Both the position numbers and the translations under genes were made by a program. A stretch of DNA of 64,000 nucleotides from Microbacterium galbinum (GTDB taxonomy: Bacteria; Actinomycetota; Actinomycetes; Actinomycetales; Microbacteriaceae): NCBI RefSeq assembly GCF_023091225.1, contig NZ_JAHWXM010000002.1, positions 248,001-312,000 on the forward strand, written 5' to 3'. Positions 1 to 64,000 of the stretch are shown here, in pieces. The stretch's first letter is position 1. Each line of letters opens with the position of its first letter. The notes under the pieces are model-generated. The model was not told the origin of the DNA. It saw only the letters and a program-made list of their open reading frames with translations, and did no database searches.

Positions 1-100
1 CCGGGTAGACGAGGAAGACCATCCAGACGACGGCCATCAACCATCCCCAGCGCTCCCAGGGACCGGTGTGCGCCGGGGTCTCGGCAGCCTCGGTGGTCAT
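1..100 (-). CDS. N-terminal fragment of a membrane protein, possibly a sensor histidine kinase
   Basis: Only the first 33 codons are present; the gene runs off the left edge. It starts at ATG (98-100), 9 bases after the stop of the ABC permease, so it is probably the third gene of that operon. The visible peptide is a short polar head followed by a hydrophobic stretch (WLMAVVWMVFLVYP) that looks like a first membrane helix. In actinobacteria an ABC-2 ATPase/permease pair is often followed by a DesK-type histidine kinase and a LuxR-type regulator. That context is the only reason for suggesting a kinase; any small membrane protein would fit what is seen. Confidence 0.4.
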   Translation of the reverse strand, partial: MTTEAAETPAHTGPWERWGWLMAVVWMVFLVYP

Positions 101-109
101 CGGCCCAGC

Positions 110-871
110 CTAACGACGGCTGCGCGAGCGCATCACGCCGAGACGCACGAGCGCGGCGAACAGCACGGCCCAGACGACGACGTTCAGCAGCACGGCCCAG
201 AGCGGGTCGGCCCCGCCCGCCACGAGGGTGCCGTCGGTGGCCGGCCAGCGCACGAGCGCGACGTAGCCGTACATCGGGGTCCACTTCGCGATGTCGAGCA
301 TCACGCCGTCGAGCGGGATGAAGACGTTGCCGAAGAAGCCGAAGAAGGTGATCGAGATCGAGGCGAGAGCGGCCGCCGAGTCGGAGTTGAAGGCGAGGCC
401 GACCCCAAGTCCGAACAGGCCGTAGATCAGCCCCAGACCCAGGGTGATTCCGGCGGCGGCGAACCAGCGCCAGGTGTCGGATGCCTCGGCACCCGTCGCG
501 AGACCGGCCGCATACACGAAGAGCACGGCGAGCGCCGAGAACGACACCGCGGCGAGCACCTTGGTCACCGCGTATCCCGCGGTCGAGAGCGGGGTGAGCG
601 CGAGCTGACGCCCCCACCCCTGTCCGACCTCGGAGGCGGCGAGCGAGCACAGCGAGCTCATCGCGGTGGCCGTGCCGTACGCCCCCATCGACACCATCAC
701 GTAGAACGAGACGTTCGCCTGGCCCACGCTCTGCGAGGCGTACGACATGCTCGCACCGAAGAGCAGATACATGGCCACCGGCATCGCCAGGGTGAAGGCG
801 AGCGTGTACGGGTTGCGGATCTGCCGCACGAGTTCGGTGCGGTACAGCGCGGGGGCGACGAGCGTGGTCAT
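110..871 (-). CDS. ABC-2 type transporter permease
   Basis: A 253-residue integral membrane protein. A short cytoplasmic head (TELVRQIRNPYTLAF) leads into about six hydrophobic segments, the usual build of the ABC-2 permease family of drug, lipid or polysaccharide exporters. The ATG (869-871) overlaps the stop of the upstream ATPase in an ATGA junction, so the two are translationally coupled and should form a 2+2 exporter. The substrate cannot be read from sequence; such pairs are commonly annotated as daunorubicin or multidrug exporters. Longer readings of this frame upstream of 871 lie inside the ATPase gene and are not coding. Confidence 0.85.
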   Translation of the reverse strand: MTTLVAPALYRTELVRQIRNPYTLAFTLAMPVAMYLLFGASMSYASQSVGQANVSFYVMVSMGAYGTATAMSSLCSLAASEVGQGWGRQLALTPLSTAGYAVTKVLAAVSFSALAVLFVYAAGLATGAEASDTWRWFAAAGITLGLGLIYGLFGLGVGLAFNSDSAAALASISITFFGFFGNVFIPLDGVMLDIAKWTPMYGYVALVRWPATDGTLVAGGADPLWAVLLNVVVWAVLFAALVRLGVMRSRSRR

Positions 872-1815
872 GACGGGTCCTCCGTGAGCGAGGTGAAGGC
901 GGATTCGAGGGTGGGAGCGGTGATCTCGAGATCGCAGGCACCGAGCGACAGCAGCCGTCCGGCGAGCAGATCGGATGCCTCGGTGCGCACCGTGAGCCGA
1001 TCGGCGTCGGTCGACACCTCGGCGACGGAGGCGTCGGCGCGGAGTTCCGCGGCGAGCGCAGCGATCCCGCCGGGGATCGTCGCCGAGACGATGCGGCCGC
1101 CCAGTGACGCGCGCAGGCGGGCGGTGGCGCCATCGGCGACCACACGGCCGTGATTCATGACGATCGTGCGCCGCGCGAACTGCTCGGCCTCTTCGAGGTA
1201 GTGGGTGGCGAACACGATCGTGCGGCCGGCGTCGGCATCCGCCCGCATCGCCTCCCAGAAGCGGCGACGGGCGGTGACGTCCATCCCCGCGGTCGGCTCG
1301 TCGAGCACCAGCACGTCCGGGTCCGGCAGCAGCGCGAGCGCGAACTTCACGCGCTGCTTCTCGCCACCCGAGCATTTGCCGACGCGGCGACGCGCGATCG
1401 CGGTGAGGTCGGCGCGATCGATGACCTCGGCGATGCGACCGGAAGCGCCGTGCAGCCCGGCGACCACCGAGATCGTCTCGCGCACGGTCAGGTCGGAGAG
1501 CAGTCCGCCGGTCTGCAGCACCGCCGCGAGGCGCCCCGCCGTGACCGCGCGGTGCGGATGCGTGCCGAGCACGCGCGCCGTGCCCTCGTCGGGTTCGGAG
1601 AGTCCGAGGAGCACGTCGATCGTGGTGGTCTTGCCCGCGCCGTTCGGGCCGAGCAGAGCGACCACCTCGCCGCGCTCGATGCGGAGGTCGACATGATCGA
1701 CCGCGACGATCCGATTCGCGCCGTGCCCGAAGCGGCGGACGATGCCGGTGAGATCGACGGCGGGCGCGGAGTCTGCGGGAGGGCGATCGGCGGGGGCGAC
1801 GAGGGGCTGGCTCAT
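868..1815 (-). CDS. ABC transporter ATP-binding protein
   Basis: A 315-residue ABC ATPase of the DrrA/CcmA class. Walker A is GPNGAGKT (residues 56-63), the signature loop is CSGGE (148-152, Cys in place of the usual Leu), Walker B is LVLDEP (169-174) and the H-loop His is in VFATH. About 90 residues follow the nucleotide-binding fold, typical of exporter ATPases. The start chosen is the ATG at 1813-1815 (MSQPLV); an upstream in-frame ATG at 1881 would add 22 residues of unlikely composition. It is the first gene of the minus-strand operon with the permease, and shares a 177-base divergent region with the surface-protein gene. Confidence 0.9.
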   Translation of the reverse strand: MSQPLVAPADRPPADSAPAVDLTGIVRRFGHGANRIVAVDHVDLRIERGEVVALLGPNGAGKTTTIDVLLGLSEPDEGTARVLGTHPHRAVTAGRLAAVLQTGGLLSDLTVRETISVVAGLHGASGRIAEVIDRADLTAIARRRVGKCSGGEKQRVKFALALLPDPDVLVLDEPTAGMDVTARRRFWEAMRADADAGRTIVFATHYLEEAEQFARRTIVMNHGRVVADGATARLRASLGGRIVSATIPGGIAALAAELRADASVAEVSTDADRLTVRTEASDLLAGRLLSLGACDLEITAPTLESAFTSLTEDPS

Positions 1816-1902
1816 GCTCCCAGTGAAGCGCCGCGAGCACGGCCCGCACCGGAGGTCGATGTCACGCGGTGCGGATGACATCCGTCATGTTCCCGGTGCG
1901 CT

Positions 1903-1946
1903 GTTCGCCTGCCGTTCACCCCTGAGTCGGCATCCGTTCGTCCGCT
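1903..1946 (+). promoter_or_regulatory. PHO-box-like direct repeats before the surface protein gene
   Basis: Two adjacent 11-base units, GTTCGCCTGCC (1903-1913) and GTTCACCCCTG (1914-1924), are followed by a third, GTTCGTCCGCT, at 1936-1946 (22 bases after the second). The GTTCACC-type 11-base tandem is the known PhoP/RegX3 operator of actinobacteria. The same three-unit spacing (11 then 23) occurs before pstS in this window. It lies 47-90 bases ahead of the GTG start of the downstream gene. Binding is inferred. Confidence 0.55.
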
Positions 1947-1992
1947 TCCGTTTGTGTCGGATCGACCCGACCCCCGACCGGAGGTACTCGCC

Positions 1993-4893
1993 GTGCCCAT
2001 CCCCCGCTCCCTTTCCTTCGGCCTCGCCGCGCTCGTCGCGGCGAGCGCGGCGATCGTCACCCCGCAGGCGGCCGTCGCCGCCGATGCCCCCGCCGACCAG
2101 CTCGCCGTCTCGGTCGTCGGCGACGGCGCGGCCACCGGCAACGACGCGGTTCCGGTCGCGATCCAGCTCCTCGACGGACAGGGCGAGCTCGGCGACACGA
2201 TCGCGCTGCCGACGACGGATGCCGGCGATCAGCACGCGTTCACCCTTGGGGCGAACCGCGACCAGCAGGGGGCACTGCAGCAGTCCGCCGATCACCGCTA
2301 CGTGACGCTCGGCGGATACGACGCGGCCCCGGGAACGGGCTCGCTCAACGACACGGCCGCCCCCGACACGCTGCGCGTGATCGCCCGGATCGGATCGGAG
2401 GGCGACGTCGACACCGCCACGACGCTCGCCGGAGGGTTCTCGCTGCGTCACATCCGGGGCACCGCCACGGTCGACGGCACACGCTACTGGGCGGGCGGGC
2501 ACGGCGGCGACTCCACGGCTCCCGCCGGCGGCGTCCTCACGGTCGAAGCCGGTGGGACCACCCCCACCGCCGTCGTCTCCGGCAGCAGCAACCTCAACAA
2601 CGGCCGCGTGGTCGACATCCACGACGGCCAGCTCTACCTCACGAGCGACCGCAGCGGGTTCTCGGGGCTGAACACGGTCGGCACCGGCATCCCCACCGCC
2701 GCGGGAGCACCGCTCACGCTCGTGGCCGCGGCCCCGGCCGGGGCATCCGTCGCGCACGACTTCGCCTTCGCCGGCGAACACCTGTACGTCGGCTACACGG
2801 AGGGGGCGAACGAGGGCATCGCGAAGTACCGCCGCACCGGCGCCACCTGGACCTGGGTCGACACCCTGCCGGGCGACTTCTGGGGCCTCGAGGCACGCCC
2901 GGCCGGCGACGATTCGGTGCTGTACGCCGTGCGCGGGCTCAACCAGGGCAACGAGATCGTGCGGATCCTCGATTCCGGTGACGACTCCGCGTTCACCGCG
3001 CAGACCGACGTGCTCGCGACGGCGGCGCCCCAGACCGCGTTCCGCGGTGTCGCCTTCGCGCCCGGGTTCGAGCCGGGCACGGATGCGGTGGGCCCCATCC
3101 TCGCGAAGCCGACCCTGTCGTGGGACGTGCGCGTGCCCGGCGGCGCCGGCAGCGCCCTCGCCGCCGTGCTCGGGCAGGACACCAACCCCGCAGCCACCGG
3201 CGTGATCGCCGATGCCGCCGGCGAGGCCGTCACGGCGACCGTGACCAGCAGCAACCCCGCGGTCGTGCCCGACGAGGCGATCCGCCTCGACGTCGCCGAC
3301 GACGGATCGTTCCGGCTCGCGGCGACACCCGCGGCCACCGGCGCCGCCGTGCTCACCGTGCATCTGCGCACCGACGACGGACGCACCGCGATCTCGCAGC
3401 TCCCGTACCGCGTCGCCCCGGCCTTCGCCGATGACGGCGCTCGCGGGCACTTCGGCATGTCGGACGCCTCCGCCGCGATCGACGCCGGCGACGGCTACTT
3501 CTTCGCGGCCGACGACGACTCGAACGCGATCCGCCTCTTCTCGGAAGAGGGCGGAGAAGCCGTCGCGGCGTTCGACTTCAGCGATCGCATCGAGTTCGAA
3601 CGCGCAGGTGAAGCCCACGACTTCGAGGCCGTCGCCCGGGCCGGAGACCAGGTCTTCTGGATCGGATCGACCGGCAACACCCGCAGCGGCAACGTGCGCC
3701 TCGACCGCGACATCGTGCTCCAGACGCAGATCTCCGGATCCGGCGCGGACGCGACGCTCACGTTCGTCGGTTACCGCAACGTGCTGCGCGATGCGCTCGT
3801 CGCCTGGGATCACGAAGGCCAGCACGGCCTGGGCGCCGACCGTTTCGGGTTCCTCGCGGCCACCCAGCCGGGGGTCTCGGCCGAGGGTCCCGACTCGCTC
3901 AACATCGAGGGAGCGGCGATCGCGCCGGACGGCACGACGCTGTGGCTCGGCTTCCGCTCGCCCGAGGTCGGCGATGACGCGGATGCTCTCATCGTGCCCG
4001 TCGCCGACATCGCCGATGTCGTCGCCGGGGCGGATGCCGTCGTCGGCGACCCGATCCTCCTCGACCTGGGCGGGCGAGCGATCCGCGACATGGCCCGCGC
4101 CGAGTCCGGTGACTACCTGATCGTCGCCGGCAGCGCCGACGACACCGGCCGCTTCGCCCTCTTCGGGTGGTCCGGCTCGCTGGACGACGCCCCGGTCGCG
4201 GCATCCGGCACCCTCGGACTCGCGAACTGGCCCGGCTCCTACGAGGGCATCGCGGGCGTGCGCGACCTCGCCGACGGAACCTCCGTGCGCCTGCTGCTCG
4301 ATTCGGGAACGGTCGACATCTACGGCGACGGCACCGAGGCGCAGGACCTCTCCCCCGTCGAGTTCAAGCTCTTCCCCTCGCAGACCGTCGAACTGTCGTT
4401 CGGCGCGGCGTTCACCGAGAAGCGGATCGCGGTCACGGGCGGCACCCTTCGAATCGGCTCGCCCTCCGAGATCACCGTCTCGGGCTTCGCGGAGGGCGAG
4501 CAGATCGAGCTCGTGCTGAACTCCGACCCGGTGCGCCTCGCGGCCCTCACCGCGGGAGCCGACGGCACGGCGCGCGCGGTCGTCGTTCCCCCGGCATCCG
4601 TCTCTCCGGGGGCGCACACCCTGACCGCCACGGCGGCCTCGGGCGCCGCCGAGCTCACGGTCACGGTGCTCGCCCCAGTCGCCGACGGCGGCAGCGGTGA
4701 CGGCGGCAGCGGTGACGGCACGGACGGCGGCGACAGCGGTGCCGGAGCGGGATCCGGCGCAGGATCGGATGCCGGTGACGCCCTCGCCACGACGGGGTCG
4801 GACTTCCCCGCGGGGCCGGTCGCGCTCGTCGCACTCGCGCTCCTCGCGCTCGGTGCGCTGGCGCTGCGCCGCAGGGGTGTCGCTTCGGAGTGA
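1993..4893 (+). CDS. Large secreted surface protein with LATTG cell-wall sorting signal (DUF3616-like core)
   Basis: A 966-residue exported protein. The start is GTG at 1993, seven bases after a perfect GGAGGT (1980-1985); this puts an Arg-containing head and a hydrophobic stretch ending in AVAADA right at the N-terminus as a signal peptide. The first 360 residues look like a repetitive beta-propeller. After a linker domain comes a second propeller-like region (from about residue 475) whose SLNIEGAAI, LWLGFRSP and AIRDMA segments recall DUF3616. An Ig-like domain and a Gly/Ser/Asp spacer lead to LATTG, a hydrophobic helix and an RRR tail. LAxTG is the motif of class E sortases. Function is unknown; PHO-box-like repeats upstream suggest phosphate-starvation control. 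No sortase gene is seen in the window. Confidence 0.8.
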   Translation: MPIPRSLSFGLAALVAASAAIVTPQAAVAADAPADQLAVSVVGDGAATGNDAVPVAIQLLDGQGELGDTIALPTTDAGDQHAFTLGANRDQQGALQQSADHRYVTLGGYDAAPGTGSLNDTAAPDTLRVIARIGSEGDVDTATTLAGGFSLRHIRGTATVDGTRYWAGGHGGDSTAPAGGVLTVEAGGTTPTAVVSGSSNLNNGRVVDIHDGQLYLTSDRSGFSGLNTVGTGIPTAAGAPLTLVAAAPAGASVAHDFAFAGEHLYVGYTEGANEGIAKYRRTGATWTWVDTLPGDFWGLEARPAGDDSVLYAVRGLNQGNEIVRILDSGDDSAFTAQTDVLATAAPQTAFRGVAFAPGFEPGTDAVGPILAKPTLSWDVRVPGGAGSALAAVLGQDTNPAATGVIADAAGEAVTATVTSSNPAVVPDEAIRLDVADDGSFRLAATPAATGAAVLTVHLRTDDGRTAISQLPYRVAPAFADDGARGHFGMSDASAAIDAGDGYFFAADDDSNAIRLFSEEGGEAVAAFDFSDRIEFERAGEAHDFEAVARAGDQVFWIGSTGNTRSGNVRLDRDIVLQTQISGSGADATLTFVGYRNVLRDALVAWDHEGQHGLGADRFGFLAATQPGVSAEGPDSLNIEGAAIAPDGTTLWLGFRSPEVGDDADALIVPVADIADVVAGADAVVGDPILLDLGGRAIRDMARAESGDYLIVAGSADDTGRFALFGWSGSLDDAPVAASGTLGLANWPGSYEGIAGVRDLADGTSVRLLLDSGTVDIYGDGTEAQDLSPVEFKLFPSQTVELSFGAAFTEKRIAVTGGTLRIGSPSEITVSGFAEGEQIELVLNSDPVRLAALTAGADGTARAVVVPPASVSPGAHTLTATAASGAAELTVTVLAPVADGGSGDGGSGDGTDGGDSGAGAGSGAGSDAGDALATTGSDFPAGPVALVALALLALGALALRRRGVASE

Positions 4894-4921
4894 CCCGTTC
4901 TCGTCGGCTACTCTGCATCGG

Positions 4922-6370
4922 GTGACCGTGCAGAGTACCGACGAAGAACAGCACCTCCGGCGAGCGCTGAGCAACCGCCACATCCAGCTCCTGGCGATCG
5001 GCGGTGCGATCGGGACCGGGCTCTTCATGGGCAGCGGCAAGACGATCTCGGTGGCCGGTCCCTCGGTGATCTTCGTCTACATGATCATCGGGTTCATGCT
5101 CTTCTTCGTGATGCGCGCGATGGGCGAGCTGCTGCTGTCGAACCTCAAGTACAAGTCGTTCAGCGACTTCGCCAGCGACCTGTTGGGGCCGTGGGCCGGG
5201 TTCTTCACGGGCTGGACGTACTGGTTCTGCTGGGTGGTGACGGGCGTCGCCGATGTCATCGCGATCGCCGGGTACACGAACACCCTCATCCCCGGCATCC
5301 CGCTGTGGATCCCGGGTGTCGCCGTGGTCGTCATCCTGCTCGCGCTCAACCTCCCCACGGTCGCCGCGTTCGGTGAGATGGAGTTCTGGTTCGCGCTGAT
5401 CAAGATCGTGGCGATCGTCGCTCTCATCGTCACCGGTCTCGTGATGATCTTCACCGGCTTCGAGCACGACGCCGGTACCGCGTCGTTCGCGAACCTCTGG
5501 AGCCACGGCGGCATGTTCCCGCACGGGTTCATGGGGTTCGTGGCCGGTTTCCAGATCGCGGTCTTCGCGTTCGTCGGGATCGAGCTGGTCGGCACCGCCG
5601 CCGCCGAGACGAAGGACCCGAAGCGGAACCTCCCGAAGGCGATCAACGCCATCCCGATCCGCATCCTGCTCTTCTACGTCGGCGCGCTGATCGTGCTGAT
5701 GGCGGTGACCCCCTGGACCGAGTACGTCGCCGGGGAGAGCCCCTTCATCGCGATGTTCGCCCTGGCCGGCCTCGGCATCGCCGCGACCGTCGTGAACCTG
5801 GTGGTGCTGACCTCGGCGATGTCGAGCGCCAACTCGGGCATCTATTCCACCTCGCGCATGGTCTTCGGGCTCGCGCACGACGGTGACGCGCCGAAGCTGT
5901 TCGGTCGCCTGTCGAAGCGCCGCGTGCCCCAGAACGCGCTGTTCCTCTCCTGCATCCTCCTGCTCTCGGGCGTCGTGCTGCTCTACGCGGGCGAGGACAT
6001 CGGCACCGCCTTCGACATGGTGACGACGGTCTCCGCCGTGTGCTTCATGTTCGTGTGGACGATCTTCCTGCTCAGCTATGTGGTCTACCGCCGCCGGCGC
6101 CCGGAGAAGGCCGCGGCCTCGGCCTTCCGGATGCCGGGCGGAGTGTTCATGGTCTACGTCGTGCTGGCGTTCTTCGTCTTCATCCTGTGGGCGCTGACCA
6201 CCCAGCCCGATACCCTCACGGCTCTGCTCGTGACGCCGATCTGGTTCGCGCTGCTCGTCGTCGCCTGGCTGTTCGTGCGCCGCTCGCCGAACCATCTGCA
6301 GCGGCACGCGGCCCACATCGCGCATCTGCGCAGCGACGACGAGGACGACGAGGACCAGTCAGCGGCGTAG
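4922..6370 (+). CDS. cycA: D-serine/D-alanine/glycine permease, CycA-type
   Basis: A 482-residue APC-superfamily permease with about 12 membrane helices. It is very close to enterobacterial CycA, for example in the AIGGAIGTGLFMGSG first helix, the block RAMGELLLSNLKYKSFSDFA, the AVFAFVGIELVGT segment and the TSAMSSANSGIYSTSRM segment. It would import D-alanine, D-serine and glycine by proton symport. The GTG at 4922 is chosen because a TACTCT -10-like hexamer sits seven bases upstream and no Shine-Dalgarno is visible, which fits a leaderless mRNA; the GTG at 4928 is also possible. Its 3' end overlaps the convergent bPH-domain gene by 12 bases. Confidence 0.9.
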   Translation: MTVQSTDEEQHLRRALSNRHIQLLAIGGAIGTGLFMGSGKTISVAGPSVIFVYMIIGFMLFFVMRAMGELLLSNLKYKSFSDFASDLLGPWAGFFTGWTYWFCWVVTGVADVIAIAGYTNTLIPGIPLWIPGVAVVVILLALNLPTVAAFGEMEFWFALIKIVAIVALIVTGLVMIFTGFEHDAGTASFANLWSHGGMFPHGFMGFVAGFQIAVFAFVGIELVGTAAAETKDPKRNLPKAINAIPIRILLFYVGALIVLMAVTPWTEYVAGESPFIAMFALAGLGIAATVVNLVVLTSAMSSANSGIYSTSRMVFGLAHDGDAPKLFGRLSKRRVPQNALFLSCILLLSGVVLLYAGEDIGTAFDMVTTVSAVCFMFVWTIFLLSYVVYRRRRPEKAAASAFRMPGGVFMVYVVLAFFVFILWALTTQPDTLTALLVTPIWFALLVVAWLFVRRSPNHLQRHAAHIAHLRSDDEDDEDQSAA

Positions 6371-6895
6371 CTCTCCGCGGATCGCCCAACGCCCCGTCGC
6401 CTGGTGGAACTGCAGCTGTGCGAGCAACGGCGAGGCGTCGTACATCCGGATGTTGAGGCTCAGCCGCACTCCGCGCCCGGTGCGCACCGTGAGCATCGGC
6501 CCCTGATCCGAGCGCCGTACCGAGTAGTCGGTGATGTCGGAGTAGCGGAAGCTGCGCGTGACACCCGCGAGCGTGCGGAAGGTCACCTCCTCGTCGCCGA
6601 ACGCGACGTACCAGTTGCGGTACATGACGAGGAACAGGATGCCGCCGCCGAGGATCGCGAACGAGGCGATCGCCATGGCGGTGCGATCATCGTCGCGCGA
6701 AGCATCCGAGAGCAGGATCATGGGGATGCTGAGCAGGAGGAGGGTCCACCCGCCGATCGGCAGGATCTTCATCAGTCGGAGGCGGCGCGGATCGCGACGA
6801 TCACGATTCGGATGCTTCCGGGCGTAGTGCGCGGCCTCGACGGCCAGCCACCCCGCGATCGCAGCGACCGCGATGTGCACGACGACCGCCAGCAT
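6359..6895 (-). CDS. Membrane protein with PH-like (bPH) domain
   Basis: A 178-residue protein. Helix 1 is at the N-terminus (VVVHIAVAAIAGWLAV) and two more helices lie around residues 45-100. The cytoplasmic C-terminal half (NWYVAFGDEEVTFRTLAGVTR, SFRYSDITDYSV) has the strand pattern of bacterial PH domains. The ATG at 6895 is preceded by GGAGAGGAGAAG, a strong ribosome site; longer in-frame starts lack one. Function is unknown. It overlaps the cycA stop tail to tail, and its upstream region is shared with the divergent antiporter gene. Confidence 0.7.
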   Translation of the reverse strand: MLAVVVHIAVAAIAGWLAVEAAHYARKHPNRDRRDPRRLRLMKILPIGGWTLLLLSIPMILLSDASRDDDRTAMAIASFAILGGGILFLVMYRNWYVAFGDEEVTFRTLAGVTRSFRYSDITDYSVRRSDQGPMLTVRTGRGVRLSLNIRMYDASPLLAQLQFHQATGRWAIRGELRR

Positions 6896-7061
6896 CCGCT
6901 TCTCCTCTCCGGAGCGCGATGCGCTCCCCTTCTCCTCGACGAGTACTGCCCAGGAATACGTCGGACACAGCCGGTAGAATACTGGGTGTGCACGGTGCAC
7001 GCTGCGGCCGGGACGACCCGGATCGCGTCATCACCCGGGGACGGCCCCGCGAAGGAACCGG

Positions 7062-8219
7062 ATGATGATCCCCACCGCTGTGAAGCAGTTCATCGGACGA
7101 CCCGATATCGCCCGAATCGCCCTGGGCTGGGGCGCCTACGTCCTGGTGCTGCTGGCGCACCCCCTGCTCGCGGCCCCTGTGGCCGTCCCCCTGCTGATCG
7201 TCGCCCTCGGGGTGATCATCGGTGTGATCCTGGTGTGCGCGTTCGGCGTGGTGAAGCAGGCCGAGGCCCTCGCCCACCGTTTGGGCGACCCCTACGGATC
7301 GCTCGTACTCACCCTGTCCATCGTGCTGATCGAGGTGATCCTCATCTCGGCCGTCATGCTCGGACCGGGCGACCACGCCACCATCGCCCGGGATTCGGTG
7401 ATGGCCGTCGCGATGATCATCCTGAACCTCGTGATCGGTCTCGCACTGCTGCTCGGCGGTCTCCGCCACCGCGGCATGGCGCACAACCGCACGGGAACCT
7501 CGGCCTACCTGGCGATGCTCGTGGTGCTCGTCGCGCTCGCGTTCGCCCTCCCGGCTCTCATCGGCCGCGACGGCTCGTACACCCTCGGCCAGGAGATCCC
7601 GACCGTGATCCTGACCCTCGGGATCTACGCATTCTTCCTCTTCCGGCAGATGGGGACGCAGGCGGGCGATTTCACCGAGGTCGACGAACGCCTGCGGCGA
7701 CGGACGGATGCCGCGGACGCTGCGCCGCGCACGGGCATCCGCGAGACTCTCGCCGCACACCGCACCGAGGTCCTGGTGCGCCTCGCCCTGCTCGTGGTGA
7801 CGGTCACCCCGATCGTGCTGCTCTCGCACGACATGGCGGCGCTCCTCGACGACGGCCTCGGTCGCCTCGGAGCCCCGGCCGCACTGGCCGGCGTGCTGAT
7901 CGCCGCGATCGTGTTCCTGCCGGAGTCCCTCACCGCAGTGCGGGCAGCTCTCGGGGGCGAGGCACAGCGGGTGGTGAACCTCTGCCACGGGGCGCTGGTG
8001 TCGACGGTCGGGCTCACGATCCCCGCCGTACTGGTCATCGGCATGCTCACCGGCCAGACCGTGGTGCTGGCCGAGTCTCCGGCGAACCTCCTGATGCTGG
8101 GTGTGACGCTGCTGCTCTCGGTGACCACGTTCGCGGCGAAGCGGGTGACGGCCATGCACGGCGCCGCGCACCTCGCGGTCTTCGCGGTGTACGTGATCGT
8201 GCTGTTCAGCGGATCGTAA
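7062..8219 (+). CDS. chaA: Calcium:proton antiporter, ChaA family
   Basis: A 385-residue CaCA-superfamily transporter with about 11 helices in two inverted halves. The first half contains the conserved alpha-repeat LGDPYGSLVLTLSIVLIEVI; the matching second repeat is around FLPESLTAVRAAL. The acidic residues in both repeats are those used for cation binding in ChaA/CAX proteins. It would extrude Ca2+ (or Na+) against H+ at the membrane. An AAGGAA ribosome site precedes ATG 7062; the next codon is also ATG. A TAGAAT -10-like box lies at 6975-6980, followed by two adjacent GTGCAC palindromes (6989-7002 region) that could be an operator. Confidence 0.85.
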   Translation: MMIPTAVKQFIGRPDIARIALGWGAYVLVLLAHPLLAAPVAVPLLIVALGVIIGVILVCAFGVVKQAEALAHRLGDPYGSLVLTLSIVLIEVILISAVMLGPGDHATIARDSVMAVAMIILNLVIGLALLLGGLRHRGMAHNRTGTSAYLAMLVVLVALAFALPALIGRDGSYTLGQEIPTVILTLGIYAFFLFRQMGTQAGDFTEVDERLRRRTDAADAAPRTGIRETLAAHRTEVLVRLALLVVTVTPIVLLSHDMAALLDDGLGRLGAPAALAGVLIAAIVFLPESLTAVRAALGGEAQRVVNLCHGALVSTVGLTIPAVLVIGMLTGQTVVLAESPANLLMLGVTLLLSVTTFAAKRVTAMHGAAHLAVFAVYVIVLFSGS

Positions 8220-8220
8220 A

Positions 8221-8247
8221 AGTTCGATTTCTCCGTAATTACGAACT
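8221..8247. promoter_or_regulatory. AT-rich operator-like inverted repeat before the HTH gene
   Basis: Nested dyads: arms AGTTCG (8221-8226) and CGAACT (8242-8247) enclose the 10-base perfect palindrome CGTAATTACG (8234-8243). The element is markedly AT-rich against its surroundings and lies 19 bases before the start codon of a winged-helix regulator. That is the expected place for an autoregulatory site. Binding is inferred. Confidence 0.5.
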
Positions 8248-8265
8248 ATTGCTACGGTTGTAGCC

Positions 8266-8808
8266 ATGGAACGTGACGCGCTGCACGCGATCGAAAGCCG
8301 GGTCGACGCCCTCGAACGCGAACTCGAGCGTTTGCGTGCGCAGGTCGAGGAGCCGTCGGCCGACGCCTCGACCGTGACACCGGAACCGGGGGCTGCGACA
8401 TCGGACCCCGCCGCCGATCCGCTCTGGTTCGTCAATGAACTCGGACGCCGGGCTCCCGGCGCGGTGATGATGGCGGGTGCCGTCGAGGTACCGGCCGGGC
8501 CCATCCGCTGGCAGTACGGCCTCTACGCGGAAGAGCTCCTCGGCAAGGACTGGGGCGATCTCGCTCGACCCCTCGAAGCACTGGGGCACCCGGTGCGTCT
8601 CGAGCTCGTGCGCGTCATCCTCACCGGCACCCAGACCACCGCTGAGCTGCTCGAACTGGAGCAGTTCGCGTCGTCCGGCCAGCTCTACCACCACCTCCGG
8701 CAGCTCGTGAGCGCGGGGTGGCTGTCCTCCCCGCGCCGCGGGTTCTACGAGGTGCCGGGGGCGCGCATCGTGCCGCTCCTCGTCTTGACCATGATCGCCT
8801 CGAGCTGA
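8266..8808 (+). CDS. ArsR-like winged-helix transcriptional regulator
   Basis: A 180-residue protein. Residues 3-30 form a short leucine-zipper-like coiled coil (ALHAIESRVDALERELERLR). Residues about 100-165 form a winged helix beginning LEALGHPVRLELVRVIL, with recognition helix SSGQLYHHLRQL, typical of ArsR-type repressors; the ArsR metal-binding Cys motif is absent. Fourteen bases separate it from the downstream serine hydrolase gene, so the two form an operon. The dyad at 8221-8247 suggests self-regulation. The signal is unknown, but membership in an operon with a beta-lactamase-fold protein makes a cell-envelope signal plausible. Confidence 0.8.
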   Translation: MERDALHAIESRVDALERELERLRAQVEEPSADASTVTPEPGAATSDPAADPLWFVNELGRRAPGAVMMAGAVEVPAGPIRWQYGLYAEELLGKDWGDLARPLEALGHPVRLELVRVILTGTQTTAELLELEQFASSGQLYHHLRQLVSAGWLSSPRRGFYEVPGARIVPLLVLTMIASS

Positions 8809-8822
8809 GGAGCAGCCGCACC

Positions 8823-10343
8823 GTGACCTCCCCCACCCCCGCACTCACAGGCCCCACCCCGACAGCGACGTCGCCCGCGCGACGCTCCCCCGGTCCCGTG
8901 CTCGGCCTCCTGGCGGGCGGCGCGGTCGCCGCGATCGCCCTCGGCGCGGCCGTCGGGCCGCAGCAGCAGACCGTGAGCTCGGCCTGGAGCGGTGACGAGA
9001 CCCTGGCGGAGAGCATCCGCACTCTGCCCGGAGGCCTCGACGGATTCCGCTCGCTGTCGGTCGCGGAGATCGATCCGGGCGGCGTCGTCTTCGCCGGTCT
9101 CGGTGACGCCGATCCCGCACACCCGGAGGCGCCCGGGCCCGACACCGTGTTCGAGCTCGGTTCGATCACGAAGACCTTCACCGGAGCGCTGTTCGCCGAC
9201 GCGATCGAACGCGGAGAGGTGGCCCCCGATGATCGCCTCGCGGAGCACCTCACGGCCCTCGAGGGAACGGATGCCGGCGACGTCACTCTCGCGTCGCTGT
9301 CGCAGCACTCCTCCGGACTCCCCGGCCTGGGCGCGACGGCCGCCGACGGCGCGGTGTCGAGCCTGATCCTCAACGACAACGCCTACGCGTCGTCGACCAC
9401 GGCGCAGTTCATCGCCGACGCGGCCATCGCCCCCGTCGACCCCGACCAGGGCGCCGTCTACTCGAACTTCGCCGTCTCGCTCCTCGGAACCGCACTCGTC
9501 GAGGCGGCCGGCGCCGACGACTATGCGACATTGCTCGACGAGCGCCTCACCGGCCCGCTCGGGATGGAGCACACCACGGTCGCGGCGACGGCCGCAGAGG
9601 TGCCGGTCGATGCGGTTCCGGGCTTCCTCCTCAACGGCACACCCGCACCACGCTGGTGGGGGGAGGGATATCTGCCCGCGGGGTCGTCGACGTTCACCAC
9701 GGCATCCGACCTGGCGATCTGGGCACAGGCCAACCTCGACGGCTCGGCGCCGGGCGCAGCCGCACTCGAGCCCTCCGCTCCCCTGGGAGCGGAGGGCGAG
9801 ATCGGCTGGGGCTGGATCACCTCTGCGTCCTTCGACGGCGCCGGCACTCAGACCTGGCACAACGGCGGCACAGCGGGCTTCCGCACGATCCTCACGATGG
9901 ATCGCGACGCCGGCACGGCCTTCATCGCCCTGTCGAACACCGTCGCGACCGTCGACTACGTCGCGATGTCGTATCTCTCGGGTGCGCCGATCCCCGGCCC
10001 CGCCGAGCCGTATCTGATCCTGGGATGGTCGGTCTTCGGCATCGCGCTGGCGCTCGGTGTCGTCGCGCTGCTCCGGGCCCTCCGCGCGAAGGCGCTGCTC
10101 CCGTCGCTCAGCGACCTCGCGTGGGCGCTCGCCGGGCTCCTGCTGCTCTGGCACAGCGGCCCGTGGTTCGTGGTCGGCGGTTGGGTGTGGGGCGTCGCTC
10201 TCGCGCCCACCTTGGCTGCGGTCGGACTGCTCGCGCTGCGCGGTCGCTCGCTGCCGTTCCTCCCCGCGCGTCGACGGTGGTTCTGGTGGCCGACCGCGGC
10301 CATCGGTGTCGCGGCCGCGGTCGGCGTCACCTTCCTCTGGTGA
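8823..10343 (+). CDS. Membrane-anchored serine hydrolase (beta-lactamase/AmpH-like)
   Basis: A 506-residue protein starting at GTG 8823, with GAGGAG at 8806-8812 overlapping the end of the upstream regulator gene. A membrane helix lies near residues 26-44. The catalytic domain carries S114-I-T-K117 (SxxK), Y213-S-N215 (YxN) and H346-N-G-G in place of KTG, the three motifs of class C beta-lactamases and DD-peptidases. The last 130 residues contain three or four further helices. The active site is probably outside the membrane, acting on peptidoglycan peptides or esters. It is likely controlled by the HTH gene in front. Confidence 0.8.
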   Translation: MTSPTPALTGPTPTATSPARRSPGPVLGLLAGGAVAAIALGAAVGPQQQTVSSAWSGDETLAESIRTLPGGLDGFRSLSVAEIDPGGVVFAGLGDADPAHPEAPGPDTVFELGSITKTFTGALFADAIERGEVAPDDRLAEHLTALEGTDAGDVTLASLSQHSSGLPGLGATAADGAVSSLILNDNAYASSTTAQFIADAAIAPVDPDQGAVYSNFAVSLLGTALVEAAGADDYATLLDERLTGPLGMEHTTVAATAAEVPVDAVPGFLLNGTPAPRWWGEGYLPAGSSTFTTASDLAIWAQANLDGSAPGAAALEPSAPLGAEGEIGWGWITSASFDGAGTQTWHNGGTAGFRTILTMDRDAGTAFIALSNTVATVDYVAMSYLSGAPIPGPAEPYLILGWSVFGIALALGVVALLRALRAKALLPSLSDLAWALAGLLLLWHSGPWFVVGGWVWGVALAPTLAAVGLLALRGRSLPFLPARRRWFWWPTAAIGVAAAVGVTFLW

Positions 10344-10359
10344 GGACGCCGGTGGCCGC

Positions 10360-11313
10360 TCAGGCCTGAGCGGGAGTCCACTCCGAGACGCGGTCGAGCG
10401 TCTGCACCTCGTCGGCGCTCAGCTCCAGGCGAGCGCCGGCGAGGAGGTCGGGAACCTGCTCGACCGTGCGGGCGCTCGCGATGGGGGCTGCCACCGTCGG
10501 CTGCGCGCGCAGCCACGCCAGCGACGTCGCGGCGATCGAGGCTCCGTGCGCGGAGCCGATCTCCTCGAGGGCGTCGATGATCTTCAGGCCCGCGGGAGTC
10601 GCGTACTTGGCGGCGCCCTCGGCGCGGGGCGAGGACTGCCCCGCGGTCTCGGTGGAGCGGTACTTGCCCGTGAGGAAGCCGCTCGCCAGCGAGTAGTAGG
10701 GCACGAGTCCGAGGCCGAACTCCTCGGCCACCGGGATGATCTCGTTCTCGACGTCGTTGCGATGCACGAGGTTGTAGTGCGGCTGAACGGCGACGGGCAG
10801 CGCGGCACCCGTGCGCTGCGCGATCTCGATCCACTCGCGGATTCGATCGGCGGAGTAGTTCGACACGGCCACGTTGCGCACGAGGCCGTCGGTCACGAGC
10901 TGACCGAAAGCGCCGACCGTCTCCTCGAGGGGCACGCTCTCGTCGTCGAAGTGGGCGTAGTAGAGGTCGATCGCGTCGACGCCGAGACGCGCGAGCGACG
11001 CCTCGGCAGCCTTGCGGATGTTCGCTGCGGCGAGTCCCCGGAACTCCGGGTGCGTGCTCACCTTCGTCGCGACCGTGACGCCCTGCGGCTTGCGCGAGGC
11101 CAGCCACTCGCCGATGATCGTCTCGCTCTCGCCGCCGGAGTTCCCGGGCACCCACGCACTGTATCCGTCGGCGGTGTCGATGAAGTCGCCCCCACCCGCC
11201 ACGAACGCGTCGAGCACGTCGAAGGACGTGTCGCGATCGGCCGTCCAGCCGAACACGTTGCCGCCGAGAGAGAGCGGGAAGACATCAAGGTCGCTGTTTC
11301 CGATACGAGTCAT
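10360..11313 (-). CDS. Aldo/keto reductase
   Basis: A 317-residue NADPH-dependent oxidoreductase of the AKR superfamily. The barrel motifs are present: GGGDFIDTADGY (catalytic Asp and Tyr), ATKVSTHP (catalytic Lys) and the NADPH-binding tail VAAPIASARTVEQ. Start at ATG 11311-11313; longer readings cross the divergent lipoprotein gene. It is a single gene between convergent and divergent neighbours. The substrate cannot be told. Confidence 0.9.
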   Translation of the reverse strand: MTRIGNSDLDVFPLSLGGNVFGWTADRDTSFDVLDAFVAGGGDFIDTADGYSAWVPGNSGGESETIIGEWLASRKPQGVTVATKVSTHPEFRGLAAANIRKAAEASLARLGVDAIDLYYAHFDDESVPLEETVGAFGQLVTDGLVRNVAVSNYSADRIREWIEIAQRTGAALPVAVQPHYNLVHRNDVENEIIPVAEEFGLGLVPYYSLASGFLTGKYRSTETAGQSSPRAEGAAKYATPAGLKIIDALEEIGSAHGASIAATSLAWLRAQPTVAAPIASARTVEQVPDLLAGARLELSADEVQTLDRVSEWTPAQA

Positions 11314-11370
11314 ACTCGTCGCAACCGATGGGTCCCGTGGGGTATTTCCGATTCGGGATACTCTCACCGC

Positions 11371-11922
11371 ATGCATATCCTCCGCCGAGCATCCGTCGCC
11401 ATCGTCGCCGTCGCCCTCGCCGGGATGCTCGGCGGGTGCGCGGCATCCGTCCCCGACCCGCCCGCTGCGGTGGGCGAGAACTACCCCGGCACGTGCATGC
11501 CCGCCGAGTTCACCTGGCCGACCGACTTCCTCGAGGCGCTGTCGAGCGAGTCCGAGGCCGTGGGCGGCTCCATCGTCGGCCTGCGGCTGGAGTACATCGA
11601 CGAGCGGTGGGCGTGGCGCATCCGCAGTGCGAGCGGTCGGACGGATGCTTTCGGCGAGCGGGTCGACGATCCCGCGGCGGGGCGGGAGACGCTCGCGGAC
11701 GTGCGGACCCTCGAGGTCTTCGCCAGCCGCGATGTCGCCCTCACGAAAGCGGAGCAGACGGCGGGAACGAGCGCCTACACGGCAGCCGACCGCTCGGGCG
11801 AGGAGTGGCCGAGCCCCCTCATCATCGAGATGGCCCGGGTCGATGACGCTGGTTCCGACGTCTGGCGGATCACGATGTGCGACACGGCGACCAACGCGCA
11901 GTCCGTGATCACCGTGAAATAG
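11371..11922 (+). CDS. Lipoprotein of unknown function
   Basis: A 183-residue exported lipoprotein. The signal peptide RRASVAIVAVALAGMLGGC ends in a lipobox with Cys near residue 23. The mature part has no recognised domain; a Cys pair (CMP near residue 46 and MCDT near the end) may form a disulfide. A GATACT box lies eight bases before the ATG and there is no Shine-Dalgarno, so the mRNA is probably leaderless. The next gene, nine bases downstream, also encodes a lipoprotein; the two may be co-transcribed. Confidence 0.7.
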   Translation: MHILRRASVAIVAVALAGMLGGCAASVPDPPAAVGENYPGTCMPAEFTWPTDFLEALSSESEAVGGSIVGLRLEYIDERWAWRIRSASGRTDAFGERVDDPAAGRETLADVRTLEVFASRDVALTKAEQTAGTSAYTAADRSGEEWPSPLIIEMARVDDAGSDVWRITMCDTATNAQSVITVK

Positions 11923-11931
11923 CATTCAGGA

Positions 11932-12414
11932 ATGCGCCGTTCTGCCGTCGTCCCCCTGATCGCTCTCGTCGCGCTGCTCGCGGGCTGCACGGGAACTCCG
12001 ATCCCCGCATCCTCGGCGACACCGGCCCCGACGCGAACGGCGACCACCGCGCCCACCTCCACGGCCACGCCCGCTCCCTCGTCGAGCCCGTCCACGGCGC
12101 CCGCCCCCTCGTCGCCGCCGGTCGCGTCCGATCCCACCGACGGCGAGCTCGTGACGATGTGCGTCGAGAAGGTCGATGCCTACGCGGGCGGCGCGACGTA
12201 TGCGAGCGACCGGGGCACCGTCGAGTGGCTGGCCGAGCAGACGACCTGGTTCGTGGTCGTGCCCACGGATCGAGACGGCAACGAGGGCGCGGCCGTCTGC
12301 GGCATCGAGAAGACCTCCGCGGGCCCCGACGTCACGACCTACGGCGAGACCATCCCGAGCGGCGTCGCCGATCAGCGTGCGGAACTGCTGCGCGGAGAAC
12401 ACCCGCACGAGTGA
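11932..12414 (+). CDS. Small Thr/Pro/Ser-rich lipoprotein
   Basis: A 160-residue lipoprotein with signal peptide and lipobox LLAGC (Cys near residue 19). A 45-residue low-complexity linker of Thr, Ala, Pro and Ser follows, and then a compact C-terminal domain with two cysteines (MCVEK and VCGIE), probably disulfide-bonded. No family is recognised. It follows another lipoprotein gene by nine bases, with a weak AGGA ribosome site. Confidence 0.65.
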   Translation: MRRSAVVPLIALVALLAGCTGTPIPASSATPAPTRTATTAPTSTATPAPSSSPSTAPAPSSPPVASDPTDGELVTMCVEKVDAYAGGATYASDRGTVEWLAEQTTWFVVVPTDRDGNEGAAVCGIEKTSAGPDVTTYGETIPSGVADQRAELLRGEHPHE

Positions 12415-12426
12415 CCAGGGCCCGGC

Positions 12427-14490
12427 TCAGTCCCCGAGCGCCTTCTTCGCGGCATCCGCGATGTACGGCGCCAGGGTCTGCGCGAACTCCCCGGTCATGT
12501 GGTCCCGATCCCTGTACACGACCGCATTACCGATGACCACCGGGCAGACGGATTCGTTGCAGAGGATGGACGTGAAGTCGATGAGGGTGGCGCCGGGCGT
12601 GGCCGCGACGGCATCCTCCGACCCGTCGTACGAGGCGAGCGCCTGATCACGCGGCAACGCGCAGGAGTTCGGATCGTCGCGGTTCATGTCGATGCAGGCC
12701 TTGACGTCGTCGCGCTGCACGGGATTGTCGCGGATCGCGAGGATCTTCGCTCCGCGGGCGGCCTGCGTCGCCCACACCTCGCTCATGCCGTTCGCCGTGG
12801 CCTCGTTCTGAGTCTCACCGTCGACCGGGATGGCCTGCCACCGCGACGAGGCGTGCATGGTGAAGATACCGTCGTACGCCGGACGCTCATCGAGCCAGTC
12901 GGTGATGTTCGCCTTCCACGCCGTGCAGTTCTCACGGTGACCGAGGTTGGGATCGTCCTGCTCCCGTGCGGTCCAATAGCACCCGTTGTGACCGGTGAGA
13001 TCGATCCGCCAGTTCATCTCCTCGGCGATGGTCTCGTACGTGTCGATCAGCGTGCTGTTGTGCGAGTCGCCGACGGCGAACAGCGTGCGGGTGTACCCGG
13101 ACTCCGGCCCCAGGCTGCAGACGTTCACGGCGGCGCTGTCGACTCCCGTCCAGCACTCGACGCGATTGGTATCGGTATTCGGCGCCGCGGGGTCGGGGAT
13201 GAGTGCGTCCCCGAGCGGATCCGGTGGGCAGTCGCGGGTCGGGTCGACGGCACCGGCGCCGAAGCACTCGCTGTTCGCACCGTCGGCGAGCATCGCCTGT
13301 GCGGCCTCGTTCGCGGCCTCGATCTTCACGTTCGTGTATGCACCGGCTCCGAAGCTCACTCCCCCGATGAGGGCGATCGACGCGGCCATCGCGACGAACA
13401 CGAATCCGGGCCGGCGTGCGCGGTCGAGCCGAGGGTTGAACCGCACCGGCGACTCGACGAAGCGGTACGACAGCCACGCGAGCGCGACCGCTGCGGTGCC
13501 GATGAGGATCTTGTCGACCGTGCTGAGCGGCCGACCGGTCGCATACGGGACGAGCACGATGAGCGGCCAATGCCAGAGGTACAGCGAGTACGAGATGTTC
13601 CCCAGCCACAGCACCGGGCGGAACCGGGATGCGCGGTCGACCCATGAGGCCGGACCGGCCGCGATCACGGCGACCGTCGAGAGCACGGGGAGCAGGGCGA
13701 TCCAGCCGGGGAACGCATCCGCTGAGTCGAGCAGGAAGGCCGAGGCGATGATGCCCGCCACTCCGAGGATGCCGACCACGGCCGATGCCCCTCGCGAAAG
13801 GGCGATCGGCACGAGCGCGAGGAGAGCTCCCGCGAGGAACTCCCACGCCCGCGTGAAGGTCGAGAAGTACGCGACGGCCGGGGTGGTCGCGGTGAGCCAG
13901 ATCCCGTAGCCGAGCGACAGGAGCGCTGCGCTCCCGAGCACGATCCGGAAGGTGCGCAGTGAGTGGCTGCGCGTGATCGCCGCGGCGATGACCAGCAGCA
14001 GCGGCACGAGGATGTAGAACTGCTCCTCGACCGAGAGCGTCCAGAAGTGCTGGAAGGGCGACGGAAGGTTGTCGGCCGCGAGGTAGTCGACGCTGAAGGC
14101 GGCGAGCACCCAGTTGACGACGTACGCCGCGCTCGCCGCTCCCTCGGTGACGAACTGCACGATCTGACTCGCCGGCACCAGCACGAGCACGGCGACGAGC
14201 GAGGCGGCGATGACGACCAGGCTGGCCGGGAGAAGACGGATGGCGCGCCGCGACCAGAAACGGGCCAGACTGATCCGACCGTTCTTCTGGAAGTCCCGCA
14301 CCAGATGCCCCGTGATGAGGAACCCGCTGATCACGAAGAAGACATCGACACCGACGTATCCCCCGGTGACCCGGTTCGGCCAGAGATGGAAAAGCAGCAC
14401 GAGGAGAACAGCCACGGCACGCAGGCCCTGGATGTCGGCGCGGATGCTCTGCCGTCGGGAGGCACGGGTCCGGTACTGCGGCTGCGTCAT
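12427..14490 (-). CDS. Acyltransferase 3 with C-terminal SGNH domain (OafA/YrhL type)
   Basis: A 687-residue membrane enzyme. The N-terminal 390 residues are an acyltransferase-3 domain of about 10-11 helices, with the entry motif RADIQGLRAVAVLLVLLFH (catalytic His35) and the GVDVFFVISGFLIT and FWTLSVEEQFY blocks. The extracytoplasmic C-terminal part is an SGNH hydrolase-like domain, with GDSHNST near residue 473 and a DxxH-type pair in YRDRDHMT near the end. Such proteins O-acetylate peptidoglycan, exopolysaccharide or glycolipid. The acceptor is unknown. It stands alone, upstream of a tRNA-Thr gene on the same strand. Confidence 0.9.
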   Translation of the reverse strand: MTQPQYRTRASRRQSIRADIQGLRAVAVLLVLLFHLWPNRVTGGYVGVDVFFVISGFLITGHLVRDFQKNGRISLARFWSRRAIRLLPASLVVIAASLVAVLVLVPASQIVQFVTEGAASAAYVVNWVLAAFSVDYLAADNLPSPFQHFWTLSVEEQFYILVPLLLVIAAAITRSHSLRTFRIVLGSAALLSLGYGIWLTATTPAVAYFSTFTRAWEFLAGALLALVPIALSRGASAVVGILGVAGIIASAFLLDSADAFPGWIALLPVLSTVAVIAAGPASWVDRASRFRPVLWLGNISYSLYLWHWPLIVLVPYATGRPLSTVDKILIGTAAVALAWLSYRFVESPVRFNPRLDRARRPGFVFVAMAASIALIGGVSFGAGAYTNVKIEAANEAAQAMLADGANSECFGAGAVDPTRDCPPDPLGDALIPDPAAPNTDTNRVECWTGVDSAAVNVCSLGPESGYTRTLFAVGDSHNSTLIDTYETIAEEMNWRIDLTGHNGCYWTAREQDDPNLGHRENCTAWKANITDWLDERPAYDGIFTMHASSRWQAIPVDGETQNEATANGMSEVWATQAARGAKILAIRDNPVQRDDVKACIDMNRDDPNSCALPRDQALASYDGSEDAVAATPGATLIDFTSILCNESVCPVVIGNAVVYRDRDHMTGEFAQTLAPYIADAAKKALGD

Positions 14491-14535
14491 CAGTCGTGGT
14501 CTCGTGAAGGGGACGGAGAAATGTTCAGATCTGAG

Positions 14536-14608
14536 AGCCGACTACGGGACTCGAACCCGTAACCCCCGTATTACAAGTACGGTGCGCTACCAATTGCGCC
14601 AAGTCGGC
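14536..14608 (-). tRNA. tRNA-Thr(TGT)
   Basis: Read on the minus strand, the acceptor GCCGACT pairs with AGTCGGC over seven bases. The anticodon loop is CTTGTAA, so the anticodon is TGT (reads ACA). The T-arm GGTTCGAGTCC is intact and the discriminator base is T, as usual for threonine. CCA is not encoded. Confidence 0.95.
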
Positions 14609-14665
14609 GGGTGCCACCAGCTTAGCGATGGTGGCGGAGGTCTCCCGACCTCTCGGGCTTCCGAC

Positions 14666-15613
14666 TTACTCGGCCGGAGTCTCGGTCGGTGTCGGCGTGG
14701 GCGTCGCGGTGGCCTGGTAGTACGCGTCGCTGGCGACCGTGAGCACGAACTGCGAGAACTCGGCCGGGTCGTCGAGCGCGCCGACGTATGCCTCGCCGTT
14801 GGCGACGATCATCGGGGTCGACGCGAGCACGAGGTCGTCGGAACCGGGCAGCGGACCCTCGAGTGCACGGGTCGTCGCCTCCTTGGCCCACGTCAGGTAG
14901 TCGCCGTCCTGGATGCAGTTGCGCACCGTCTTGGTGTTGTCGACGCCGACGGCCCCCGCGAGATCCGCGAGTTCGCTGTCGGACAGCCCGTCGGTGTTCA
15001 CCTCGGGCTGGTCGTCGAGCAGATCGTGGTTGAAGGCGTAGAACTGGTCGGGCGAGTGCGTCGCGACGCAGGCGGCCGCAGCGGCGGCGCGCAGCGAGTA
15101 CTTGGTGCCGTTGGAGCTCGCGGTGAGCAGGGCGACCGGGTGGTAGGTCACGGTGACCGCACCCTCGCTGATCCAGTTGGTGAGCTGGCGGGCGTTGGCG
15201 CGCTCGAACTCGCCGGCGTCATCCGACAGGTAGTCCACGTAGATGTGGATGTCGACCTTCTGGGCCGTCGTGGGCTCGGCCGTCGGCTCGGCGGGGGCCT
15301 CGGCCTCGGAGGAGTCGGGGGTGGGCGTAGCCGTACCGGCATCGGATGCCGCAGATGCGGAGAGCTCGGAGACGACGACGCCGTCACCGTGCATGCCGGT
15401 CGGCGAGAGCTGGGGCTTCGAGACCTGAGCCGACACCGCGAGAGTCACGGCGGTACCGATCGCGCCGACGGCGACCACCGCGAGCGTCCCGATGATGATC
15501 CGTCGCATGATGCGCGCACGGGACTGCGCTGCATGCACTCGCTGTGCCTTCTCCCGCACAGCCTCGCGGGAGTTGCGAGGGGTGGGGACGTTCGGCGTTT
15601 CGTCGCTCGACAT
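14666..15613 (-). CDS. DsbA/thioredoxin-fold membrane protein lacking the CXXC motif
   Basis: A 315-residue protein: cytoplasmic head, one membrane helix (RIIIGTLAVVAVGAIGTAVTL), a Ser/Glu/Pro-rich linker and a DsbA-like domain. The strand that normally carries CPxC reads DIHIYVDYLSDDAGEFE, so both redox cysteines are gone. The cis-Pro segment (STPMIVANG) and the two structural cysteines (AACVAT, RNCIQ) remain. It may have become a binding or chaperone protein. AGAGGA precedes the ATG at 15613. The C-terminus ends in a short Thr/Pro repeat. Confidence 0.8.
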   Translation of the reverse strand: MSSDETPNVPTPRNSREAVREKAQRVHAAQSRARIMRRIIIGTLAVVAVGAIGTAVTLAVSAQVSKPQLSPTGMHGDGVVVSELSASAASDAGTATPTPDSSEAEAPAEPTAEPTTAQKVDIHIYVDYLSDDAGEFERANARQLTNWISEGAVTVTYHPVALLTASSNGTKYSLRAAAAAACVATHSPDQFYAFNHDLLDDQPEVNTDGLSDSELADLAGAVGVDNTKTVRNCIQDGDYLTWAKEATTRALEGPLPGSDDLVLASTPMIVANGEAYVGALDDPAEFSQFVLTVASDAYYQATATPTPTPTETPAE

Positions 15614-15780
15614 CGTTCCTCTTGAAAGTCTCACGGGGGCAGGGTGGCCCCGATCATCGGATATCGGATAGGCGACGATCGCCGCGTTGCACGGCCGGAT
15701 TCGATGTTAACCATCGCACCTGAGAAATACCCAGATGCCGCGGTCCATGTCATACTGAGGGCGACCCAATGAGGGGTCAC

Positions 15781-15836
15781 GGCGGGTCGAACCGCCGCAT
15801 CCATCACTACGGATCGTCCGGCACGTACCTGCCGGT
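15781..15836 (+). promoter_or_regulatory. Structured leader before the sugar-ABC ATPase gene
   Basis: Two perfect hairpins precede the ribosome site of the next gene: CGGCGG/CCGCCG (15781-15786 with 15793-15798) and CCGGCA/TGCCGG (15819-15824 with 15831-15836). A CATACT -10-like hexamer lies around 15751. They indicate a 5' leader of roughly 90 bases. No known riboswitch is recognised. Confidence 0.35.
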
Positions 15837-15850
15837 GAAGGAGAAACACA

Positions 15851-16954
<1,104 letters not shown>

Positions 16955-16968
16955 TCGCACACACCACT

Positions 16969-17003
16969 CGCGGCGCGGGTCGACTTCGGTCGCCCGCGCC
17001 GCG
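16969..17003 (+). terminator. Stem-loop with TTCG tetraloop after ugpC
   Basis: Arms CGCGGCGCGGG (16969-16979) and CCCGCGCCGCG (16993-17003) extend, after a one-base bulge, into CGAC-TTCG-GTCG. No long T-run follows, so termination may be partial, with some read-through into the DUF4032 gene. Confidence 0.6.
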
Positions 17004-17034
17004 TCTGCGTCCACCCCGACTTCCCAGGAGCGCC

Positions 17035-18345
17035 ATGCAGGATTCGCTGCGCATCACCGCCAGCACCGTCGACCCCGGCCTCCTCGGCCTCCCCTGGTCG
17101 ACGACGCTCGCCCGCTGGCCCTCCGAGCACATCGTCTCGCTCCCGAAGGGTCTGTCGCGGCACCTCGTGCGCTTCGCCGATCTGTCGGGACGGGTCGTCG
17201 CGGTGAAGGAGACCACCGAGGAGATGGCGCGGCGCGAATACGAGATGCTCGGCAACCTCGCCCGCCTCGACGTGCCCTGCGTCGACCGGGTCGCCGTCAT
17301 CGCCGGGCGAACGGATGCCGACGGCGAAGCGCTCCCGGCCGCCCTGGTGACCTCGCACCTGCGCTTCTCGATGCCGTACCGCGCGCTGTTCACCCGCGTG
17401 CTGCGCCCCGACACCGCCACTCGACTCGTCGACGCCCTCGCCCTCCTGCTGGTGCGCCTGCACAACGTCGGCTTCTACTGGGGCGACGTATCGCTGTCGA
17501 ACACGTTGTTCCGCCGCGATGCGGGCGCGTTCGCGGCGTACCTCGTCGACGCCGAGACCGGCGAACTGCACGAGGAGGGGCTGACCGACGGGCAGCGCGC
17601 CTACGATCTCGATCTCGCCCGCACGAACATCGCCGGCGAGATCATGGACCTGGCCGCCGGCGGGCGCCTCGAGAACGGTGTGGACGCGGTCGCGATCGCC
17701 GACGGCATCGTCTCGTCGTACCGGTCGCTCTGGGCCGAGCTGACCGCACAGGACTCCTTCTCGGCATCCGAGACCTGGCGCATCACCGAGCGCGTCGAGC
17801 GGCTGAACGCCCTCGGTTTCGACATCGACGAGATGTCGATGACGACCACGGCCGACGGCGCGGTCGTCGAGATCCAGCCGAAGGTCGTCGATGCCGGCCA
17901 CCACCAGCGGCGACTCATCCGCCTCACCGGCCTCGACGTCGAGGAGAATCAGGCACGTCGCCTGCTCAACGACCTCGACGAGTTCCGCGCGCGTTCCACC
18001 AAGCAGTGGTCCGATGAGGAGATGTACGCGCACGAGTGGCTGACGCGCGTCTTCGAGCCCGTCGTGCGCGCGATCCCCTACGACCTGCGCGCGAAGCTCG
18101 AACCGGCGGAGGTGTTCCACCAGGTGCTCGAGCACCGGTGGTACCTGTCGCAGGCGCAGGGACGCCCAGTTCCGCTCGCCGAGGTGCTGACGAGTTACAT
18201 CAACGAGGTGCTCCGCCACCGTCGCGACGAGGCCACGATCATGGGGCCTCCCACCGAGACGATGAGCCTTCCCGTCATCACCGGCGCCACGCGCACCACC
18301 GACGAAGACGAGGACGGCGACATCGACTGGCGCGATCTCGTCTGA
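17035..18345 (+). CDS. DUF4032 protein with kinase-like fold
   Basis: A 436-residue cytosolic protein that I recognise as DUF4032. The N-terminal 230 residues resemble an aminoglycoside/lipopolysaccharide-kinase fold: VVAVKET could supply the ATP lysine, GFYWGDVSLSNTLFRR resembles the catalytic loop, and YLVDAETGE stands where the DFG segment would be. The C-terminal half is helical. It lies 80 bases after ugpC on the same strand, a pairing I recall from other actinobacteria, so a role in carbohydrate uptake or its control is possible but unproven. Confidence 0.75.
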   Translation: MQDSLRITASTVDPGLLGLPWSTTLARWPSEHIVSLPKGLSRHLVRFADLSGRVVAVKETTEEMARREYEMLGNLARLDVPCVDRVAVIAGRTDADGEALPAALVTSHLRFSMPYRALFTRVLRPDTATRLVDALALLLVRLHNVGFYWGDVSLSNTLFRRDAGAFAAYLVDAETGELHEEGLTDGQRAYDLDLARTNIAGEIMDLAAGGRLENGVDAVAIADGIVSSYRSLWAELTAQDSFSASETWRITERVERLNALGFDIDEMSMTTTADGAVVEIQPKVVDAGHHQRRLIRLTGLDVEENQARRLLNDLDEFRARSTKQWSDEEMYAHEWLTRVFEPVVRAIPYDLRAKLEPAEVFHQVLEHRWYLSQAQGRPVPLAEVLTSYINEVLRHRRDEATIMGPPTETMSLPVITGATRTTDEDEDGDIDWRDLV

Positions 18346-18372
18346 TCCTCGGGGCGCGATGCCCGTTCGCGG

Positions 18373-19014
18373 TCAGTAGCCGACGGTGAACCGCTCGCGG
18401 TGGTGGTTGCCCTGCTCGATCTCGTCGACGACCGCGACGGCGAAATCCGCGCCCGAGATGTAGGACTTGCCGTCGGCGTCGCGCACGAGCACGTCTCCGC
18501 CGTCACGGTAATGGCCGGTGCGCTCCCCCTCGGCCCAGGGCCCGAAGACCTCCGCGGGGTGCACGAAGAACCAGTCGAGCGAGGCATCCGTGCTCTCGAG
18601 GAACGCGAGCGAGTCGATTCCCACCTGCGCCTCGTGCTTGTACTCCTCGGGGAAGTCCTGGTCGAACAGTCGCGGGCCGCCCGGGGCGACCAGGCTGCCG
18701 CCCGCTCCTCCGACCACGCCCAGGCGCGTGCCGGTGCCGCTGAGCTGTCGGGCCACGCCCTCGAGCGCGTCGAGCACGCGGTCCTCCATGTCGCCGCGCG
18801 GGGAGAGCGCGGAGACCACCGCATCCGCCCCCGCGAAGGCGCCGGCGAGAGGAGCGAGGTCCAGGACGGAGCCCTGGATGTACGCGACGCCCTCCACGGC
18901 ATCCGTCGGCACCGAGCGCGACACCGCGACGACCTCGTGACCGCGGCTCACCGCCTCTGCGGCGATGTGACGACCGGCGTAGCCGGTCCCTCCGAGGACG
19001 ACGATGCGACTCAT
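18373..19014 (-). CDS. NAD(P)-binding Rossmann protein (NmrA/SDR-like)
   Basis: A 213-residue protein beginning with the dinucleotide-binding motif VLGGTGYAGRHIAAEA and a second strand VVAVSRS. It belongs with the short atypical SDR proteins (NmrA-like NAD(P)H-binding family) that act as sensors or as reductases of flavins and small metabolites. The classical YxxxK is not evident. It starts at ATG 19012-19014. No obvious operon partner; rlmB on the same strand ends 31 bases upstream and may be co-transcribed. Confidence 0.8.
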   Translation of the reverse strand: MSRIVVLGGTGYAGRHIAAEAVSRGHEVVAVSRSVPTDAVEGVAYIQGSVLDLAPLAGAFAGADAVVSALSPRGDMEDRVLDALEGVARQLSGTGTRLGVVGGAGGSLVAPGGPRLFDQDFPEEYKHEAQVGIDSLAFLESTDASLDWFFVHPAEVFGPWAEGERTGHYRDGGDVLVRDADGKSYISGADFAVAVVDEIEQGNHHRERFTVGY

Positions 19015-19045
19015 GCGGGCTCTTCCCTTCGGATGCTGCGGCGAA

Positions 19046-20050
19046 CTACTTCGTGGAGCGGATCGTCGCGACCTGGTACAGGGCGACGGAGGTGGCGATG
19101 CCGACGTTCAGCGACTCGGTGGCCGTGGAGATCGGGATCGAGACGATCTGATCGCAGGTCTCGCGGACGAGGCGCGAGAGACCCTTGCCCTCGGCTCCGG
19201 CGACGATGACGACCGCGCGATCGGCGAGCTGGAGTGCGGGCAGATCGACGTCGCCGTCACCGGCGAGGCCGAGGATGAACACACCCTGCTTCTTGAACTC
19301 CTTGAGCTGCGTGGTCAGGTTCGTCGCGAGCGCGACGGGCAGACGCGCGGCGGCCCCGGCGCTCGTCTTCCAGGCGGCGGAGTTCACCCCCGCCGAACGG
19401 CGCTGCGGCAGGATCACGCCGTGGCTGCCGAACGCGGCCGCCGAGCGGATGATCGCGCCGAGGTTGCGGGAGTCGGTGATGCCGTCGAGAGCGACGAACA
19501 GCGGGACCTGCCCCTTATCGATCGCCTTCTCGAGCAGATCCTGCGGGTGCGCGTACTCGTAGGGCGGCACCTTGATGGCGACGCCCTGATGCACGCCGTC
19601 GAATCCGGCCATGCGGTCGAGCTCCTGGCGCGTGACCTCGAGCACCGGGATGCCGCGGTGCGTCGCGATCGAGAGCATCTCCTTCACGCGGTCGTCCATC
19701 TCGACCCGCTGCGCGATGTAGAACGCCGTCGCCGGGATCTTCGCGCGCAGCGCCTCGAGCACCGAGTTGCGGCCGGTGACGACCTCGGTCTCCGTCGTGT
19801 TGTCCTTGGAGCGCGCCGAACGGTTCGGGTTGCCCCCGGCGGTCTGGCGCTGGCCCGGCTTGCCCTTGCCGCCGGACGCGGCGTAGCGCTCGGCCGCGGC
19901 CTTGCGCTTGCCGGCGGGGTGCCAGGCGCGGTCCTCGGCCTTCGGCGTGGGTCCGCGTCCTTCGAGCGCCTTGCGCCCGAGACCGCCGGTGCCCTTGGTG
20001 GGGCCCTTCTTGTTGCCCTTGTTCGCGCCGGGGCGCTGTGGCTTAGCCAT
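19046..20050 (-). CDS. rlmB: 23S rRNA (guanosine-2'-O)-methyltransferase RlmB
   Basis: A 334-residue SPOUT methyltransferase. The first 85 residues are a Lys/Gly/Arg-rich basic tail common in actinobacterial homologues. Then come the L30e-like substrate domain (VVTGRNSVLEALRA) and the knotted SAM domain with motif 1 NLGAIIRSAAAFG, motif 2 AEGKGLSRLV and motif 3 IPISTATESLNVGIA. It would 2'-O-methylate G2251 of 23S rRNA. The start at ATG 20050 overlaps the end of cysS by eight bases, so the two are coupled, as in the mycobacterial ispD-ispF-cysS-rlmB order. Confidence 0.93.
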   Translation of the reverse strand: MAKPQRPGANKGNKKGPTKGTGGLGRKALEGRGPTPKAEDRAWHPAGKRKAAAERYAASGGKGKPGQRQTAGGNPNRSARSKDNTTETEVVTGRNSVLEALRAKIPATAFYIAQRVEMDDRVKEMLSIATHRGIPVLEVTRQELDRMAGFDGVHQGVAIKVPPYEYAHPQDLLEKAIDKGQVPLFVALDGITDSRNLGAIIRSAAAFGSHGVILPQRRSAGVNSAAWKTSAGAAARLPVALATNLTTQLKEFKKQGVFILGLAGDGDVDLPALQLADRAVVIVAGAEGKGLSRLVRETCDQIVSIPISTATESLNVGIATSVALYQVATIRSTK

Positions 20051-21452
20051 CGATACTCCAATGAGTTCCGGCCGGAGTATCCTCCAGCGTGATTCCTGCG
20101 GCTGCGATCGCGTCACGGATGCGATCGGCTGCCGCCCAGTCCTTGTCGGCACGCGCCTGTGCGCGCTGGGTGATCATCGTCTGGACGAGTGCGTCCAGTG
20201 CGGCGGCCTCGGCTCCCCCGCCGGTGCCGTTCCACTGCGAAGAGTGCGGATTGATCCCCAGGACGAGCGTCATCTGAATGACGTCCATCACGTCCTGCCT
20301 CGCCTCATCGTACTTGCCCGCGTCGAGGAGCGCATTTCCGGAGCGGATGCTCGTGTGGATCGCGGCGAGCGCCCGGGGCACCGAGAGGTCGTCGTCCATG
20401 GCCTCGACGAACTCCTGCGGGAGTCCCTCCTTCGCCTGGCCCCAGCCCGGCTTCGCGAGCCGCTCGCCCCGTTCGAGGAAGGTGCGGATGCGTCCGATCG
20501 CGGCCTCGGCCTCCGTCCACGACGACTCCGACAGGTCGAGGCTCGAGCGGTAGTGCGCCGCCGCGAGCGCGTAGCGCACGACGAGCGGATCGCGGGCGGC
20601 GAGCACATCGGCGGCCAGCGTGAAGTTTCCGAGCGACTTCGACATCTTCTGCCCGTTCACGGTGACCAGGCCGTTGTGCACCCAGTACCGCGCGAACGCA
20701 TCGCCCGCGGCCGTCGACTGCGCCAACTCGTTCTCGTGGTGCGGGAAGCGCAGGTCGAGGCCCCCGCCGTGGATGTCGAACTCCGGTCCGAGATAGCGCT
20801 TCGCCATCGCGGAGCATTCGATGTGCCAGCCGGGTCGGCCTTCACCCCACGGAGACACCCATCGAGCATCCGCGGGCTCCTCGCTCTTCGAGCCCTTCCA
20901 GAGGGCGAAGTCCTGGGGATTGCGCTTTCCACGGGGGTCGGCGTCCTCCGCCGCCTCCATCGCGTCGATCGACTGGTGCGTCAGCGCACCGTACTCGGCC
21001 CACGAGCGCACGTCGAAGTACACGTCGCCCGAGCCGTCGGCGGCGGGGTACGCGTGGCCGCGATCGATGAGCAGCGCGATGAGCTCCTGCATCTGCGGGA
21101 CGGATGCCGTCGCGCGCGGTTCGTACGTCGGGGGCAGGATGCCGATGCAGGCGTAGGCTGCAGCGAACTCCTGCTCGATCCGATAGGCGAGGGCCCACCA
21201 GGGCTCCGCGTCGGTGGCGTTCGCGAGCACCTTGTCGTCGATGTCGGTCACGTTGCGCACGAAGGTGACCCGTCCGTGCCGCTTCTCGAGCCACCGGCGC
21301 AGCAGATCGAAGCTGAGCGCCGCGCGGACGTGCCCGATGTGCGGACCGGACTGCACGGTCGGACCGCACACGTACATCGTGACGTTTCCGGGGTCGAGCG
21401 GCACGAAGTCGCGCAGGTCCTGCGCACGGGTGTCGTAGAGGCGGAGAGTCAC
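20043..21452 (-). CDS. cysS: Cysteinyl-tRNA synthetase
   Basis: A 469-residue class I aminoacyl-tRNA synthetase. It has zinc-ligand Cys29 in YVCGPTVQ, HIGH at 38-41, the WHIECSAM zinc segment, the HHENELAQS block and KMSKSLGN near residue 265. Length and domain order match CysRS rather than the mycothiol ligase MshC, which is shorter. The gene follows ispDF on the same strand after 65 bases and is coupled to rlmB. Confidence 0.95.
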   Translation of the reverse strand: MTLRLYDTRAQDLRDFVPLDPGNVTMYVCGPTVQSGPHIGHVRAALSFDLLRRWLEKRHGRVTFVRNVTDIDDKVLANATDAEPWWALAYRIEQEFAAAYACIGILPPTYEPRATASVPQMQELIALLIDRGHAYPAADGSGDVYFDVRSWAEYGALTHQSIDAMEAAEDADPRGKRNPQDFALWKGSKSEEPADARWVSPWGEGRPGWHIECSAMAKRYLGPEFDIHGGGLDLRFPHHENELAQSTAAGDAFARYWVHNGLVTVNGQKMSKSLGNFTLAADVLAARDPLVVRYALAAAHYRSSLDLSESSWTEAEAAIGRIRTFLERGERLAKPGWGQAKEGLPQEFVEAMDDDLSVPRALAAIHTSIRSGNALLDAGKYDEARQDVMDVIQMTLVLGINPHSSQWNGTGGGAEAAALDALVQTMITQRAQARADKDWAAADRIRDAIAAAGITLEDTPAGTHWSIDG

Positions 21453-21517
21453 CGCTCAAGCCTACTCGGCCCGCCCCCGCGCGCCCCGAGAGTGACGCGC
21501 AGGCCGCGGTCGGTGGT

Positions 21518-22735
21518 TCAGGGCGCCGAGGCCGGGAAGACGAGTGCGACCGCGGTCACGGCGATGCCCTCCCCACGCCCCGGGAAGCCGAGCGCATCGG
21601 TGGTCGTCGCGGTCACCGAGACGGGAGCACCGCCGAGCGCATCCGAGAGCGCCCGCTCGGCCTCGGCACGGCGCGCGCTGAACCGGGGACGGTTGCCCTG
21701 GAACTGCGCCGAGACGTTGCCGATCACGAAGCCCGCCTCGCCGAGCAGTTCGCGGGTGCGCGCCAGGAAGACCGCGGCGTGCGCGCCCGCGTACTCGGGA
21801 TGCGCGGTGCCGAAGTGCTCACCGATGTCGCCCAGGCCGGCAGCACCGAGCAGTGCGTCGACGATGGCGTGCGCGACCGCGTCGCCGTCGGAGTGCCCCG
21901 AGAGCGCCGGCTCGCCGGGCCACCGCAGTCCGGCCAACCACAGGTCGCCCTCTCCGCCGAAGGCGTGGACGTCGGTGCCGAGGCCGACGCGCGGCAGGTT
22001 CGGAGCGGACGCCGGCACGTGCAGGGGCAGCGCGGGCGCCTCGGCGAGCAGCCGGCGCGCTCGGTCGAGGTCGTCCGGCGTCGTGATCTTGAAGGCGCGG
22101 GCATCGCCGGGGATGTGTCGGACGGCGTATCCGGCGGCGGCGAACAGCGCGGCATCGTCGGTGTACTCGATCCCCGCAGCGGCGGCGGCGTCGTACGCCG
22201 CCTCGAGCGCGGTGCGCGGGAAGCCCTGGGGGGTCTGCGCCGCGGCGAGCTCGGAACGATCGACCGGGGCGACGATGCTGTCGCCGTCGACCCGCTTGAG
22301 GGTATCGACCACCGGGAGCGCGGGGATGATGCCGGTGCCCTCGGCGACAGCGGCGGCGACGGCGTCGATCTGCGCGGGCGGGGTCAGCGCACGAGCGGCG
22401 TCGTGCACCAGCACGGTGCGCACATCACCCCAAAGCGCCGCGATCCCCGCCGCGACGGACTCCTGGCGCGTGTCTCCTCCCACGACGACCCGTGCGAGGT
22501 CGACGCGATCCCCGGCGGCCTCGCGCACCTCGGTCTCGGCATCGCCTTCGAAGCCCGCGGGCGCGACGACGATCACCTGTGCGGGGGCGGCGGCAAACAC
22601 GCCGTCGAGGGCGTGGCGCAGGATCGAACGCCCGTCGATGCCGACGAGGGCTTTCGGCGCGCCCGCCGCCAGGCGGGTACCGGATCCGGCGGCGACGACG
22701 ATGACCGCGACGTGCGGCACGGGAAGCAGAGTCAC
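21518..22735 (-). CDS. ispDF: Bifunctional IspD/IspF of the MEP isoprenoid pathway
   Basis: A 405-residue fusion. Residues 1-230 are IspD (2-C-methyl-D-erythritol 4-phosphate cytidylyltransferase), with [16 protein letters not shown] and the VLVHDAAR strand. Residues from about 243 are IspF (2,4-cyclodiphosphate synthase), with GLGTDVHAF metal ligands, [13 protein letters not shown] and the [14 protein letters not shown] loop. It carries out steps 3 and 5 of the pathway. In mycobacteria the two are separate adjacent genes at the same position; here they are fused. It lies downstream of carD with a strong terminator between. Confidence 0.95.
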
Positions 22736-22764
22736 CTCTTCACGCTACCGCCTGCGGGGAACGA

Positions 22765-22800
22765 CGAAGGGGGCGGATGCCGAAGCATCCGCCCCCTTCG
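22765..22800 (-). terminator. Terminator between carD and ispDF
   Basis: A perfect 16-base stem: CGAAGGGGGCGGATGC (22765-22780) pairs with GCATCCGCCCCCTTCG (22785-22800) around a CGAA loop. It lies just after the carD stop, reading on the minus strand. No long T-run follows, so it may act as a partial terminator or mRNA 3' stabiliser. Confidence 0.75.
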
Positions 22801-22811
22801 GGAAACTCGGA

Positions 22812-23294
22812 TCAGGACGCGAGGACCTCGTCGAGCATCGCGCCCGCCTTGTCCTCGTCGGTCTTCTCCGCGAGCGCCAGCTCGGAGATGAGGATCTGAC
22901 GAGCCTTCGCCAGCATCCGCTTCTCTCCGGCGGACAGACCGCGGTCTTGGTCACGGCGCCACAGGTCGCGCACGACCTCGCTCACCTTGATCACATCGCC
23001 GGAGGCGAGCTTCTCGAGGTTCGCCTTGTAGCGGCGCGACCAGTTGGTGGGCTCCTCGGTGAACGGAGCACGCAGAACCTCGAACACGTGGTCGAGGCCC
23101 TCCTTGCCGATCACGTCGCGGACACCGACCAGGTCGACGTTCTCGGCAGGAACCTCGATGATCAGGTCGCCCTGCGTCACATTGAGCTTCAGGTACTTCT
23201 TCGCCTCACCCTTGATGATGCGCTCCTTGACCTCGATGATGGTCGCAGCGCCATGGTGCGGATAGACGACGGTCTCGCCAACCTCAAAAAGCAT
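22812..23294 (-). CDS. carD: CarD-family RNA polymerase-binding regulator
   Basis: A 160-residue protein. The N-terminal Tudor-like RNA-polymerase interaction domain begins [19 protein letters not shown], and the helical C-terminal domain holds the ESPI-type basic/tryptophan region ([24 protein letters not shown]). CarD stabilises open complexes, especially at rRNA promoters, and is essential in mycobacteria. The ATG at 23294 follows AAAGGATACG. It is divergent to the lpqE-like gene; the gene order matches the Mycobacterium tuberculosis lpqE-carD-ispD-ispF-cysS-rlmB neighbourhood. Confidence 0.93.
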
Positions 23295-23428
23295 AAAAAC
23301 GTATCCTTTCGGCAACCTCAAGGATACCACAGGGGTTATGCGCTAAGGTTTGCGCCCCCTCGTCCCGAGGCGCGGCCCGCGTACCCGTAGAATGGTTGCG
23401 GATATCCCGTCGTACCCCAGGAGGACCC

Positions 23429-23902
23429 GTGAAATCGCGCCTTGTTGCGTCTGCTGCCCTCAGCGCCGTCGTTCTTCTCGGCGCGACCGGATGCACGTTC
23501 ATCTCGCCCCAGGCGACGAAGATCGAGTATTCCGCCTCGGACGGCGTGAACGTCTCCGACGCCGAGGGCCCGATCGACGCGCGCAACGTGTTCATCGTCG
23601 CCAACGAGGACGGCACGGTGGGCAACCTCATCGGCGCCTTCGTGAACCCGACCGACGAGCGCGCGACCATCACGATCGCCTTCACCGGCAACGACGCCTT
23701 CACCATCACCGTTCCCGCGGGTGACAGCATCAGCCTGGGCGCCGACGCCGAGCCGCTGCGCATCGTCGGCCTCGACTCGAAGCCGGGCTCCACGGTCGAG
23801 ATCCACTTCCAGTCCGGTGACTCCACCGGCGTGAAGACGGCCATCCCGGTGCTCGACGGCGGCCTCCCCTACTACGCGGATCTGGTTCCCGAAGAGAACT
23901 GA
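23429..23902 (+). CDS. LpqE-like lipoprotein
   Basis: A 157-residue lipoprotein starting at GTG 23429, four bases after AGGAGGA. The signal peptide ends in LLGATGC. The mature part is a single beta-sandwich-like domain with alternating strands (TITIAFTGNDAFTITVP). Position, size and divergent orientation to carD match mycobacterial lpqE, so I call it LpqE-like; related proteins are linked to copper-handling lipoproteins, but no metal-binding cluster is obvious here. A TAGAAT -10 box lies at 23388-23393. Confidence 0.75.
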   Translation: MKSRLVASAALSAVVLLGATGCTFISPQATKIEYSASDGVNVSDAEGPIDARNVFIVANEDGTVGNLIGAFVNPTDERATITIAFTGNDAFTITVPAGDSISLGADAEPLRIVGLDSKPGSTVEIHFQSGDSTGVKTAIPVLDGGLPYYADLVPEEN

Positions 23903-23916
23903 TCCAGACGCACGCA

Positions 23917-23950
23917 GAGAAGGCCGGCTCCCTCGGGAGCCGGCCTTCTC
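23917..23950. terminator. Bidirectional terminator between lpqE-like gene and regX3
   Basis: A 15-base perfect stem, GAGAAGGCCGGCTCC (23917-23931) with GGAGCCGGCCTTCTC (23936-23950), loop CTCG. It sits between two convergent genes. Confidence 0.8.
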
Positions 23951-23990
23951 GCTGTCCGGAGACCGTCCGGTGCGCTCGTGACGCGGTGGC

Positions 23991-24674
23991 TCAGGCCTCG
24001 AAGCGGTAGCCGAGACCCCGCACGGTGACAAGCATGACAGGCTCGCTGGGGTTGACCTCGATGCGCGAGCGGATGCGCTTGATGTGCACGTCGAGGGTCT
24101 TCGTGTCGCCGAAGTAGTCGCTGCCCCAGACCCGGTCGATGAGCTGTCCTCGGGTGAGCACGCGACCCGCGTTGCGCATCAGCACCTCCAGCAGTTCGAA
24201 CTCCTTCAGCGGCATGTTGATCAGCTGCCCCGCCACCGACACCGTGTGCCGGTCGATGTCGAGCGACACGCGCCCGCCGTCGAGCACGCGCTCGTCGAGC
24301 TCGCTGTCGGCCTGCACCACCCGGCGCAGCACCGCCCGCATACGGGCGAGCAGCTCGCGCGAGGAGTACGGCTTCGTGATGTAGTCGTCGGCTCCGAGCT
24401 CGAGCCCCACCACGATGTCGACCTCGGAGTCCTTCGCCGTGAGCATGATGATCGGCACCGCCGACGACGAGCGGATCTGGCGGCACACCTCGGTGCCCGG
24501 CATGCCCGGCAGCATCAGGTCGAGCAGAACGATGTCGGCACCGCGCTCGCGGAACGCCGTGAGCGCCGTCGGGCCGTCCTCGGCGATCTCGACCTCGTAC
24601 CCCTCCCGACGCAACAGGTACGCCAGCGGATCGGCGAGATCGGGTTCGTCTTCGACGAGGAGGATGCGGGTCAT
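23991..24674 (-). CDS. regX3: Phosphate-responsive response regulator RegX3 (PhoP/PhoB type)
   Basis: A 227-residue OmpR-family regulator. The receiver domain has the acidic pair in LVEDEPDLADPL, phospho-acceptor Asp in IVLLDLMLPG, and the conserved Thr/Lys in MLTAKD and YITKPYS. The winged helix (RVSLDI...GLGYRFEA) has recognition segment TKTLDVHIKRIR. The gene follows senX3 with an ATGA overlap. Together with phoU and gpmA this is the standard actinobacterial senX3-regX3 locus. The PHO-box repeats seen in the window at pstS, ppk1 and the surface-protein gene are its expected targets. Confidence 0.93.
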   Translation of the reverse strand: MTRILLVEDEPDLADPLAYLLRREGYEVEIAEDGPTALTAFRERGADIVLLDLMLPGMPGTEVCRQIRSSSAVPIIMLTAKDSEVDIVVGLELGADDYITKPYSSRELLARMRAVLRRVVQADSELDERVLDGGRVSLDIDRHTVSVAGQLINMPLKEFELLEVLMRNAGRVLTRGQLIDRVWGSDYFGDTKTLDVHIKRIRSRIEVNPSEPVMLVTVRGLGYRFEA

Positions 24675-25891
24675 GCGCGGTCACCTTTCCGTACGCGAAC
24701 GGCGCCGGCCTTGGCGGCCTTCCGTTCGCGCTTCTTCTTGCTCTTCTTGCCGGCATCCGCGTTCGGCGGTGCGTCGATCAGGGGAAGCCGCATCGTGAAC
24801 GTCGAGCCGCGGCCCGGGCGCGACCACAGGCGCACCTCGCCGCCGTGCCGCTGCGTGGCGTGCTTGACGATCGACAGGCCGAGGCCGGTGCCGCCGGTGC
24901 GGCGCGAGCGCGCCTCGTCCGCGCGGTAGAAACGCTCGAAGATGCGCTCACGATCGGTCTCGGCGATGCCGATGCCCTGGTCCGACACCGCGATCTCCAC
25001 GACGCCGTCCTCGGCGCGCACGCCGACCCCGACGCGGGATCCGCTCGGGGAGTACACGATCGCGTTCACGATGAGGTTCCCGACGGCTTCGACGAGGATC
25101 TGCGCGTCACCGCGCACCCAGATCCCGCGGTCGCCGCCGCGCGTGATCTCGACTCCCGCGGCGTCGGCCTGCACGACGTGCGCCTCGATGGACTTCGCGA
25201 TGACCTCGTCGATCGCGACGGGGGTGACGTCGCCCAGGCCGTCGTCGGCCTGGAGCCGGGAGAGGCTCATGATGCGACCGGTCAGCTGCGCGAGACGGCC
25301 CGCCTCCGCCGAGATGCGCGTCGCGAAGATGCGCACCTGGGCCGGGTCGTCGGCGGCCGACTCGATCGCCTCCGCGAGCAGAGTCACCGCACCGACCGGG
25401 GTCTTGAGCTCATGGCTGGTGTTCGCGACGAAATCGCGCCGCATCTGGTCGAGGCGTTCCTGCTCCGTGACATCCCGGATGATCAGCAGGGTCAGACGCG
25501 GTCCGAGCACGCTCGCCCGCGCCGAGACGAGACGCGGGTCGAGGCTCAGCCCCCCGCGGGTGATGCGCATCGACTCCGTCGCGGTGCCGCCGTCGGCGCG
25601 CACGCCGCGCACGAGCAGACGCAGTTCCGGGTTGTCGAGGGTCGAGCCCACGTCGATCCCGAACCGCGAGGCGGCGACCGATGCGGCGAGCACGAGGCCC
25701 GACGTGTCGACCACGCAGGCCGCATCGTCCATGCTCGCGAGAACGTCGACGATCCCCTCGGGAACGGCGCTCGAGGTCTCCTCCGCGACACGGGCCCGCG
25801 CACGGTACGCCCAGGCGAGAAGGAGCGAGAGGCCGATACCGATCGCCAGGCCGACGGCCAGGGCGATCAAGGCGATCTGCGTCTCGGTCAT
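24671..25891 (-). CDS. senX3: Phosphate sensor histidine kinase SenX3
   Basis: A 406-residue kinase. One membrane helix at the N-terminus (IALIALAVGLAIGIGLSLLLAWAY) is followed by a PAS-like cytoplasmic domain. The phospho-acceptor box is RRDFVANTSHELKTPVGAV, and the ATPase has N-box NLIVNAIVYS, G1 SDQGIGIA, and G2 GTGLGLSIV. The basic C-terminal tail (KKSKKKRERKAAKAG) is unusual. It starts at ATG 25889-25891. The lack of a large external sensor domain fits phosphate sensing via PstSCAB-PhoU. Confidence 0.93.
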   Translation of the reverse strand: MTETQIALIALAVGLAIGIGLSLLLAWAYRARARVAEETSSAVPEGIVDVLASMDDAACVVDTSGLVLAASVAASRFGIDVGSTLDNPELRLLVRGVRADGGTATESMRITRGGLSLDPRLVSARASVLGPRLTLLIIRDVTEQERLDQMRRDFVANTSHELKTPVGAVTLLAEAIESAADDPAQVRIFATRISAEAGRLAQLTGRIMSLSRLQADDGLGDVTPVAIDEVIAKSIEAHVVQADAAGVEITRGGDRGIWVRGDAQILVEAVGNLIVNAIVYSPSGSRVGVGVRAEDGVVEIAVSDQGIGIAETDRERIFERFYRADEARSRRTGGTGLGLSIVKHATQRHGGEVRLWSRPGRGSTFTMRLPLIDAPPNADAGKKSKKKRERKAAKAGAVRVRKGDRA

Positions 25892-25963
25892 GTCTCCAGC
25901 GTAGAGTGCGTTCACCCTCTCTCCGGCGGGTTTCCGGGCCACAGCGGCAACGAGAGAAGTACT

Positions 25964-25996
25964 ATTCACGTGCTGGGCACCGTTCGTTAACCTTCG
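25964..25996 (+). promoter_or_regulatory. Weak PHO-box-like units between senX3 and phoU
   Basis: ATTCACGTGCT (25964-25974) and GTTAACCTTCG (25986-25996) are spaced 22 bases apart. The second resembles the GTTAACCGCCG unit in front of pstS. A separate GTTCACCCTCT lies at 25910-25920. These are imperfect, and only their position between the divergent senX3 and phoU genes makes them worth noting. Confidence 0.3.
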
Positions 25997-26112
25997 GAGC
26001 AGACAATCGCTTCGGGCCTGTGCGGGAGCGCGGTCCTGCTCCTCCCGTGCGGACGACCCCGCCGTCTCGCGCTGACACCAGTCGAGATTCACATGAAAGG
26101 TTGCGCCCCACC

Positions 26113-26811
26113 ATGCGCGAAGTCTTCCACCAGTCCCTCGAGGACCTGCAGTCCCGCCTCGTGGAGATCGCCGACCTCGTCACGGTCTCGATCGACAAGG
26201 CGACACGTGCGTTCGCGACGAGCGACGTCGCTTTGGCCGAAGAGGTCATCGCCGACGACGCCAAGATCGACGAGCTCGCCGTCGCCCTCGACGAGCAGGC
26301 CATCGAGATCCTCGCCCGCCAGCAGCCGGTCGCCCGCGACCTGCGCATCGTCGTCACGGCGCTGCGCGTCAGCGCGTCGCTCGAGCGCATGGGCGACATG
26401 TCCGAGCACATCGCCCAGCTCGCACGCCTCCGCTTCCCGGAGCGCGCCATCCCGAAGGGCCTCAAGGGCACCTTCGTGAAGATGGGCGAGCTCGACGTCG
26501 AGATCTCGCGGACGCTCTCCGAGCTGCTGCGCACCCAGGACCTCCGTTTCGCCGACGCGATCCGCAATGCGGACGACGACGTCGACGAACTGCACGCCAC
26601 CGTCTTCGAGAAGGTCCTCAGCGACAACTGGAAGGGCGAGGCCACGGCTACCGTCGACGCCACGCTCGCCAGCCGCTACCACGAGCGCTTCGCCGACCAC
26701 GCCGTGGCCGTCGCGAAGAAGTACGTCTACCTGTCGACCGGAGACTGGGCCGTCGCCGAAGACGACATCGCCCTCGCCGTCGAGCAGCAGCAGGAGCTCG
26801 GTCACGCCTGA
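26113..26811 (+). CDS. phoU: Phosphate transport system regulator PhoU
   Basis: A 232-residue all-helical protein with two PhoU repeats. Metal-binding-type motifs lie in each half (LRVSASLERMGDMSEHIAQLA; YHERFADHAVAVAKKYVYL). PhoU links the Pst transporter to SenX3 and keeps the kinase inactive when phosphate is plentiful. The start MREVFHQSL is typical of the family; a weak AAAGG lies 14 bases upstream. It is divergent to senX3 and convergent to gpmA. Confidence 0.93.
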   Translation: MREVFHQSLEDLQSRLVEIADLVTVSIDKATRAFATSDVALAEEVIADDAKIDELAVALDEQAIEILARQQPVARDLRIVVTALRVSASLERMGDMSEHIAQLARLRFPERAIPKGLKGTFVKMGELDVEISRTLSELLRTQDLRFADAIRNADDDVDELHATVFEKVLSDNWKGEATATVDATLASRYHERFADHAVAVAKKYVYLSTGDWAVAEDDIALAVEQQQELGHA

Positions 26812-26824
26812 CCCGCAGCATCCC

Positions 26825-26868
26825 CACGACGAAGCCCCCCGCGCCTGAGCACCGGGGGCTTCGTCGTG
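26825..26868. terminator. Bidirectional terminator between phoU and gpmA
   Basis: A 15-base perfect stem, CACGACGAAGCCCCC (26825-26839) with GGGGGCTTCGTCGTG (26854-26868), loop of 14 bases, placed between convergent genes. Confidence 0.8.
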
Positions 26869-26881
26869 TCGTGCGTGGAGG

Positions 26882-27631
26882 TTACTTCTTGCCCTGCGCG
26901 GCGACCGCAGCGGCACCGGCGGCGGCGGCCTCGGGGTCGAGGTAGCGGCCGGGACCGGTGGGCACGTTGTTCTCGTCGAGTTCGTAGACGAGCGGGATGC
27001 CGGTGGGGATGTTCAGCTCGGCGATGTCTTCGTCGCTGATGCCCTCGAGGTGCTTCACGAGGCCGCGCAGCGAGTTGCCGTGCGCCGTGACGAGCACGGT
27101 CTTGCCGGCCTCGAGGTCGGGGACGATCGCGCTCTCCCAGTACGGGAGGAGTCGATCGATGACGAGCTTGAGCGACTCGGTGCGCGGCACCTCGCCGTCG
27201 ATGCCCGCATAGCGGACGTCGTGCACCTGGCTGAATTCGCTGTCGTCGTCGAGCACGGGCGGCGGCACGTCGAACGAGCGACGCCACAGCTGGAACTGCT
27301 CGGGGCCGAACTCCTCGAGCGTCTGCGCCTTGTCCTTGCCCTGCAGAGCACCGTAGTGACGCTCGTTGAGGCGCCACGAGCGCGTCACCGGGATCCACAG
27401 CCGGTCGGCGGCGTCGAGGGCGATGTTCGCGGTCTGGATCGCGCGGCTCAGCAGCGAGGTGTGCAGCACGTCGGGCAGGATGCCGGATTCGGCGAGCAGC
27501 TCTCCGCCGCGGCGTGCCTCCTTCTGCCCCTGCTCGTTCAGGCGGACGTCCACCCAGCCGGTGAAGAGGTTCAGTTCGTTCCACTCGCTCCGGCCGTGAC
27601 GGAGCAGGATGAGGGTGCGCTTCGCAGTCAT
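26882..27631 (-). CDS. gpmA: 2,3-bisphosphoglycerate-dependent phosphoglycerate mutase
   Basis: A 249-residue histidine phosphatase-fold glycolytic enzyme. Catalytic His12 is in [30 protein letters not shown] and the second His in [17 protein letters not shown] are as in dPGM enzymes. It interconverts 2- and 3-phosphoglycerate. The last 20 residues are an Ala/Gly-rich tail. The gene sits next to the senX3-regX3-phoU locus, as in mycobacteria (gpm1). Confidence 0.95.
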
Positions 27632-27689
27632 GTCGTCAGTTTATCCGCCCGGACGGTGCGACCGAACAGGATGCTGGGAGGATGGAGAC

Positions 27690-28514
27690 ATGGCGTCATC
27701 TCCCCTCGGCAGGCCCACGCGCGGCACCACCGGGACCAACCGGCTGCGGCGCAACGACCGCTGGATCGCCGCCAGCGACGCTCTCCGTCGAGCGTCCGAT
27801 CCCCTCGTCGTCGACCTCGGGTACGGGGCGAGCGGCGTGACCGCGTTCGAGCTCGCGACCCGCCTCGTGCGTGTGCGGCCCGACGTCGAGGTGCGCGGGC
27901 TCGAGATCGATCCCGCGCGCGTCGCGAGCGCCGAGATGCAGCTCGCGGAGGTGCGCGCGGGCCGCACGCCGTTCGCCGCAGACCTTCCCGTCTCGTTCGG
28001 CCGCGGCGGGTTCGAGGTGCCGCTTCCCGACGGACGCCGCGCGGCGGTCATCCGGTCGATGAACGTGCTCCGCCAGTACGACGAGCAGGACGTGCCGGAT
28101 GCCTGGGCGCGCATGACCTCGCGCCTGGCGCCCGGTGGGCTGTTGTTCGAGGGCACGTGCGATGAGATCGGGCGCATCGCGAGCTGGATCGACGTCGCCC
28201 CGGACGCTGCTCCGCTGCGCTTCACCCTCTCGCTCCGGCTCGCCGATCTCGACCGTCCGAGCATCGTCGCGGAGCGTCTCCCCAAAGCTCTGATCCACCG
28301 CAACGTCCCCGGCGAACGCATTCACGCCCTCCTGACCGACCTCGACCGCGAGTGGGATCGGGCCGCCGGACTGTCGACGTTCGGGGCGACCCAGCGCTTC
28401 CTCGCCGCCGCGGGCGCGCTGCGCGCACAGGGGTGGCCCGTGCTCGGCGGTCGGACGCGGTGGCGACTGGGCGAGCTCACGCTGCCGTGGTCGGCGGTCG
28501 CGCCCGCGAACTGA
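27690..28514 (+). CDS. SAM-dependent methyltransferase-like protein
   Basis: A 274-residue protein with a class I Rossmann methyltransferase pattern: motif I VVDLGYGASGVTAFELA, acidic strand-2 end VRGLEIDPARVASAE, and SMNVLRQYDEQDVPDAW in the motif IV region. The substrate is unknown. ATG 27690 is preceded by a purine-rich GGGAGGATGGAGAC. It is divergent to gpmA with about 58 bases between. Confidence 0.7.
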   Translation: MASSPLGRPTRGTTGTNRLRRNDRWIAASDALRRASDPLVVDLGYGASGVTAFELATRLVRVRPDVEVRGLEIDPARVASAEMQLAEVRAGRTPFAADLPVSFGRGGFEVPLPDGRRAAVIRSMNVLRQYDEQDVPDAWARMTSRLAPGGLLFEGTCDEIGRIASWIDVAPDAAPLRFTLSLRLADLDRPSIVAERLPKALIHRNVPGERIHALLTDLDREWDRAAGLSTFGATQRFLAAAGALRAQGWPVLGGRTRWRLGELTLPWSAVAPAN

Positions 28515-28531
28515 ACGGGAGCGCGGTCGGT

Positions 28532-29653
28532 CTAGACCTGCGCGCGCGGGTCCGGTGCCGACGGGCGACGGGACAGACGGGTGAGGCGCGGGATGTCGGC
28601 CGTCGCACCGGCATCCGCCGGAACGATGACCTGCTGCGAAGCCGCGATCTCGAGGCCGTCGGCTCGCACGACGAGGTCGCCGACCGGTGCGCGGCGGCTG
28701 AGGATCGCGAGCGCGATCGGCCCGTCCTCGAAGTGCCGGGCCACGGAGGTCAGGTGCCCGACCTCCTCGTCGCCCGCGAAGACGGATGCCCGGGCCTCCG
28801 GCAGCACCGCATCGCTGCCGTCGAGCTGCAGCGCGGCCAGACGCCGCGGCGGGTGCCCGAGGTTGTGCACCTTGGCGACCGTCTCCTGCCCGCGGTAGCA
28901 GCCCTTGTTCAGGTGCACGGCGCTGCGGATCCAATCGGACTCGTGCGGCAGGGAGCGCTCATCGACCTCGGTCGCCCAGCGCGGACGCCAGGCGGCGACA
29001 CGCAGCGCCTCTGCTGCGAGGAGCCCGGCCAGCGCGTCGCGATCGGCAGACACCGCGAGAGCATCCGCGGCCTCGGTCGTCAGCAGCGCGACCCGCCACG
29101 CGTAGTCGGCGGCGGGGTGCGCTGCGACCTCGGCGTACTGGTGTCCGCCCGCGGACACGTGCTGCCACGGATCGGCCCAGATCAGGGGCGCACCGCTCGG
29201 TGCGGCCGCCGCCGTGGCCACCACCGGCGCGATCGCTCCGCCGTCGAGGAATCCGATCGGAACGAGATCCGGACGGATGCCGACGGAGGCCTGCGCGCGG
29301 AACTTCATGCGGGTCAGCCATCCGGCGAGCGCTTCGGCGTCACCGGCATCCGCCAGCAACCAGGTCGATGCGCCGTCGTCGAGGACTCCGGCCGCGTGCT
29401 CGACCCGACCCTGCGGGTCGAGGATCAGCAACTCGGTGCTCTCACCCGGAGCGAGACGGCCGAGCGCCTGCGAGGTGATGGAGTCGAGCCAGCTCAGCCG
29501 CTCGGGCCCCGCGACCTCGATCACGACCCGATCGCCGAGCGGGACGAAGGCAGCGCCCTCGGCGAGGCGGCGCTGCTCGCGGAACGCGTCGCCGAAGTGC
29601 GCGATCACGTCTCCGTCGGAGACGGCGCCGTCGATCTCGGCGAATGCGCCCAC
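28532..29653 (-). CDS. YgfZ/GcvT-family folate-binding protein
   Basis: A 373-residue protein related to the glycine-cleavage T protein. The diagnostic YgfZ motif is present (HLNKGCYRGQETVAKV near residue 265), with a conserved Cys. YgfZ proteins bind tetrahydrofolate and help maintain Fe-S enzymes. The start is GTG 29653, one base after the stop of the upstream nitrobindin-like gene, so the two are coupled. A link between heme and Fe-S handling would fit this pairing. Confidence 0.88.
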   Translation of the reverse strand: MGAFAEIDGAVSDGDVIAHFGDAFREQRRLAEGAAFVPLGDRVVIEVAGPERLSWLDSITSQALGRLAPGESTELLILDPQGRVEHAAGVLDDGASTWLLADAGDAEALAGWLTRMKFRAQASVGIRPDLVPIGFLDGGAIAPVVATAAAAPSGAPLIWADPWQHVSAGGHQYAEVAAHPAADYAWRVALLTTEAADALAVSADRDALAGLLAAEALRVAAWRPRWATEVDERSLPHESDWIRSAVHLNKGCYRGQETVAKVHNLGHPPRRLAALQLDGSDAVLPEARASVFAGDEEVGHLTSVARHFEDGPIALAILSRRAPVGDLVVRADGLEIAASQQVIVPADAGATADIPRLTRLSRRPSAPDPRAQV

Positions 29654-29654
29654 G

Positions 29655-30257
29655 TCAGACCTTGGCCAGTCGCGCGGAGGCGTGCGAGCGCAACGGGGTG
29701 CCGAGGGCCGCGATGTCCCAGGCCCACAGCAGGTGGCCGTCGACCAGGCCGTACATCCGCGAGGAGGCGGTGTGCACCTTGGCTCCGGAACTGCGCACCA
29801 CGGCATCCGTGGCGATATCGATGCGCGGGCCGTTGATCTCACCCAGGTACAGCTCGAGCGCACCGTCGGCGTGGGCGAGTGACACCTCGATCGGGAAGCC
29901 GCCGCTCTCGGCGCGCAGCTCCTCGACGTCGTCGACCGTGCGGGCCACGGCGTCCGCGGTCGGGGGCAGCAGTGCCGGACCGGCATCCGCGTCCGTCGCC
30001 GGGCGCGCGAGACGCCAGAAACCGGTCTCGGCCAGCAGGGCGGAGGCCGGGGAGCCCTCCTCCGTGAGGAAGGTGGCGGTGGCCGAGTAGTTCAGGAACG
30101 GGCCGCCATCATGGCTGAAGCTCACGCGATGCGTGAACTCGCCCTGCAGCCGCTCATCTCCGACGGGGTAGTCGATGACACCTGTTCCCTCCCAGACGCC
30201 GATCAGCCACGAGAGCGGGGCGAGGTCGGCCGGGAGGTCGGTGGGAAGCTCGAGCAC
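29655..30257 (-). CDS. FABP-like/nitrobindin family heme-binding protein
   Basis: A 200-residue ten-stranded beta-barrel protein of the DUF1794/nitrobindin family. The signature LSWLIGVWEGTG near residue 15 is followed by EFTHRVSFSHDG; a C-terminal His (KVHTASSRMYGLVDGHLLWAWD) is in the position of the proximal heme ligand. The family binds ferric heme and isomerises peroxynitrite in some members. It is first of the pair with the YgfZ gene. Confidence 0.85.
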   Translation of the reverse strand: MLELPTDLPADLAPLSWLIGVWEGTGVIDYPVGDERLQGEFTHRVSFSHDGGPFLNYSATATFLTEEGSPASALLAETGFWRLARPATDADAGPALLPPTADAVARTVDDVEELRAESGGFPIEVSLAHADGALELYLGEINGPRIDIATDAVVRSSGAKVHTASSRMYGLVDGHLLWAWDIAALGTPLRSHASARLAKV

Positions 30258-30264
30258 GATCGGC

Positions 30265-30378
30265 TCAGCGCTGGCCGCGGAAGAGGTTGCGCAGCACGAC
30301 CGCCGAGACGAAGACGATCGCGAGGCTCGCCAGACCCAGCAGGCCGATGAAGAAGAGTTCGAGCGCCATGAGATCCAT
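30265..30378 (-). CDS. 37-residue single-pass membrane peptide
   Basis: A tiny ORF with a good GGGAG ribosome site six bases before ATG 30378. It encodes a hydrophobic helix (ELFFIGLLGLASLAIVFVSAVVL) with a basic end (RNLFRGQR). It lies seven bases upstream of the nitrobindin-like gene on the same strand and probably heads that operon. Function is unknown. Confidence 0.6.
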   Translation of the reverse strand: MDLMALELFFIGLLGLASLAIVFVSAVVLRNLFRGQR

Positions 30379-30410
30379 GGCTCCCACCCTACCGCGCGTG
30401 AGCGCGACTG

Positions 30411-30725
30411 TCAGGCGGAGGCGGTCGCGAGGGCGGCGAGCCCGAATCCGACCGAGATCACGCCCATGAGCAGCAGCGCACCGATCACGCTCCCCGCCAC
30501 CCGGAAGATGAATCCCTCGGTGCGGCCGTACCAGAGCTGCACGGCGAAAGAGAGGAGCACGGCGCCGCCGAAGGCCACCAGCATCCACGGGATGCGCCAC
30601 TCCTCGCCGACCAGGATGCCGATCGCCACGGCGCCCACCAGAGCGACCGCCCAGACGGCGACCACGCCGGCGAGCGGACTGCGCGGAGCGAGTGCGGGTT
30701 GCGTCATGCGTCCATTGTCACTCAT
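30411..30725 (-). CDS. Small three-helix membrane protein
   Basis: A 104-residue protein (MSDNGRMTQP...) with three hydrophobic segments: VVAVWAVALVGAVAIGILV, the stretch from WMLVAFGGAV to VQLWYG, and the C-terminal helix from FRVAGSVIGALLLMG. An AATAAT -10-like box lies about 12 bases before ATG 30725; the internal ATG at 30707 is an alternative start. Divergent to glnR. No family is recognised. Confidence 0.6.
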   Translation of the reverse strand: MSDNGRMTQPALAPRSPLAGVVAVWAVALVGAVAIGILVGEEWRIPWMLVAFGGAVLLSFAVQLWYGRTEGFIFRVAGSVIGALLLMGVISVGFGLAALATASA

Positions 30726-30780
30726 CGACCCCGGTATTATTGCCGCACGGCGTTGACCCGCGCGCCGGTGAGGAGTACGC

Positions 30781-31464
30781 GTGCCCCAGATCCTGGTCTT
30801 GACGAATGCTCCTGCCGAGGAGTCGGTCCTGCCCGCGCTGGAGCTGCTCAGCCACACCGTCCGCCAGATCCCCGCAGAGCCCGCGCGGCTGGTGAGCGCC
30901 CCCGAGTACGACATCGTGATCGTCGATGCCCGCACCGACCTCGCGGGCGCCAAGTCGCTGTGCCGTCTGCTCCGCGCGACCGGCCAGGAGGCGCCGCTGC
31001 TGCTCATCGTCACCGAAGGCGGCATGAGCGCCGTCTCCGGCGACTGGGGCATCGACGACGTGCTGCTCTCGACCGCCGGCCCCGCCGAGACCGACGCCCG
31101 CCTGCGGCTCGCGATCGCGCGCCGCGACGACGCCGCGGCTCCGACGCGTGTGCAGGCATCCGGCGTCACGATCGACGAGCAGTCGTACTCCGCCAAGCTG
31201 CACGGCAAGCCGCTCGACCTCACCTACAAGGAGTTCCAGCTCCTGCACTTCCTCGCCACGCACCCCTCGCGGGTGTTCACGCGCGAGCAGCTGCTCAGCG
31301 AGGTCTGGGGCTACGACTACTTCGGCGGCACGCGCACGGTCGACGTGCACGTGCGGCGCCTGCGGGCCAAGCTCGGCGACGCCGATCAGATCATCGGAAC
31401 GGTCCGCAACGTCGGCTACCGCTTCAACGTGTACGAGGACGACACCCTGGTGGGCTCGCGGTAA
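30781..31464 (+). CDS. glnR: Nitrogen-metabolism regulator GlnR
   Basis: A 227-residue orphan response regulator, closely matching Streptomyces Gln[56 protein letters not shown] and the winged-helix block [20 protein letters not shown]. The receiver domain is atypical: the usual N-terminal acidic pair is missing, so phosphorylation is not expected. GlnR controls glutamine synthetase, ammonium transport and related genes. GTG 30781 follows GAGGAG by five bases. It lies 43 bases before ppk1, joining nitrogen and phosphate control. Confidence 0.93.
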
Positions 31465-31476
31465 CCGAGGGCATCC

Positions 31477-31498
31477 GTTCACGCGCGTGTCACCTCTC
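31477..31498 (+). promoter_or_regulatory. PHO box before ppk1
   Basis: Two tandem 11-base units, GTTCACGCGCG (31477-31487) and TGTCACCTCTC (31488-31498), lie directly between glnR and ppk1, about 10-30 bases from the ppk1 start. A TTAGAT -10-like hexamer follows at 31504-31509. Consistent with RegX3/PhoP control of polyphosphate synthesis. Confidence 0.6.
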
Positions 31499-31507
31499 GG
31501 TGCTTAG

Positions 31508-33682
31508 ATGTACCCCATGATGGATCCCGCTCTCGCCGACGCAGGTCTCGGCGACGCCGAAGACGACGACTTCGATGCCGTCGAGGCCCCCGACTCGCTC
31601 CTCCCGGATCACCGGTACCTCGATCGCGAGCTGAGTTGGCTCGCGTTCAACCAGCGCGTGCTCGAGCTGGCCGAGGATCCCTCGCTCCCCGAACTCGAGC
31701 GGGCGAACTTCCTGGCCATCTTCGCCAGCAACCTCGACGAGTTCTTCATGGTGCGCGTCGCCGGCCTCAAACGGCGCATCATCACCGGCCTCGCCGTGCC
31801 GACCAACATTGGCCGCTCCCCCTCCGACGCCCTCGCCGACATCTCGCGCGAGGCGCATGCGCTGCAGCTGCGGCACGCGGATGCCTGGACGTCGCTCGTG
31901 CGCCCGGCCCTCGCCGACGCCGGTGTCGAGATCACGGAGTGGGACGAGCTGACCGACGACGAGCGCGCGGGCCTGACCGACTACTTCCAGGCCCAGGTGT
32001 TCCCGGTGCTCATGCCCCTCGCGGTCGATCCGGCGCATCCGTTCCCCTACATCTCGGGGCTGTCGCTCAACCTCGCGATCCGCATCCGCAACGCACGCAC
32101 GGGTCGCCAGGAGTTCGCGCGCCTCAAGGTGCCGCCGATGCTGCCTCGGTTCGTGGAGGTACCGGGCAACAGCGAGATCTCGCGCTACCTGCGCCTCGAA
32201 GAGCTCATCGCCAACCACCTCGGAGACCTCTTTCCCGGTATGGAGGTGCTCGACCACCACGCCTTCCGCCTCACCCGCAACGAAGACGTCGAGATCGAGG
32301 AGGACGAGAGCGAGAACCTCATCCAGGCGCTCGAGGCCGAGCTGCTGCGCCGCCGGTTCGGACCGCCGATCCGCCTCGAGATCACCGACGACATGGACGA
32401 CGTGACCCTCGAGCTGCTGGTGAAGGAACTCGACATCACCGACCAGGAGGTCTACCGTCTCCCCGGGCCGCTCGACCTGCGCGGACTCTTCGGCCTCTCG
32501 CGCATCGAGCGCCCCGATCTGCGGTACCCGCCGCACGTTCCGACCACGGCGGTCGCGTTCCAGCCCGGCGACAGCAGCACGCGTGCCGACATGTTCAAGG
32601 CCATCCGCAAGTCCGACGTGCTCGTGCACCACCCGTACGAGTCGTTCACCACGAGCGTGCAGGCGTTCCTCGAACAGGCTGCCCGTGATCCGCATGTGCT
32701 CGCCATCAAGCAGACCCTGTACCGCACCTCGGGAGACAGCCCCGTCGTGCAGGCGCTGATCGACGCCGCCGAAGCGGGCAAGCAGGTGCTCGCCCTGGTC
32801 GAGGTCAAGGCACGGTTCGACGAGGCGAACAACATCGTCTGGGCGCGCAAACTCGAGAAGGCCGGCGTGCACGTCGTGTACGGCCTGGTCGGGCTCAAGA
32901 CGCACTGCAAGCTCGCCCTCGTGATCCGCGAGGAAGACGGCAAGCTCCAGCACTACTCGCACGTCGGCACCGGAAACTACAACCCGAAGACCAGCCGCAT
33001 CTACGAGGACTTCGGGCTGTTCACCGCGGACGCACAGGTCGGAAAAGACCTCACCCGCCTCTTCAACGAGCTGAGCGGCTATGCGATCGAGAAGAAGTTC
33101 AAGCGTCTGCTCGTCGCGCCCCTGCACCTGCGCAAGGGACTCGTGCGCCAGATCGACAACGAGCGCGCCAACGCCGTCGCGGGCAAGCCCGCGCACATCC
33201 GCATCAAGGTCAACTCGATGGTCGACGAGGAGATCATCGACGCGCTCTACCGTGCCAGCGTGGCCGGAGTGAAGGTCGACGTGTGGGTGCGCGGCATCTG
33301 CAGCCTCCGCACGGACCTCGCCGGCATCAGCGACAACATCACGGTGCGCAGCATCCTGGGCCGCTATCTCGAGCACTCGCGCATCTTCGCCTTCGAGAAC
33401 GGCGGCGATTCGCAGATCTACATCGGCAGCGCCGACATGATGCACCGCAACCTCGACCGACGCGTCGAGGCGCTCGTCCGCGTCACCGAACCCGCGCATC
33501 TGAAGGAGCTCCTGGCCTTCTTCGACCTCGCGATGGATCCGGGGACGAGTTCCTGGCACCTCGGCGCGGCCGGCGTGTGGGAGCGCCACGCCGCGGATGC
33601 CGACGGCAAGCCGCTGATCGACCTGCAGGATAAGACCATGGGTCAGATTCAGCGACGCCGGCGTGCGCGGGCGGTTCGATGA
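31508..33682 (+). CDS. ppk1: Polyphosphate kinase Ppk1
   Basis: A 724-residue enzyme polymerising the ATP gamma-phosphate into polyphosphate. The N-terminal domain starts [20 protein letters not shown]; the head domain follows; the first phospholipase-D-like catalytic domain has [10 protein letters not shown] (autophosphorylated His) and [18 protein letters not shown]; the second has [10 protein letters not shown] and [15 protein letters not shown]. ATGs at 31508, 31517 and 31520 are all possible; no strong ribosome site is visible and the promoter is very close. The stop overlaps the next gene (ATGA). In mycobacteria ppk1 is likewise followed by mutT1. Confidence 0.95.
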
Positions 33683-34653
33683 CGGTCGGACAGACCTTCG
33701 CAGAGCGGTCGAAGTGGACGGACAAGGCCGTCTACGCGGCCGGTGCCGTCGTCTGGCGCATCGTCGACGGCAAGCTGCGCATCCTGCTGATCCACCGCAC
33801 CAAATACCGTGACGTCACCCTGCCCAAGGGCAAGGTCGATCCCGGCGAGATGCTCGCCGAGACCGCCGTGCGCGAGGTGCAGGAGGAGACCGGCATCCGC
33901 GTCTCCCTGGGCGTTCCGGTGGGCGTGAGCCGCTACAACCTCGCGTCGATGAAGCAGAAGGTCGTGCACTACTGGGCCGCCGAGGCCACCGACGACGCGA
34001 TCCGCGCGTCGACGTTCGTGCCCAACCGGGAGATCGCGGCGATCGAGTGGGCCAGCGTGAAGAAGGCCAGGGAGCGCCTCAGCTACCCGGTCGACCACGA
34101 GATCCTCGATTTCTTCGCCCGTCTGGTCGAGGACGGCGCGCTGCGTACGTTCCCACTGATCGTGCTGCGGCACGCCAAGGCGTTGTCGCGTTCCGAATGG
34201 GACGGTACGGATGCCGAGCGCCCGCTCGCCGATCGCGGGCGCCGACAGGCGAAGTCGATCGTCGGCCCCCTGCGCGCCTTCGGCGTGCGGAAGATCGTGA
34301 CGAGCGACGCCGTCCGATGCGTCGAGACCGTGAAGCCGCTCGCCAAGGCGCTCGATCGCAAGGCCGTGCGCACCGAGCTCATCAGCCAGGACGCCTGGGA
34401 GGACGGAACCTCCGATCTGCGCTCGGTGGTCGGGCGGCGCGTACGCTCCGGCAAGCCCGCCGTGCTCTGCAGCCACGGGCCCGTTCTGCCCGGCCTCCTG
34501 TCCGAGATCGCGCTCGCGACCGCGACGATCCAGGGCTCCTACCTCAGCAGCGCGGCCGACCTCGAGCCGGCGGCGTTCTCCGTGGTTCACCTCTCGGCCA
34601 CGAACCCCGGATCCGGCATCATCTCGATCGAGACGCACATTCCGAAGGTCTGA
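33679..34653 (+). CDS. NUDIX hydrolase fused to histidine phosphatase (MutT1-type)
   Basis: A 324-residue two-domain protein. Residues 15-150 are a NUDIX domain with a complete box ([20 protein letters not shown] + TGI). From about residue 155 a histidine phosphatase/SixA-like domain follows, with [17 protein letters not shown] and the second His in [11 protein letters not shown]. This is the architecture of mycobacterial MutT1, which hydrolyses 8-oxo-(d)GTP and diadenosine polyphosphates. Its ATG overlaps the ppk1 stop. Confidence 0.9.
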
Positions 34654-34698
34654 CGCGGCCCGGAATTCCGGGGCTTGCACCCCAGAGAGTCGACAGCC

Positions 34699-34743
34699 GT
34701 TCACCTTCCGTTCACCCGCGCGGGAGAGTCTCGTTAACCGCCG
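34699..34743 (+). promoter_or_regulatory. PHO box before pstS
   Basis: Near-consensus tandem units GTTCACCTTCC (34699-34709) and GTTCACCCGCG (34710-34720), with a third unit GTTAACCGCCG at 34733-34743. This is the expected RegX3/PhoP operator of the pst operon. A TAGCGT -10-like hexamer follows at about 34748. Confidence 0.8.
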
Positions 34744-34807
34744 CGCTTAGCGTCACTGTGTGCCCTGCACCGGGCCTCAACCCCTCCCACGATCGAACGG
34801 ATCCACA

Positions 34808-35911
34808 GTGAAGATCTCCCGAATCGCTCGCATCGGCGCCATCGGCGCCGTCGCTGCTCTCGCCCTGGCCGGTTGCGCCGCGAACGAAGGCGGCACCGGC
34901 GGCTCGTCCGAAGCCCCCTCCGACTCCACGCTCTCGGGCACCATCGACGCCACCGGCGCGTCGTCGCAGACCGCTGCGCAGGAGGCGTGGGTCGCCGCGT
35001 TCCAGACCGCGAACCCCGACGTCACCGTCAACTACGAGCCCACCGGCTCCGGCACCGGCCGCGAGAACTTCCTCGAGGGCGGCAGCAACTTCATCGGCTC
35101 CGACCGTGCGTTCAACGACGAGGAGATCGCCGCCGGCGGCTTCGGCGCCTGCGTGACCGACGACATCGTCGAGGTCCCGCTCTACATCTCGCCGGTCGCC
35201 GTCGCGTTCAACATCGAGGGCATCGACACGCTCAACCTCGACGCCGCCACGATCGCGGGCATCTTCGCCGGCACGATCACCAACTGGAACGCTCCCGAGA
35301 TCGCCGCGCTGAACGACGGCGTCGAGCTGCCCGACCTGGCGATCTCGCCGGTCCACCGCTCCGACCCCTCGGGCACGCAGGAGACCTTCACCAAGTACCT
35401 CTCGGCGACCGCCGGTGACGTCTGGACCTACGAGCCGGCCGATGTCTGGCCGATCGAGGGTGGCGAGGCCGCTCAGGGCACCTCGGGTGTCGTCCAGGCC
35501 ATCACCGCGGGCAACGGCGCGATCGGCTTCGCCGACGCCTCGCAGGTCGGCGACCTCGGCCAGGTGCACGTCGGCGTGGGCGGCGACTTCGTCGCCTACT
35601 CGGCCGAGGCCGCTGCCGCGCTCGTCGAGGGCTCGCCCCTCGTCGAGGGACGTGGCGCCGGAGACCTCGTCTTCGACGTCGACCCGGCATCCGCTGCCGA
35701 GGGTTCCTACCCGATCGCCCTGGTCAGCTACCTGATCGCGTGCGAGCAGTACGAGGACACCAACGTCGCCGAGCTCGTCAAGGAGTACCTCACCTACATC
35801 GCCAGCGCCGAGGGCCAGGAAGCCGCCGCGGACAACGCCGGCAGCGCCCCGATCTCGGACTCGCTGCGCGAGCAGGTCCAGGCCGCGATCGACCTGATCC
35901 AGGTCGGCTGA
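34808..35911 (+). CDS. pstS: Phosphate ABC transporter substrate-binding lipoprotein
   Basis: A 367-residue lipoprotein starting at GTG 34808, with signal peptide and lipobox ALAGC (Cys near residue 23). The phosphate-binding segments are typical: TGASSQTAAQEAW, EPTGSGTGRENFLEG, FIGSDRAFNDEE and HRSDPSGTQETFTKYL. It captures phosphate outside the membrane for PstCAB. The PHO box upstream indicates induction by phosphate limitation. Confidence 0.95.
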   Translation: MKISRIARIGAIGAVAALALAGCAANEGGTGGSSEAPSDSTLSGTIDATGASSQTAAQEAWVAAFQTANPDVTVNYEPTGSGTGRENFLEGGSNFIGSDRAFNDEEIAAGGFGACVTDDIVEVPLYISPVAVAFNIEGIDTLNLDAATIAGIFAGTITNWNAPEIAALNDGVELPDLAISPVHRSDPSGTQETFTKYLSATAGDVWTYEPADVWPIEGGEAAQGTSGVVQAITAGNGAIGFADASQVGDLGQVHVGVGGDFVAYSAEAAAALVEGSPLVEGRGAGDLVFDVDPASAAEGSYPIALVSYLIACEQYEDTNVAELVKEYLTYIASAEGQEAAADNAGSAPISDSLREQVQAAIDLIQVG

Positions 35912-35935
35912 TCCAGCCGATCGACTGATGGCGGT

Positions 35936-35964
35936 GCCCCCGCGTCCCGATCGGACGCGGGGGC
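35936..35964 (+). terminator. Attenuator hairpin between pstS and pstC
   Basis: A perfect 12-base stem, GCCCCCGCGTCC (35936-35947) with GGACGCGGGGGC (35953-35964), loop CGATC. It lies inside the operon and probably lowers pstCAB expression relative to pstS, as binding proteins are needed in excess. Confidence 0.7.
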
Positions 35965-36011
35965 TCCGCCCGGTCAGCCCCCGTTCCACCCCGCCCCGAA
36001 ACAGGGAGACC

Positions 36012-36974
36012 ATGAGCACGACCGCGCAGGCGCCCGCAGCGCCGCACGCACCGATCAAGGCCAAGCAGCGTCTCGGCGACCGGGTGTTTTCCGGTACCGC
36101 TCTCGGAGCGGGGATCATCATCCTCGTCGTCCTCGCGCTGGTCGCCGCCTTCCTCATCATCCAGAGCATCCCGGCGTTCCAGCTCGACACCACCGGCAAC
36201 CACATCCTCAAGGGCGAATCCTTCTGGGTGTACGTCTGGCCCCTCGTCTTCGGAACGCTCTGGGCCTCGTTCATCGCGCTGCTCATCGCCGCACCGATCT
36301 CCATCGGCATCGCGCTCTTCATCTCGCACTACGCGCACCGTCGCCTCGCCGCCTTCCTCGGCTACGTGATCGACCTGCTCGCCGCGGTCCCCTCCGTCGT
36401 CTTCGGTCTCTGGGGCGGCCTCGTGCTCGCCCCCCTCCTCCAGCCGATCTACGCCTGGCTCAACACCCACGCCTCCTGGGTGCCGTTCTTCGGCGGCCAG
36501 GTGTCATCGACGGGAAAGACGATCCTCACGGCATCCCTCGTGCTCGCCGTGATGTGCATCCCGATCATGACCGCCATCTGCCGCGAGGTCTTCCTGCAGA
36601 CGCCGAAGCTCCACGAGGAGGCGGCGCTCGCGCTCGGCTCCACCCGCTGGGAGATGGTGCGGATGGCCGTTCTGCCGTTCGCCCGCGGCGGTATGGTCTC
36701 GGCGGCGATGCTCGCCCTCGGCCGCGCACTCGGCGAGACCATGGCCGTGACCATGGTGCTGTCGCCCTCGGCCGTCGTCAGCTTCCTCGTGCTCACCGCG
36801 ACGAACCCGACGCCGATCCCCGCCAACATCGCCCTGGCCTTCCCCGAAGCGCACGGCACCGGAGTCAACACGCTCATCGCGACCGGCCTCATCCTCTTCA
36901 TCGTGACCTTCGCGGTCAACGCGTTGGCGCGATGGATCGTCGCCCGCCGCGCCGAGTTCTCGGGAGCGAACTGA
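36012..36974 (+). CDS. pstC: Phosphate ABC transporter permease PstC
   Basis: A 320-residue permease with six helices and the EAA-type loop HEEAALALGSTRWEMVRMAVLP that docks on PstB. The AAVPSVVFGLWGGL and LGRALGETMAVTMVL helices are characteristic of the family. ATG 36012 follows CAGGGAGAC. The next gene starts one base after its stop. Confidence 0.95.
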   Translation: MSTTAQAPAAPHAPIKAKQRLGDRVFSGTALGAGIIILVVLALVAAFLIIQSIPAFQLDTTGNHILKGESFWVYVWPLVFGTLWASFIALLIAAPISIGIALFISHYAHRRLAAFLGYVIDLLAAVPSVVFGLWGGLVLAPLLQPIYAWLNTHASWVPFFGGQVSSTGKTILTASLVLAVMCIPIMTAICREVFLQTPKLHEEAALALGSTRWEMVRMAVLPFARGGMVSAAMLALGRALGETMAVTMVLSPSAVVSFLVLTATNPTPIPANIALAFPEAHGTGVNTLIATGLILFIVTFAVNALARWIVARRAEFSGAN

Positions 36975-36975
36975 C

Positions 36976-38076
36976 ATGACCGTCCTCACCCCCACCCCGA
37001 CCGCCGTCGCCTCGGCCCCGGCAGCGTCGCTCACCGCGGGCAAGCTCCCCCGGTGGGCCCCGTGGGCCCTGCTCGGCGGATCGCTCGCGGTCAGCGCCGC
37101 CGTCTTCGGCGTCGCCGCGATCGGCACCAGCCTCGCGGACTTCAACATCGCCGGCACCGTCATCATCGGGCTCCTGCTCTACATGGTGCTCATCACGGTC
37201 ATCTCCTCGATCGTCGAGAGCCGCCGCAAGGCCGTCGACCGCCTCATGACGGCGCTCGTCGCGACAGCGTTCCTCATCGCCCTGCTGCCGCTGATCTCGC
37301 TGCTGTGGACGGTCGTCTCCAACGGCATCGAGCGCTTCGATGCCGAGTTCTTCAGCTACTCGATGCGCAACGTGATCGGCGACGGCGGCGGCATCGTCCA
37401 CGCGATCTGGGGCACGCTGCTCATCACCCTCACGGCGACGGTCATCGCGGTGCCGATCGGACTCATGACCTCGATCTATCTCGTCGAGTACGGTCGCGGC
37501 AAGATCGCGAAGGCGATCACGTTCTTCGTCGACGTCATGACCGGCATCCCCTCGATCGTCGCGGGTCTGTTCATCTACGCGGTCTTCGCTCTGATCTTCA
37601 AGCCGGGCATCTCGATGGGCATCATGGGCGCCCTCGCCCTGGCCGTGCTGATGACCCCGGTCGTCGTGCGAGGCAGCGAGGAGCTGCTCAAGATCGTGCC
37701 GAACGAGCTCCGCGAGGCGTCGTACGCACTCGGTGTGCCGAAGTGGCTGACGATCCTCAAGGTCGTGCTCCCGACGTCGATCGCCGGCATCACGACCTCG
37801 GTCATGCTCGCGATCTCGCGCGTGATCGGCGAGACGGCTCCCCTGCTGCTCACCGCCGGGTTCACGCAGAGCCTGAACACGAACATCTTCAACGGCCAGA
37901 TGATGACCCTGCCGGTGTTCGCCTACAACCAGTACATGAATCAGGGCACCAACCCGGACGCTTCGCTCGCCCGGGCCTGGGCCGCTGCTCTCACCCTCAT
38001 CCTCATCGTCATGGTGCTGAACCTGCTCGCGCGCCTCGTCGCGAAGCTGTTCGCCCCGAAGACCTCCGGCCGCTGA
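36976..38076 (+). CDS. pstA: Phosphate ABC transporter permease PstA
   Basis: A 366-residue permease, slightly longer than usual because of an N-terminal extension with two extra hydrophobic segments. The typical blocks are [20 protein letters not shown], the docking loop [20 protein letters not shown] and [15 protein letters not shown]. It pairs with PstC in the membrane. Confidence 0.95.
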
Positions 38077-38104
38077 GCGCCCGACCACTCAGAACAGGAA
38101 ACAC

Positions 38105-38884
<780 letters not shown>

Positions 38885-38904
38885 TCTGACGCCGTCGGCC
38901 GTCT

Positions 38905-38940
38905 GACAGGGCTCGGGGACTTCGGTCGCCGAGCCCTGTC
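38905..38940 (+). terminator. Terminator of the pst operon
   Basis: A perfect 12-base stem, GACAGGGCTCGG (38905-38916) with CCGAGCCCTGTC (38929-38940), located 20 bases after the pstB stop. Confidence 0.75.
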
Positions 38941-38992
38941 GCGTGCCCTCCCCGCCCCGACCCCGCACGACTTCGGGGACCTGGTGCCCGCC

Positions 38993-39877
38993 TCAGTCGC
39001 GGGGCGAGAGCAGGTACGTGTTCAGCTCGTCGGTCAGAGGCTGGTCGACCGGGAGAGCGGCGCCGTCGACGGCGGTGATCGCCGCCGCGAGGCGCACGCT
39101 CGACACGAGCCACGCGGCATCCGCCCGGGGAAGATCGGATGCCGGGATCCGGTCATACCCGACCTCGAAACCGCGGGCGGCGAGGTGCTCGTAGACGCTC
39201 AGCTGCGTGGTGCCGTGCAGGATGCCGCCGTTCGGCGCCGGCGTGACGAAACGGTCTCCGAACCGGAGGATCAGCGACGCGGTCGGCGCCTCGAGCACGA
39301 AACCGTCGCTGGAGAGGAAGATCGCGTCATCCGCGTCACGGCGGAGCGCCTCCCGCAGTGCGGCCATGTTCACGGCGTACGAGAGGGTCTTCGCCCCCAG
39401 CAGCAGCCACGGCGCCCGTTCGGCGGCGCCGAGGTCGTAGCCGCGGTCGAGGGTCACCACACGCACACCGTTCGCGCGCACGGCACGGAAGTCCGCCGCC
39501 GGGGCCGCGGTCACCCATGCCGTCGGCGTCGGTCCGTGCTCCACTCCCCTGCTGAGGATGAGCTTGATGACGGCCTCACCCTCGCCGCACTCGTCGGCGG
39601 CCTGATCGATCGCCTGCCGCCACTGCGCCAGGTTCGGCGCGGGCAGGTCGCAGAGGCGTGCGGAGTGCGCGAGACGCTCGAGGTGCGGCAGGACCTCCTG
39701 GGCGTGTCCGTCGACCACTCCGATCGACTCGAACACGCCGTCGCCGCGCTGCGTGCTCAACTCGCCCACGCTGAGGGCGGGAGCCGCCGCGTCGACGTGG
39801 GTGAACGTGTCACCGTAGTCGGCACGCTGCTCGTCGGCGGTGACGGGATCGATCATGAGTGCGAAGCGCCGGTTCAT
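38993..39877 (-). CDS. PLP-dependent class IV aminotransferase (aminodeoxychorismate lyase-like)
   Basis: A 294-residue fold-type IV PLP enzyme. The catalytic lysine is in LLLGAKTLSYAVNM, and the phosphate-cup segments are RGDGVFESIGV and LEAPTASLIL (Glu near the pyridine nitrogen). The best match is PabC, which makes 4-aminobenzoate from aminodeoxychorismate, but D-amino acid or branched-chain aminotransferase activity cannot be excluded. It stands alone; a candidate RNA gene lies divergently upstream. Confidence 0.8.
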   Translation of the reverse strand: MNRRFALMIDPVTADEQRADYGDTFTHVDAAAPALSVGELSTQRGDGVFESIGVVDGHAQEVLPHLERLAHSARLCDLPAPNLAQWRQAIDQAADECGEGEAVIKLILSRGVEHGPTPTAWVTAAPAADFRAVRANGVRVVTLDRGYDLGAAERAPWLLLGAKTLSYAVNMAALREALRRDADDAIFLSSDGFVLEAPTASLILRFGDRFVTPAPNGGILHGTTQLSVYEHLAARGFEVGYDRIPASDLPRADAAWLVSSVRLAAAITAVDGAALPVDQPLTDELNTYLLSPRD

Positions 39878-39933
39878 GATCCGAGCCTAGAGCGCCGGGA
39901 ATACCTTCGCTCGTCTCGCGTTACACTGGTACA

Positions 39934-40019
39934 GGCCGGGCCGCATAACCCCGGGCTCCATTTTTCGCCGCTGCGAGCGGCCTTCCGCCGAGAGGCGTTC
40001 TTGCGGCCCGGTCTTTTTT
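39934..40019 (+). ncRNA. Candidate structured small RNA with intrinsic terminator
   Basis: An intergenic stretch with a closed multi-stem design. A 10-base outer stem, CCGGGCCGCA (39936-39945) with TGCGGCCCGG (40002-40011), encloses a hairpin GCCGCT-GCG-AGCGGC (39967-39981) and a tetraloop hairpin CGCC-GAGA-GGCG (39986-39997), and is followed directly by TCTTTTTTC. A TACACT -10-like box lies at 39922-39927. No ORF with a ribosome site is present. No known family (SRP RNA, 6S, tmRNA, 6C) is recognised. The outer stem may act only as the terminator of a shorter RNA. Confidence 0.5.
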
Positions 40020-40020
40020 C

Positions 40021-40046
40021 TTGCCCGGACTTCTTGCCCGGACTTC
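40021..40046 (+). repeat. 13-base tandem repeat after the candidate RNA
   Basis: TTGCCCGGACTTC occurs twice in perfect tandem (40021-40033 and 40034-40046), directly after the T-run of the candidate RNA and before the end of the next minus-strand gene. Purpose unknown. Confidence 0.7.
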
Positions 40047-40070
40047 TCCCTCCGGGCCGCACTCGTTCGC

Positions 40071-40700
40071 TCAGGCCAGCGCGCCCGACCGCCACAGCAC
40101 ACTCGCCGCGGAGAGGTCCTGCGCATAGCTGCTCAGTCGCAGCGCCCGGGTCGTCAGTTCACTGGCCCGCCCCGGCTCGGTCGCCTCGTAGTCGTCGGCC
40201 GTATGCGTCGCTCCGGACGCCTGTACGCGGCAGAACGCGGCCGCGCGCTCGAGCGCCACCGCGAAGTCGCCGCGGAACGCTCCGCGCAGGATCGTGTCGA
40301 CCAGCGCGACGATCTCCTCCGGGCTCGCCGGGACCGGGGCACCGGCGATGGCGGCGTCGACCGAGGGAAGCTCGACCCGTCCGCGCTCGTACAGCAGCGC
40401 CGAGGTCTGCGGATCGGTGTGGATCGCCAACTGCAGCAGGTACAGCCGCCAGAGCGCACCGGGAAGCGTGCGCGAGGGCGCCTTGGACCACAGTTCCGCG
40501 ATCTCGTCGATCCCATGCTCGGCCGTGAACGCCACCAGGCGATCGGCGCTCACACCGCTCTCGTCGGCGCGCACCCGCGCCAGCAGGGCGGATGCCGTGG
40601 CGTGCGCGATGCGCGTCTCCTCGGCGGGATCGTGCGCCCCGACGAGGTTGTCGAAGGAGGCGGAGGGGCGTCGCACGGGGCGGTGGTGCTGCTCGGGCAT
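40071..40700 (-). CDS. Hypothetical helical protein
   Basis: A 209-residue soluble protein of mainly helical composition, starting at ATG 40698-40700 (MPEQHHRPVRRPSASFDN) after GGTGGG. No catalytic motif or known family is recognised. It contains repeated Ala/Leu-rich helices and a single Cys (AAFCRVQASG). It lies 29 bases downstream of rskA on the same strand and may be the third gene of the sigK operon. Confidence 0.65.
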   Translation of the reverse strand: MPEQHHRPVRRPSASFDNLVGAHDPAEETRIAHATASALLARVRADESGVSADRLVAFTAEHGIDEIAELWSKAPSRTLPGALWRLYLLQLAIHTDPQTSALLYERGRVELPSVDAAIAGAPVPASPEEIVALVDTILRGAFRGDFAVALERAAAFCRVQASGATHTADDYEATEPGRASELTTRALRLSSYAQDLSAASVLWRSGALA

Positions 40701-40729
40701 CCCACCAGGGTACGCGCGATCGGTGACGC

Positions 40730-41530
40730 TCAGGCCGTGGGGATCGCGATGATCGGGTCGGTCGTGGGCAGGCCGCTCGGCGAGCCGCCCTCTTCCTCGA
40801 CCGTGACGGCGATGACGTCGCCCTCGTGCATCGAGCCGGAGAGCACGGCAGTGGCGGTCGTGCCATCGGCGTCGAACACACCGGCCGGAACCGGGGTCTC
40901 GCCGCGCACGAACCACATCTCGTACGTCTTGCCGTCGGCCGGAGCAGCGAGACCGTCGGTCACGAGCACGGCGGAGCCGAGCGATGCCGACCAGTGGGCC
41001 GTGGCCGTGGTGCCGTCGTCGAGCGTAACACTCGCCTGCGCGGCATCCGACGCTCCCGTGATCTGCTCGAGGGCCACGACGCTCGCCGGACGGTTGAGGT
41101 AATCGTTCAGCGCGACGGAGCCGATGCCGACGCCGACCAGGAGTGCGAGGCACGCCGCGAGCGCGAAGATCGCGCGTGACCATCGGCGGGGCGGGCGGAT
41201 GCTGTCGACCGTCGAGGTGTCGGCCGATCCGGAGGACGCTGCGGCAGGCGCGGCCTGCTCATCGTCCGTGCGGCCGTCCTGCGGCATCTGCACGCCCTGC
41301 ACCTGCGGCGTCTGCGCGATCTGCGAGAGCAGCGCGGCGCGGATGTCGGGCCGGGGCACTTCACCGGTGAACGGGGCCGAGAGTGTAGCGGCGGTGGCGG
41401 CATCCGCCTCGACGATGCGCTCCCACTCGGGGTGCTCGTCGAGGGTACGACGGAAGCGCGCCTCGTCCTCAGGAGAGAGCGCGTGCAGGGCGGCGCCAGC
41501 CGCGAGCTCTGCGAAGTCCTTCTCGTTCAT
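40730..41530 (-). CDS. rskA: Anti-sigma-K factor RskA
   Basis: A 266-residue single-pass membrane protein. The N-terminal anti-sigma domain (FAELAAGAALHALSPEDEARF) is followed by a linker, a membrane helix near residues 120-140 (AIFALAACLALLVGVGIGSVAL) and an extracytoplasmic RskA domain (YEMWFVRGETPVPAGVF). RskA holds SigK inactive until cleaved by regulated proteolysis. Its ATG overlaps the sigK stop (ATGA). Confidence 0.9.
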   Translation of the reverse strand: MNEKDFAELAAGAALHALSPEDEARFRRTLDEHPEWERIVEADAATAATLSAPFTGEVPRPDIRAALLSQIAQTPQVQGVQMPQDGRTDDEQAAPAAASSGSADTSTVDSIRPPRRWSRAIFALAACLALLVGVGIGSVALNDYLNRPASVVALEQITGASDAAQASVTLDDGTTATAHWSASLGSAVLVTDGLAAPADGKTYEMWFVRGETPVPAGVFDADGTTATAVLSGSMHEGDVIAVTVEEEGGSPSGLPTTDPIIAIPTA

Positions 41531-42126
41531 GCCATCACCCCCATCGCCGACCGGAGCCGGGTGAGTCCATCCCGCATCCGTGTCTTGATCGTTCCCAGTG
41601 GCGCCCCCAGGAGCGCCGCGATCTCGTTCTGACTGTAACCGCCGTAGTAGGCGAGGACGATCGCTTCACGCTGAGCTTCGGGTAGGCCGGAGAGTGCGCC
41701 GACGACGCGCTCACCTTCCATGCTCAACTCGACCTGCTCCGCCACGCTGTCGTGGGCCACCCCGATGTCCCGCAGTCCCGCCCGGACATCTCGATCCGAA
41801 CTGGACTGCGAGGATCGGACGCGGTCCACCGCCCGGCGGTGCGCCATCGTCATGATCCATGTTCGTCCTTGCCCCTTGTTCGGAGCGAAGCGCGAAGCGG
41901 ATTGCCAGATCTCGAGAAAGACCTCCTGGAGCACTTCCTCGCTCTGCGAGCGGTTCACGAGGACTCGGAGGATGAGACCGAACACGCGGGAGGAGAGGAG
42001 GTCGTAGAGCTCCGCGAAGGCCCGCTGGTCGCCGGCGGCGATGGCGAGGAGGAGGTCGGCGACGGCATCCCGCGCCGCGCCGTCCTCGGGAACATCCATC
42101 CCATCGATGACCATCTCCATAAGCAT
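41527..42126 (-). CDS. sigK: ECF sigma factor SigK
   Basis: A 199-residue ECF sigma factor. Region 2 is FAELYDLLSSRVFGLILRVL through EVLQEVFLEIWQSA and TWIMTMAHRRAVDRVR; region 4 is LPEAQREAIVLAYYGGYSQNEIAALLG with PLGTIKTRMRDGLTRLR. The coupled RskA gene and the divergent fasciclin lipoprotein identify it as SigK-like. The ATG at 42126 is chosen; ATGs at 42120 and 42114 are close alternatives. GGAGGGG lies about 11 bases upstream. Confidence 0.88.
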   Translation of the reverse strand: MLMEMVIDGMDVPEDGAARDAVADLLLAIAAGDQRAFAELYDLLSSRVFGLILRVLVNRSQSEEVLQEVFLEIWQSASRFAPNKGQGRTWIMTMAHRRAVDRVRSSQSSSDRDVRAGLRDIGVAHDSVAEQVELSMEGERVVGALSGLPEAQREAIVLAYYGGYSQNEIAALLGAPLGTIKTRMRDGLTRLRSAMGVMA

Positions 42127-42180
42127 GCCGTATTCCACCCCTCCTGCTCTGCATCCGACGCCCGATATCCGCTGATTCCT

Positions 42181-42204
42181 CGCGGAATTCTCGAAGATTC
42201 CGCG
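42181..42204. repeat. Inverted repeat between sigK and the fasciclin gene
   Basis: Perfect 8-base arms CGCGGAAT (42181-42188) and ATTCCGCG (42197-42204) with an 8-base spacer. It lies 55 bases upstream of the sigK start in the divergent region and could be an operator or a leader hairpin of sigK. Confidence 0.5.
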
Positions 42205-42337
42205 GCCCGCGCCCCGCATCACGATCGCGTCACGCTCGCGCGCGTGCTCCTTTTCCGTCGGATGTCGTTCGTGCTGGTGCGCCGATCGGATCGGTGGGGC
42301 CGTTCGAGACGGATCTCGAAGAAATCTCGAATTCTTC

Positions 42338-42364
42338 CCATCCGATCGGCGAGGGGTTCCGAAC
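42338..42364 (+). promoter_or_regulatory. SigK-like promoter of the fasciclin gene
   Basis: CCATCC (42338-42343) and CCGAAC (42359-42364), 15 bases apart. As I remember it, the mycobacterial SigK promoter is CCATCC, a 15-17 base spacer and CCGAAT. It lies 55 bases before the fasciclin start codon, the expected place. Confidence 0.55.
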
Positions 42365-42418
42365 ACCTGTCAACGCCACGGAGAGGCCGTGGCGGTAGTT
42401 CATCTGAAGGAGCTCGAA

Positions 42419-43081
42419 ATGTTCAGCACCAAGAAGAAGGTCACCGCAGCACTGACGCTCACGGTGGCGAGCGCGTTCCTGCTCTCGGCATGTTCCATGG
42501 GCAGCGGCGAAAGCACCACCGAATCCGAGGAGCCCATGGCGCCGGAGAGCTCGCAGTCGTCCGAGCCCATGGAGATGGACCCCGCGGCCAACCTCGTGGG
42601 CCCCGGTTGCGCGGCCTACGCCGAGCAGGTTCCGGACGGCGCGGGTTCGGTCGAGGGCATGTCGAAGGACCCGGTTGCGGTCGCGGCATCCAACAACCCG
42701 ATCCTCACCACGCTCACCGCAGCGGTCAGCGGACAGCTCAACCCCGACGTCGACCTCGTCGACACGCTCAACGGTGACGAGTTCACGGTCTTCGCACCGG
42801 TCGACGACGCCTTCGCGAAGATCGACCCGGCCACCATCGACGCCCTCAAGACCGACAGCGCCACGCTGAGCTCGATCCTGACGTACCACGTCGTCCCCGG
42901 CCAGATCGCGCCGGACGACATCGTGGGCACGCACCCGACCGTCAACGGAGCCGACCTCGAGGTCACCGGTAGCGGCGACGAGCTGCAGGTCAACGGCGCC
43001 AACGTCATCTGCGGCGGTGTCCAGACCGCGAACGCCACCGTGTACCTCATCGACACGGTGCTGATGCCCCCGGCTGAGTAA
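42419..43081 (+). CDS. Fasciclin-domain lipoprotein (MPT83/MPT70-like)
   Basis: A 220-residue lipoprotein: signal peptide with lipobox LLSAC, a Ser/Glu/Met-rich linker (residues 25-60), then a single FAS1 domain with the H1 motif [16 protein letters not shown] and H2 motif [10 protein letters not shown], ending [14 protein letters not shown]. Two cysteines (PGCAAY, NVICGG) match the disulfide of MPT70/MPT83. Mycobacterial MPT83 and MPT70 are the main SigK targets. AAGGAG precedes ATG 42419. Confidence 0.9.
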
Positions 43082-43152
43082 GAGCGGGAGAGTGCCGATG
43101 GGGACCTCGGCACGACGACCTCCGTCATCCGGGGAGGGATGACGCGGGGCTG

Positions 43153-43194
43153 AAGAGGGCCGTTGACGATAGCTGTGTCGTCAACGGCCCTCTT
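43153..43194 (+). terminator. Terminator after the fasciclin gene
   Basis: A 17-base perfect stem built on GAGGGCCGTTGACGA (within 43153-43169) and TCGTCAACGGCCCTC (within 43178-43194), loop TAGCTGTG, ending in a short T-rich stretch (TCTTTCTG). It separates the fasciclin gene from tRNA-Lys. Confidence 0.85.
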
Positions 43195-43217
43195 TCTGCG
43201 CCCTAGACTGGGAGCAC

Positions 43218-43290
43218 GGGCCTCTAGCTCAGTTGGCAGAGCATCGGACTTTTAATCCGCGGGTCGTGGGTTCGAGCCCCACGGGGCCCA
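43218..43290 (+). tRNA. tRNA-Lys(TTT)
   Basis: Acceptor GGGCCTC pairs with GGGGCCC (one T-G wobble); the D-arm TAGCTCAGTTGG is typical, the anticodon loop is CTTTTAA (anticodon TTT), the T-arm is GTGGGTTCGAGCCCCAC, and the discriminator base is A. CCA is not encoded. Confidence 0.96.
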
Positions 43291-43308
43291 CCGCATTCCC
43301 CTCACCGT

Positions 43309-43938
43309 TCATCGGTCGGGAGAGACCTTCCACGCATCCTCACCCGTGGCGATTCGCTTCGAGGCGTTGAGCCTCGCTGCGGCCGTCGCGGGTTTGCGCG
43401 CCGCCTGGTCGGCGATCGCGGCCGAGAACTCCTCGGCGAACGTCAACCGCGGCACCCGCCGCACGATCTCGGCGATGAGCTGCGCATCCCACAGATCTGC
43501 CGCAGCGTGCGCGACATCGAGGCTGGTCGCCGCCTCCAGCAGGTAGCCCTCGGGATCCTCGTCGACGTCGACGCTCACCCACATGTGCCGCTGGATCACC
43601 TGGCCGAGCCGCTCGCGGCGGTGCTGCGACCACCCGGCTCCGGCAGCGAAGACCTCCGCGACTGCCGCCCCCGCATCTTCGAAGGCCACCGTGTGGCTGT
43701 CGAAGGCGGGCACGATCCCGACGTCGTGCAGGACGGATGCCACGAAGAGCAGTTCCTCGTCGATTTCGAGGCCCCGCGAGTCGGCGAGGGCTTTCGCCCA
43801 GACCCACGAGCGGAGGGAGTGGTTCAGCACGGCGGGCGTGCACCACTGCCGCGCGACCTCCAGCGCACGCTCCGACGCCGCCGTGGGCGGCACGAGCAGA
43901 CGGTCGGCGACGGCGGAGACGGGCGCGGGGGTCGACAT
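43309..43938 (-). CDS. HD-domain protein
   Basis: A 209-residue metal-dependent HD-fold protein. The first His is in LNHSLRSWVWAKAL and the HD pair in VASVLHDVGIVPAFD; further His residues lie in QHRRERLGQVIQRHMW. The pattern is like cyanamide-hydratase or phosphohydrolase members of the superfamily. The substrate is unknown. It starts at ATG 43938, head to head with the DJ-1/PfpI gene. Confidence 0.8.
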   Translation of the reverse strand: MSTPAPVSAVADRLLVPPTAASERALEVARQWCTPAVLNHSLRSWVWAKALADSRGLEIDEELLFVASVLHDVGIVPAFDSHTVAFEDAGAAVAEVFAAGAGWSQHRRERLGQVIQRHMWVSVDVDEDPEGYLLEAATSLDVAHAAADLWDAQLIAEIVRRVPRLTFAEEFSAAIADQAARKPATAAARLNASKRIATGEDAWKVSPDR

Positions 43939-44060
43939 GGTGCGAGCCTAGCGGCGCGGCCGCTATCACCCCTGCCGCGCACTGGCCACCCCCTTCACGG
44001 CATCCGCCCCTCGCGGCAGAGTCGGAGCATCCACTTCCCCCTCCTGAAAGGACGACGACC

Positions 44061-44609
44061 ATGGCGACTCTCACCGGAAACCGCGTGGCATTCCTGGCGA
44101 CCGACGGCTTCGAGGACAGCGAGCTGACCAGCCCGTGGGAGGCGGTGACGGCCGCGGGTGCGAGCGCCACGTTGATCGCCCCGGCGGCGGGCAGCATCAC
44201 CGGCAAGAACGGACACGAGCAGGCCGTCGACCTCATCTCCGGCGACACCAGCGCCGATGAGTTCGAGGCGCTCGTTCTGCCGGGCGGCGTGGTGAACGCC
44301 GACCACCTGCGGCTCGACGAGGCATCCGTCGCCCTCGCGAAGGAGTTCTTCGCACAGCACAAGCCCGTCGGAGTCATCTGCCACGGAGCCTGGATCCTCA
44401 TCGAGGCCGACGTCGTCGACGGGCGCACGCTGACCAGCTACCCGAGTCTCAAGACCGACCTGCGCAACGCCGGAGCGACCTGGGTCGACGAGGAGGTCGT
44501 CGTCGACGCGGGCCTCGTCTCGAGCCGCACCCCGGACGACCTGCCGGCGTTCAACGCGAAGGTCGTCGAGGAGATCGGCGAGGGTCGCCACGAGGGCCAG
44601 ACCGCCTGA
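44061..44609 (+). CDS. DJ-1/PfpI-family protein (type 1 glutamine amidotransferase-like)
   Basis: A 182-residue protein. The nucleophile elbow GVICHGAW carries the Cys (near residue 112), the supporting Glu is in TDGFEDSELTSPWEAV near residue 17, and ALVLPGG is the conserved oxyanion strand. Family members are glyoxalases, deglycases or stress chaperones. AAAGGA precedes ATG 44061. Confidence 0.88.
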   Translation: MATLTGNRVAFLATDGFEDSELTSPWEAVTAAGASATLIAPAAGSITGKNGHEQAVDLISGDTSADEFEALVLPGGVVNADHLRLDEASVALAKEFFAQHKPVGVICHGAWILIEADVVDGRTLTSYPSLKTDLRNAGATWVDEEVVVDAGLVSSRTPDDLPAFNAKVVEEIGEGRHEGQTA

Positions 44610-44638
44610 CCCGCATCACCATCGCGCCCGGGGCAGGA

Positions 44639-45160
44639 TCAGGCACCTCCCCGGGCACGATGCCGTCGTACCGCGGCCCGGTTCGCGCATCGCACCGAAC
44701 AGAATCGTTGGCGGCCGTTCCGGGTGACGTCGGCGACGACGTTCGTGCAGGGGGATGCCGCGCAGCGGCCGAGCCTGCTCATGCCACGAGTGACCAGGTG
44801 GAGCGAGGTGCCCAGGTTGATGATCGCCCGCAGCACATACGGAAGCGAGGGCACGTCGTCGCGGTAGTGCAGGTGCCAGCCCTCTCCGTCGTGATTCGTG
44901 AGCCGCGGGTACGCAGCCGCCTCCGCGAGCTGGGCATTGAGAAGTTCTGCACGCGCGTCGGGGGCGGCTTCGTCGACGATCCGGAGCCAGTCGTCGATGA
45001 CGTCGCGCACGCGGGCGTGGTCGTCGGCGGCGGGCGGGAACGTCATCGTCATGCCCATCTCGATCGTGCGCTCCTCGATCCCGGCACGGTCGGCGGGCCA
45101 GTCGTTGGCGAGCGAGGTCGCCAGGAGGACCGCGTACTCTCCGTAAGGGTTGAGATGCAT
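44639..45160 (-). CDS. CGNR zinc-finger transcriptional regulator
   Basis: A 173-residue protein. The N-terminal stress-sensing (ABATE) region begins YGEYAVLLATSLANDWPAD. The C-terminal CGNR zinc finger has ligands in GRCAASPCTNVVAD and RFCSVRCANRAAVRRHR, with the motif residues here CANR. The family is a group of actinobacterial regulators, some sensing nutrients. It is divergent to a small CxxC protein gene. Confidence 0.85.
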   Translation of the reverse strand: MHLNPYGEYAVLLATSLANDWPADRAGIEERTIEMGMTMTFPPAADDHARVRDVIDDWLRIVDEAAPDARAELLNAQLAEAAAYPRLTNHDGEGWHLHYRDDVPSLPYVLRAIINLGTSLHLVTRGMSRLGRCAASPCTNVVADVTRNGRQRFCSVRCANRAAVRRHRARGGA

Positions 45161-45185
45161 AAGGCCATTACATCACGCTGGTCTC

Positions 45186-45425
45186 ATGACCTCCACGGAC
45201 ACCCTCCCGATTCTCCGACCGACCACCGCCCCGATGGCGCACGAGCACTTCTGGCTCACCGAGTCCCGCCATTCGACGAGCGAGGGCATCGTCGTCTACG
45301 TGCGGTGCGGGGCGTGCACCGCACGTCGCATCGATCTGCGCCCGTCGAGCGCTGCGCCGTCGACCTCTCTGCCGCCGATCGCGATGAGCCGCAGCGTCGG
45401 AGAGTCGCCGAACGTCAGGCCGTGA
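45186..45425 (+). CDS. Small protein with a CxxC motif
   Basis: A 79-residue ORF starting at ATG 45186, 25 bases from the divergent CGNR gene. The core (HEHFWLTESRHSTSEGIVVY, then VRCGACTARRIDL) has one CxxC and reads like a small conserved actinobacterial family of half a zinc ribbon. No ribosome site is visible, so it would be leaderless. The 3' end overlaps the convergent DUF1697 gene by 11 bases. Confidence 0.55.
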   Translation: MTSTDTLPILRPTTAPMAHEHFWLTESRHSTSEGIVVYVRCGACTARRIDLRPSSAAPSTSLPPIAMSRSVGESPNVRP

Positions 45426-45948
45426 GCTCTGCGAGCTTTCTCACCGTGCGCAAGTTCCGCGCCGTACCGGCGACCCCCAGCGCGCGATCGAGAATGGCTT
45501 TCGTGAGCTTCGACGCATGCACTCCGGACTCGGCGTAGGAGACCCACAGATCGTGCCCGACGAGGGCGATCTCCTCCCCCGGCACCAGACGCTCACGCAG
45601 CGCCGCGACCGCACCCTTCTGCGGAGCGCCCTCCAGGAACATCGCATGCAACAGCTTCTCGACCGGATCGACGAACGGCTGCGTCGCGAGGGCTCGCGCG
45701 AGCGCGTCGTGCGTGCGCAGGATCACCGGAGTGTCGACTCCGAACTCGTCATGGATGAGCGATCGCACGCGCGCGCAGGCCGCGACCGGATCGGACGGAT
45801 GCCGACACACGATGTTGCCGCTCGCGATGTACGTCGAGACGTCGTCGAGCACCCCGGCGTCGTTCAGCGCCGAACGCAGCTCGGCCATCGGCACGCGATT
45901 GCGACCGCTGACGTTCACGGCCCGCAGCAGCAGGACGCTGCGGCTCAC
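45415..45948 (-). CDS. DUF1697 protein
   Basis: A 177-residue protein of the DUF1697 family, recognised by LLLRAVNVSGRNRVPMAELR at the start, then VSTYIASGNIVC and ALVGHDLWVSYAESGVHASKLT. Function unknown. It overlaps pncA by ATGA and is therefore coupled to it. Confidence 0.85.
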   Translation of the reverse strand: MSRSVLLLRAVNVSGRNRVPMAELRSALNDAGVLDDVSTYIASGNIVCRHPSDPVAACARVRSLIHDEFGVDTPVILRTHDALARALATQPFVDPVEKLLHAMFLEGAPQKGAVAALRERLVPGEEIALVGHDLWVSYAESGVHASKLTKAILDRALGVAGTARNLRTVRKLAELTA

Positions 45949-46526
45949 GCCTCGGCGCTCACGACGAGCTCGGCGCCCGCGTGGGCGAGCTCGATCAGCG
46001 CAGCCTCGCTCGACTCGGCACCGACGCCCGCGACCAGATCGGTGAGCACCCGCACGCGCACCCCGTGGGCGACGGCATCCAGAGCGGATGCCCGAACGCA
46101 GTGATCCGTCGCGATCCCCACCACATCGGCGCTGATCACCCCGGCCGCCGTCAGCACGGCTCCGACCGTCTCGCCGGAATCCGTGACACCCTCGAACATC
46201 GAGTAGGCGGGCAGCCCCTGCCCCTTTCGCACGTGGTGGGTGACGGCATCCGTCTCGAGCAGCGGGTCGTACTCGGCGCCCGGCGTGCCCGCTACGCAGT
46301 GCACCGGCCAGGAGTCGACGTAATCGGGGCTCTCGGCGAAGTGCCCGCCATTGTCACCCTCGGCGTCGTGCCAGTCGCGCGAGGCGACGATCACGTCGTA
46401 GTCGCCGGCGTGGGCGGCGAGGTATGCCGAGACCGCGGCGGCGACCGCATCACCGCCCGCGACCGCCAGGGCACCGCCCTCGGTGAAATCGTTCTGGACA
46501 TCGACGATGAGAAGCGCTCTGCTCAT
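45945..46526 (-). CDS. pncA: Nicotinamidase PncA
   Basis: A 193-residue isochorismatase-fold amidase. Catalytic Asp is in LLIVDVQNDFTEGGAL, Lys in HHVRKGQGL, and the nucleophile Cys in GIATDHCVRASALDA. SRDWHDAEGDNGGHF supplies metal ligands. It hydrolyses nicotinamide to nicotinate for NAD recycling. First gene of a pair with DUF1697. Confidence 0.92.
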   Translation of the reverse strand: MSRALLIVDVQNDFTEGGALAVAGGDAVAAAVSAYLAAHAGDYDVIVASRDWHDAEGDNGGHFAESPDYVDSWPVHCVAGTPGAEYDPLLETDAVTHHVRKGQGLPAYSMFEGVTDSGETVGAVLTAAGVISADVVGIATDHCVRASALDAVAHGVRVRVLTDLVAGVGAESSEAALIELAHAGAELVVSAEA

Positions 46527-46556
46527 GATTCGAGACTACGCCGCCGGGAAAAGGAA

Positions 46557-46589
46557 AGCCCCCGTGATGTTCTTCGCATCACGGGGGCT
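46557..46589 (-). terminator. Terminator of tRNA-Thr(CGT)
   Basis: A 13-base perfect stem, AGCCCCCGTGATG (46557-46569) with CATCACGGGGGCT (46577-46589). On the minus strand it is followed by TTTCCTTTTCCC and lies just after the tRNA. Confidence 0.8.
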
Positions 46590-46594
46590 GTCGG

Positions 46595-46667
46595 AGCCGC
46601 TTGTCAGAATCGAACTGACGACCTTTTCATTACGAGTGAAATGCTCTGCCGACTGAGCTAAAGCGGC
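46595..46667 (-). tRNA. tRNA-Thr(CGT)
   Basis: On the minus strand acceptor GCCGCTT pairs with AAGCGGC; D-arm TAGCTCAGTCGG; anticodon loop CTCGTAA gives anticodon CGT (reads ACG); T-arm GTCAGTTCGATTCTGAC; discriminator T. CCA is not encoded. Confidence 0.95.
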
Positions 46668-46770
46668 GTGCGACGGACGAACCGGCGCGATCACCGATAT
46701 TACCCTGTCTCGCGCTCGCTCGCGAATCGAGCACGACGCACGCGCGTGTCACGCGCGTGAGTCGCGGACG

Positions 46771-48330
46771 TCACTCGCAGCGGAGGCCGTCTTCGGGCAC
46801 GACGTCGTCGAGGAAGAACGCCTCCACGGCGTTGTCGACGCATCCGTTGCCCTTGTTGTAGCCGGTGTGCCCCTCGCCCACGCGGGTGATGAGCACGCCC
46901 TCGTCGAGCTGATCCGCGAGCGCTTCCGACCACTCGTAGGGCGTGGCCGGGTCGTTGGTCGTGCCGATGACGAGGATGGGTCCGGCACCCTCGGCCGTGA
47001 TCTCCCCACGGGTTCCCGTGGGCGGGTAGGGCCACACCTCGCACGAGTCGGGGCCGGTCCAGTACGGCGCGATGGTCGGCGCACCCTCTTCGATCTTCTT
47101 CGTGGTCGCAGCTTCGGCGGCGGGGTCGTCTTCGACCGGGTAGTCCATGCAGTTGTAGGCGCGGAATGCCTCGGTCGCGTTGTCGGTGTACGAACCGTCC
47201 TCGCGACTGTTGTAGAAGTCCGCCAGCACGAACGCCGTCGACGGGTCGCCCTGCAGCGCCTGGTCGAGCGCCTGCGTGAGGAACGTCCAGCTGTCCTGCG
47301 AGTAGAGTGCCGCGATGATTCCCGTCATCAGGGAATCCGCACCGAGCATCCGTCCGTCGCCGTTCTCGAGCGGCGTGCGATCGACGCTCGCGAGCAGCGC
47401 CCCGAGATCCGCCATGGCGTCGTCCACCGAGCCGTTGAACGGGCAGCTCCCGGAATCGAGGCAGTCCTGCATGTACGCGCGGAGCGCGGATTCGAATCCG
47501 AGAGCCTGCGTCGCACCGACCTCGAGCCCGGGAACCGACGGGTCGATCGCGCCGTCGAGCACGAGGCGCCCGGCCTTCTCGGGGTAGAGGTTCGCGTAGG
47601 TCGCGCCGAGGAAGGTGCCGTAGGAGTAACCGAGGTAGTTCAGCTGCGAATCGCCGAGCACGGCACGGATCAGGTCCATGTCGCGTGCCGCGTTGATGGT
47701 GGTGATGTACGGCAGGATGCCGTCGCTGTTCGCGTCGCACGCCTCGGCGAACGCGGTGTTGCGCTCGGTGAGCTCGGCCTCCCACTCGGCGCTGCCGCGG
47801 GGCGAGGTCGGGACGTCGTAGAGGTAGGCGTCCATCTCGGCCGCGTCGAAGCAGCGCACCGCCGTCGACTCGCCCACGCCGCGCGGGTCGAAGCCGATCA
47901 CGTCGTAGTTCTCGATGAGGTCGGCGCCGACCGCGTAGTCGAGGCTGTCGCGGATGAGGGCGACGCCACTGGCGCCGGGACCGCCGGGGTTGGTGAGCAG
48001 GGAGCCCATCGGCGTCTGCTCGGCCTGGTGCCGGATGATGGAGAGCTCGATCTCGCCCTCTGCGGGGTTCTCCCAATCGAGGGGTGCGGTGACCGTCGTG
48101 CAGTCGAAGCCGGCGCTGCCGCAGGACTCCCAGGTCAGCTCCTGCGAGTAGAACGGAAGGAGTTCTTCGGATACCCCGTCGGTGTCGGGCGCACCGGTCG
48201 CCGACGGGCGCGTCGCCGTCTCCTCGGGGATCATCGAGTAGAGGCAGCCGGAGAGCGCCACGGCGGCGACGGCGAGGCCGGCGACGAGTGCGGCGGCACG
48301 GCGGAGGCGGGAAGTCTTGCGGATGTTCAC
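46771..48330 (-). CDS. Secreted alpha/beta-hydrolase, tripeptidyl aminopeptidase (Tap) family
   Basis: A 519-residue lipoprotein: signal peptide with lipobox ALSGC. The hydrolase fold has oxyanion segment LTNPGGPGASGVALI, nucleophile elbow LGYSYGTFLGATYA (Ser), and the late catalytic His in VGEGHTGYN. The C-terminal TAP-like region ends in a Cys pair (NGCVDN, LRCE). It matches the Streptomyces Tap/SlpD-type exported peptidases that remove tripeptides. Its start overlaps the holB stop (ATGA), though their functions seem unrelated. Confidence 0.88.
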   Translation of the reverse strand: MNIRKTSRLRRAAALVAGLAVAAVALSGCLYSMIPEETATRPSATGAPDTDGVSEELLPFYSQELTWESCGSAGFDCTTVTAPLDWENPAEGEIELSIIRHQAEQTPMGSLLTNPGGPGASGVALIRDSLDYAVGADLIENYDVIGFDPRGVGESTAVRCFDAAEMDAYLYDVPTSPRGSAEWEAELTERNTAFAEACDANSDGILPYITTINAARDMDLIRAVLGDSQLNYLGYSYGTFLGATYANLYPEKAGRLVLDGAIDPSVPGLEVGATQALGFESALRAYMQDCLDSGSCPFNGSVDDAMADLGALLASVDRTPLENGDGRMLGADSLMTGIIAALYSQDSWTFLTQALDQALQGDPSTAFVLADFYNSREDGSYTDNATEAFRAYNCMDYPVEDDPAAEAATTKKIEEGAPTIAPYWTGPDSCEVWPYPPTGTRGEITAEGAGPILVIGTTNDPATPYEWSEALADQLDEGVLITRVGEGHTGYNKGNGCVDNAVEAFFLDDVVPEDGLRCE

Positions 48331-49484
48331 GGTGTCCTCCCGCTCGTGATGGTCACGAGCAAGCTCTCAAGGGCGAGCAGCGGTGCGACGTTTCGCTCCA
48401 GCGCCTGCCGGGTGTCGGCCAGGTGGTCGAGTACGACCAGCGTACGGGTCTCGGGCCAGGCTTCGGCGAGCGCGCTCAGCTCGGCCCGGAGCTCACGGTT
48501 GATCAGTTCGTCGGTGCGGCCGAACTGCAGCATCACGACGTCGCGGAAGAGCGACTGCATGTCGGTGAGCACGCGGTCGATGCCGTCGCGCAGGCTGCGG
48601 GTGGCGCGCTTCTTCTGGTCGTCTTCCAGGGCCGAGAGCTGGGAGCGCAGTGCCGGGGGGACGGCCTGCCCTTCGGCGACGCCCACCATGCGCAGCAGGT
48701 TCGCCCGCTCGGCCGCGTCGCGCTCGGCGGTCAGGGCCTTCGCATCCTCGGTGGCGGCCTGGATGATGCGTCCGGCGACCTCGACGGCATCGCCCACACC
48801 GCGCACGCCGATCACCGAGCGGAGAGTGTCGTCGCGCCGGCGACGGGCGGCCTCATCGGTGGCGAGTCGCTGCGCCATACCGATGTGCCGCTGGGAGTGG
48901 CGGGCGGCCTGCTCGGCCACGACCTCGTCGACACCCGTGCGCAGACTGATCAACCGCGCGACGTCCGCGACGTCCGGTTCGCGGAGCCGCAGCGAGCGCA
49001 CGCGCGAACGGATGGTCGGGAGCAGATCGGCCTCGCTGGGGGCGCAGAGGATCCAGACGGTCTTCTCCGGCGGCTCCTCGAGCGCCTTCAGCAGGACGTT
49101 CGAGGTGCGCTCGACCATGCGATCGGCATCTTCGACGACGATGACGCGGTAACGACCGGCCGAGGGAGCGAAGTACGAACGCTCGACCAGGGCGCGCGCC
49201 TCGGCGATCGTGATGATGACTTTGTCGGTGCGCAGCGCCGTCACATCGGGGTGCGTGCCCGCGAGAACCTGCCGCATGGTCGCCTCGTCATCGGGCCGGT
49301 CGGCGACCAGCGCCGCAGCGAAGGCGTAAGCGAGGGTCGAACGCCCGGACCCCGGCGGACCGGTGATCAACCAGGCGTGCGACAGCGCCGACGGATCGGA
49401 TGCCGCGTCGCGCAGAGTCTCGACCGCGGCATCCTGCCCCCACACATCGGCCCACGGGAAAGGGGCGGCGATGGTCTCAGGCAT
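48327..49484 (-). CDS. holB: DNA polymerase III delta-prime subunit
   Basis: A 385-residue clamp-loader subunit. The AAA+ domain has a degenerate P-loop GPPGSGRST (Arg in place of Lys, as expected for the non-ATPase delta-prime), VIVVEDADRMVERTSNVLLKALEEPP as the Walker B region, and the SRC-like segment TIRSRVRSLRL. The family zinc module is not obvious. It follows tmk and topA in the order seen in other actinobacteria. Confidence 0.9.
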   Translation of the reverse strand: MPETIAAPFPWADVWGQDAAVETLRDAASDPSALSHAWLITGPPGSGRSTLAYAFAAALVADRPDDEATMRQVLAGTHPDVTALRTDKVIITIAEARALVERSYFAPSAGRYRVIVVEDADRMVERTSNVLLKALEEPPEKTVWILCAPSEADLLPTIRSRVRSLRLREPDVADVARLISLRTGVDEVVAEQAARHSQRHIGMAQRLATDEAARRRRDDTLRSVIGVRGVGDAVEVAGRIIQAATEDAKALTAERDAAERANLLRMVGVAEGQAVPPALRSQLSALEDDQKKRATRSLRDGIDRVLTDMQSLFRDVVMLQFGRTDELINRELRAELSALAEAWPETRTLVVLDHLADTRQALERNVAPLLALESLLVTITSGRTP

Positions 49485-49552
49485 GCACTCAGCCTAATCG
49501 GCACCACCGACACCGACCGCATGCGGTCGTGGCGCTGTGCGGAGGAGGGGGC

Positions 49553-50182
49553 TCAGGCCAGGAACGACGCGACCCGCGCACGGATCTCGCCGGCGATCAC
49601 GTCGACCGGCGAGGAGGCGTCGATCACGAGGAAGCGTTCCGGTTCTGCGGCGGCGAGCGCAAGGTACGCATGGCGCACTCGACCGTGGAATTCGGCCTTC
49701 TCCGCTTCGAGCCGATCGAAGGGCTTGTCTGCCGAGTCGAGCCGGGTGCGGGCGGTCTGCGGGTCGAGGTCGAGCAGCACCGTGAGGTCGGGCAGCGCCC
49801 CCTCGGCGGCCCAGAGCGACAGCTCGCGGATCTCGGTCGCATCGAGCACGCGGCCCGCGCCCTGGTAGGCGACGGACGAGTCGAGGTATCGATCCTGCAG
49901 CACGATGTCGCCCCGCTCGAGCGCGGGGCGCACGACGGTCGCGACGTGATGCGCCCGGTCCGCCGCGTACAGCAGGGCCTCGGCACGCGGCGCGATGTCG
50001 CCGCGGTGGTGGAGCACGATGTCGCGGATCAGCTGGCCGACCTCCGACCCGCCGGGCTCGCGCGTGCGTACGACCTCGTGGCCTGTCTCCGACAGCCAGG
50101 AGGCGAGCAGGTCCGACTGCGTGGTCTTGCCCGAGCCGTCACCGCCCTCGAGCGTGATCCAGCGACCGCGGCCTTCCGTCAC
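49553..50182 (-). CDS. tmk: Thymidylate kinase
   Basis: A 209-residue dTMP kinase. P-loop LEGGDGSGKTTQ, RTREPGGSEVG and DRYLDSSVAYQGAGR are diagnostic. It makes dTDP for DNA synthesis. Its ATG overlaps the topA stop (ATGA). Confidence 0.95.
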   Translation of the reverse strand: MTEGRGRWITLEGGDGSGKTTQSDLLASWLSETGHEVVRTREPGGSEVGQLIRDIVLHHRGDIAPRAEALLYAADRAHHVATVVRPALERGDIVLQDRYLDSSVAYQGAGRVLDATEIRELSLWAAEGALPDLTVLLDLDPQTARTRLDSADKPFDRLEAEKAEFHGRVRHAYLALAAAEPERFLVIDASSPVDVIAGEIRARVASFLA

Positions 50183-53025
50183 GAACCGGCCTTCTTCGCG
50201 GCGGCGTTCGCGGCGCGCGTCGCGGCCGCCTTCTTCGCCGCAGCCGAGCGTGCGGCCGCCTTCTCGGCATCCGTCGGAGCCTTCTTCGCTGCAGCCTTCT
50301 TGGCCGGAGCCTTCTTGGCGGGAGCCTTCTTGGCGGGAGCCTTCTTGGCCGGCGCTTTCTTCGCCGCCGCACGCGAGCCGCGCTTGGGAGCGGGGCCCTT
50401 CGCGCGCTTGTCGGCGAGCATCTGCACGGCGATCTCGAAAGTGATGTCCTCGGGCTTCTGGCCGCGTGGGATCGTGACGTTGGTCTCCCCGTCGGTCACG
50501 TAGGCGCCGAATCGACCGTCACGAATGCGGATCGGCTTGCCGCTGACCGGGTCGGCGTCGAACTCGGCGAGCGCGCTGGATGCCCGTCGGGCACCGTACT
50601 TGGGCTGCGTGTAGATCTCGAGCGCCTGCTCGAGGGTCACGTCGAAGATCTGCGATTCGCTCTCGAGCGAGCGCGAATCGGCGCCCTTCTTCAGGTATGG
50701 ACCGAAGCGGCCGTTCTGGGCGGTGATCTCGTCGCCCGATTCGGGGTCGACGCCGACGACGCGAGGCAGGGTGAGCAGCTGCAGGGCGGTGTCGAGATCG
50801 ATCGCGTCGACCGACATCGACTTGAAGAGCGATGCGGTGCGCGGCTTGGGCGCGGTCTCCTTCTTGGCACCGCGCTTCTTCGGAGCTTCGACGACCTCAC
50901 CGGTCGTCTCGTCGACCGCGGCGTCCTCGGACACCGGGTCGTTCTCCTGCACGTAGGGGCCGAAGCGTCCGTCCTTGACGACGACGATCTTGCCGTTCTC
51001 GGGGTTCTCTCCGAGAACGCGGTCGCCGGCGACCGGAGCGTCGATGAGCTCCTGCGCCTTCTCGGCCGTGAGCTCGTCGGGCGCGAGGTCTTCCGGGACG
51101 TTGACGATGCGCGGCTTGGCCTCGGGGTTCTCGGGGTCGGCGACCTCGAGGTAGGGGCCGTACTTGCCGAAGCGCAGGGTCGCGGTGTCGGTGATCGGTG
51201 TCGAGTTGAGCGCTCGCGCATCGATCTCGCCGAGGTTGTCGACGACCTTGCGCAGGCCGACGTGCGCGTCGGAACCGAAGTAGAAGCCCTTCAGCCACTC
51301 GACGCGGTCCTGCTCGCCGCGTGCGATCGTGTCGAGGTCGTCCTCGAGCGAGGCCGTGAAGTCGTAGTCGACCAGCTCGGCGAAGTGCTCTTCGAGCAGG
51401 CGGACGACGCTGAAGGCGAGCCACGTCGGCACGAGCGCCTGGCCGCGCTTGACCGCGTAGCCGCGATCGAGGATCGTCTCGGGGATCGTCGCGAACGTCG
51501 ACGGACGCCCGATGCCCTTCTCCTCGAGCACCTTCACGAGCGATGCCTCGGTGTACCGCGGCTTCGGCGTCGTGCGGTGCCCCTTGGCCTCGGCTTCGGC
51601 GACCGACAGCTCATCGCCCACGGCGACGGCCGGGAGCGACTGGTTCTCGGCGGCATCCGCATCGCCGCGCTTCTCGTCGCGACCCTCTTCGTAAGCCTCG
51701 AGGAATCCCTTGAAGGTGTAGACCGTTCCGGATGCTGTGAACTCCGCGACCTGCCCGGCAGCGTTCACCGCGATCGTGACGGTCGTCGTCTCGTACTTCG
51801 CGTCGGCCATCTGGCTGGCGACGGTGCGCTTCCAGATCAGGTCGTAGAGGCGCTGCTCGTCACGGTCGAGCTCGGACGAGAGCGACGCGGGGGTGCGGAA
51901 GTTGTCGCCCGAGGGACGGATCGCCTCGTGCGCCTCCTGCGCGTTCTTGCTCTTCGACTTGTACACGCGGGGCTTGAGCGGCACCGCGGAGTCACCGTAG
52001 AGCGCGACCGCCTGGCTCCGCGCCGCCTGCACCGCCTGGGTGCTCAGCGACGTGGAGTCGGTACGCATATAGGTGATGTACCCCTTCTCGTAGAGGCGCT
52101 GGGCGACGCTCATCGCCTGCTTCGCCCCCATCGAGAGCTTGCGCCCCGCCTCCTGCTGCATCGTGGAGGTGGTGAACGGGGCGTAGGGGCTGCGGGTGCC
52201 GGGCTTGGCCTCGACCTTGGTCACCGTACCGGCGCCGGCCGATTCGACGGCCTGGGCGAGGGCCTGCGCCTTGGCTTCGTCGAGGACGACGACGGCCTTC
52301 TTCAGGGCACCGCGGTCGTCGAAGTCGGTGCCGCGAGCGAGCTGTCCGCCGTCGACGCGCACGAGGCGGATGCGGAACGACGTTCCGGTCGCGGCCGCAG
52401 CGGCGTCGACGTCCCAGTACTCGGCCGAGACGAACGCCATGCGCTCGCGTTCCCGGTCGACGATCAGGCGGGTGGCGGCGGACTGCACGCGGCCGGCTGA
52501 GATGCCGGTCTTGACCTTGTACCAGAGGACGGGCGAGACATCCCAGCCGTACAGGCGGTCGAGGATGCGGCGGGTCTCCTGCGCATCGACGAGCGCGTGG
52601 TCGAGCTCGCGGGTGTTGCCGACGGCTGCCTGGATCGCGTCCTTGGTGATCTCGTGGAAGACCATGCGCTTGACGGGGACCTTGGGCTTGAGGGTCTCGA
52701 GCAGGTGCCAGGCGATCGCCTCACCCTCGCGGTCCTCATCAGTGGCGAGCAGGAGCTCGTCGGCGGTCTTCAGGGCGCGCTTGAGCTCGGCGACCGTCTT
52801 CGTCTTGCGATCGGAGACGACGTAGTAGGGGTCGAAGCCGTTCTCGATGTCGATCGAGTACTTCCCGTAGGCCTCCTTGTCGGCGGCCGGGATGTCCCGC
52901 TTGTCGGCGAGGTCGCGGATGTGGCCGACCGAGCTGAGCACCTCGTAGCCGTCTCCGAGGTATCCCTGAATAGACCGCATCTTCGTCGGAGACTCGACGA
53001 TGACGAGCTTCTTGCCTTCAGCCAA
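50179..53025 (-). CDS. topA: DNA topoisomerase I
   Basis: A 948-residue type IA topoisomerase starting at TTG 53023-53025, chosen because GAAAGGACG lies eight bases upstream and the protein then begins AEGKKLVIVESPTKMRSI. The Toprim domain has ATDEDREGEAIAWHL; the active-site Tyr is in GYITYMRTDSTSLS. Four C-terminal repeats share the pattern FGPY. The last 45 residues are a Lys/Ala-rich tail (KKAPAKKAPAKKAPAKK) typical of actinobacterial TopA and needed for processivity. It relaxes negative supercoils. Confidence 0.95.
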   Translation of the reverse strand: MAEGKKLVIVESPTKMRSIQGYLGDGYEVLSSVGHIRDLADKRDIPAADKEAYGKYSIDIENGFDPYYVVSDRKTKTVAELKRALKTADELLLATDEDREGEAIAWHLLETLKPKVPVKRMVFHEITKDAIQAAVGNTRELDHALVDAQETRRILDRLYGWDVSPVLWYKVKTGISAGRVQSAATRLIVDRERERMAFVSAEYWDVDAAAAATGTSFRIRLVRVDGGQLARGTDFDDRGALKKAVVVLDEAKAQALAQAVESAGAGTVTKVEAKPGTRSPYAPFTTSTMQQEAGRKLSMGAKQAMSVAQRLYEKGYITYMRTDSTSLSTQAVQAARSQAVALYGDSAVPLKPRVYKSKSKNAQEAHEAIRPSGDNFRTPASLSSELDRDEQRLYDLIWKRTVASQMADAKYETTTVTIAVNAAGQVAEFTASGTVYTFKGFLEAYEEGRDEKRGDADAAENQSLPAVAVGDELSVAEAEAKGHRTTPKPRYTEASLVKVLEEKGIGRPSTFATIPETILDRGYAVKRGQALVPTWLAFSVVRLLEEHFAELVDYDFTASLEDDLDTIARGEQDRVEWLKGFYFGSDAHVGLRKVVDNLGEIDARALNSTPITDTATLRFGKYGPYLEVADPENPEAKPRIVNVPEDLAPDELTAEKAQELIDAPVAGDRVLGENPENGKIVVVKDGRFGPYVQENDPVSEDAAVDETTGEVVEAPKKRGAKKETAPKPRTASLFKSMSVDAIDLDTALQLLTLPRVVGVDPESGDEITAQNGRFGPYLKKGADSRSLESESQIFDVTLEQALEIYTQPKYGARRASSALAEFDADPVSGKPIRIRDGRFGAYVTDGETNVTIPRGQKPEDITFEIAVQMLADKRAKGPAPKRGSRAAAKKAPAKKAPAKKAPAKKAPAKKAAAKKAPTDAEKAAARSAAAKKAAATRAANAAAKKAGS

Positions 53026-53104
53026 GGGGGCGTCCTTTCTTCGAAGCACACCATACACACCCCTGCTATCCGGGTGCGTCGCAGTGAGGAGGTACGTTCT
53101 GCCG

Positions 53105-53434
53105 TCATTCGCCCTCGGGTGGCCCGGCACGGGCTCGGGAGACGGCAACGACTCCAGCGTACGCCGACTCCACCTGCACGGTCGCCACGAAGCCCTCGAT
53201 CGAGCATCCGGTGAGGGTCGCACCCGCAGCCCCGGCCACCCGCGCGGCGACGGCGCAGGGCTCGTCGGCGACGACGACGGCACCGCTGACGGCATCCGCC
53301 GCGGCGAGCGCCGCGGCATCCGCCGCGCCGGCGACCCGTTGCGCGGTGACGGCGGCGCCACCGACCGCGGCAAGGCCTATGGCGAGGCCGGCCGCTGTCA
53401 CCAGAACGCCGGTGGCGAGCGCGGATCCGGCCAT
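53105..53434 (-). CDS. TadE-like protein of the helicase/secretion neighbourhood (Rv3656c-like)
   Basis: A 109-residue exported or membrane protein with an N-terminal helix (ALATGVLVTAAGLAIGLAAVGG) and an ADAAALAAAD segment typical of the TadE/TadG pseudopilin group. The ATG at 53434 overlaps the stop of the preceding TadE gene. It is the last gene of a tad (tight adherence) pilus cluster whose upstream part has been displaced by the element at 53.9 kb. Confidence 0.75.
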   Translation of the reverse strand: MAGSALATGVLVTAAGLAIGLAAVGGAAVTAQRVAGAADAAALAAADAVSGAVVVADEPCAVAARVAGAAGATLTGCSIEGFVATVQVESAYAGVVAVSRARAGPPEGE

Positions 53435-53790
53435 CAGAGACCACCTGCCAGGGCGCAACTCGATGCCTGCAGCGGCACGGTGAGGAGATTGCCGACGGCC
53501 ACCTCCGCGTGCGCCGTCACGCAGACGAGGTCGCCGGAACTCGCGGACGACATGGTGGCACCCGGCGCCGCGCGCGCCACGGCATCGGCGGCGCGCCCCG
53601 TGTCTTCGCCTCGCCCGAGGAGGCGGGCGGCATCGGCCGCCGCATCCTGCAGAGACACCTGACGCGTGGCGGCGCCGAGCGCTCCGACGCCGAGGGCGAG
53701 CACGAGGACGACCGCCGGCAGCGCGAGGGCCAACTCGGCGGCGACCGATCCCCGGTCACCGCCGAGCCGTGCGAGTCGGAATCGCGGCAT
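53434..53790 (-). CDS. TadE-family pseudopilin
   Basis: A 118-residue protein with the TadE motif: basic head, GDRGSVAAELALALPAVVLVLALGV (Glu after the Ala, as in pseudopilins), then a short C-terminal domain with two cysteines. It starts at ATG 53788-53790, sharing one base with the stop of the truncated pilin gene. Part of the tad cluster. Confidence 0.8.
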   Translation of the reverse strand: MPRFRLARLGGDRGSVAAELALALPAVVLVLALGVGALGAATRQVSLQDAAADAARLLGRGEDTGRAADAVARAAPGATMSSASSGDLVCVTAHAEVAVGNLLTVPLQASSCALAGGL

Positions 53791-53900
53791 CACGCCACGG
53801 TCAGCGCCCGGCGCACCAGGTCGGTGAGGATGCCGCGTACCTCGTCGGAGCGCATGATGACGACGAGCAGACCCGCGAAGGCCACGGCGGCCACCGTGGA
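53790..53900 (-). pseudogene. 3' remnant of a DUF4244 (Flp-like) pilin gene
   Basis: The last 36 codons and stop of a small pilin-like protein: STVAAVAFAGLLVVIM then RSDEVRGILTDLVRRALTVA. This is the C-terminal helix and tail of DUF4244 proteins, which normally precede TadE in actinobacterial tad clusters. Upstream of codon TCC at 53898-53900 the reading changes to unrelated sequence, without a start codon or the expected TAEYA-type segment, exactly where the integrase region begins. The 5' part of the gene should lie at the far end of the element, outside the window. Confidence 0.75.
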
Positions 53901-53932
53901 GGAGTGAAGACATACTCTGGGAGGATGGCCGT
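53895..53932. other. Probable left attachment site of the integrative element
   Basis: The junction between the pilin remnant and the integrase leader. The recombined core must lie close to 53895-53932, since conserved pilin sequence ends near 53898 and the integrase starts at 53933. Large serine integrases typically sit right beside their attachment site. The partner site is not in the window. Confidence 0.5.
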
Positions 53933-55420
53933 ATGATCCTTTCAGACCCTTACGTCCCGCGCGTTGCAATCTACGCCAGGCAGTCAGTCGATGAGGATCA
54001 AGGCATCGCTCAGCAGCTCGACGATTGTCGCGCAGAAGTGCAGCGCCGTGGATGGCGCGTCGTCTCGGAACACCAGGATAACGACACCTCCGCGTCCAAG
54101 GAACGAGGACCGAAGACCGCGTGGTCAGCGATGCTGAAGGCGTTCGACGCCGGTGAGTTCGACACCGTCATCGTTACCGAAACGTCCCGCATCACGCGCA
54201 GCCTTGTCGACGTGCTCGACATTCGACCGCCGCGCCGCGACATCCGCGTCGTCGTGATCCGCGAGGGCATCGATACTGAGCTCGATGATTTCATGCTCAA
54301 GCAGCTCGTTCTCCTGGCGGAGCGTGAAGTCCGAATCAAGACGGAGAGAGCCGCACGCTATGCCGTGGGGCGGCGGCTCGCAGGGCATCCCACGCCAGGC
54401 AAGCCCCCACACGGGTACAGCTGGGTGCCGAGCATCGAACGCGATGCTGCCGGCACGAGGTACAGAGTCAACGACGCCGAAGCAGCAGACGTTCGACACA
54501 TCTTCCGCGAGTTCCTCGCTGGGGCTCCACTCGCTCAGATCGCTCGAGATCTCAGCGACTCTGGCAGGTTGACGCGACGAGGCGTGCGCTGGCAGTCAAC
54601 GACAGTGCGACGGGTCCTGCTGAACCCGCTCTACGTTGCGCTCCTCCCGCCAGCTCAGCCGACGGGCGAGTTCGACGCGACCGCCATCGACCTTGAGTCA
54701 TGCACGCCTGGCGCATGGGAACCCATTATCGAGCGCGAACAGCTAGTTGCAAGCCGGGGACGCCTGATCGGCGTACGACCGAACCACAGCGGCACTGCAC
54801 GAAAGTGGCTCCTATCCGGGCTCGCTGTGTGCGCGATATGCTCGCGCTCCGTCCGTTCGGCCCGCGGCGAAACCCATCCCACAGGACGTAAGGGTGGCGG
54901 TGGCGCGGCGCCGTCGCGTCGCTACCATGCGTATCGGTGCCCAAATAGTCACTTCATGCGCAACGGCGACATCATCGACCAGTACGTCGCGGAGGTCTGC
55001 ATCGCGCGCCTCGCAGAGAAAGACGCTGCCGACCTCGTGGCCCCGCGTTCAGACTCGATCGACATCGCCATGCTGAACTCGACGCGCGAAGCGTTGAAGC
55101 GCCGCCGACAGTCGATCGCGAGCTTTGTCGCGCGCGGGCTGATGACCGACACCGATGCAGACGAGAGCCTGGTGAGCATCGCAGGCGAGCTACAGACCAT
55201 CGACGACCAGATAGCGCGCGCTGTTCTGAATGACCCGCTGGCTGAGCTGGCGCTTGTCGACGACGTCCGAGCATGGTGGGGTGGGGCGACTTTGGCTCGA
55301 CGACGCCTCCTCGTCGAGACGCTCATGGTGGTCAGAATCCACCCGGTGGGCCACGGCAAGCGAGTCACGAATCTCGACGATGCCGCAGACAGCGTCACCT
55401 TGCAGTGGACCAAGAGGTGA
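53933..55420 (+). CDS. Large serine recombinase (integrase)
   Basis: A 495-residue site-specific recombinase. The N-terminal resolvase domain has the catalytic serine in AIYARQSVDEDQGIAQQ (Ser18) and TETSRITRSLVDVLD. The recombinase domain begins about residue 150 (HPTPGKPPHGYSWV), with NPLYVALL. A zinc ribbon follows (LAVCAICSRSVRSARG and YRCPNSH), then a coiled-coil segment (about residues 370-440) typical of phage-type large serine integrases. GGGAGGA lies eight bases before ATG 53933. It would carry out integration and excision at the site that cuts the DUF4244 gene. Confidence 0.93.
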   Translation: MILSDPYVPRVAIYARQSVDEDQGIAQQLDDCRAEVQRRGWRVVSEHQDNDTSASKERGPKTAWSAMLKAFDAGEFDTVIVTETSRITRSLVDVLDIRPPRRDIRVVVIREGIDTELDDFMLKQLVLLAEREVRIKTERAARYAVGRRLAGHPTPGKPPHGYSWVPSIERDAAGTRYRVNDAEAADVRHIFREFLAGAPLAQIARDLSDSGRLTRRGVRWQSTTVRRVLLNPLYVALLPPAQPTGEFDATAIDLESCTPGAWEPIIEREQLVASRGRLIGVRPNHSGTARKWLLSGLAVCAICSRSVRSARGETHPTGRKGGGGAAPSRRYHAYRCPNSHFMRNGDIIDQYVAEVCIARLAEKDAADLVAPRSDSIDIAMLNSTREALKRRRQSIASFVARGLMTDTDADESLVSIAGELQTIDDQIARAVLNDPLAELALVDDVRAWWGGATLARRRLLVETLMVVRIHPVGHGKRVTNLDDAADSVTLQWTKR

Positions 55421-55472
55421 AGCGTATGCCTGCGGTCTCTCGGCGGCCTTCCGCCTGGTTATCGACGGCGGT

Positions 55473-56318
55473 ATGGTGCACCGCATGGCTCCGAACCAGC
55501 ACCTGTACTTCTTGGTACACGCCTCGCATGAGCGGTTCAAGGTTGGCCTAGCGACGAACCCCCGGTTGCGCTGGGCCGGGATCCAGCCTCGTGCTCAGAC
55601 AGATTTCGCGAAGTCGCTCGTATTCGACGTCAGCGGCGAAGTTCGAGCCAAGTGGACCGAGGAGACACTCCACCGTGCGTTATCCGACTCGCGCTTCAGG
55701 ATGCCCTCCAACATCGCCGGCCACAGTGAGTGGTTCAACTTCACTGCCTTCGACAGAGCGCGCGCGTACGCGAGCTCGAACCGCGAATTCCTCGGCATCA
55801 GCGAGGGGTACACGATCCCCGCTCAGCCGCGGCCGCCCTCTGGAGGGGACGGAGGTACGCGAACTACGTCGCGAATGTCTCTAGCAGAGCGGATTGCACT
55901 ATCCGCTGTGTACAACGCATCCACTGCGGACAAGGTCGAGGCATACACATCAAGACTGATCGCTAGCGGCGCACTTCTCGGTTCCGCTGCCGATGAGCGC
56001 GGGGAGATGAATCTCTATCTGCATCTAGACCGCATCACACTCGAAGAGGTTCGTTCGTCAAACCAAATCCCTATGTGGGAATCCGGCCCGCGATTCGCGC
56101 ACATCTTCGGGAGCATGAGTTGGAACGACACCTTCATCCAGCTTGCCGTCCACTCGCCGTTCGACGGGTCAGCGGAGCGCGACTTCGCTACGTGGATACC
56201 GACAGCTCCCGGATTCGAACGAGTTCGTTTGGCTATTGACCGCCTCATAGCAGCGACGCCCACCCTCCCCGTTGCGCACCCCGCACGCGTCCTGGATTCT
56301 CACGATTTCTGGCCGTAG
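55473..56318 (+). CDS. GIY-YIG-like (T5orf172/Mug113-type) protein
   Basis: A 281-residue protein (277 from the second ATG, 55485). The N-terminal 100 residues, QHLYFLVHASHERFKVGLAT then NPRLRWAGIQP, ELRHAL-like ETLHRALSDSRF and SEWFNF, match the T5orf172 branch of GIY-YIG nucleases found in phages and plasmids; the GIY and YIG triplets are replaced by YFLV and KVGLA. The rest (about 180 residues) is unrecognised. TATGGT at 55472-55477 could be the -10 of a leaderless message starting at 55485. It follows the integrase by 52 bases. Confidence 0.6.
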   Translation: MVHRMAPNQHLYFLVHASHERFKVGLATNPRLRWAGIQPRAQTDFAKSLVFDVSGEVRAKWTEETLHRALSDSRFRMPSNIAGHSEWFNFTAFDRARAYASSNREFLGISEGYTIPAQPRPPSGGDGGTRTTSRMSLAERIALSAVYNASTADKVEAYTSRLIASGALLGSAADERGEMNLYLHLDRITLEEVRSSNQIPMWESGPRFAHIFGSMSWNDTFIQLAVHSPFDGSAERDFATWIPTAPGFERVRLAIDRLIAATPTLPVAHPARVLDSHDFWP

Positions 56319-56413
56319 CCAACTCTGTGCAAGCCTCGGTACAGGCTTCGGAGGACCAACGATACGAACCACGTTGACCGCGCCATCATGACACGTCTCA
56401 AGCTATACCGACA

Positions 56414-56612
56414 GGTGGTCTCCAACCGGCCTTGACGTGACCACTATATGGTCACGATGTCGGATAGGGTGATTGAGATGGTCGGCATGTGGCCACCTCA
56501 TGGCCGGGCGAAGACCAGGTCGCGGCCACTTTGCGACTCCCTCATTTCTCGAGTTCGCAGGTGTCCACTATGTGGTTTCTTGGTGGTCTCCCGGTGACCA
56601 CGGGGAGACCAC
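56414..56612. repeat. Cluster of GTGGTC/GACCAC inverted repeats in a convergent intergenic region
   Basis: The 359-base gap between two convergent genes (56319-56677) contains no gene but many related dyads: GGTGGTCTCC (56414-56423); CGTGACCA-CTATA-TGGTCACG (56436-56456); GTGGCCAC (56489-56496); CCACTATGTGG (56565-56575); and GTGGTCTCCC (56583-56592) with GGGAGACCAC (56603-56612). Two TAGGGT words (56465, 56613 region) accompany them. Convergent genes need no promoter here, so an iteron array, partition site or transfer origin is more likely than an operator. Confidence 0.7.
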
Positions 56613-56677
56613 TAGGGTAAGTCGCCGCAGCACGCGTACAGCGTTAGCGCAGGCACCGTACCGAGCGATCCGATGTA

Positions 56678-57331
56678 TCAGCGCCACCGCTGTGCCTCAA
56701 GGGTCCTTTCGAGCGCGTCGATCCCGCCGCCGATTCGGAACCATTCAACTGGCGTGTGCTGACCCTCGGCGATCATCGTTGATTGAGGCGTGGACATCAG
56801 CCCAGATACCGAGATCCAGTGCTGGCCCCCAAGGAGCGCGATGATCTCGGTCAGGTGCGGCAGAAGTTTGCCGGGTGACGACAGGCTGAACTGCCACCAC
56901 GGGAAGCGGCGATGACCCGCGACATCGACGGCGTAAAGTCTCCCCGCGGTTACCAGGTCGTCGAGTTCCTGATCGTTGAGATCCAAGAAGCCTCGAACGG
57001 CGTCGTCCGACATGCTTCGGTGAAGCCCCGCGACGAGGGTGTTCGCGGCGATGGCGGGCAACGAGCCCCGACGCACTCGTAGCTCGATGTCGTCGAATTC
57101 CTCGGCAGTGAACTCACCGGAGGTGATCAGGAAGTTGATCTCGTCGGGGGACAACGATGGCTCGTCGACTATCGGGCGTTCGGCAAGAAGCGACTCGGTC
57201 AGCGCCCGGGCGATGTAGTCACCGTCCCCGTTGAGGCGGGCGATCGCATCCTCCAACGCGCGCATCGCGTCTTCTGAGGGACGAGGCGTCAGGTGTGCAG
57301 TGGCTCTCGATCGGGATTCGTCTTTGGTCAT
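56678..57331 (-). CDS. HTH protein with antitoxin-like (Xre/MbcA/ParS-type) C-terminus
   Basis: A 217-residue protein. The middle part (RGFLDLNDQELDDLVTAGRL then YAVDVAGHRRFPWWQF) reads as an excisionase-like helix-turn-helix with wing. The C-terminal HTPVEWFRIGGGIDALERTL resembles the toxin-binding domain of Xre/MbcA antitoxins. No RES or other toxin gene is adjacent. It may instead be the element's regulator, a nucleoid-type or copy-control protein; the repeat cluster at 56.4-56.6 kb next to its 3' end could be its binding array. It starts at ATG 57331. Confidence 0.6.
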   Translation of the reverse strand: MTKDESRSRATAHLTPRPSEDAMRALEDAIARLNGDGDYIARALTESLLAERPIVDEPSLSPDEINFLITSGEFTAEEFDDIELRVRRGSLPAIAANTLVAGLHRSMSDDAVRGFLDLNDQELDDLVTAGRLYAVDVAGHRRFPWWQFSLSSPGKLLPHLTEIIALLGGQHWISVSGLMSTPQSTMIAEGQHTPVEWFRIGGGIDALERTLEAQRWR

Positions 57332-57361
57332 GCGACCAGCGTAGAAGCGGCCGGGGACGTT

Positions 57362-57395
57362 GAGGAGGCGCAGCCCTATTCGGCTGCGCCTCCTC
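57362..57395 (-). terminator. Terminator of the polB-mob operon
   Basis: A 14-base perfect stem, GAGGAGGCGCAGCC (57362-57375) with GGCTGCGCCTCCTC (57382-57395), loop CTATTC, 11 bases after the stop of the MobV-like gene on the minus strand. Confidence 0.75.
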
Positions 57396-57405
57396 CAAGC
57401 GAGCT

Positions 57406-58560
57406 CTAGAGTTCGAGTGCGTCGCCCGGATTGTCGATCTGAGTCGAATATGGGCCTAGCTTGTCTCTGATCTCGCTACGCATCTTGATCCGATCCGCTT
57501 CGAACCGCTTTCGGATCGGCTGCCCCTTGACGGTCGTCTTGTCGAGCCAGTGCTCGAAGAAGGGCGGGAGGATATCCAGACGCTGATTGTTCAACGCCAG
57601 GCGGTCGCGCTCGGCTGCGGCTTCTTCGCGAGCACGTTCTGCCGCCAAGTGCGCCTCGCGAGCGCGTAACGAGGCGGTTCTTGCCGCCGCAGCTTCATCC
57701 GCCGCTCTTGCTTGCGCGGCAGCAGCTTCTCGTTGGCGCTCGGCAACCAGCATCTCGCGTTCCGCAAGATCCTTCTCCCGCTCATCCAGGGCGGTGGAGC
57801 GGTTGGCGAGGCTCTTGTTTCTCTGCAGACTTACGTCCAGTTCGAACTCGAGTGCACTCGTTGCGTCACGGAGCCGGTCCGCCTTCGCCTGGAACTCACT
57901 GCTACTGAGGTGCTCGCGTGAACGCTCGGTGACCCGATACTCAACGTTGTAGCCTCCAGCGGCCACGGCGTCGCGGACTCCCCGGTGCTGCCGCTTAAGG
58001 TCCGCCGGCCCCTTAAAGAAGTCCTTCTGGGCAAGCCGTCCGTCAGGCGTGATGGGGGTGATCATGAGCTGCAGCCCGGGATTCACCTCATCGAGGTGCA
58101 TCGACATGCCAATGATGTTCTCTTCTCCGAACTCGCCACGAGCCCAACGGATCGCAGCGTGCGTGTACTCGGCTGCTCGCCGATTCAACCCCTCCTCGCG
58201 CCAATCGGGGTTGTGCTCTTCGAACCACTTCGGATCGAGCTGGAGCACCACGCCTCGGATGAGAACGGCATCCTTCCGCAGCGCACGCGTGACCGTGCTG
58301 AGACGCTGCTGAAGGTAGTCATCGAACTCGTCGCTCGGCGGCCGACCGTCGACCGACTGAGGACGCCTGTAGCCGCCCTTGCCGTCGTTCACGAAGGTGC
58401 TGTTCAGTACCGTCCGGTCCGTCACGATGTTGCGATTGGCCTGAGGAAATGAGAAGCCCGCCGCTTGATCCACGTCTCTCGCGATGTGTCGGAAGAAGGC
58501 CTTCGCGTGTCCTCCGCGTCCCACCTTGTGGGACACGTCGTAGGTCATGGTGTAGCTCAT
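57406..58560 (-). CDS. MobV/Pre-family relaxase homologue with altered metal site
   Basis: A 384-residue protein. The N-terminal 230 residues match MobV (plasmid recombination/mobilisation) proteins: NIVTDRTVLNSTF, ALRKDAVLIRGVVLQLD, EENIIGMSMHLDEVNPGLQL, MITPITPDGRLAQKDFFKGP. The family metal motif HxDExxPHxH reads H155-L-D-E-V-N-P-G162-L-Q164, so the last two His are missing; a His equivalent to the MobM nucleophile may be His25 (FFRHIARD). A long coiled coil follows (about residues 240-330, rich in Arg/Glu/Ala). The ATG at 58558-58560 overlaps the stop of the preceding ORF. It could nick at an origin, or be a non-catalytic DNA-binding derivative. Confidence 0.8.
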   Translation of the reverse strand: MSYTMTYDVSHKVGRGGHAKAFFRHIARDVDQAAGFSFPQANRNIVTDRTVLNSTFVNDGKGGYRRPQSVDGRPPSDEFDDYLQQRLSTVTRALRKDAVLIRGVVLQLDPKWFEEHNPDWREEGLNRRAAEYTHAAIRWARGEFGEENIIGMSMHLDEVNPGLQLMITPITPDGRLAQKDFFKGPADLKRQHRGVRDAVAAGGYNVEYRVTERSREHLSSSEFQAKADRLRDATSALEFELDVSLQRNKSLANRSTALDEREKDLAEREMLVAERQREAAAAQARAADEAAAARTASLRAREAHLAAERAREEAAAERDRLALNNQRLDILPPFFEHWLDKTTVKGQPIRKRFEADRIKMRSEIRDKLGPYSTQIDNPGDALEL

Positions 58561-58826
58561 GCGTCGCTCCTCTCGACCTCTTCCGTGGCCTGTTCCGTCC
58601 TCGACGCAACAGACCACGGAGCCTCCGGCGGCTCTCCCGAGGGGCTTCTCCTGTCGCTCATCCGAACACCACCCCTGTGCTTCCTTCGGTGGGTGGTGTT
58701 CTCCTTCGCGTCAGAAGAAGGTGTAGCCCCATACACTTCTGAGCCCGCTTCGCTCGTCAGAAGCTCCTGGTGCCCTCCGGTGGCCGCTGCGCGGGGCAGG
58801 CAACAACAGCGTCGACGAACGCTCAT
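58557..58826 (-). CDS. 89-codon ORF linking polB and mob
   Basis: An ORF whose start overlaps the polB stop (ATGA at 58823-58826) and whose stop overlaps the mob start (ATGA at 58557-58560). The product (MSVRRRCCCLPRAAATGGHQ...) has no recognised domain and an odd composition. Its DNA contains an 11-base perfect hairpin, GAACACCACCC (58664-58674) with GGGTGGTGTTC (58691-58701), and another dyad GTGTA/TACAC around 58721-58736. It may be a true small protein, or translated spacer that carries a regulatory or origin structure and couples the two genes. Confidence 0.4.
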   Translation of the reverse strand: MSVRRRCCCLPRAAATGGHQELLTSEAGSEVYGATPSSDAKENTTHRRKHRGGVRMSDRRSPSGEPPEAPWSVASRTEQATEEVERSDA

Positions 58827-61783
58827 GACGCGCCTCCCAGGGCCGGCAGCGGAAGATCGTTGATCCGCGCGGTCATCATCTGCGAGAGCCAAGGCTCGAG
58901 CTCTGAGAGGGGCAGCATCTGAGATGTTCGCTCAGGTCGACGAGCGTTCTTCCAGTCGCCTTCGCTCACCGTGCCGAGCCCCCATCGCGCGAGCCACTCG
59001 AGACGCTCGGCAACGGTGAGCTCACGAGTCGCCAGCGTTGGAATCGTGACGACGCCCTGTCGGTGCGCCATGACGATCGACATCAGCACAGCGCGACGAG
59101 GGGTGACGATCCTGTGCCCTTTGCCGTGAGCGAATCGAACGTGCCAATCCCTCCATTCGTCGACTGTTCGTAGACAGCCAGTGTTCGCAATCTCTCGAGC
59201 GATGGCTCGTGCGCGCAGACACTCCTCGATGGTTTCCCACGGAGCTGTCGGGAAAGTCGCCAACTCGTGTGTGGACCCGTCTGGCAGAGGAACTCGCTCT
59301 GCCACGATCGAATCCATCAGCGGTCGACGTTTGAGGTCGAAATCCATGCTGACGGCACGCTCGACGTGGGACGGAACGAAATCCTTGCGCCCTTCCTTCC
59401 GAGAGAGTTCCTGAAAGCTAGGGAATCGCCGGTAGGCGTTCTCGACCCGACCCTCGCGGGTGACAACGCTCGCCAGGAGTTCTTCACGATCCTCTCGACT
59501 ATCGGCGGTGATCCCCTCCGAGCGCTTCAGCCCGTTATGCGCACAGACGCCGTTCACGCTGAGCGAGACGTTGCCGCGCGTGGTGAAGTTCACCAGGTCG
59601 TTCTGCTCGTGCTTGGCCTCCCAGATGGTCGGGTCTCCGGTGAGCGCTGTACGTGCCTCCCTGAGGTGGCCAGCGAGACCGAAAAGATCAAGAGCTTCGA
59701 CGTCACCTACTGTCCAATCAGTGATGAAGCCATCTGTCGTGACCGAATACACCTGGCCGCCTCGTTCAGCGATCTGATTCATCGTCGCCAGAAGTTGGGC
59801 CCGGACGAGGCTGGTCGTGGTCGCTGCGTGAGACGGGCTCGAGATCGCGGATCCACCCACGTTGTCCATCTCCTGCTTGTAGGCATCCCACGAGCGCTGT
59901 TCCGCGACATCCTGCGCGGTCTTCCCGTAGATCGTGTTAACACTCGTCTTGAGCGTCTGTTCTTCGAGCGATCCCTTCCCGAAGAGACGTTTGGCGGTCG
60001 CCCGGTCCTCGATCAGTTGGCGCACACCATGACGCAGCGAAAGGCTCAGCGAGCCATCGGAGCGTCGAGCGACTCGTCCGGCAAACCCGATCTGGCAGAA
60101 AACGGTCGCGCCGAGCTGGAGCGCGAGCCAGAGTTCAGGCCCGCAGACCCAGGTACCGGCTACTCCCTCGCTCGTGCGCGGATAAATGAGCGTTCCGTCT
60201 CCCACGATCGGGAGCGTCGGATAAGAGACATTCTCGGGGAAGTCGAACGACACAAACCCGACGAAAGAAGAGGTGGGTTCCGGCACGTCATCGCGAGTCA
60301 GATGCCGCTCATGGATGACGTTCTCGATGCACCCCGTCTCCCAGTCGAGATCGGGCACGAGCGCCATGGCTGTTGGGTACGCGTTTTTCGCATCGATGTC
60401 GATGGTGCGCATTGGGTAGTAGCCCGGCGCAGGACAGCCGTTCAAGCCGCCGTGATACGCAGAAGCGAAGGCTTTGCTGAGCTGAGCCGCAGCGCCATCG
60501 ACAGGCGCCCGTCCTCGCTTCGCGTAGAACGTCAATTCGTCGCCTTCCTCGACCACATCCACCGCTTCCTCCTCAACGAGCCCCGAGAATGCGAGCCTGA
60601 ACTCCTTTGGCGTAGTAACCCCGAAGTACTCGGACCCTGAGGCAACAAGGGACGCGGCGGCGCCACCGCCGAGCGTTACGGGAGGGAGCACGCCTTCGCC
60701 CCAAATTCGCGCAAGAAACTCCACGACGATCTCCGCGTCGTTCACGCCGTAGTCCAGAAATTCGCTGAGATGATGGTGGCGGTATTCAGCCATCCGCGAG
60801 ATCCAGTCGCCTGGCACTTCGAGCTTCTCGACGCCAGCGGCCATGCCGATGGCCGCGAGCGTCCTCTGCCCTGCCGGAGCGTGTGTCATCGTGTCGCGGA
60901 CGGTGACGCTCAACGACCGCCACCAGCCGTAGTCGTCGCCTCGCTGATCGCCGTTTTGAAGGCGGAAGGGCAAAAGCGTAACGAGCCCGCCGGCAGCGGA
61001 CGTCAGCCGCGTGAGGTGATCCGTAACCCGGCCGCCACCTCGGAATGTCGTGAGGTCTGCCGCACCGAAGTGACAGGCGAGCACGATGGGAACGCGCCAG
61101 GGTGCGAGCGCAGCCGCGCGCGCCTCCCAATCGCGTGGATCGGCGGCCCAGGCGCGAGCGGCATCCCCGGAAGGCCCGGCGCCAGCGCGCTCAAGGACAG
61201 TACTTCGGCGCACGCCGCGGTCGTCCACGCCGTCCCGAACGAGAGGCGATCGCCACAGAGACGCAGCTTGAACGACCTCCCAGAGGGCAGTGTGCATCCC
61301 GATGCGTCGCCCGTTTAGCGGCAAGATGACGATCTGAACCATCAGCGTCGGATCATTCAGGTCGGGCGTCGCGAACTGCCAGCTGTCAACGTTCCGCACG
61401 CCCCCGAGGGTCGTGAACTCCGTGTCGAAGCCCACGATGATCGCTCGGCGCTCAGTTCCCATCGAGCGGACCGAGACAAGATCACCGAAGTTGGCGCCCG
61501 CGCTGGCGAGAACGCGGGAGTTCGCGCGGCCGGCGGACACGGGGTCATAAGCACGGGGACCCATAGGGGGCTTATGACCCCGCGGCGAGATCCGCGGAAT
61601 ATCAAGGGTTTCATGCGCTCGCTTGCGCTCGATTGCTGGGGGTCTTGTTTGAAGACCCCCAGCAATCGAGCGCATCTGAGCGGTCGGCACTTGACGCGGT
61701 ACCCGGCGGCTAAGTACCTGGAACCGACCGCCGGCGTCTGTCAGCTCTTTCGCTTTCCAGCCTGAGTGAAAGGGAGTGTTCAT
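58823..61783 (-). CDS. Family-B DNA polymerase (protein-primed or piPolB-like)
   Basis: A 986-residue polymerase. Exo I is VGFDTEF (Asp120, Glu122), Exo II lies in LACHFGAADLTTF (Asp243) and Exo III is YGVND (Tyr345, Asp349), so proofreading looks intact. Motif A is DIDAKNAYPTAM (Asp464), motif B LKTSVNTIYGK (Lys612, Tyr619) and motif C YSVTTDGF (Asp684), with Thr where the first Asp of DTD is expected. The A-B and B-C spacings (148 and 72) are close to phi29-type enzymes with TPR insertions. The last 270 residues are unrecognised. ATG 61783 follows GGGGGTG and overlaps the upstream stop. The first 105 residues are poorly structured and cover two large inverted repeats, so a later start is possible. 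Confidence 0.85.
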   Translation of the reverse strand: MNTPFHSGWKAKELTDAGGRFQVLSRRVPRQVPTAQMRSIAGGLQTRPPAIERKRAHETLDIPRISPRGHKPPMGPRAYDPVSAGRANSRVLASAGANFGDLVSVRSMGTERRAIIVGFDTEFTTLGGVRNVDSWQFATPDLNDPTLMVQIVILPLNGRRIGMHTALWEVVQAASLWRSPLVRDGVDDRGVRRSTVLERAGAGPSGDAARAWAADPRDWEARAAALAPWRVPIVLACHFGAADLTTFRGGGRVTDHLTRLTSAAGGLVTLLPFRLQNGDQRGDDYGWWRSLSVTVRDTMTHAPAGQRTLAAIGMAAGVEKLEVPGDWISRMAEYRHHHLSEFLDYGVNDAEIVVEFLARIWGEGVLPPVTLGGGAAASLVASGSEYFGVTTPKEFRLAFSGLVEEEAVDVVEEGDELTFYAKRGRAPVDGAAAQLSKAFASAYHGGLNGCPAPGYYPMRTIDIDAKNAYPTAMALVPDLDWETGCIENVIHERHLTRDDVPEPTSSFVGFVSFDFPENVSYPTLPIVGDGTLIYPRTSEGVAGTWVCGPELWLALQLGATVFCQIGFAGRVARRSDGSLSLSLRHGVRQLIEDRATAKRLFGKGSLEEQTLKTSVNTIYGKTAQDVAEQRSWDAYKQEMDNVGGSAISSPSHAATTTSLVRAQLLATMNQIAERGGQVYSVTTDGFITDWTVGDVEALDLFGLAGHLREARTALTGDPTIWEAKHEQNDLVNFTTRGNVSLSVNGVCAHNGLKRSEGITADSREDREELLASVVTREGRVENAYRRFPSFQELSRKEGRKDFVPSHVERAVSMDFDLKRRPLMDSIVAERVPLPDGSTHELATFPTAPWETIEECLRARAIAREIANTGCLRTVDEWRDWHVRFAHGKGHRIVTPRRAVLMSIVMAHRQGVVTIPTLATRELTVAERLEWLARWGLGTVSEGDWKNARRPERTSQMLPLSELEPWLSQMMTARINDLPLPALGGAS
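61540..61582. repeat. 13-base inverted repeat near the 5' end of polB
   Basis: Perfect arms CGGGGTCATAAGC (61540-61552) and GCTTATGACCCCG (61570-61582), 17-base spacer. It lies within codons 68-82 of the polymerase gene as read from 61783. Confidence 0.9.
61623..61673. repeat. 23-base perfect inverted repeat near the 5' end of polB
   Basis: The arms at 61623-61645 and 61651-61673 are exact reverse complements over 23 bases, with only a 5-base loop (GTTTG); the left arm starts TGCGCTCGATTG and ends GGGGGTCTT. It is by far the longest short-spaced dyad noticed in the window. No T-run follows on either strand, so it is not a normal intrinsic terminator. It lies in codons 37-54 of polB. Confidence 0.95.
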
Positions 61784-62085
61784 GCGGCACCCCCGATGAT
61801 CACGGCGAGCCGCTCGCGTTGCTCCGCAGTGAGGCGGGGAGCAGCCGCGACGACGCGCGCAACGGCGGAGTCGATCTCCTCAGCTGCGCGCGGTCGGCCG
61901 ATGGCCGGGGTAGCCATCGCATCGAGGTGTGCGGACTGCACATAGATTCGGCGACCGATTCGCTCTGCCGGCAGCGTGCCGTCAGCGATCCACTTACGAA
62001 GTGTCGAATAGCCGATCCGTCGAGCGTGGGCAGCTTCCTGGAGGGTGAGTAGTGGCCGGGTCTGGGTTACGGCGTGAGCAGGCAA
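61780..62085 (-). CDS. Excisionase-like helix-turn-helix protein
   Basis: A 101-residue protein. Residues about 10-60 (LLTLQEAAHARRIGYSTLRK then WIADGTLPAERIGRRIYVQ) are a MerR/excisionase-type winged helix. A TTG start at 62083-62085 is chosen because AGAGGAG lies five bases upstream; an ATG at 62199 would add 38 residues of unlikely sequence. It is the first gene of the operon and overlaps polB (ATGA). It may act as recombination directionality factor for the serine integrase, or regulate the polB operon. Confidence 0.7.
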   Translation of the reverse strand: MPAHAVTQTRPLLTLQEAAHARRIGYSTLRKWIADGTLPAERIGRRIYVQSAHLDAMATPAIGRPRAAEEIDSAVARVVAAAPRLTAEQRERLAVIIGGAA

Positions 62086-62578
62086 GCCCGCTCCTCTCTT
62101 TCGAGAAGGAGCACCTGCATGTCTCACGGGACACCTGCCAGTGCCACCCCGCCAGGATCGCGTCTTTACAATCCGTTGTTCACCAGAGCGTTGACCCAAG
62201 GTTCAAGCACGCACTGGTGATCGCATTCGCCTTGGGCTTTGGCCTCTTCTGTAAGACGGGCGGGCGGCCATCCCCGGTTCCGTCTGGTGCAGCCCGAAGC
62301 TTTATCGAACCGCTACTAAATTAGCGATCAGTAGCGCTCATGTCAATCGAATCTGCTCATCTACGAGCAAGAAATCCATTATCAGCGAGTCCCGCGGTTG
62401 TCTTCGTATTGCTGAGCCCGAAACGAAGCTGATGGCACGGGGCTCGTCGACGATCGCGGGTGCGTGAAGTCTTGACGCGGCCAATTGAAGGTCGATCCGA
62501 CTGATCCGACTCTGTTGGCACTGGGCTGATGGTGACCGCACCGCTGTGAGTCGATCGTCTCGGTCCTAGAATGTGCGC
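62086..62578. other. Divergent, AT-richer intergenic region of the element
   Basis: 493 bases between the divergent HTH-polB operon and the DUF2510 gene. It holds an inverted repeat CGCTACT (62311-62317) / AGTAGCG (62330-62336) around an AT-rich core, a 9-base tandem GATCCGACT (62494-62502, 62503-62511), a GATAAAG -10-like box for the minus strand near 62300, and TAGAAT (62567-62572) six bases before GTG 62579 on the plus strand. No convincing gene is seen. Confidence 0.5.
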
Positions 62579-63898
62579 GTGACCTCGATACCAGCTGATT
62601 GGCACCCCGACCCGACTGGCCGATTTGAGCGGAGATTCTGGGACGGAGCGGCCTGGACCGAGCATGTATGGACCGCAGGTCGACAATCGGTCGACCCTTT
62701 AGTGTCGTCGGGAGTAGCGCACGAGAGTCGCGACGTGGTGCACAGCAGAACGGTTGTCCGTCAAGGTTTTGCCACCCCGGATGCTATCGGGCATCAGGCA
62801 CCGAACGCCGGCAGTGTCGTGGAAGCGAGAATAACCGCGGCGACACCGCTGTCGTCGCGCTCTTTCCCCGGATGGCCTGAAAAGAAGAGGGCACGCAAGA
62901 CCGCCGAGGTCGTCCGATTCCTCCTCCCCGACGAATCCATAATCTACTTCGGTCCCGGGTCGAGCCTGCGACCAGCAGGGAACGAACTCGTAATTACCAA
63001 CGTGCGGGTGTTCACGTACCTACCCGAGCGGATAGCAGCATGCATGGTGCTTGATTCGATCGCCGACATGCAGGTCCTTGACTCCAAACGGACACTGTCT
63101 CTAACGGATCACGCGGGACGCGCGATGAAGGTGAGGGGGTTCGCGGCGGGAGAGGCACCGCACATCCAGGCCGCCCTAGAGGCAGCGCGGGCCAGCCCAC
63201 GGCCAAGCAAAGCGCTAGATGCCATTCGACATGCCGAGGAGACAGCCGCGGAGGCAGCTCGTGTTGCTGCGATGACGATGCACGAGCGCTGGCCGCGAGC
63301 AACGATTCTCGGTAAGCAAACGCGCAAGGGCGAAGAGGCGATCAAGCGGCTGAGCCTCGGGGAGGAAGCCCCGTGGCTTGTGCTTGCTCCTGGCTTCGCT
63401 CAGGGGTTGCTCGTCGCCTTCGAAGACCGTCTCGCAATCATCAAGACCGGTGCAGCGACGAGCTTCATGGCGGGCTCCCTCGGAGGCGAGCGAAGCACGA
63501 CCTTCTACTTCACCGACATCAACGCCATCGAGTACAACTCCGGAATCGCCTCCGGGGTGCTCGAAGTGCTGACAGCCAGCTACCAGGGCAGTGCGAACAA
63601 AGACTTCTGGCGCGGCACGATGGACTCGCGAAATGCGGACAAGAACGACCCGTACACGCTCAGCAACACTCTGCCAATGGCGAAGGTCGTCTACAACGAG
63701 TGGTCCTCGCACATCCAGGAGCTACGGGCACGAATTTCGGCGTCGAAGCGCCCAGCATCAATCGTCATGGCCCCGGCGCCACGCGAGACGTCTTCGGACC
63801 TGGTCAGCCAACTGGAAAGGCTCTCGGCGTTGCGAGCCGCAGACGTCCTCACAGATGAGGAGTTCGTCGCAGCCAAGGCGCGTCTGATGAAATCCTAG
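62579..63898 (+). CDS. DUF2510 - PH-like - SHOCT multidomain protein
   Basis: A 439-residue protein. The N-terminus is a DUF2510 module (ADWHPDPTGRFERRFWDGAAWTEHV split over residues 6-31). Two PH-like regions follow (about 95-180, with IIYFGPGSSLRP and VRVFTYLPE; about 240-370, with LLVAFEDRLAIIKTG and TTFYFTDINAIEY). The C-terminus is a SHOCT motif (LERLSALRAADVLTDEEFVA + AKARL). Such proteins are common in actinobacteria and their phages and plasmids; function unknown. GTG 62579 is preferred as a leaderless start; GTG 62573 is possible. Confidence 0.75.
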   Translation: MTSIPADWHPDPTGRFERRFWDGAAWTEHVWTAGRQSVDPLVSSGVAHESRDVVHSRTVVRQGFATPDAIGHQAPNAGSVVEARITAATPLSSRSFPGWPEKKRARKTAEVVRFLLPDESIIYFGPGSSLRPAGNELVITNVRVFTYLPERIAACMVLDSIADMQVLDSKRTLSLTDHAGRAMKVRGFAAGEAPHIQAALEAARASPRPSKALDAIRHAEETAAEAARVAAMTMHERWPRATILGKQTRKGEEAIKRLSLGEEAPWLVLAPGFAQGLLVAFEDRLAIIKTGAATSFMAGSLGGERSTTFYFTDINAIEYNSGIASGVLEVLTASYQGSANKDFWRGTMDSRNADKNDPYTLSNTLPMAKVVYNEWSSHIQELRARISASKRPASIVMAPAPRETSSDLVSQLERLSALRAADVLTDEEFVAAKARLMKS

Positions 63899-64000
63899 CG
63901 AGGCGCCCAGCGCGGTCGGTGGCGCACACTTTCTGCACGACCATGATCATCTCTCAGCCGCCGGGGCCCGAGCCCGCGTTGCTTCCCGTGAGATCCTGGC

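Follow-up and report, generated by a model that had tools for sequence, protein, structure and literature searches.

The analysed window, a stretch of 64,000 nucleotides from Microbacterium galbinum, contains a host Tad locus whose Flp pilin gene is split by an element carrying a large serine integrase (Table 1). The element has a size of 30,186 bp and is delimited by two att repeats; about 10 kb, its left third, lies inside the window. The extent of 53901-63898 assigned to it in the earlier note thus covers the left part alone, as the right att repeat is located past the end of the window. The G+C content per kb is 0.60-0.67 from position 54001 onward versus 0.65-0.74 before it, in line with the composition shift recorded in that note. 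The flp site is intact in 50 of 58 other genomes of the same genus and split in 3/58, and two of these three split sites contain other elements. We also observed a second copy in the same flp gene, in the opposite orientation. The flp pilin gene is an insertion site common to elements that differ in gene content. A tandem of two elements with a common att was ruled out, since no third att core was found at up to one mismatch, and a tRNA gene was rejected as the target, the closest tRNA in the window being at 46.6 kb.

Table 1. Features at the left end of the element and in the adjoining host locus (window coordinates).
Feature	Position	Strand	Remarks
Host TadE	53434-53793		After the 3' half of flp
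Host flp pilin gene, 3' half (...AVAFAGLLVVIMRSDEVRGILTDLVRRALTVA)	53792..53899	-	Severed by the insertion
Left attachment repeat, 18 bp	53882..53899	.	Imperfect; partner at contig C2:332068-332085
Large serine integrase, 495 aa	53933..55420	+	Pfam and PHROG matches; L021 copy 93% identical, in the same gene
T5orf172 / GIY-YIG-type protein	55473..56318	+	Start uncertain
217-aa protein	56678..57331	-	After the MobV-type gene; no Pfam or PHROG match
MobV-family protein, 384 aa	57406..58560	-	Motif I HIAR kept; motif III HLDEVNPGLQ
"89-codon ORF" region	58561..58826	-	Judged non-coding; 92% identical to L021
oriT-like structure core	58581..58738	-
Second hairpin of the oriT-like region	58582-58620		3-base loop
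Bipartite hairpin of the oriT-like region	58641-58730
piPolB-type family-B DNA polymerase (PolB), 986 aa	58823..61783	-
Helix-turn-helix protein, HTH_17	61780..62199	-	4-base overlap with PolB; start uncertain
DUF2510/SHOCT protein	62573..63898	+	First cargo gene

The element had been credited with its own large serine integrase and with an excisionase-like helix-turn-helix (HTH) gene, and both were confirmed by domain matches, at 74.7 bits to Resolvase and 42.2 bits to Recombinase for the integrase and to HTH_17 for the other protein. With a resolvase catalytic domain, a recombinase domain and a short att core, the former has the attributes of a large serine integrase, and sequence comparison indicates that it is under purifying selection. 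The 217-aa protein has a relative (38% identity) in L112, an element in which no PolB was found in the 4 kb examined. No tblastn relative of the DUF2510/SHOCT protein was found in L011 or L021, two other copies used for comparison. The right 20 kb of the element consists of cargo with several defence-type genes. Because a second serine recombinase lies within the element, part of this cargo may have a history of its own.

The family-B polymerase announced by the earlier note has no Pfam match, though its exonuclease, A, B and C motifs are clear (ExoI GFDTEF, A DIDAKNAYP, B KTSVNTIYGK, C SVTTDGF), as is a TTRG motif. The motif characteristic of piPolBs is KTRG; here the residue preceding TRG is T, not K, and a K at this position is also uncommon among the other rows. 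The TR of TTRG is invariant across 38 aligned rows. We built a tree of 78 related rows that included the Staphylococcus epidermidis and L. fermentum plasmid enzymes, left out the E. coli enzyme and used three protein-primed enzymes as the outgroup. Within the piPolB-type sequences, PolB fell into an actinobacterial clade of 23 rows (support 100), and the clustering with host or ordinary phage polymerases that had been considered earlier was not observed in this tree. Furthermore, the first Asp of motif C is absent from PolB and from 78/78 related rows but present in the phi29, PRD1 and Cp-1 enzymes; piPolBs are described as lacking this residue (PMC7544198). The predicted structure of PolB is most similar to phi29 DNA polymerase, and sequence comparison indicates purifying selection. 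A sequence search of the PDB returned nothing with PolB, and a five-row profile gave only matches with E values of 0.24 and weaker. No match was found among 50,697 phage records or, using the single PolB sequence, in viral contigs, in which the PolB alignment detected two loci. Overlapping draws of 57 other relatives, 393 further genomes of the class and 395 of the phylum gave no PolB match, although a scan of genome contigs yielded 150 relatives, of which 80 were kept.

The identification of a MobV-like gene was likewise upheld by a Mob_Pre domain scoring 70.3 bits (cut-off 25.5). Motif I (HxxR) is present as H25-I-A-R28, and its His and Arg are invariant in five sequences. Motif III of the MOBV family is defined as HxDExxPHUH (PMC5090054), and two of its three histidines are missing from the window protein; the motif reads HLDEVNPGLH in L011 and L021 and HLDEYNPQLQ in L112. 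As motif III deviates from the definition, we filed the protein as descended from MOBV and not as a canonical MOBV relaxase, and the missing histidines make nicking by this protein doubtful. The first His of PHUH is also absent from a protein just 54% identical, suggesting that the loss is old and was kept. A dN/dS of 0.14-0.24 indicates purifying selection on Mob. The structure model of this protein was too poor to be of use (pLDDT 53.6), and a scan of viral contigs with Mob gave no match.

Between polB and mob, an 89-codon gene had been proposed, joined to its neighbours by two of three ATGA overlaps. The third one, between HTH and PolB, is real and occurs in L011 and L021 too; the two at the 89-codon ORF are mere letters in a stretch that appears non-coding. 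Its identity to L021 exceeds that of PolB (77%) and Mob (85%), substitutions show no codon-position bias (9/5/7 by position relative to L021, 11/7/8 relative to L011), and dN and dS are nearly the same, the latter being much lower than in the neighbouring genes. Furthermore, a stop interrupts this frame in L011, and each of the frames is closed in at least one of the three copies. Judged by these comparisons, the stretch does not encode a protein. In the window and in L021 the frame does stay open, flanked on both sides by four-base overlaps, but a genuine small protein such as a MobC-like accessory is extremely improbable.

The same region harbors a predicted structure composed of a bipartite hairpin and a second hairpin, separated by a 20-base spacer that is invariant in four sequences. 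In these four sequences, the structure comprises 46 pairs, with 92.9% of cells paired and 13 two-sided pair changes, all of which stem from a single sequence, L112. The inner stem of L011 differs in its 5' arm, which breaks 3/11 pairs. A 41-base piece cutting through a stem folded no better than shuffles (z -0.46). The MobV-type gene follows in 4/4 places with the full structure, and in L112 the region is found together with both the MobV-type and the 217-aa genes. With inverted repeats adjoining mob, the region between polB and mob resembles an origin of transfer (oriT). The earlier idea of an origin nicked by the Mob protein found partial support: the analysis revealed a folded region of oriT type, yet nicking is doubtful given the motif III of Mob. 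No match to the region was found in plasmids, nor an exact match to a 26-base piece of it in viral contigs, and in Rfam nothing scored above the gathering score, the one match below it being the L19 leader (E 0.44). A model of the structure matched on the plus strand within 1.1 kb after PolB in 5/13 sister loci (L012, L016, L018, L020 and L036), with E values of 1e-4 to 0.06 that are rough, and found no match there in the other eight (L013, L014, L019, L022, L023, L025, L026 and L028). A wider run on 49 sources recovered the same five loci and none further. Matches in only 5 of the 13 loci count against wide conservation.

The combination of a PolB-Mob operon with a serine integrase, which the earlier note did not know as described, has precedents. 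A relaxase gene lies downstream of PolB on the same strand in 17/29 actinobacterial or coriobacterial loci, integrase relatives occur in 10/29 of them, and plasmid pipolins are described as carrying relaxases (PMC9710591); the arrangement is therefore not new. The actinobacterial loci L012-L032 (Arthrobacter, Sinomonas, Corynebacterium, Kocuria and others) share the HTH-PolB pair, a downstream relaxase and often a related serine integrase. They differ in that 13 have a PF03432-type relaxase in place of the oriT-like region and MobV-type protein. Several of these relaxase genes are preceded by two ORFs named by eye, a small coiled-coil one and a MobC-like one.

The position of PolB in the actinobacterial piPolB-type clade and a model closest to phi29 polymerase led us to classify the element as a pipolin, as had been proposed, a class whose polymerase is considered primer-independent; its motif C agrees with this, as does the lack of a phage structural gene recognised in the 30 kb, which were checked partly by eye, and a recombinase and 18-bp imperfect repeats at both ends mark it as mobile. 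The sequences directly show the split gene, the att repeats, the intact sites in relatives, the second copy in flp in the opposite orientation, the piPolB kinship, the hairpin covariation and the purifying selection on PolB, Mob and the integrase. We consider it likely that this is a 30.2-kb integrative pipolin that would use a serine integrase, PolB copying, Mob-bound oriT-like hairpins and helper-assisted transfer. Acting on attP and a target in host flp, the integrase would insert the element and would also release it as a circle. There, the polymerase supplied by the HTH-PolB gene pair would copy the element with no need of a primer. The hairpins separating polB from mob would serve as the origin of transfer; bound, or possibly nicked, by the MobV-type protein, they would let a helper conjugation system move the circle.

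The hairpin region, being located in the operon between polB and mob, could instead be a PolB replication or second-strand origin, or an RNA structure controlling mob translation, which we consider possible but less probable than an oriT. The weak model matches in the five sister loci, a few hundred bases after PolB, stand beside another relaxase family or, in L036, with no relaxase found nearby, which would be odd if the relaxase alone reads the region. Conversely, L112 combines the region with the MobV-type gene away from any PolB in the 4 kb examined, the full structure precedes a MobV-type gene in all four places, and the MOBV1 oriT of pMV158 is described with the same layout, several inverted repeats just before mob (PMC5863519). 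It is about as conceivable that the MobV-type protein has decayed and lost its relaxase activity, the element now moving only by excision, by transduction or not at all. The departure from the MOBV1 motif III would fit such decay, whereas the low dN/dS, the intact motif I and the old, retained loss of the PHUH histidine argue against it.

It seems improbable that the element is linear and PolB protein-primed. The predicted fold of PolB is nearest to phi29 polymerase, and piPolB and protein-primed PolB are reported in one cluster (PMC7544198), but its motif C reads TTDG compared with YCDTDS/YADTDS in phi29, PRD1 and Cp-1, the three protein-primed enzymes fall outside in the tree, where they were used as the outgroup, integration via att sites implies a circle, and relatives occur on circular plasmids. 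Still less credible is a conventional prophage or conjugative element with an acquired polymerase. The integrase and the excisionase-like HTH protein are similar to phage proteins, and PolB lies next to genes that look phage-like by eye in L008, a viral contig; yet PolB is without a counterpart in the phage records, and on extension to the right end, as recommended earlier, no capsid, portal, terminase, tail or type IV secretion genes were recognised in the 30 kb by PHROGs on eight window proteins, Pfam on 19 proteins (one being the host TadE), PADLOC on 10 and, for the rest, inspection of ORF lists by eye. A casposon or polinton was also rejected, as no Cas1 or capsid was recognised.

Like known pipolins, the element has a piPolB-type marker polymerase, a recombinase and att repeats, and excisionase-like and mobilisation proteins, as well as occurrence in Actinobacteria, are reported for pipolins (PMC7385651, PMC9710591). 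Whereas tyrosine recombinases and insertion at a tRNA gene are described for E. coli pipolins (PMC7385651, PMC9710591), this element uses a large serine integrase and a protein gene; it also differs from pipolins by the altered motif III of its MobV-type protein and in that no uracil-DNA glycosylase was recognised in it. The small circular replicons pSE-12228-03 of S. epidermidis (L004) and pLME300 of L. fermentum (L010) carry a related PolB and a relaxase, but are typed MOBP, have small recombinases and encode a PolB of 22-28% identity. The Mob domain is homologous to that of MobM, the MOBV1 relaxase of pMV158 (PDB 4lvi, E 1.1e-6), apart from the two absent histidines, and the likeness to the pMV158 oriT concerns the layout of the repeats. 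Like the integrative and mobilizable elements with MobV such as ATE-1 and Tn4451, reviewed in PMC5704250, the element is integrated and has a MobV-type gene but no recognised conjugation pore; the term "DNA polymerase" does not occur in the text of that review, and thus no MobV element is described there with one.

A bolder and rather unlikely proposal is that actinobacterial pipolins have, as the fixed core of a joint transfer-and-replication unit, a folded site in the DNA separating polB from the relaxase gene, and that the relaxase family around this site is swapped (MOBP, MOBV, MobV with an altered metal site). The self-starting PolB would then convert the transferred single strand to duplex DNA without a primase, and the Microbacteriaceae MobV-type protein, once a metal-dependent nickase, would now bind the hairpins as a partner or nick by means of a different metal site. 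A polymerase, a folded DNA site and a relaxase-type protein side by side offer a direct test of whether primer-independent polymerases serve conjugative transfer. Finally, short ORFs before mob genes, such as the one of 89 codons described here, can be folded DNA and not genes, and in some relatives this perhaps also holds for the initial half of the MobC-like ORF.

Following the contig (C2, one of four in the 3.57-Mb host genome) rightward from the window placed the right end of the pipolin-type element at C2:332085, and its length at 30,186 bp. A 295-base query made of the two joined flanks was matched to the host's own genome and to 58 other genomes of the same genus. The insertion site was uninterrupted, with a match straight across, in 50 of the 58; three (G007, G864 and G856, the last over two contigs) were split at the identical place, one (G854) matched only partially, and four gave no match. 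The host's own genome matched in two pieces, query bases 1-199 and 182-295, whose 18-base overlap is the att repeat. When two 20-kb stretches were scanned at no more than one mismatch, the att core was found at the element ends only. The interrupted gene (flp) encodes the small Flp pilin and belongs to the Tad locus; it is flanked by TadE to one side and by TadB/TadA-type genes, identified by eye, to the other.

Positions of the features discussed (window = C2:248001-312000)
Feature	Position	Strand
Serine integrase	window 53933-55420	+
T5orf172/GIY-YIG protein	window 55473-56318	
217-aa gene	window 56678-57331	-
MobV-type protein (Mob)	window 57406-58560	-
Folded region (89-codon ORF)	window 58561-58826	
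Family-B polymerase (PolB)	window 58823-61783	-
HTH protein	window 61780-62199	-
Joined-flank query 1-199	C2:301701-301899	
Joined-flank query 182-295	C2:332068-332181	
Second large serine recombinase and truncated S24/UmuD-type gene	L002:14060-15793 and 15614-15790 (C2, right of window)	
Septu-like pair	L003:2068-4717	
Tandem PolB copies, viral contig	L008:9263-17138	

The pilin gene flp is a docking site common to several elements. A close copy of the element, again targeting flp, occurs in Microbacteriaceae bacterium PS02344 (L021); its far end was located in L108, and its length, calculated with that end, is ~32.6 kb. The integrase adjoins the 3' half of flp in the window and the 5' half in L021, so that the two elements lie in opposite orientations. 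A crossover inferred to lie at GC fits the junctions, with attB as ACCACGATG-GC-CGCCGTGG and attP as CCACGGTG-GC-TACCGTGG; because this pair is self-complementary, insertion in both orientations would be permitted. Uninterrupted sites in loci L097-L100 equal attB save one or two bases. Two different elements at the same flp site in the same genus (L109 and L110) have related serine integrases, 33% and 37% identical, and their replication-type genes differ by eye, being primase-like and Rep-like, respectively.

The integrase, MobV-type, family-B polymerase and HTH genes recognised in an earlier note are present. For the 986-aa PolB, Pfam showed no polymerase domain and PHROGs a weak polymerase match only; despite these poor domain matches, family-B motifs are clear in the alignment. 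HTH relatives lie directly upstream of PolB in 18 loci beyond the window's own, the match in L025 being short. Among 29 actinobacterial or coriobacterial loci, 17 carry a relaxase gene 3' of PolB, on the same strand and within ~2 kb (13 PF03432; four PF01076, in L011, L021, L027 and L032). The relaxase is ~6 kb away in L026 and adjoins a second PolB copy in L041; none was found near PolB in six loci (L024, L033, L034, L036, L044 and L047), and four contigs (L015, L017, L031 and L065) stop too early to show one. Integrase relatives, some of them partial matches, occur in 10 of the 29 and in two Firmicutes loci. These frequencies indicate that the combination of PolB, Mob and serine integrase, which the earlier note did not know as described, is usual in the actinobacterial branch. 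PMC9710591 reports relaxases on plasmid pipolins and shows pipolins from actinobacteria. PolB matches in L036, L065 and L026 are fragmented over frames or carry an internal stop, and are probably decaying copies or assembly errors.

The earlier note also took the 89-codon ORF between PolB and Mob for a gene, a reading not borne out by codon-position pattern, frames or the L011 copy; these comparisons argue that it is no gene. DNA identity between the window and L021 is 92% in this gap, 77% in PolB and 85% in Mob. In the ORF frame, comparison with L021 gives dN 0.085 and dS 0.078, and the corresponding dS of Mob is 0.53 and that of PolB 1.16; substitutions fall 9/5/7 on its codon positions. A TAG interrupts the L011 copy, whose dN/dS values are unreliable, probably because this stop puts codons out of step, and no open frame is common to the window, L021 and L011 copies. 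The folds of two 141-base stretches, four in all with both strands counted, beat every one of 200 shuffles, at z -3.5 to -3.9, and so did that of a 61-base piece containing the second hairpin (200 of 200, z -5.1); a 41-base piece cutting through a stem folded no better than shuffles.

The same folded region accompanies a MobV-type protein (54% identical) and the 217-aa neighbour in another genus of the family (L112, genome G984), where a helicase-like gene, identified by eye, occupies the expected place of PolB. MobV-type gene, 217-aa gene and folded region would form an exchangeable mobilisation module. In a four-sequence structure alignment, 92.9% of cells were paired versus 84.4% in shuffles, and 13 two-sided pair changes were observed versus 3.6, with 0 of 500 shuffles attaining 13; all 13 separate L112 from the other three sequences. 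Pairing fell to 39-52% when partners were slid, a control biased towards the structure, which was itself read from the same sequences. The region resembles the MOBV1 oriT of pMV158, with several inverted repeats directly upstream of mob (PMC5863519). Over 398 family genomes, a 158-position model recovered the window copy, the L112 copy, echoed on the opposite strand, and a single partial, weak match. Five further pipolins also show weak matches, no more than 1.1 kb past PolB; in four of them the match lies within a ~200-codon ORF upstream of the relaxase. Codon-position bias is weak or absent in the first half of this ORF (L012 8/11/14, L013 13/10/19, L014 13/14/19) and strong in the second (6/8/45, 15/11/48 and 14/5/43, respectively); the halves are not clearly distinguished in L020/L022 and L016/L018. 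Hairpins with stems of 9-13 bp and loops of 16 bases are listed for the window, L021, L112, L014, L018 and L020, and not for L011, L012, L013, L016, L022, L023, L025 or L028. As a lead, the folded region may reach further into other pipolins.

Mob relatives were found by tblastn in 631 plasmids. PMC5090054 gives the MOBV1 motifs as HxxR, NYD/EL and HxDExxPHUH. Motif I is retained; at motif III the window protein has HLDEVNPGLQ, L011 and L021 have HLDEVNPGLH and L112 has HLDEYNPQLQ. Motif III is complete in Gordonia L027 and lacks only the final His in L032. The dN/dS of Mob (0.14-0.24) argues against decay, and a different metal site or an altered role is possible.

A likely cycle, of which only insertion, kinships and constraint on the parts are demonstrated, would have the integrase excise the element, PolB copy its DNA, the MobV-type protein bind the hairpins and a helper mobilise it before re-insertion into flp. 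A literature search, which left out the two main pipolin papers and does not establish absence from print, returned no pipolin reported to insert in flp, to bear this Mob variant or to contain the folded region.

None of the element's genes was recognised as encoding capsid, tail, terminase or secretion functions. The right 20 kb, its cargo, encodes two UzuA-type proteins, an HNH nuclease, an AbiEi_2 protein and a Septu-like pair, in which a PtuA-like ATPase is accompanied by an HNH partner and for which PDC-M01A/B are the best PADLOC names; an AAA ATPase and proteins of DUF2510 type were recognised there by eye. The T5orf172/GIY-YIG gene adjoining the integrase is kept in L011 and L021 (dN/dS 0.29-0.45). 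A second large serine recombinase lies inside the element beside a truncated S24/UmuD-type gene and may mark an older nested insertion. Elsewhere, a viral contig (L008) carries two tandem PolB copies with a PF03432 relaxase between them and, by eye, phage-like genes upstream, and a Pseudosulfitobacter plasmid relative (L007) has a short annotated PolB-type gene beside IS66 genes, followed by MobC and a relaxase.
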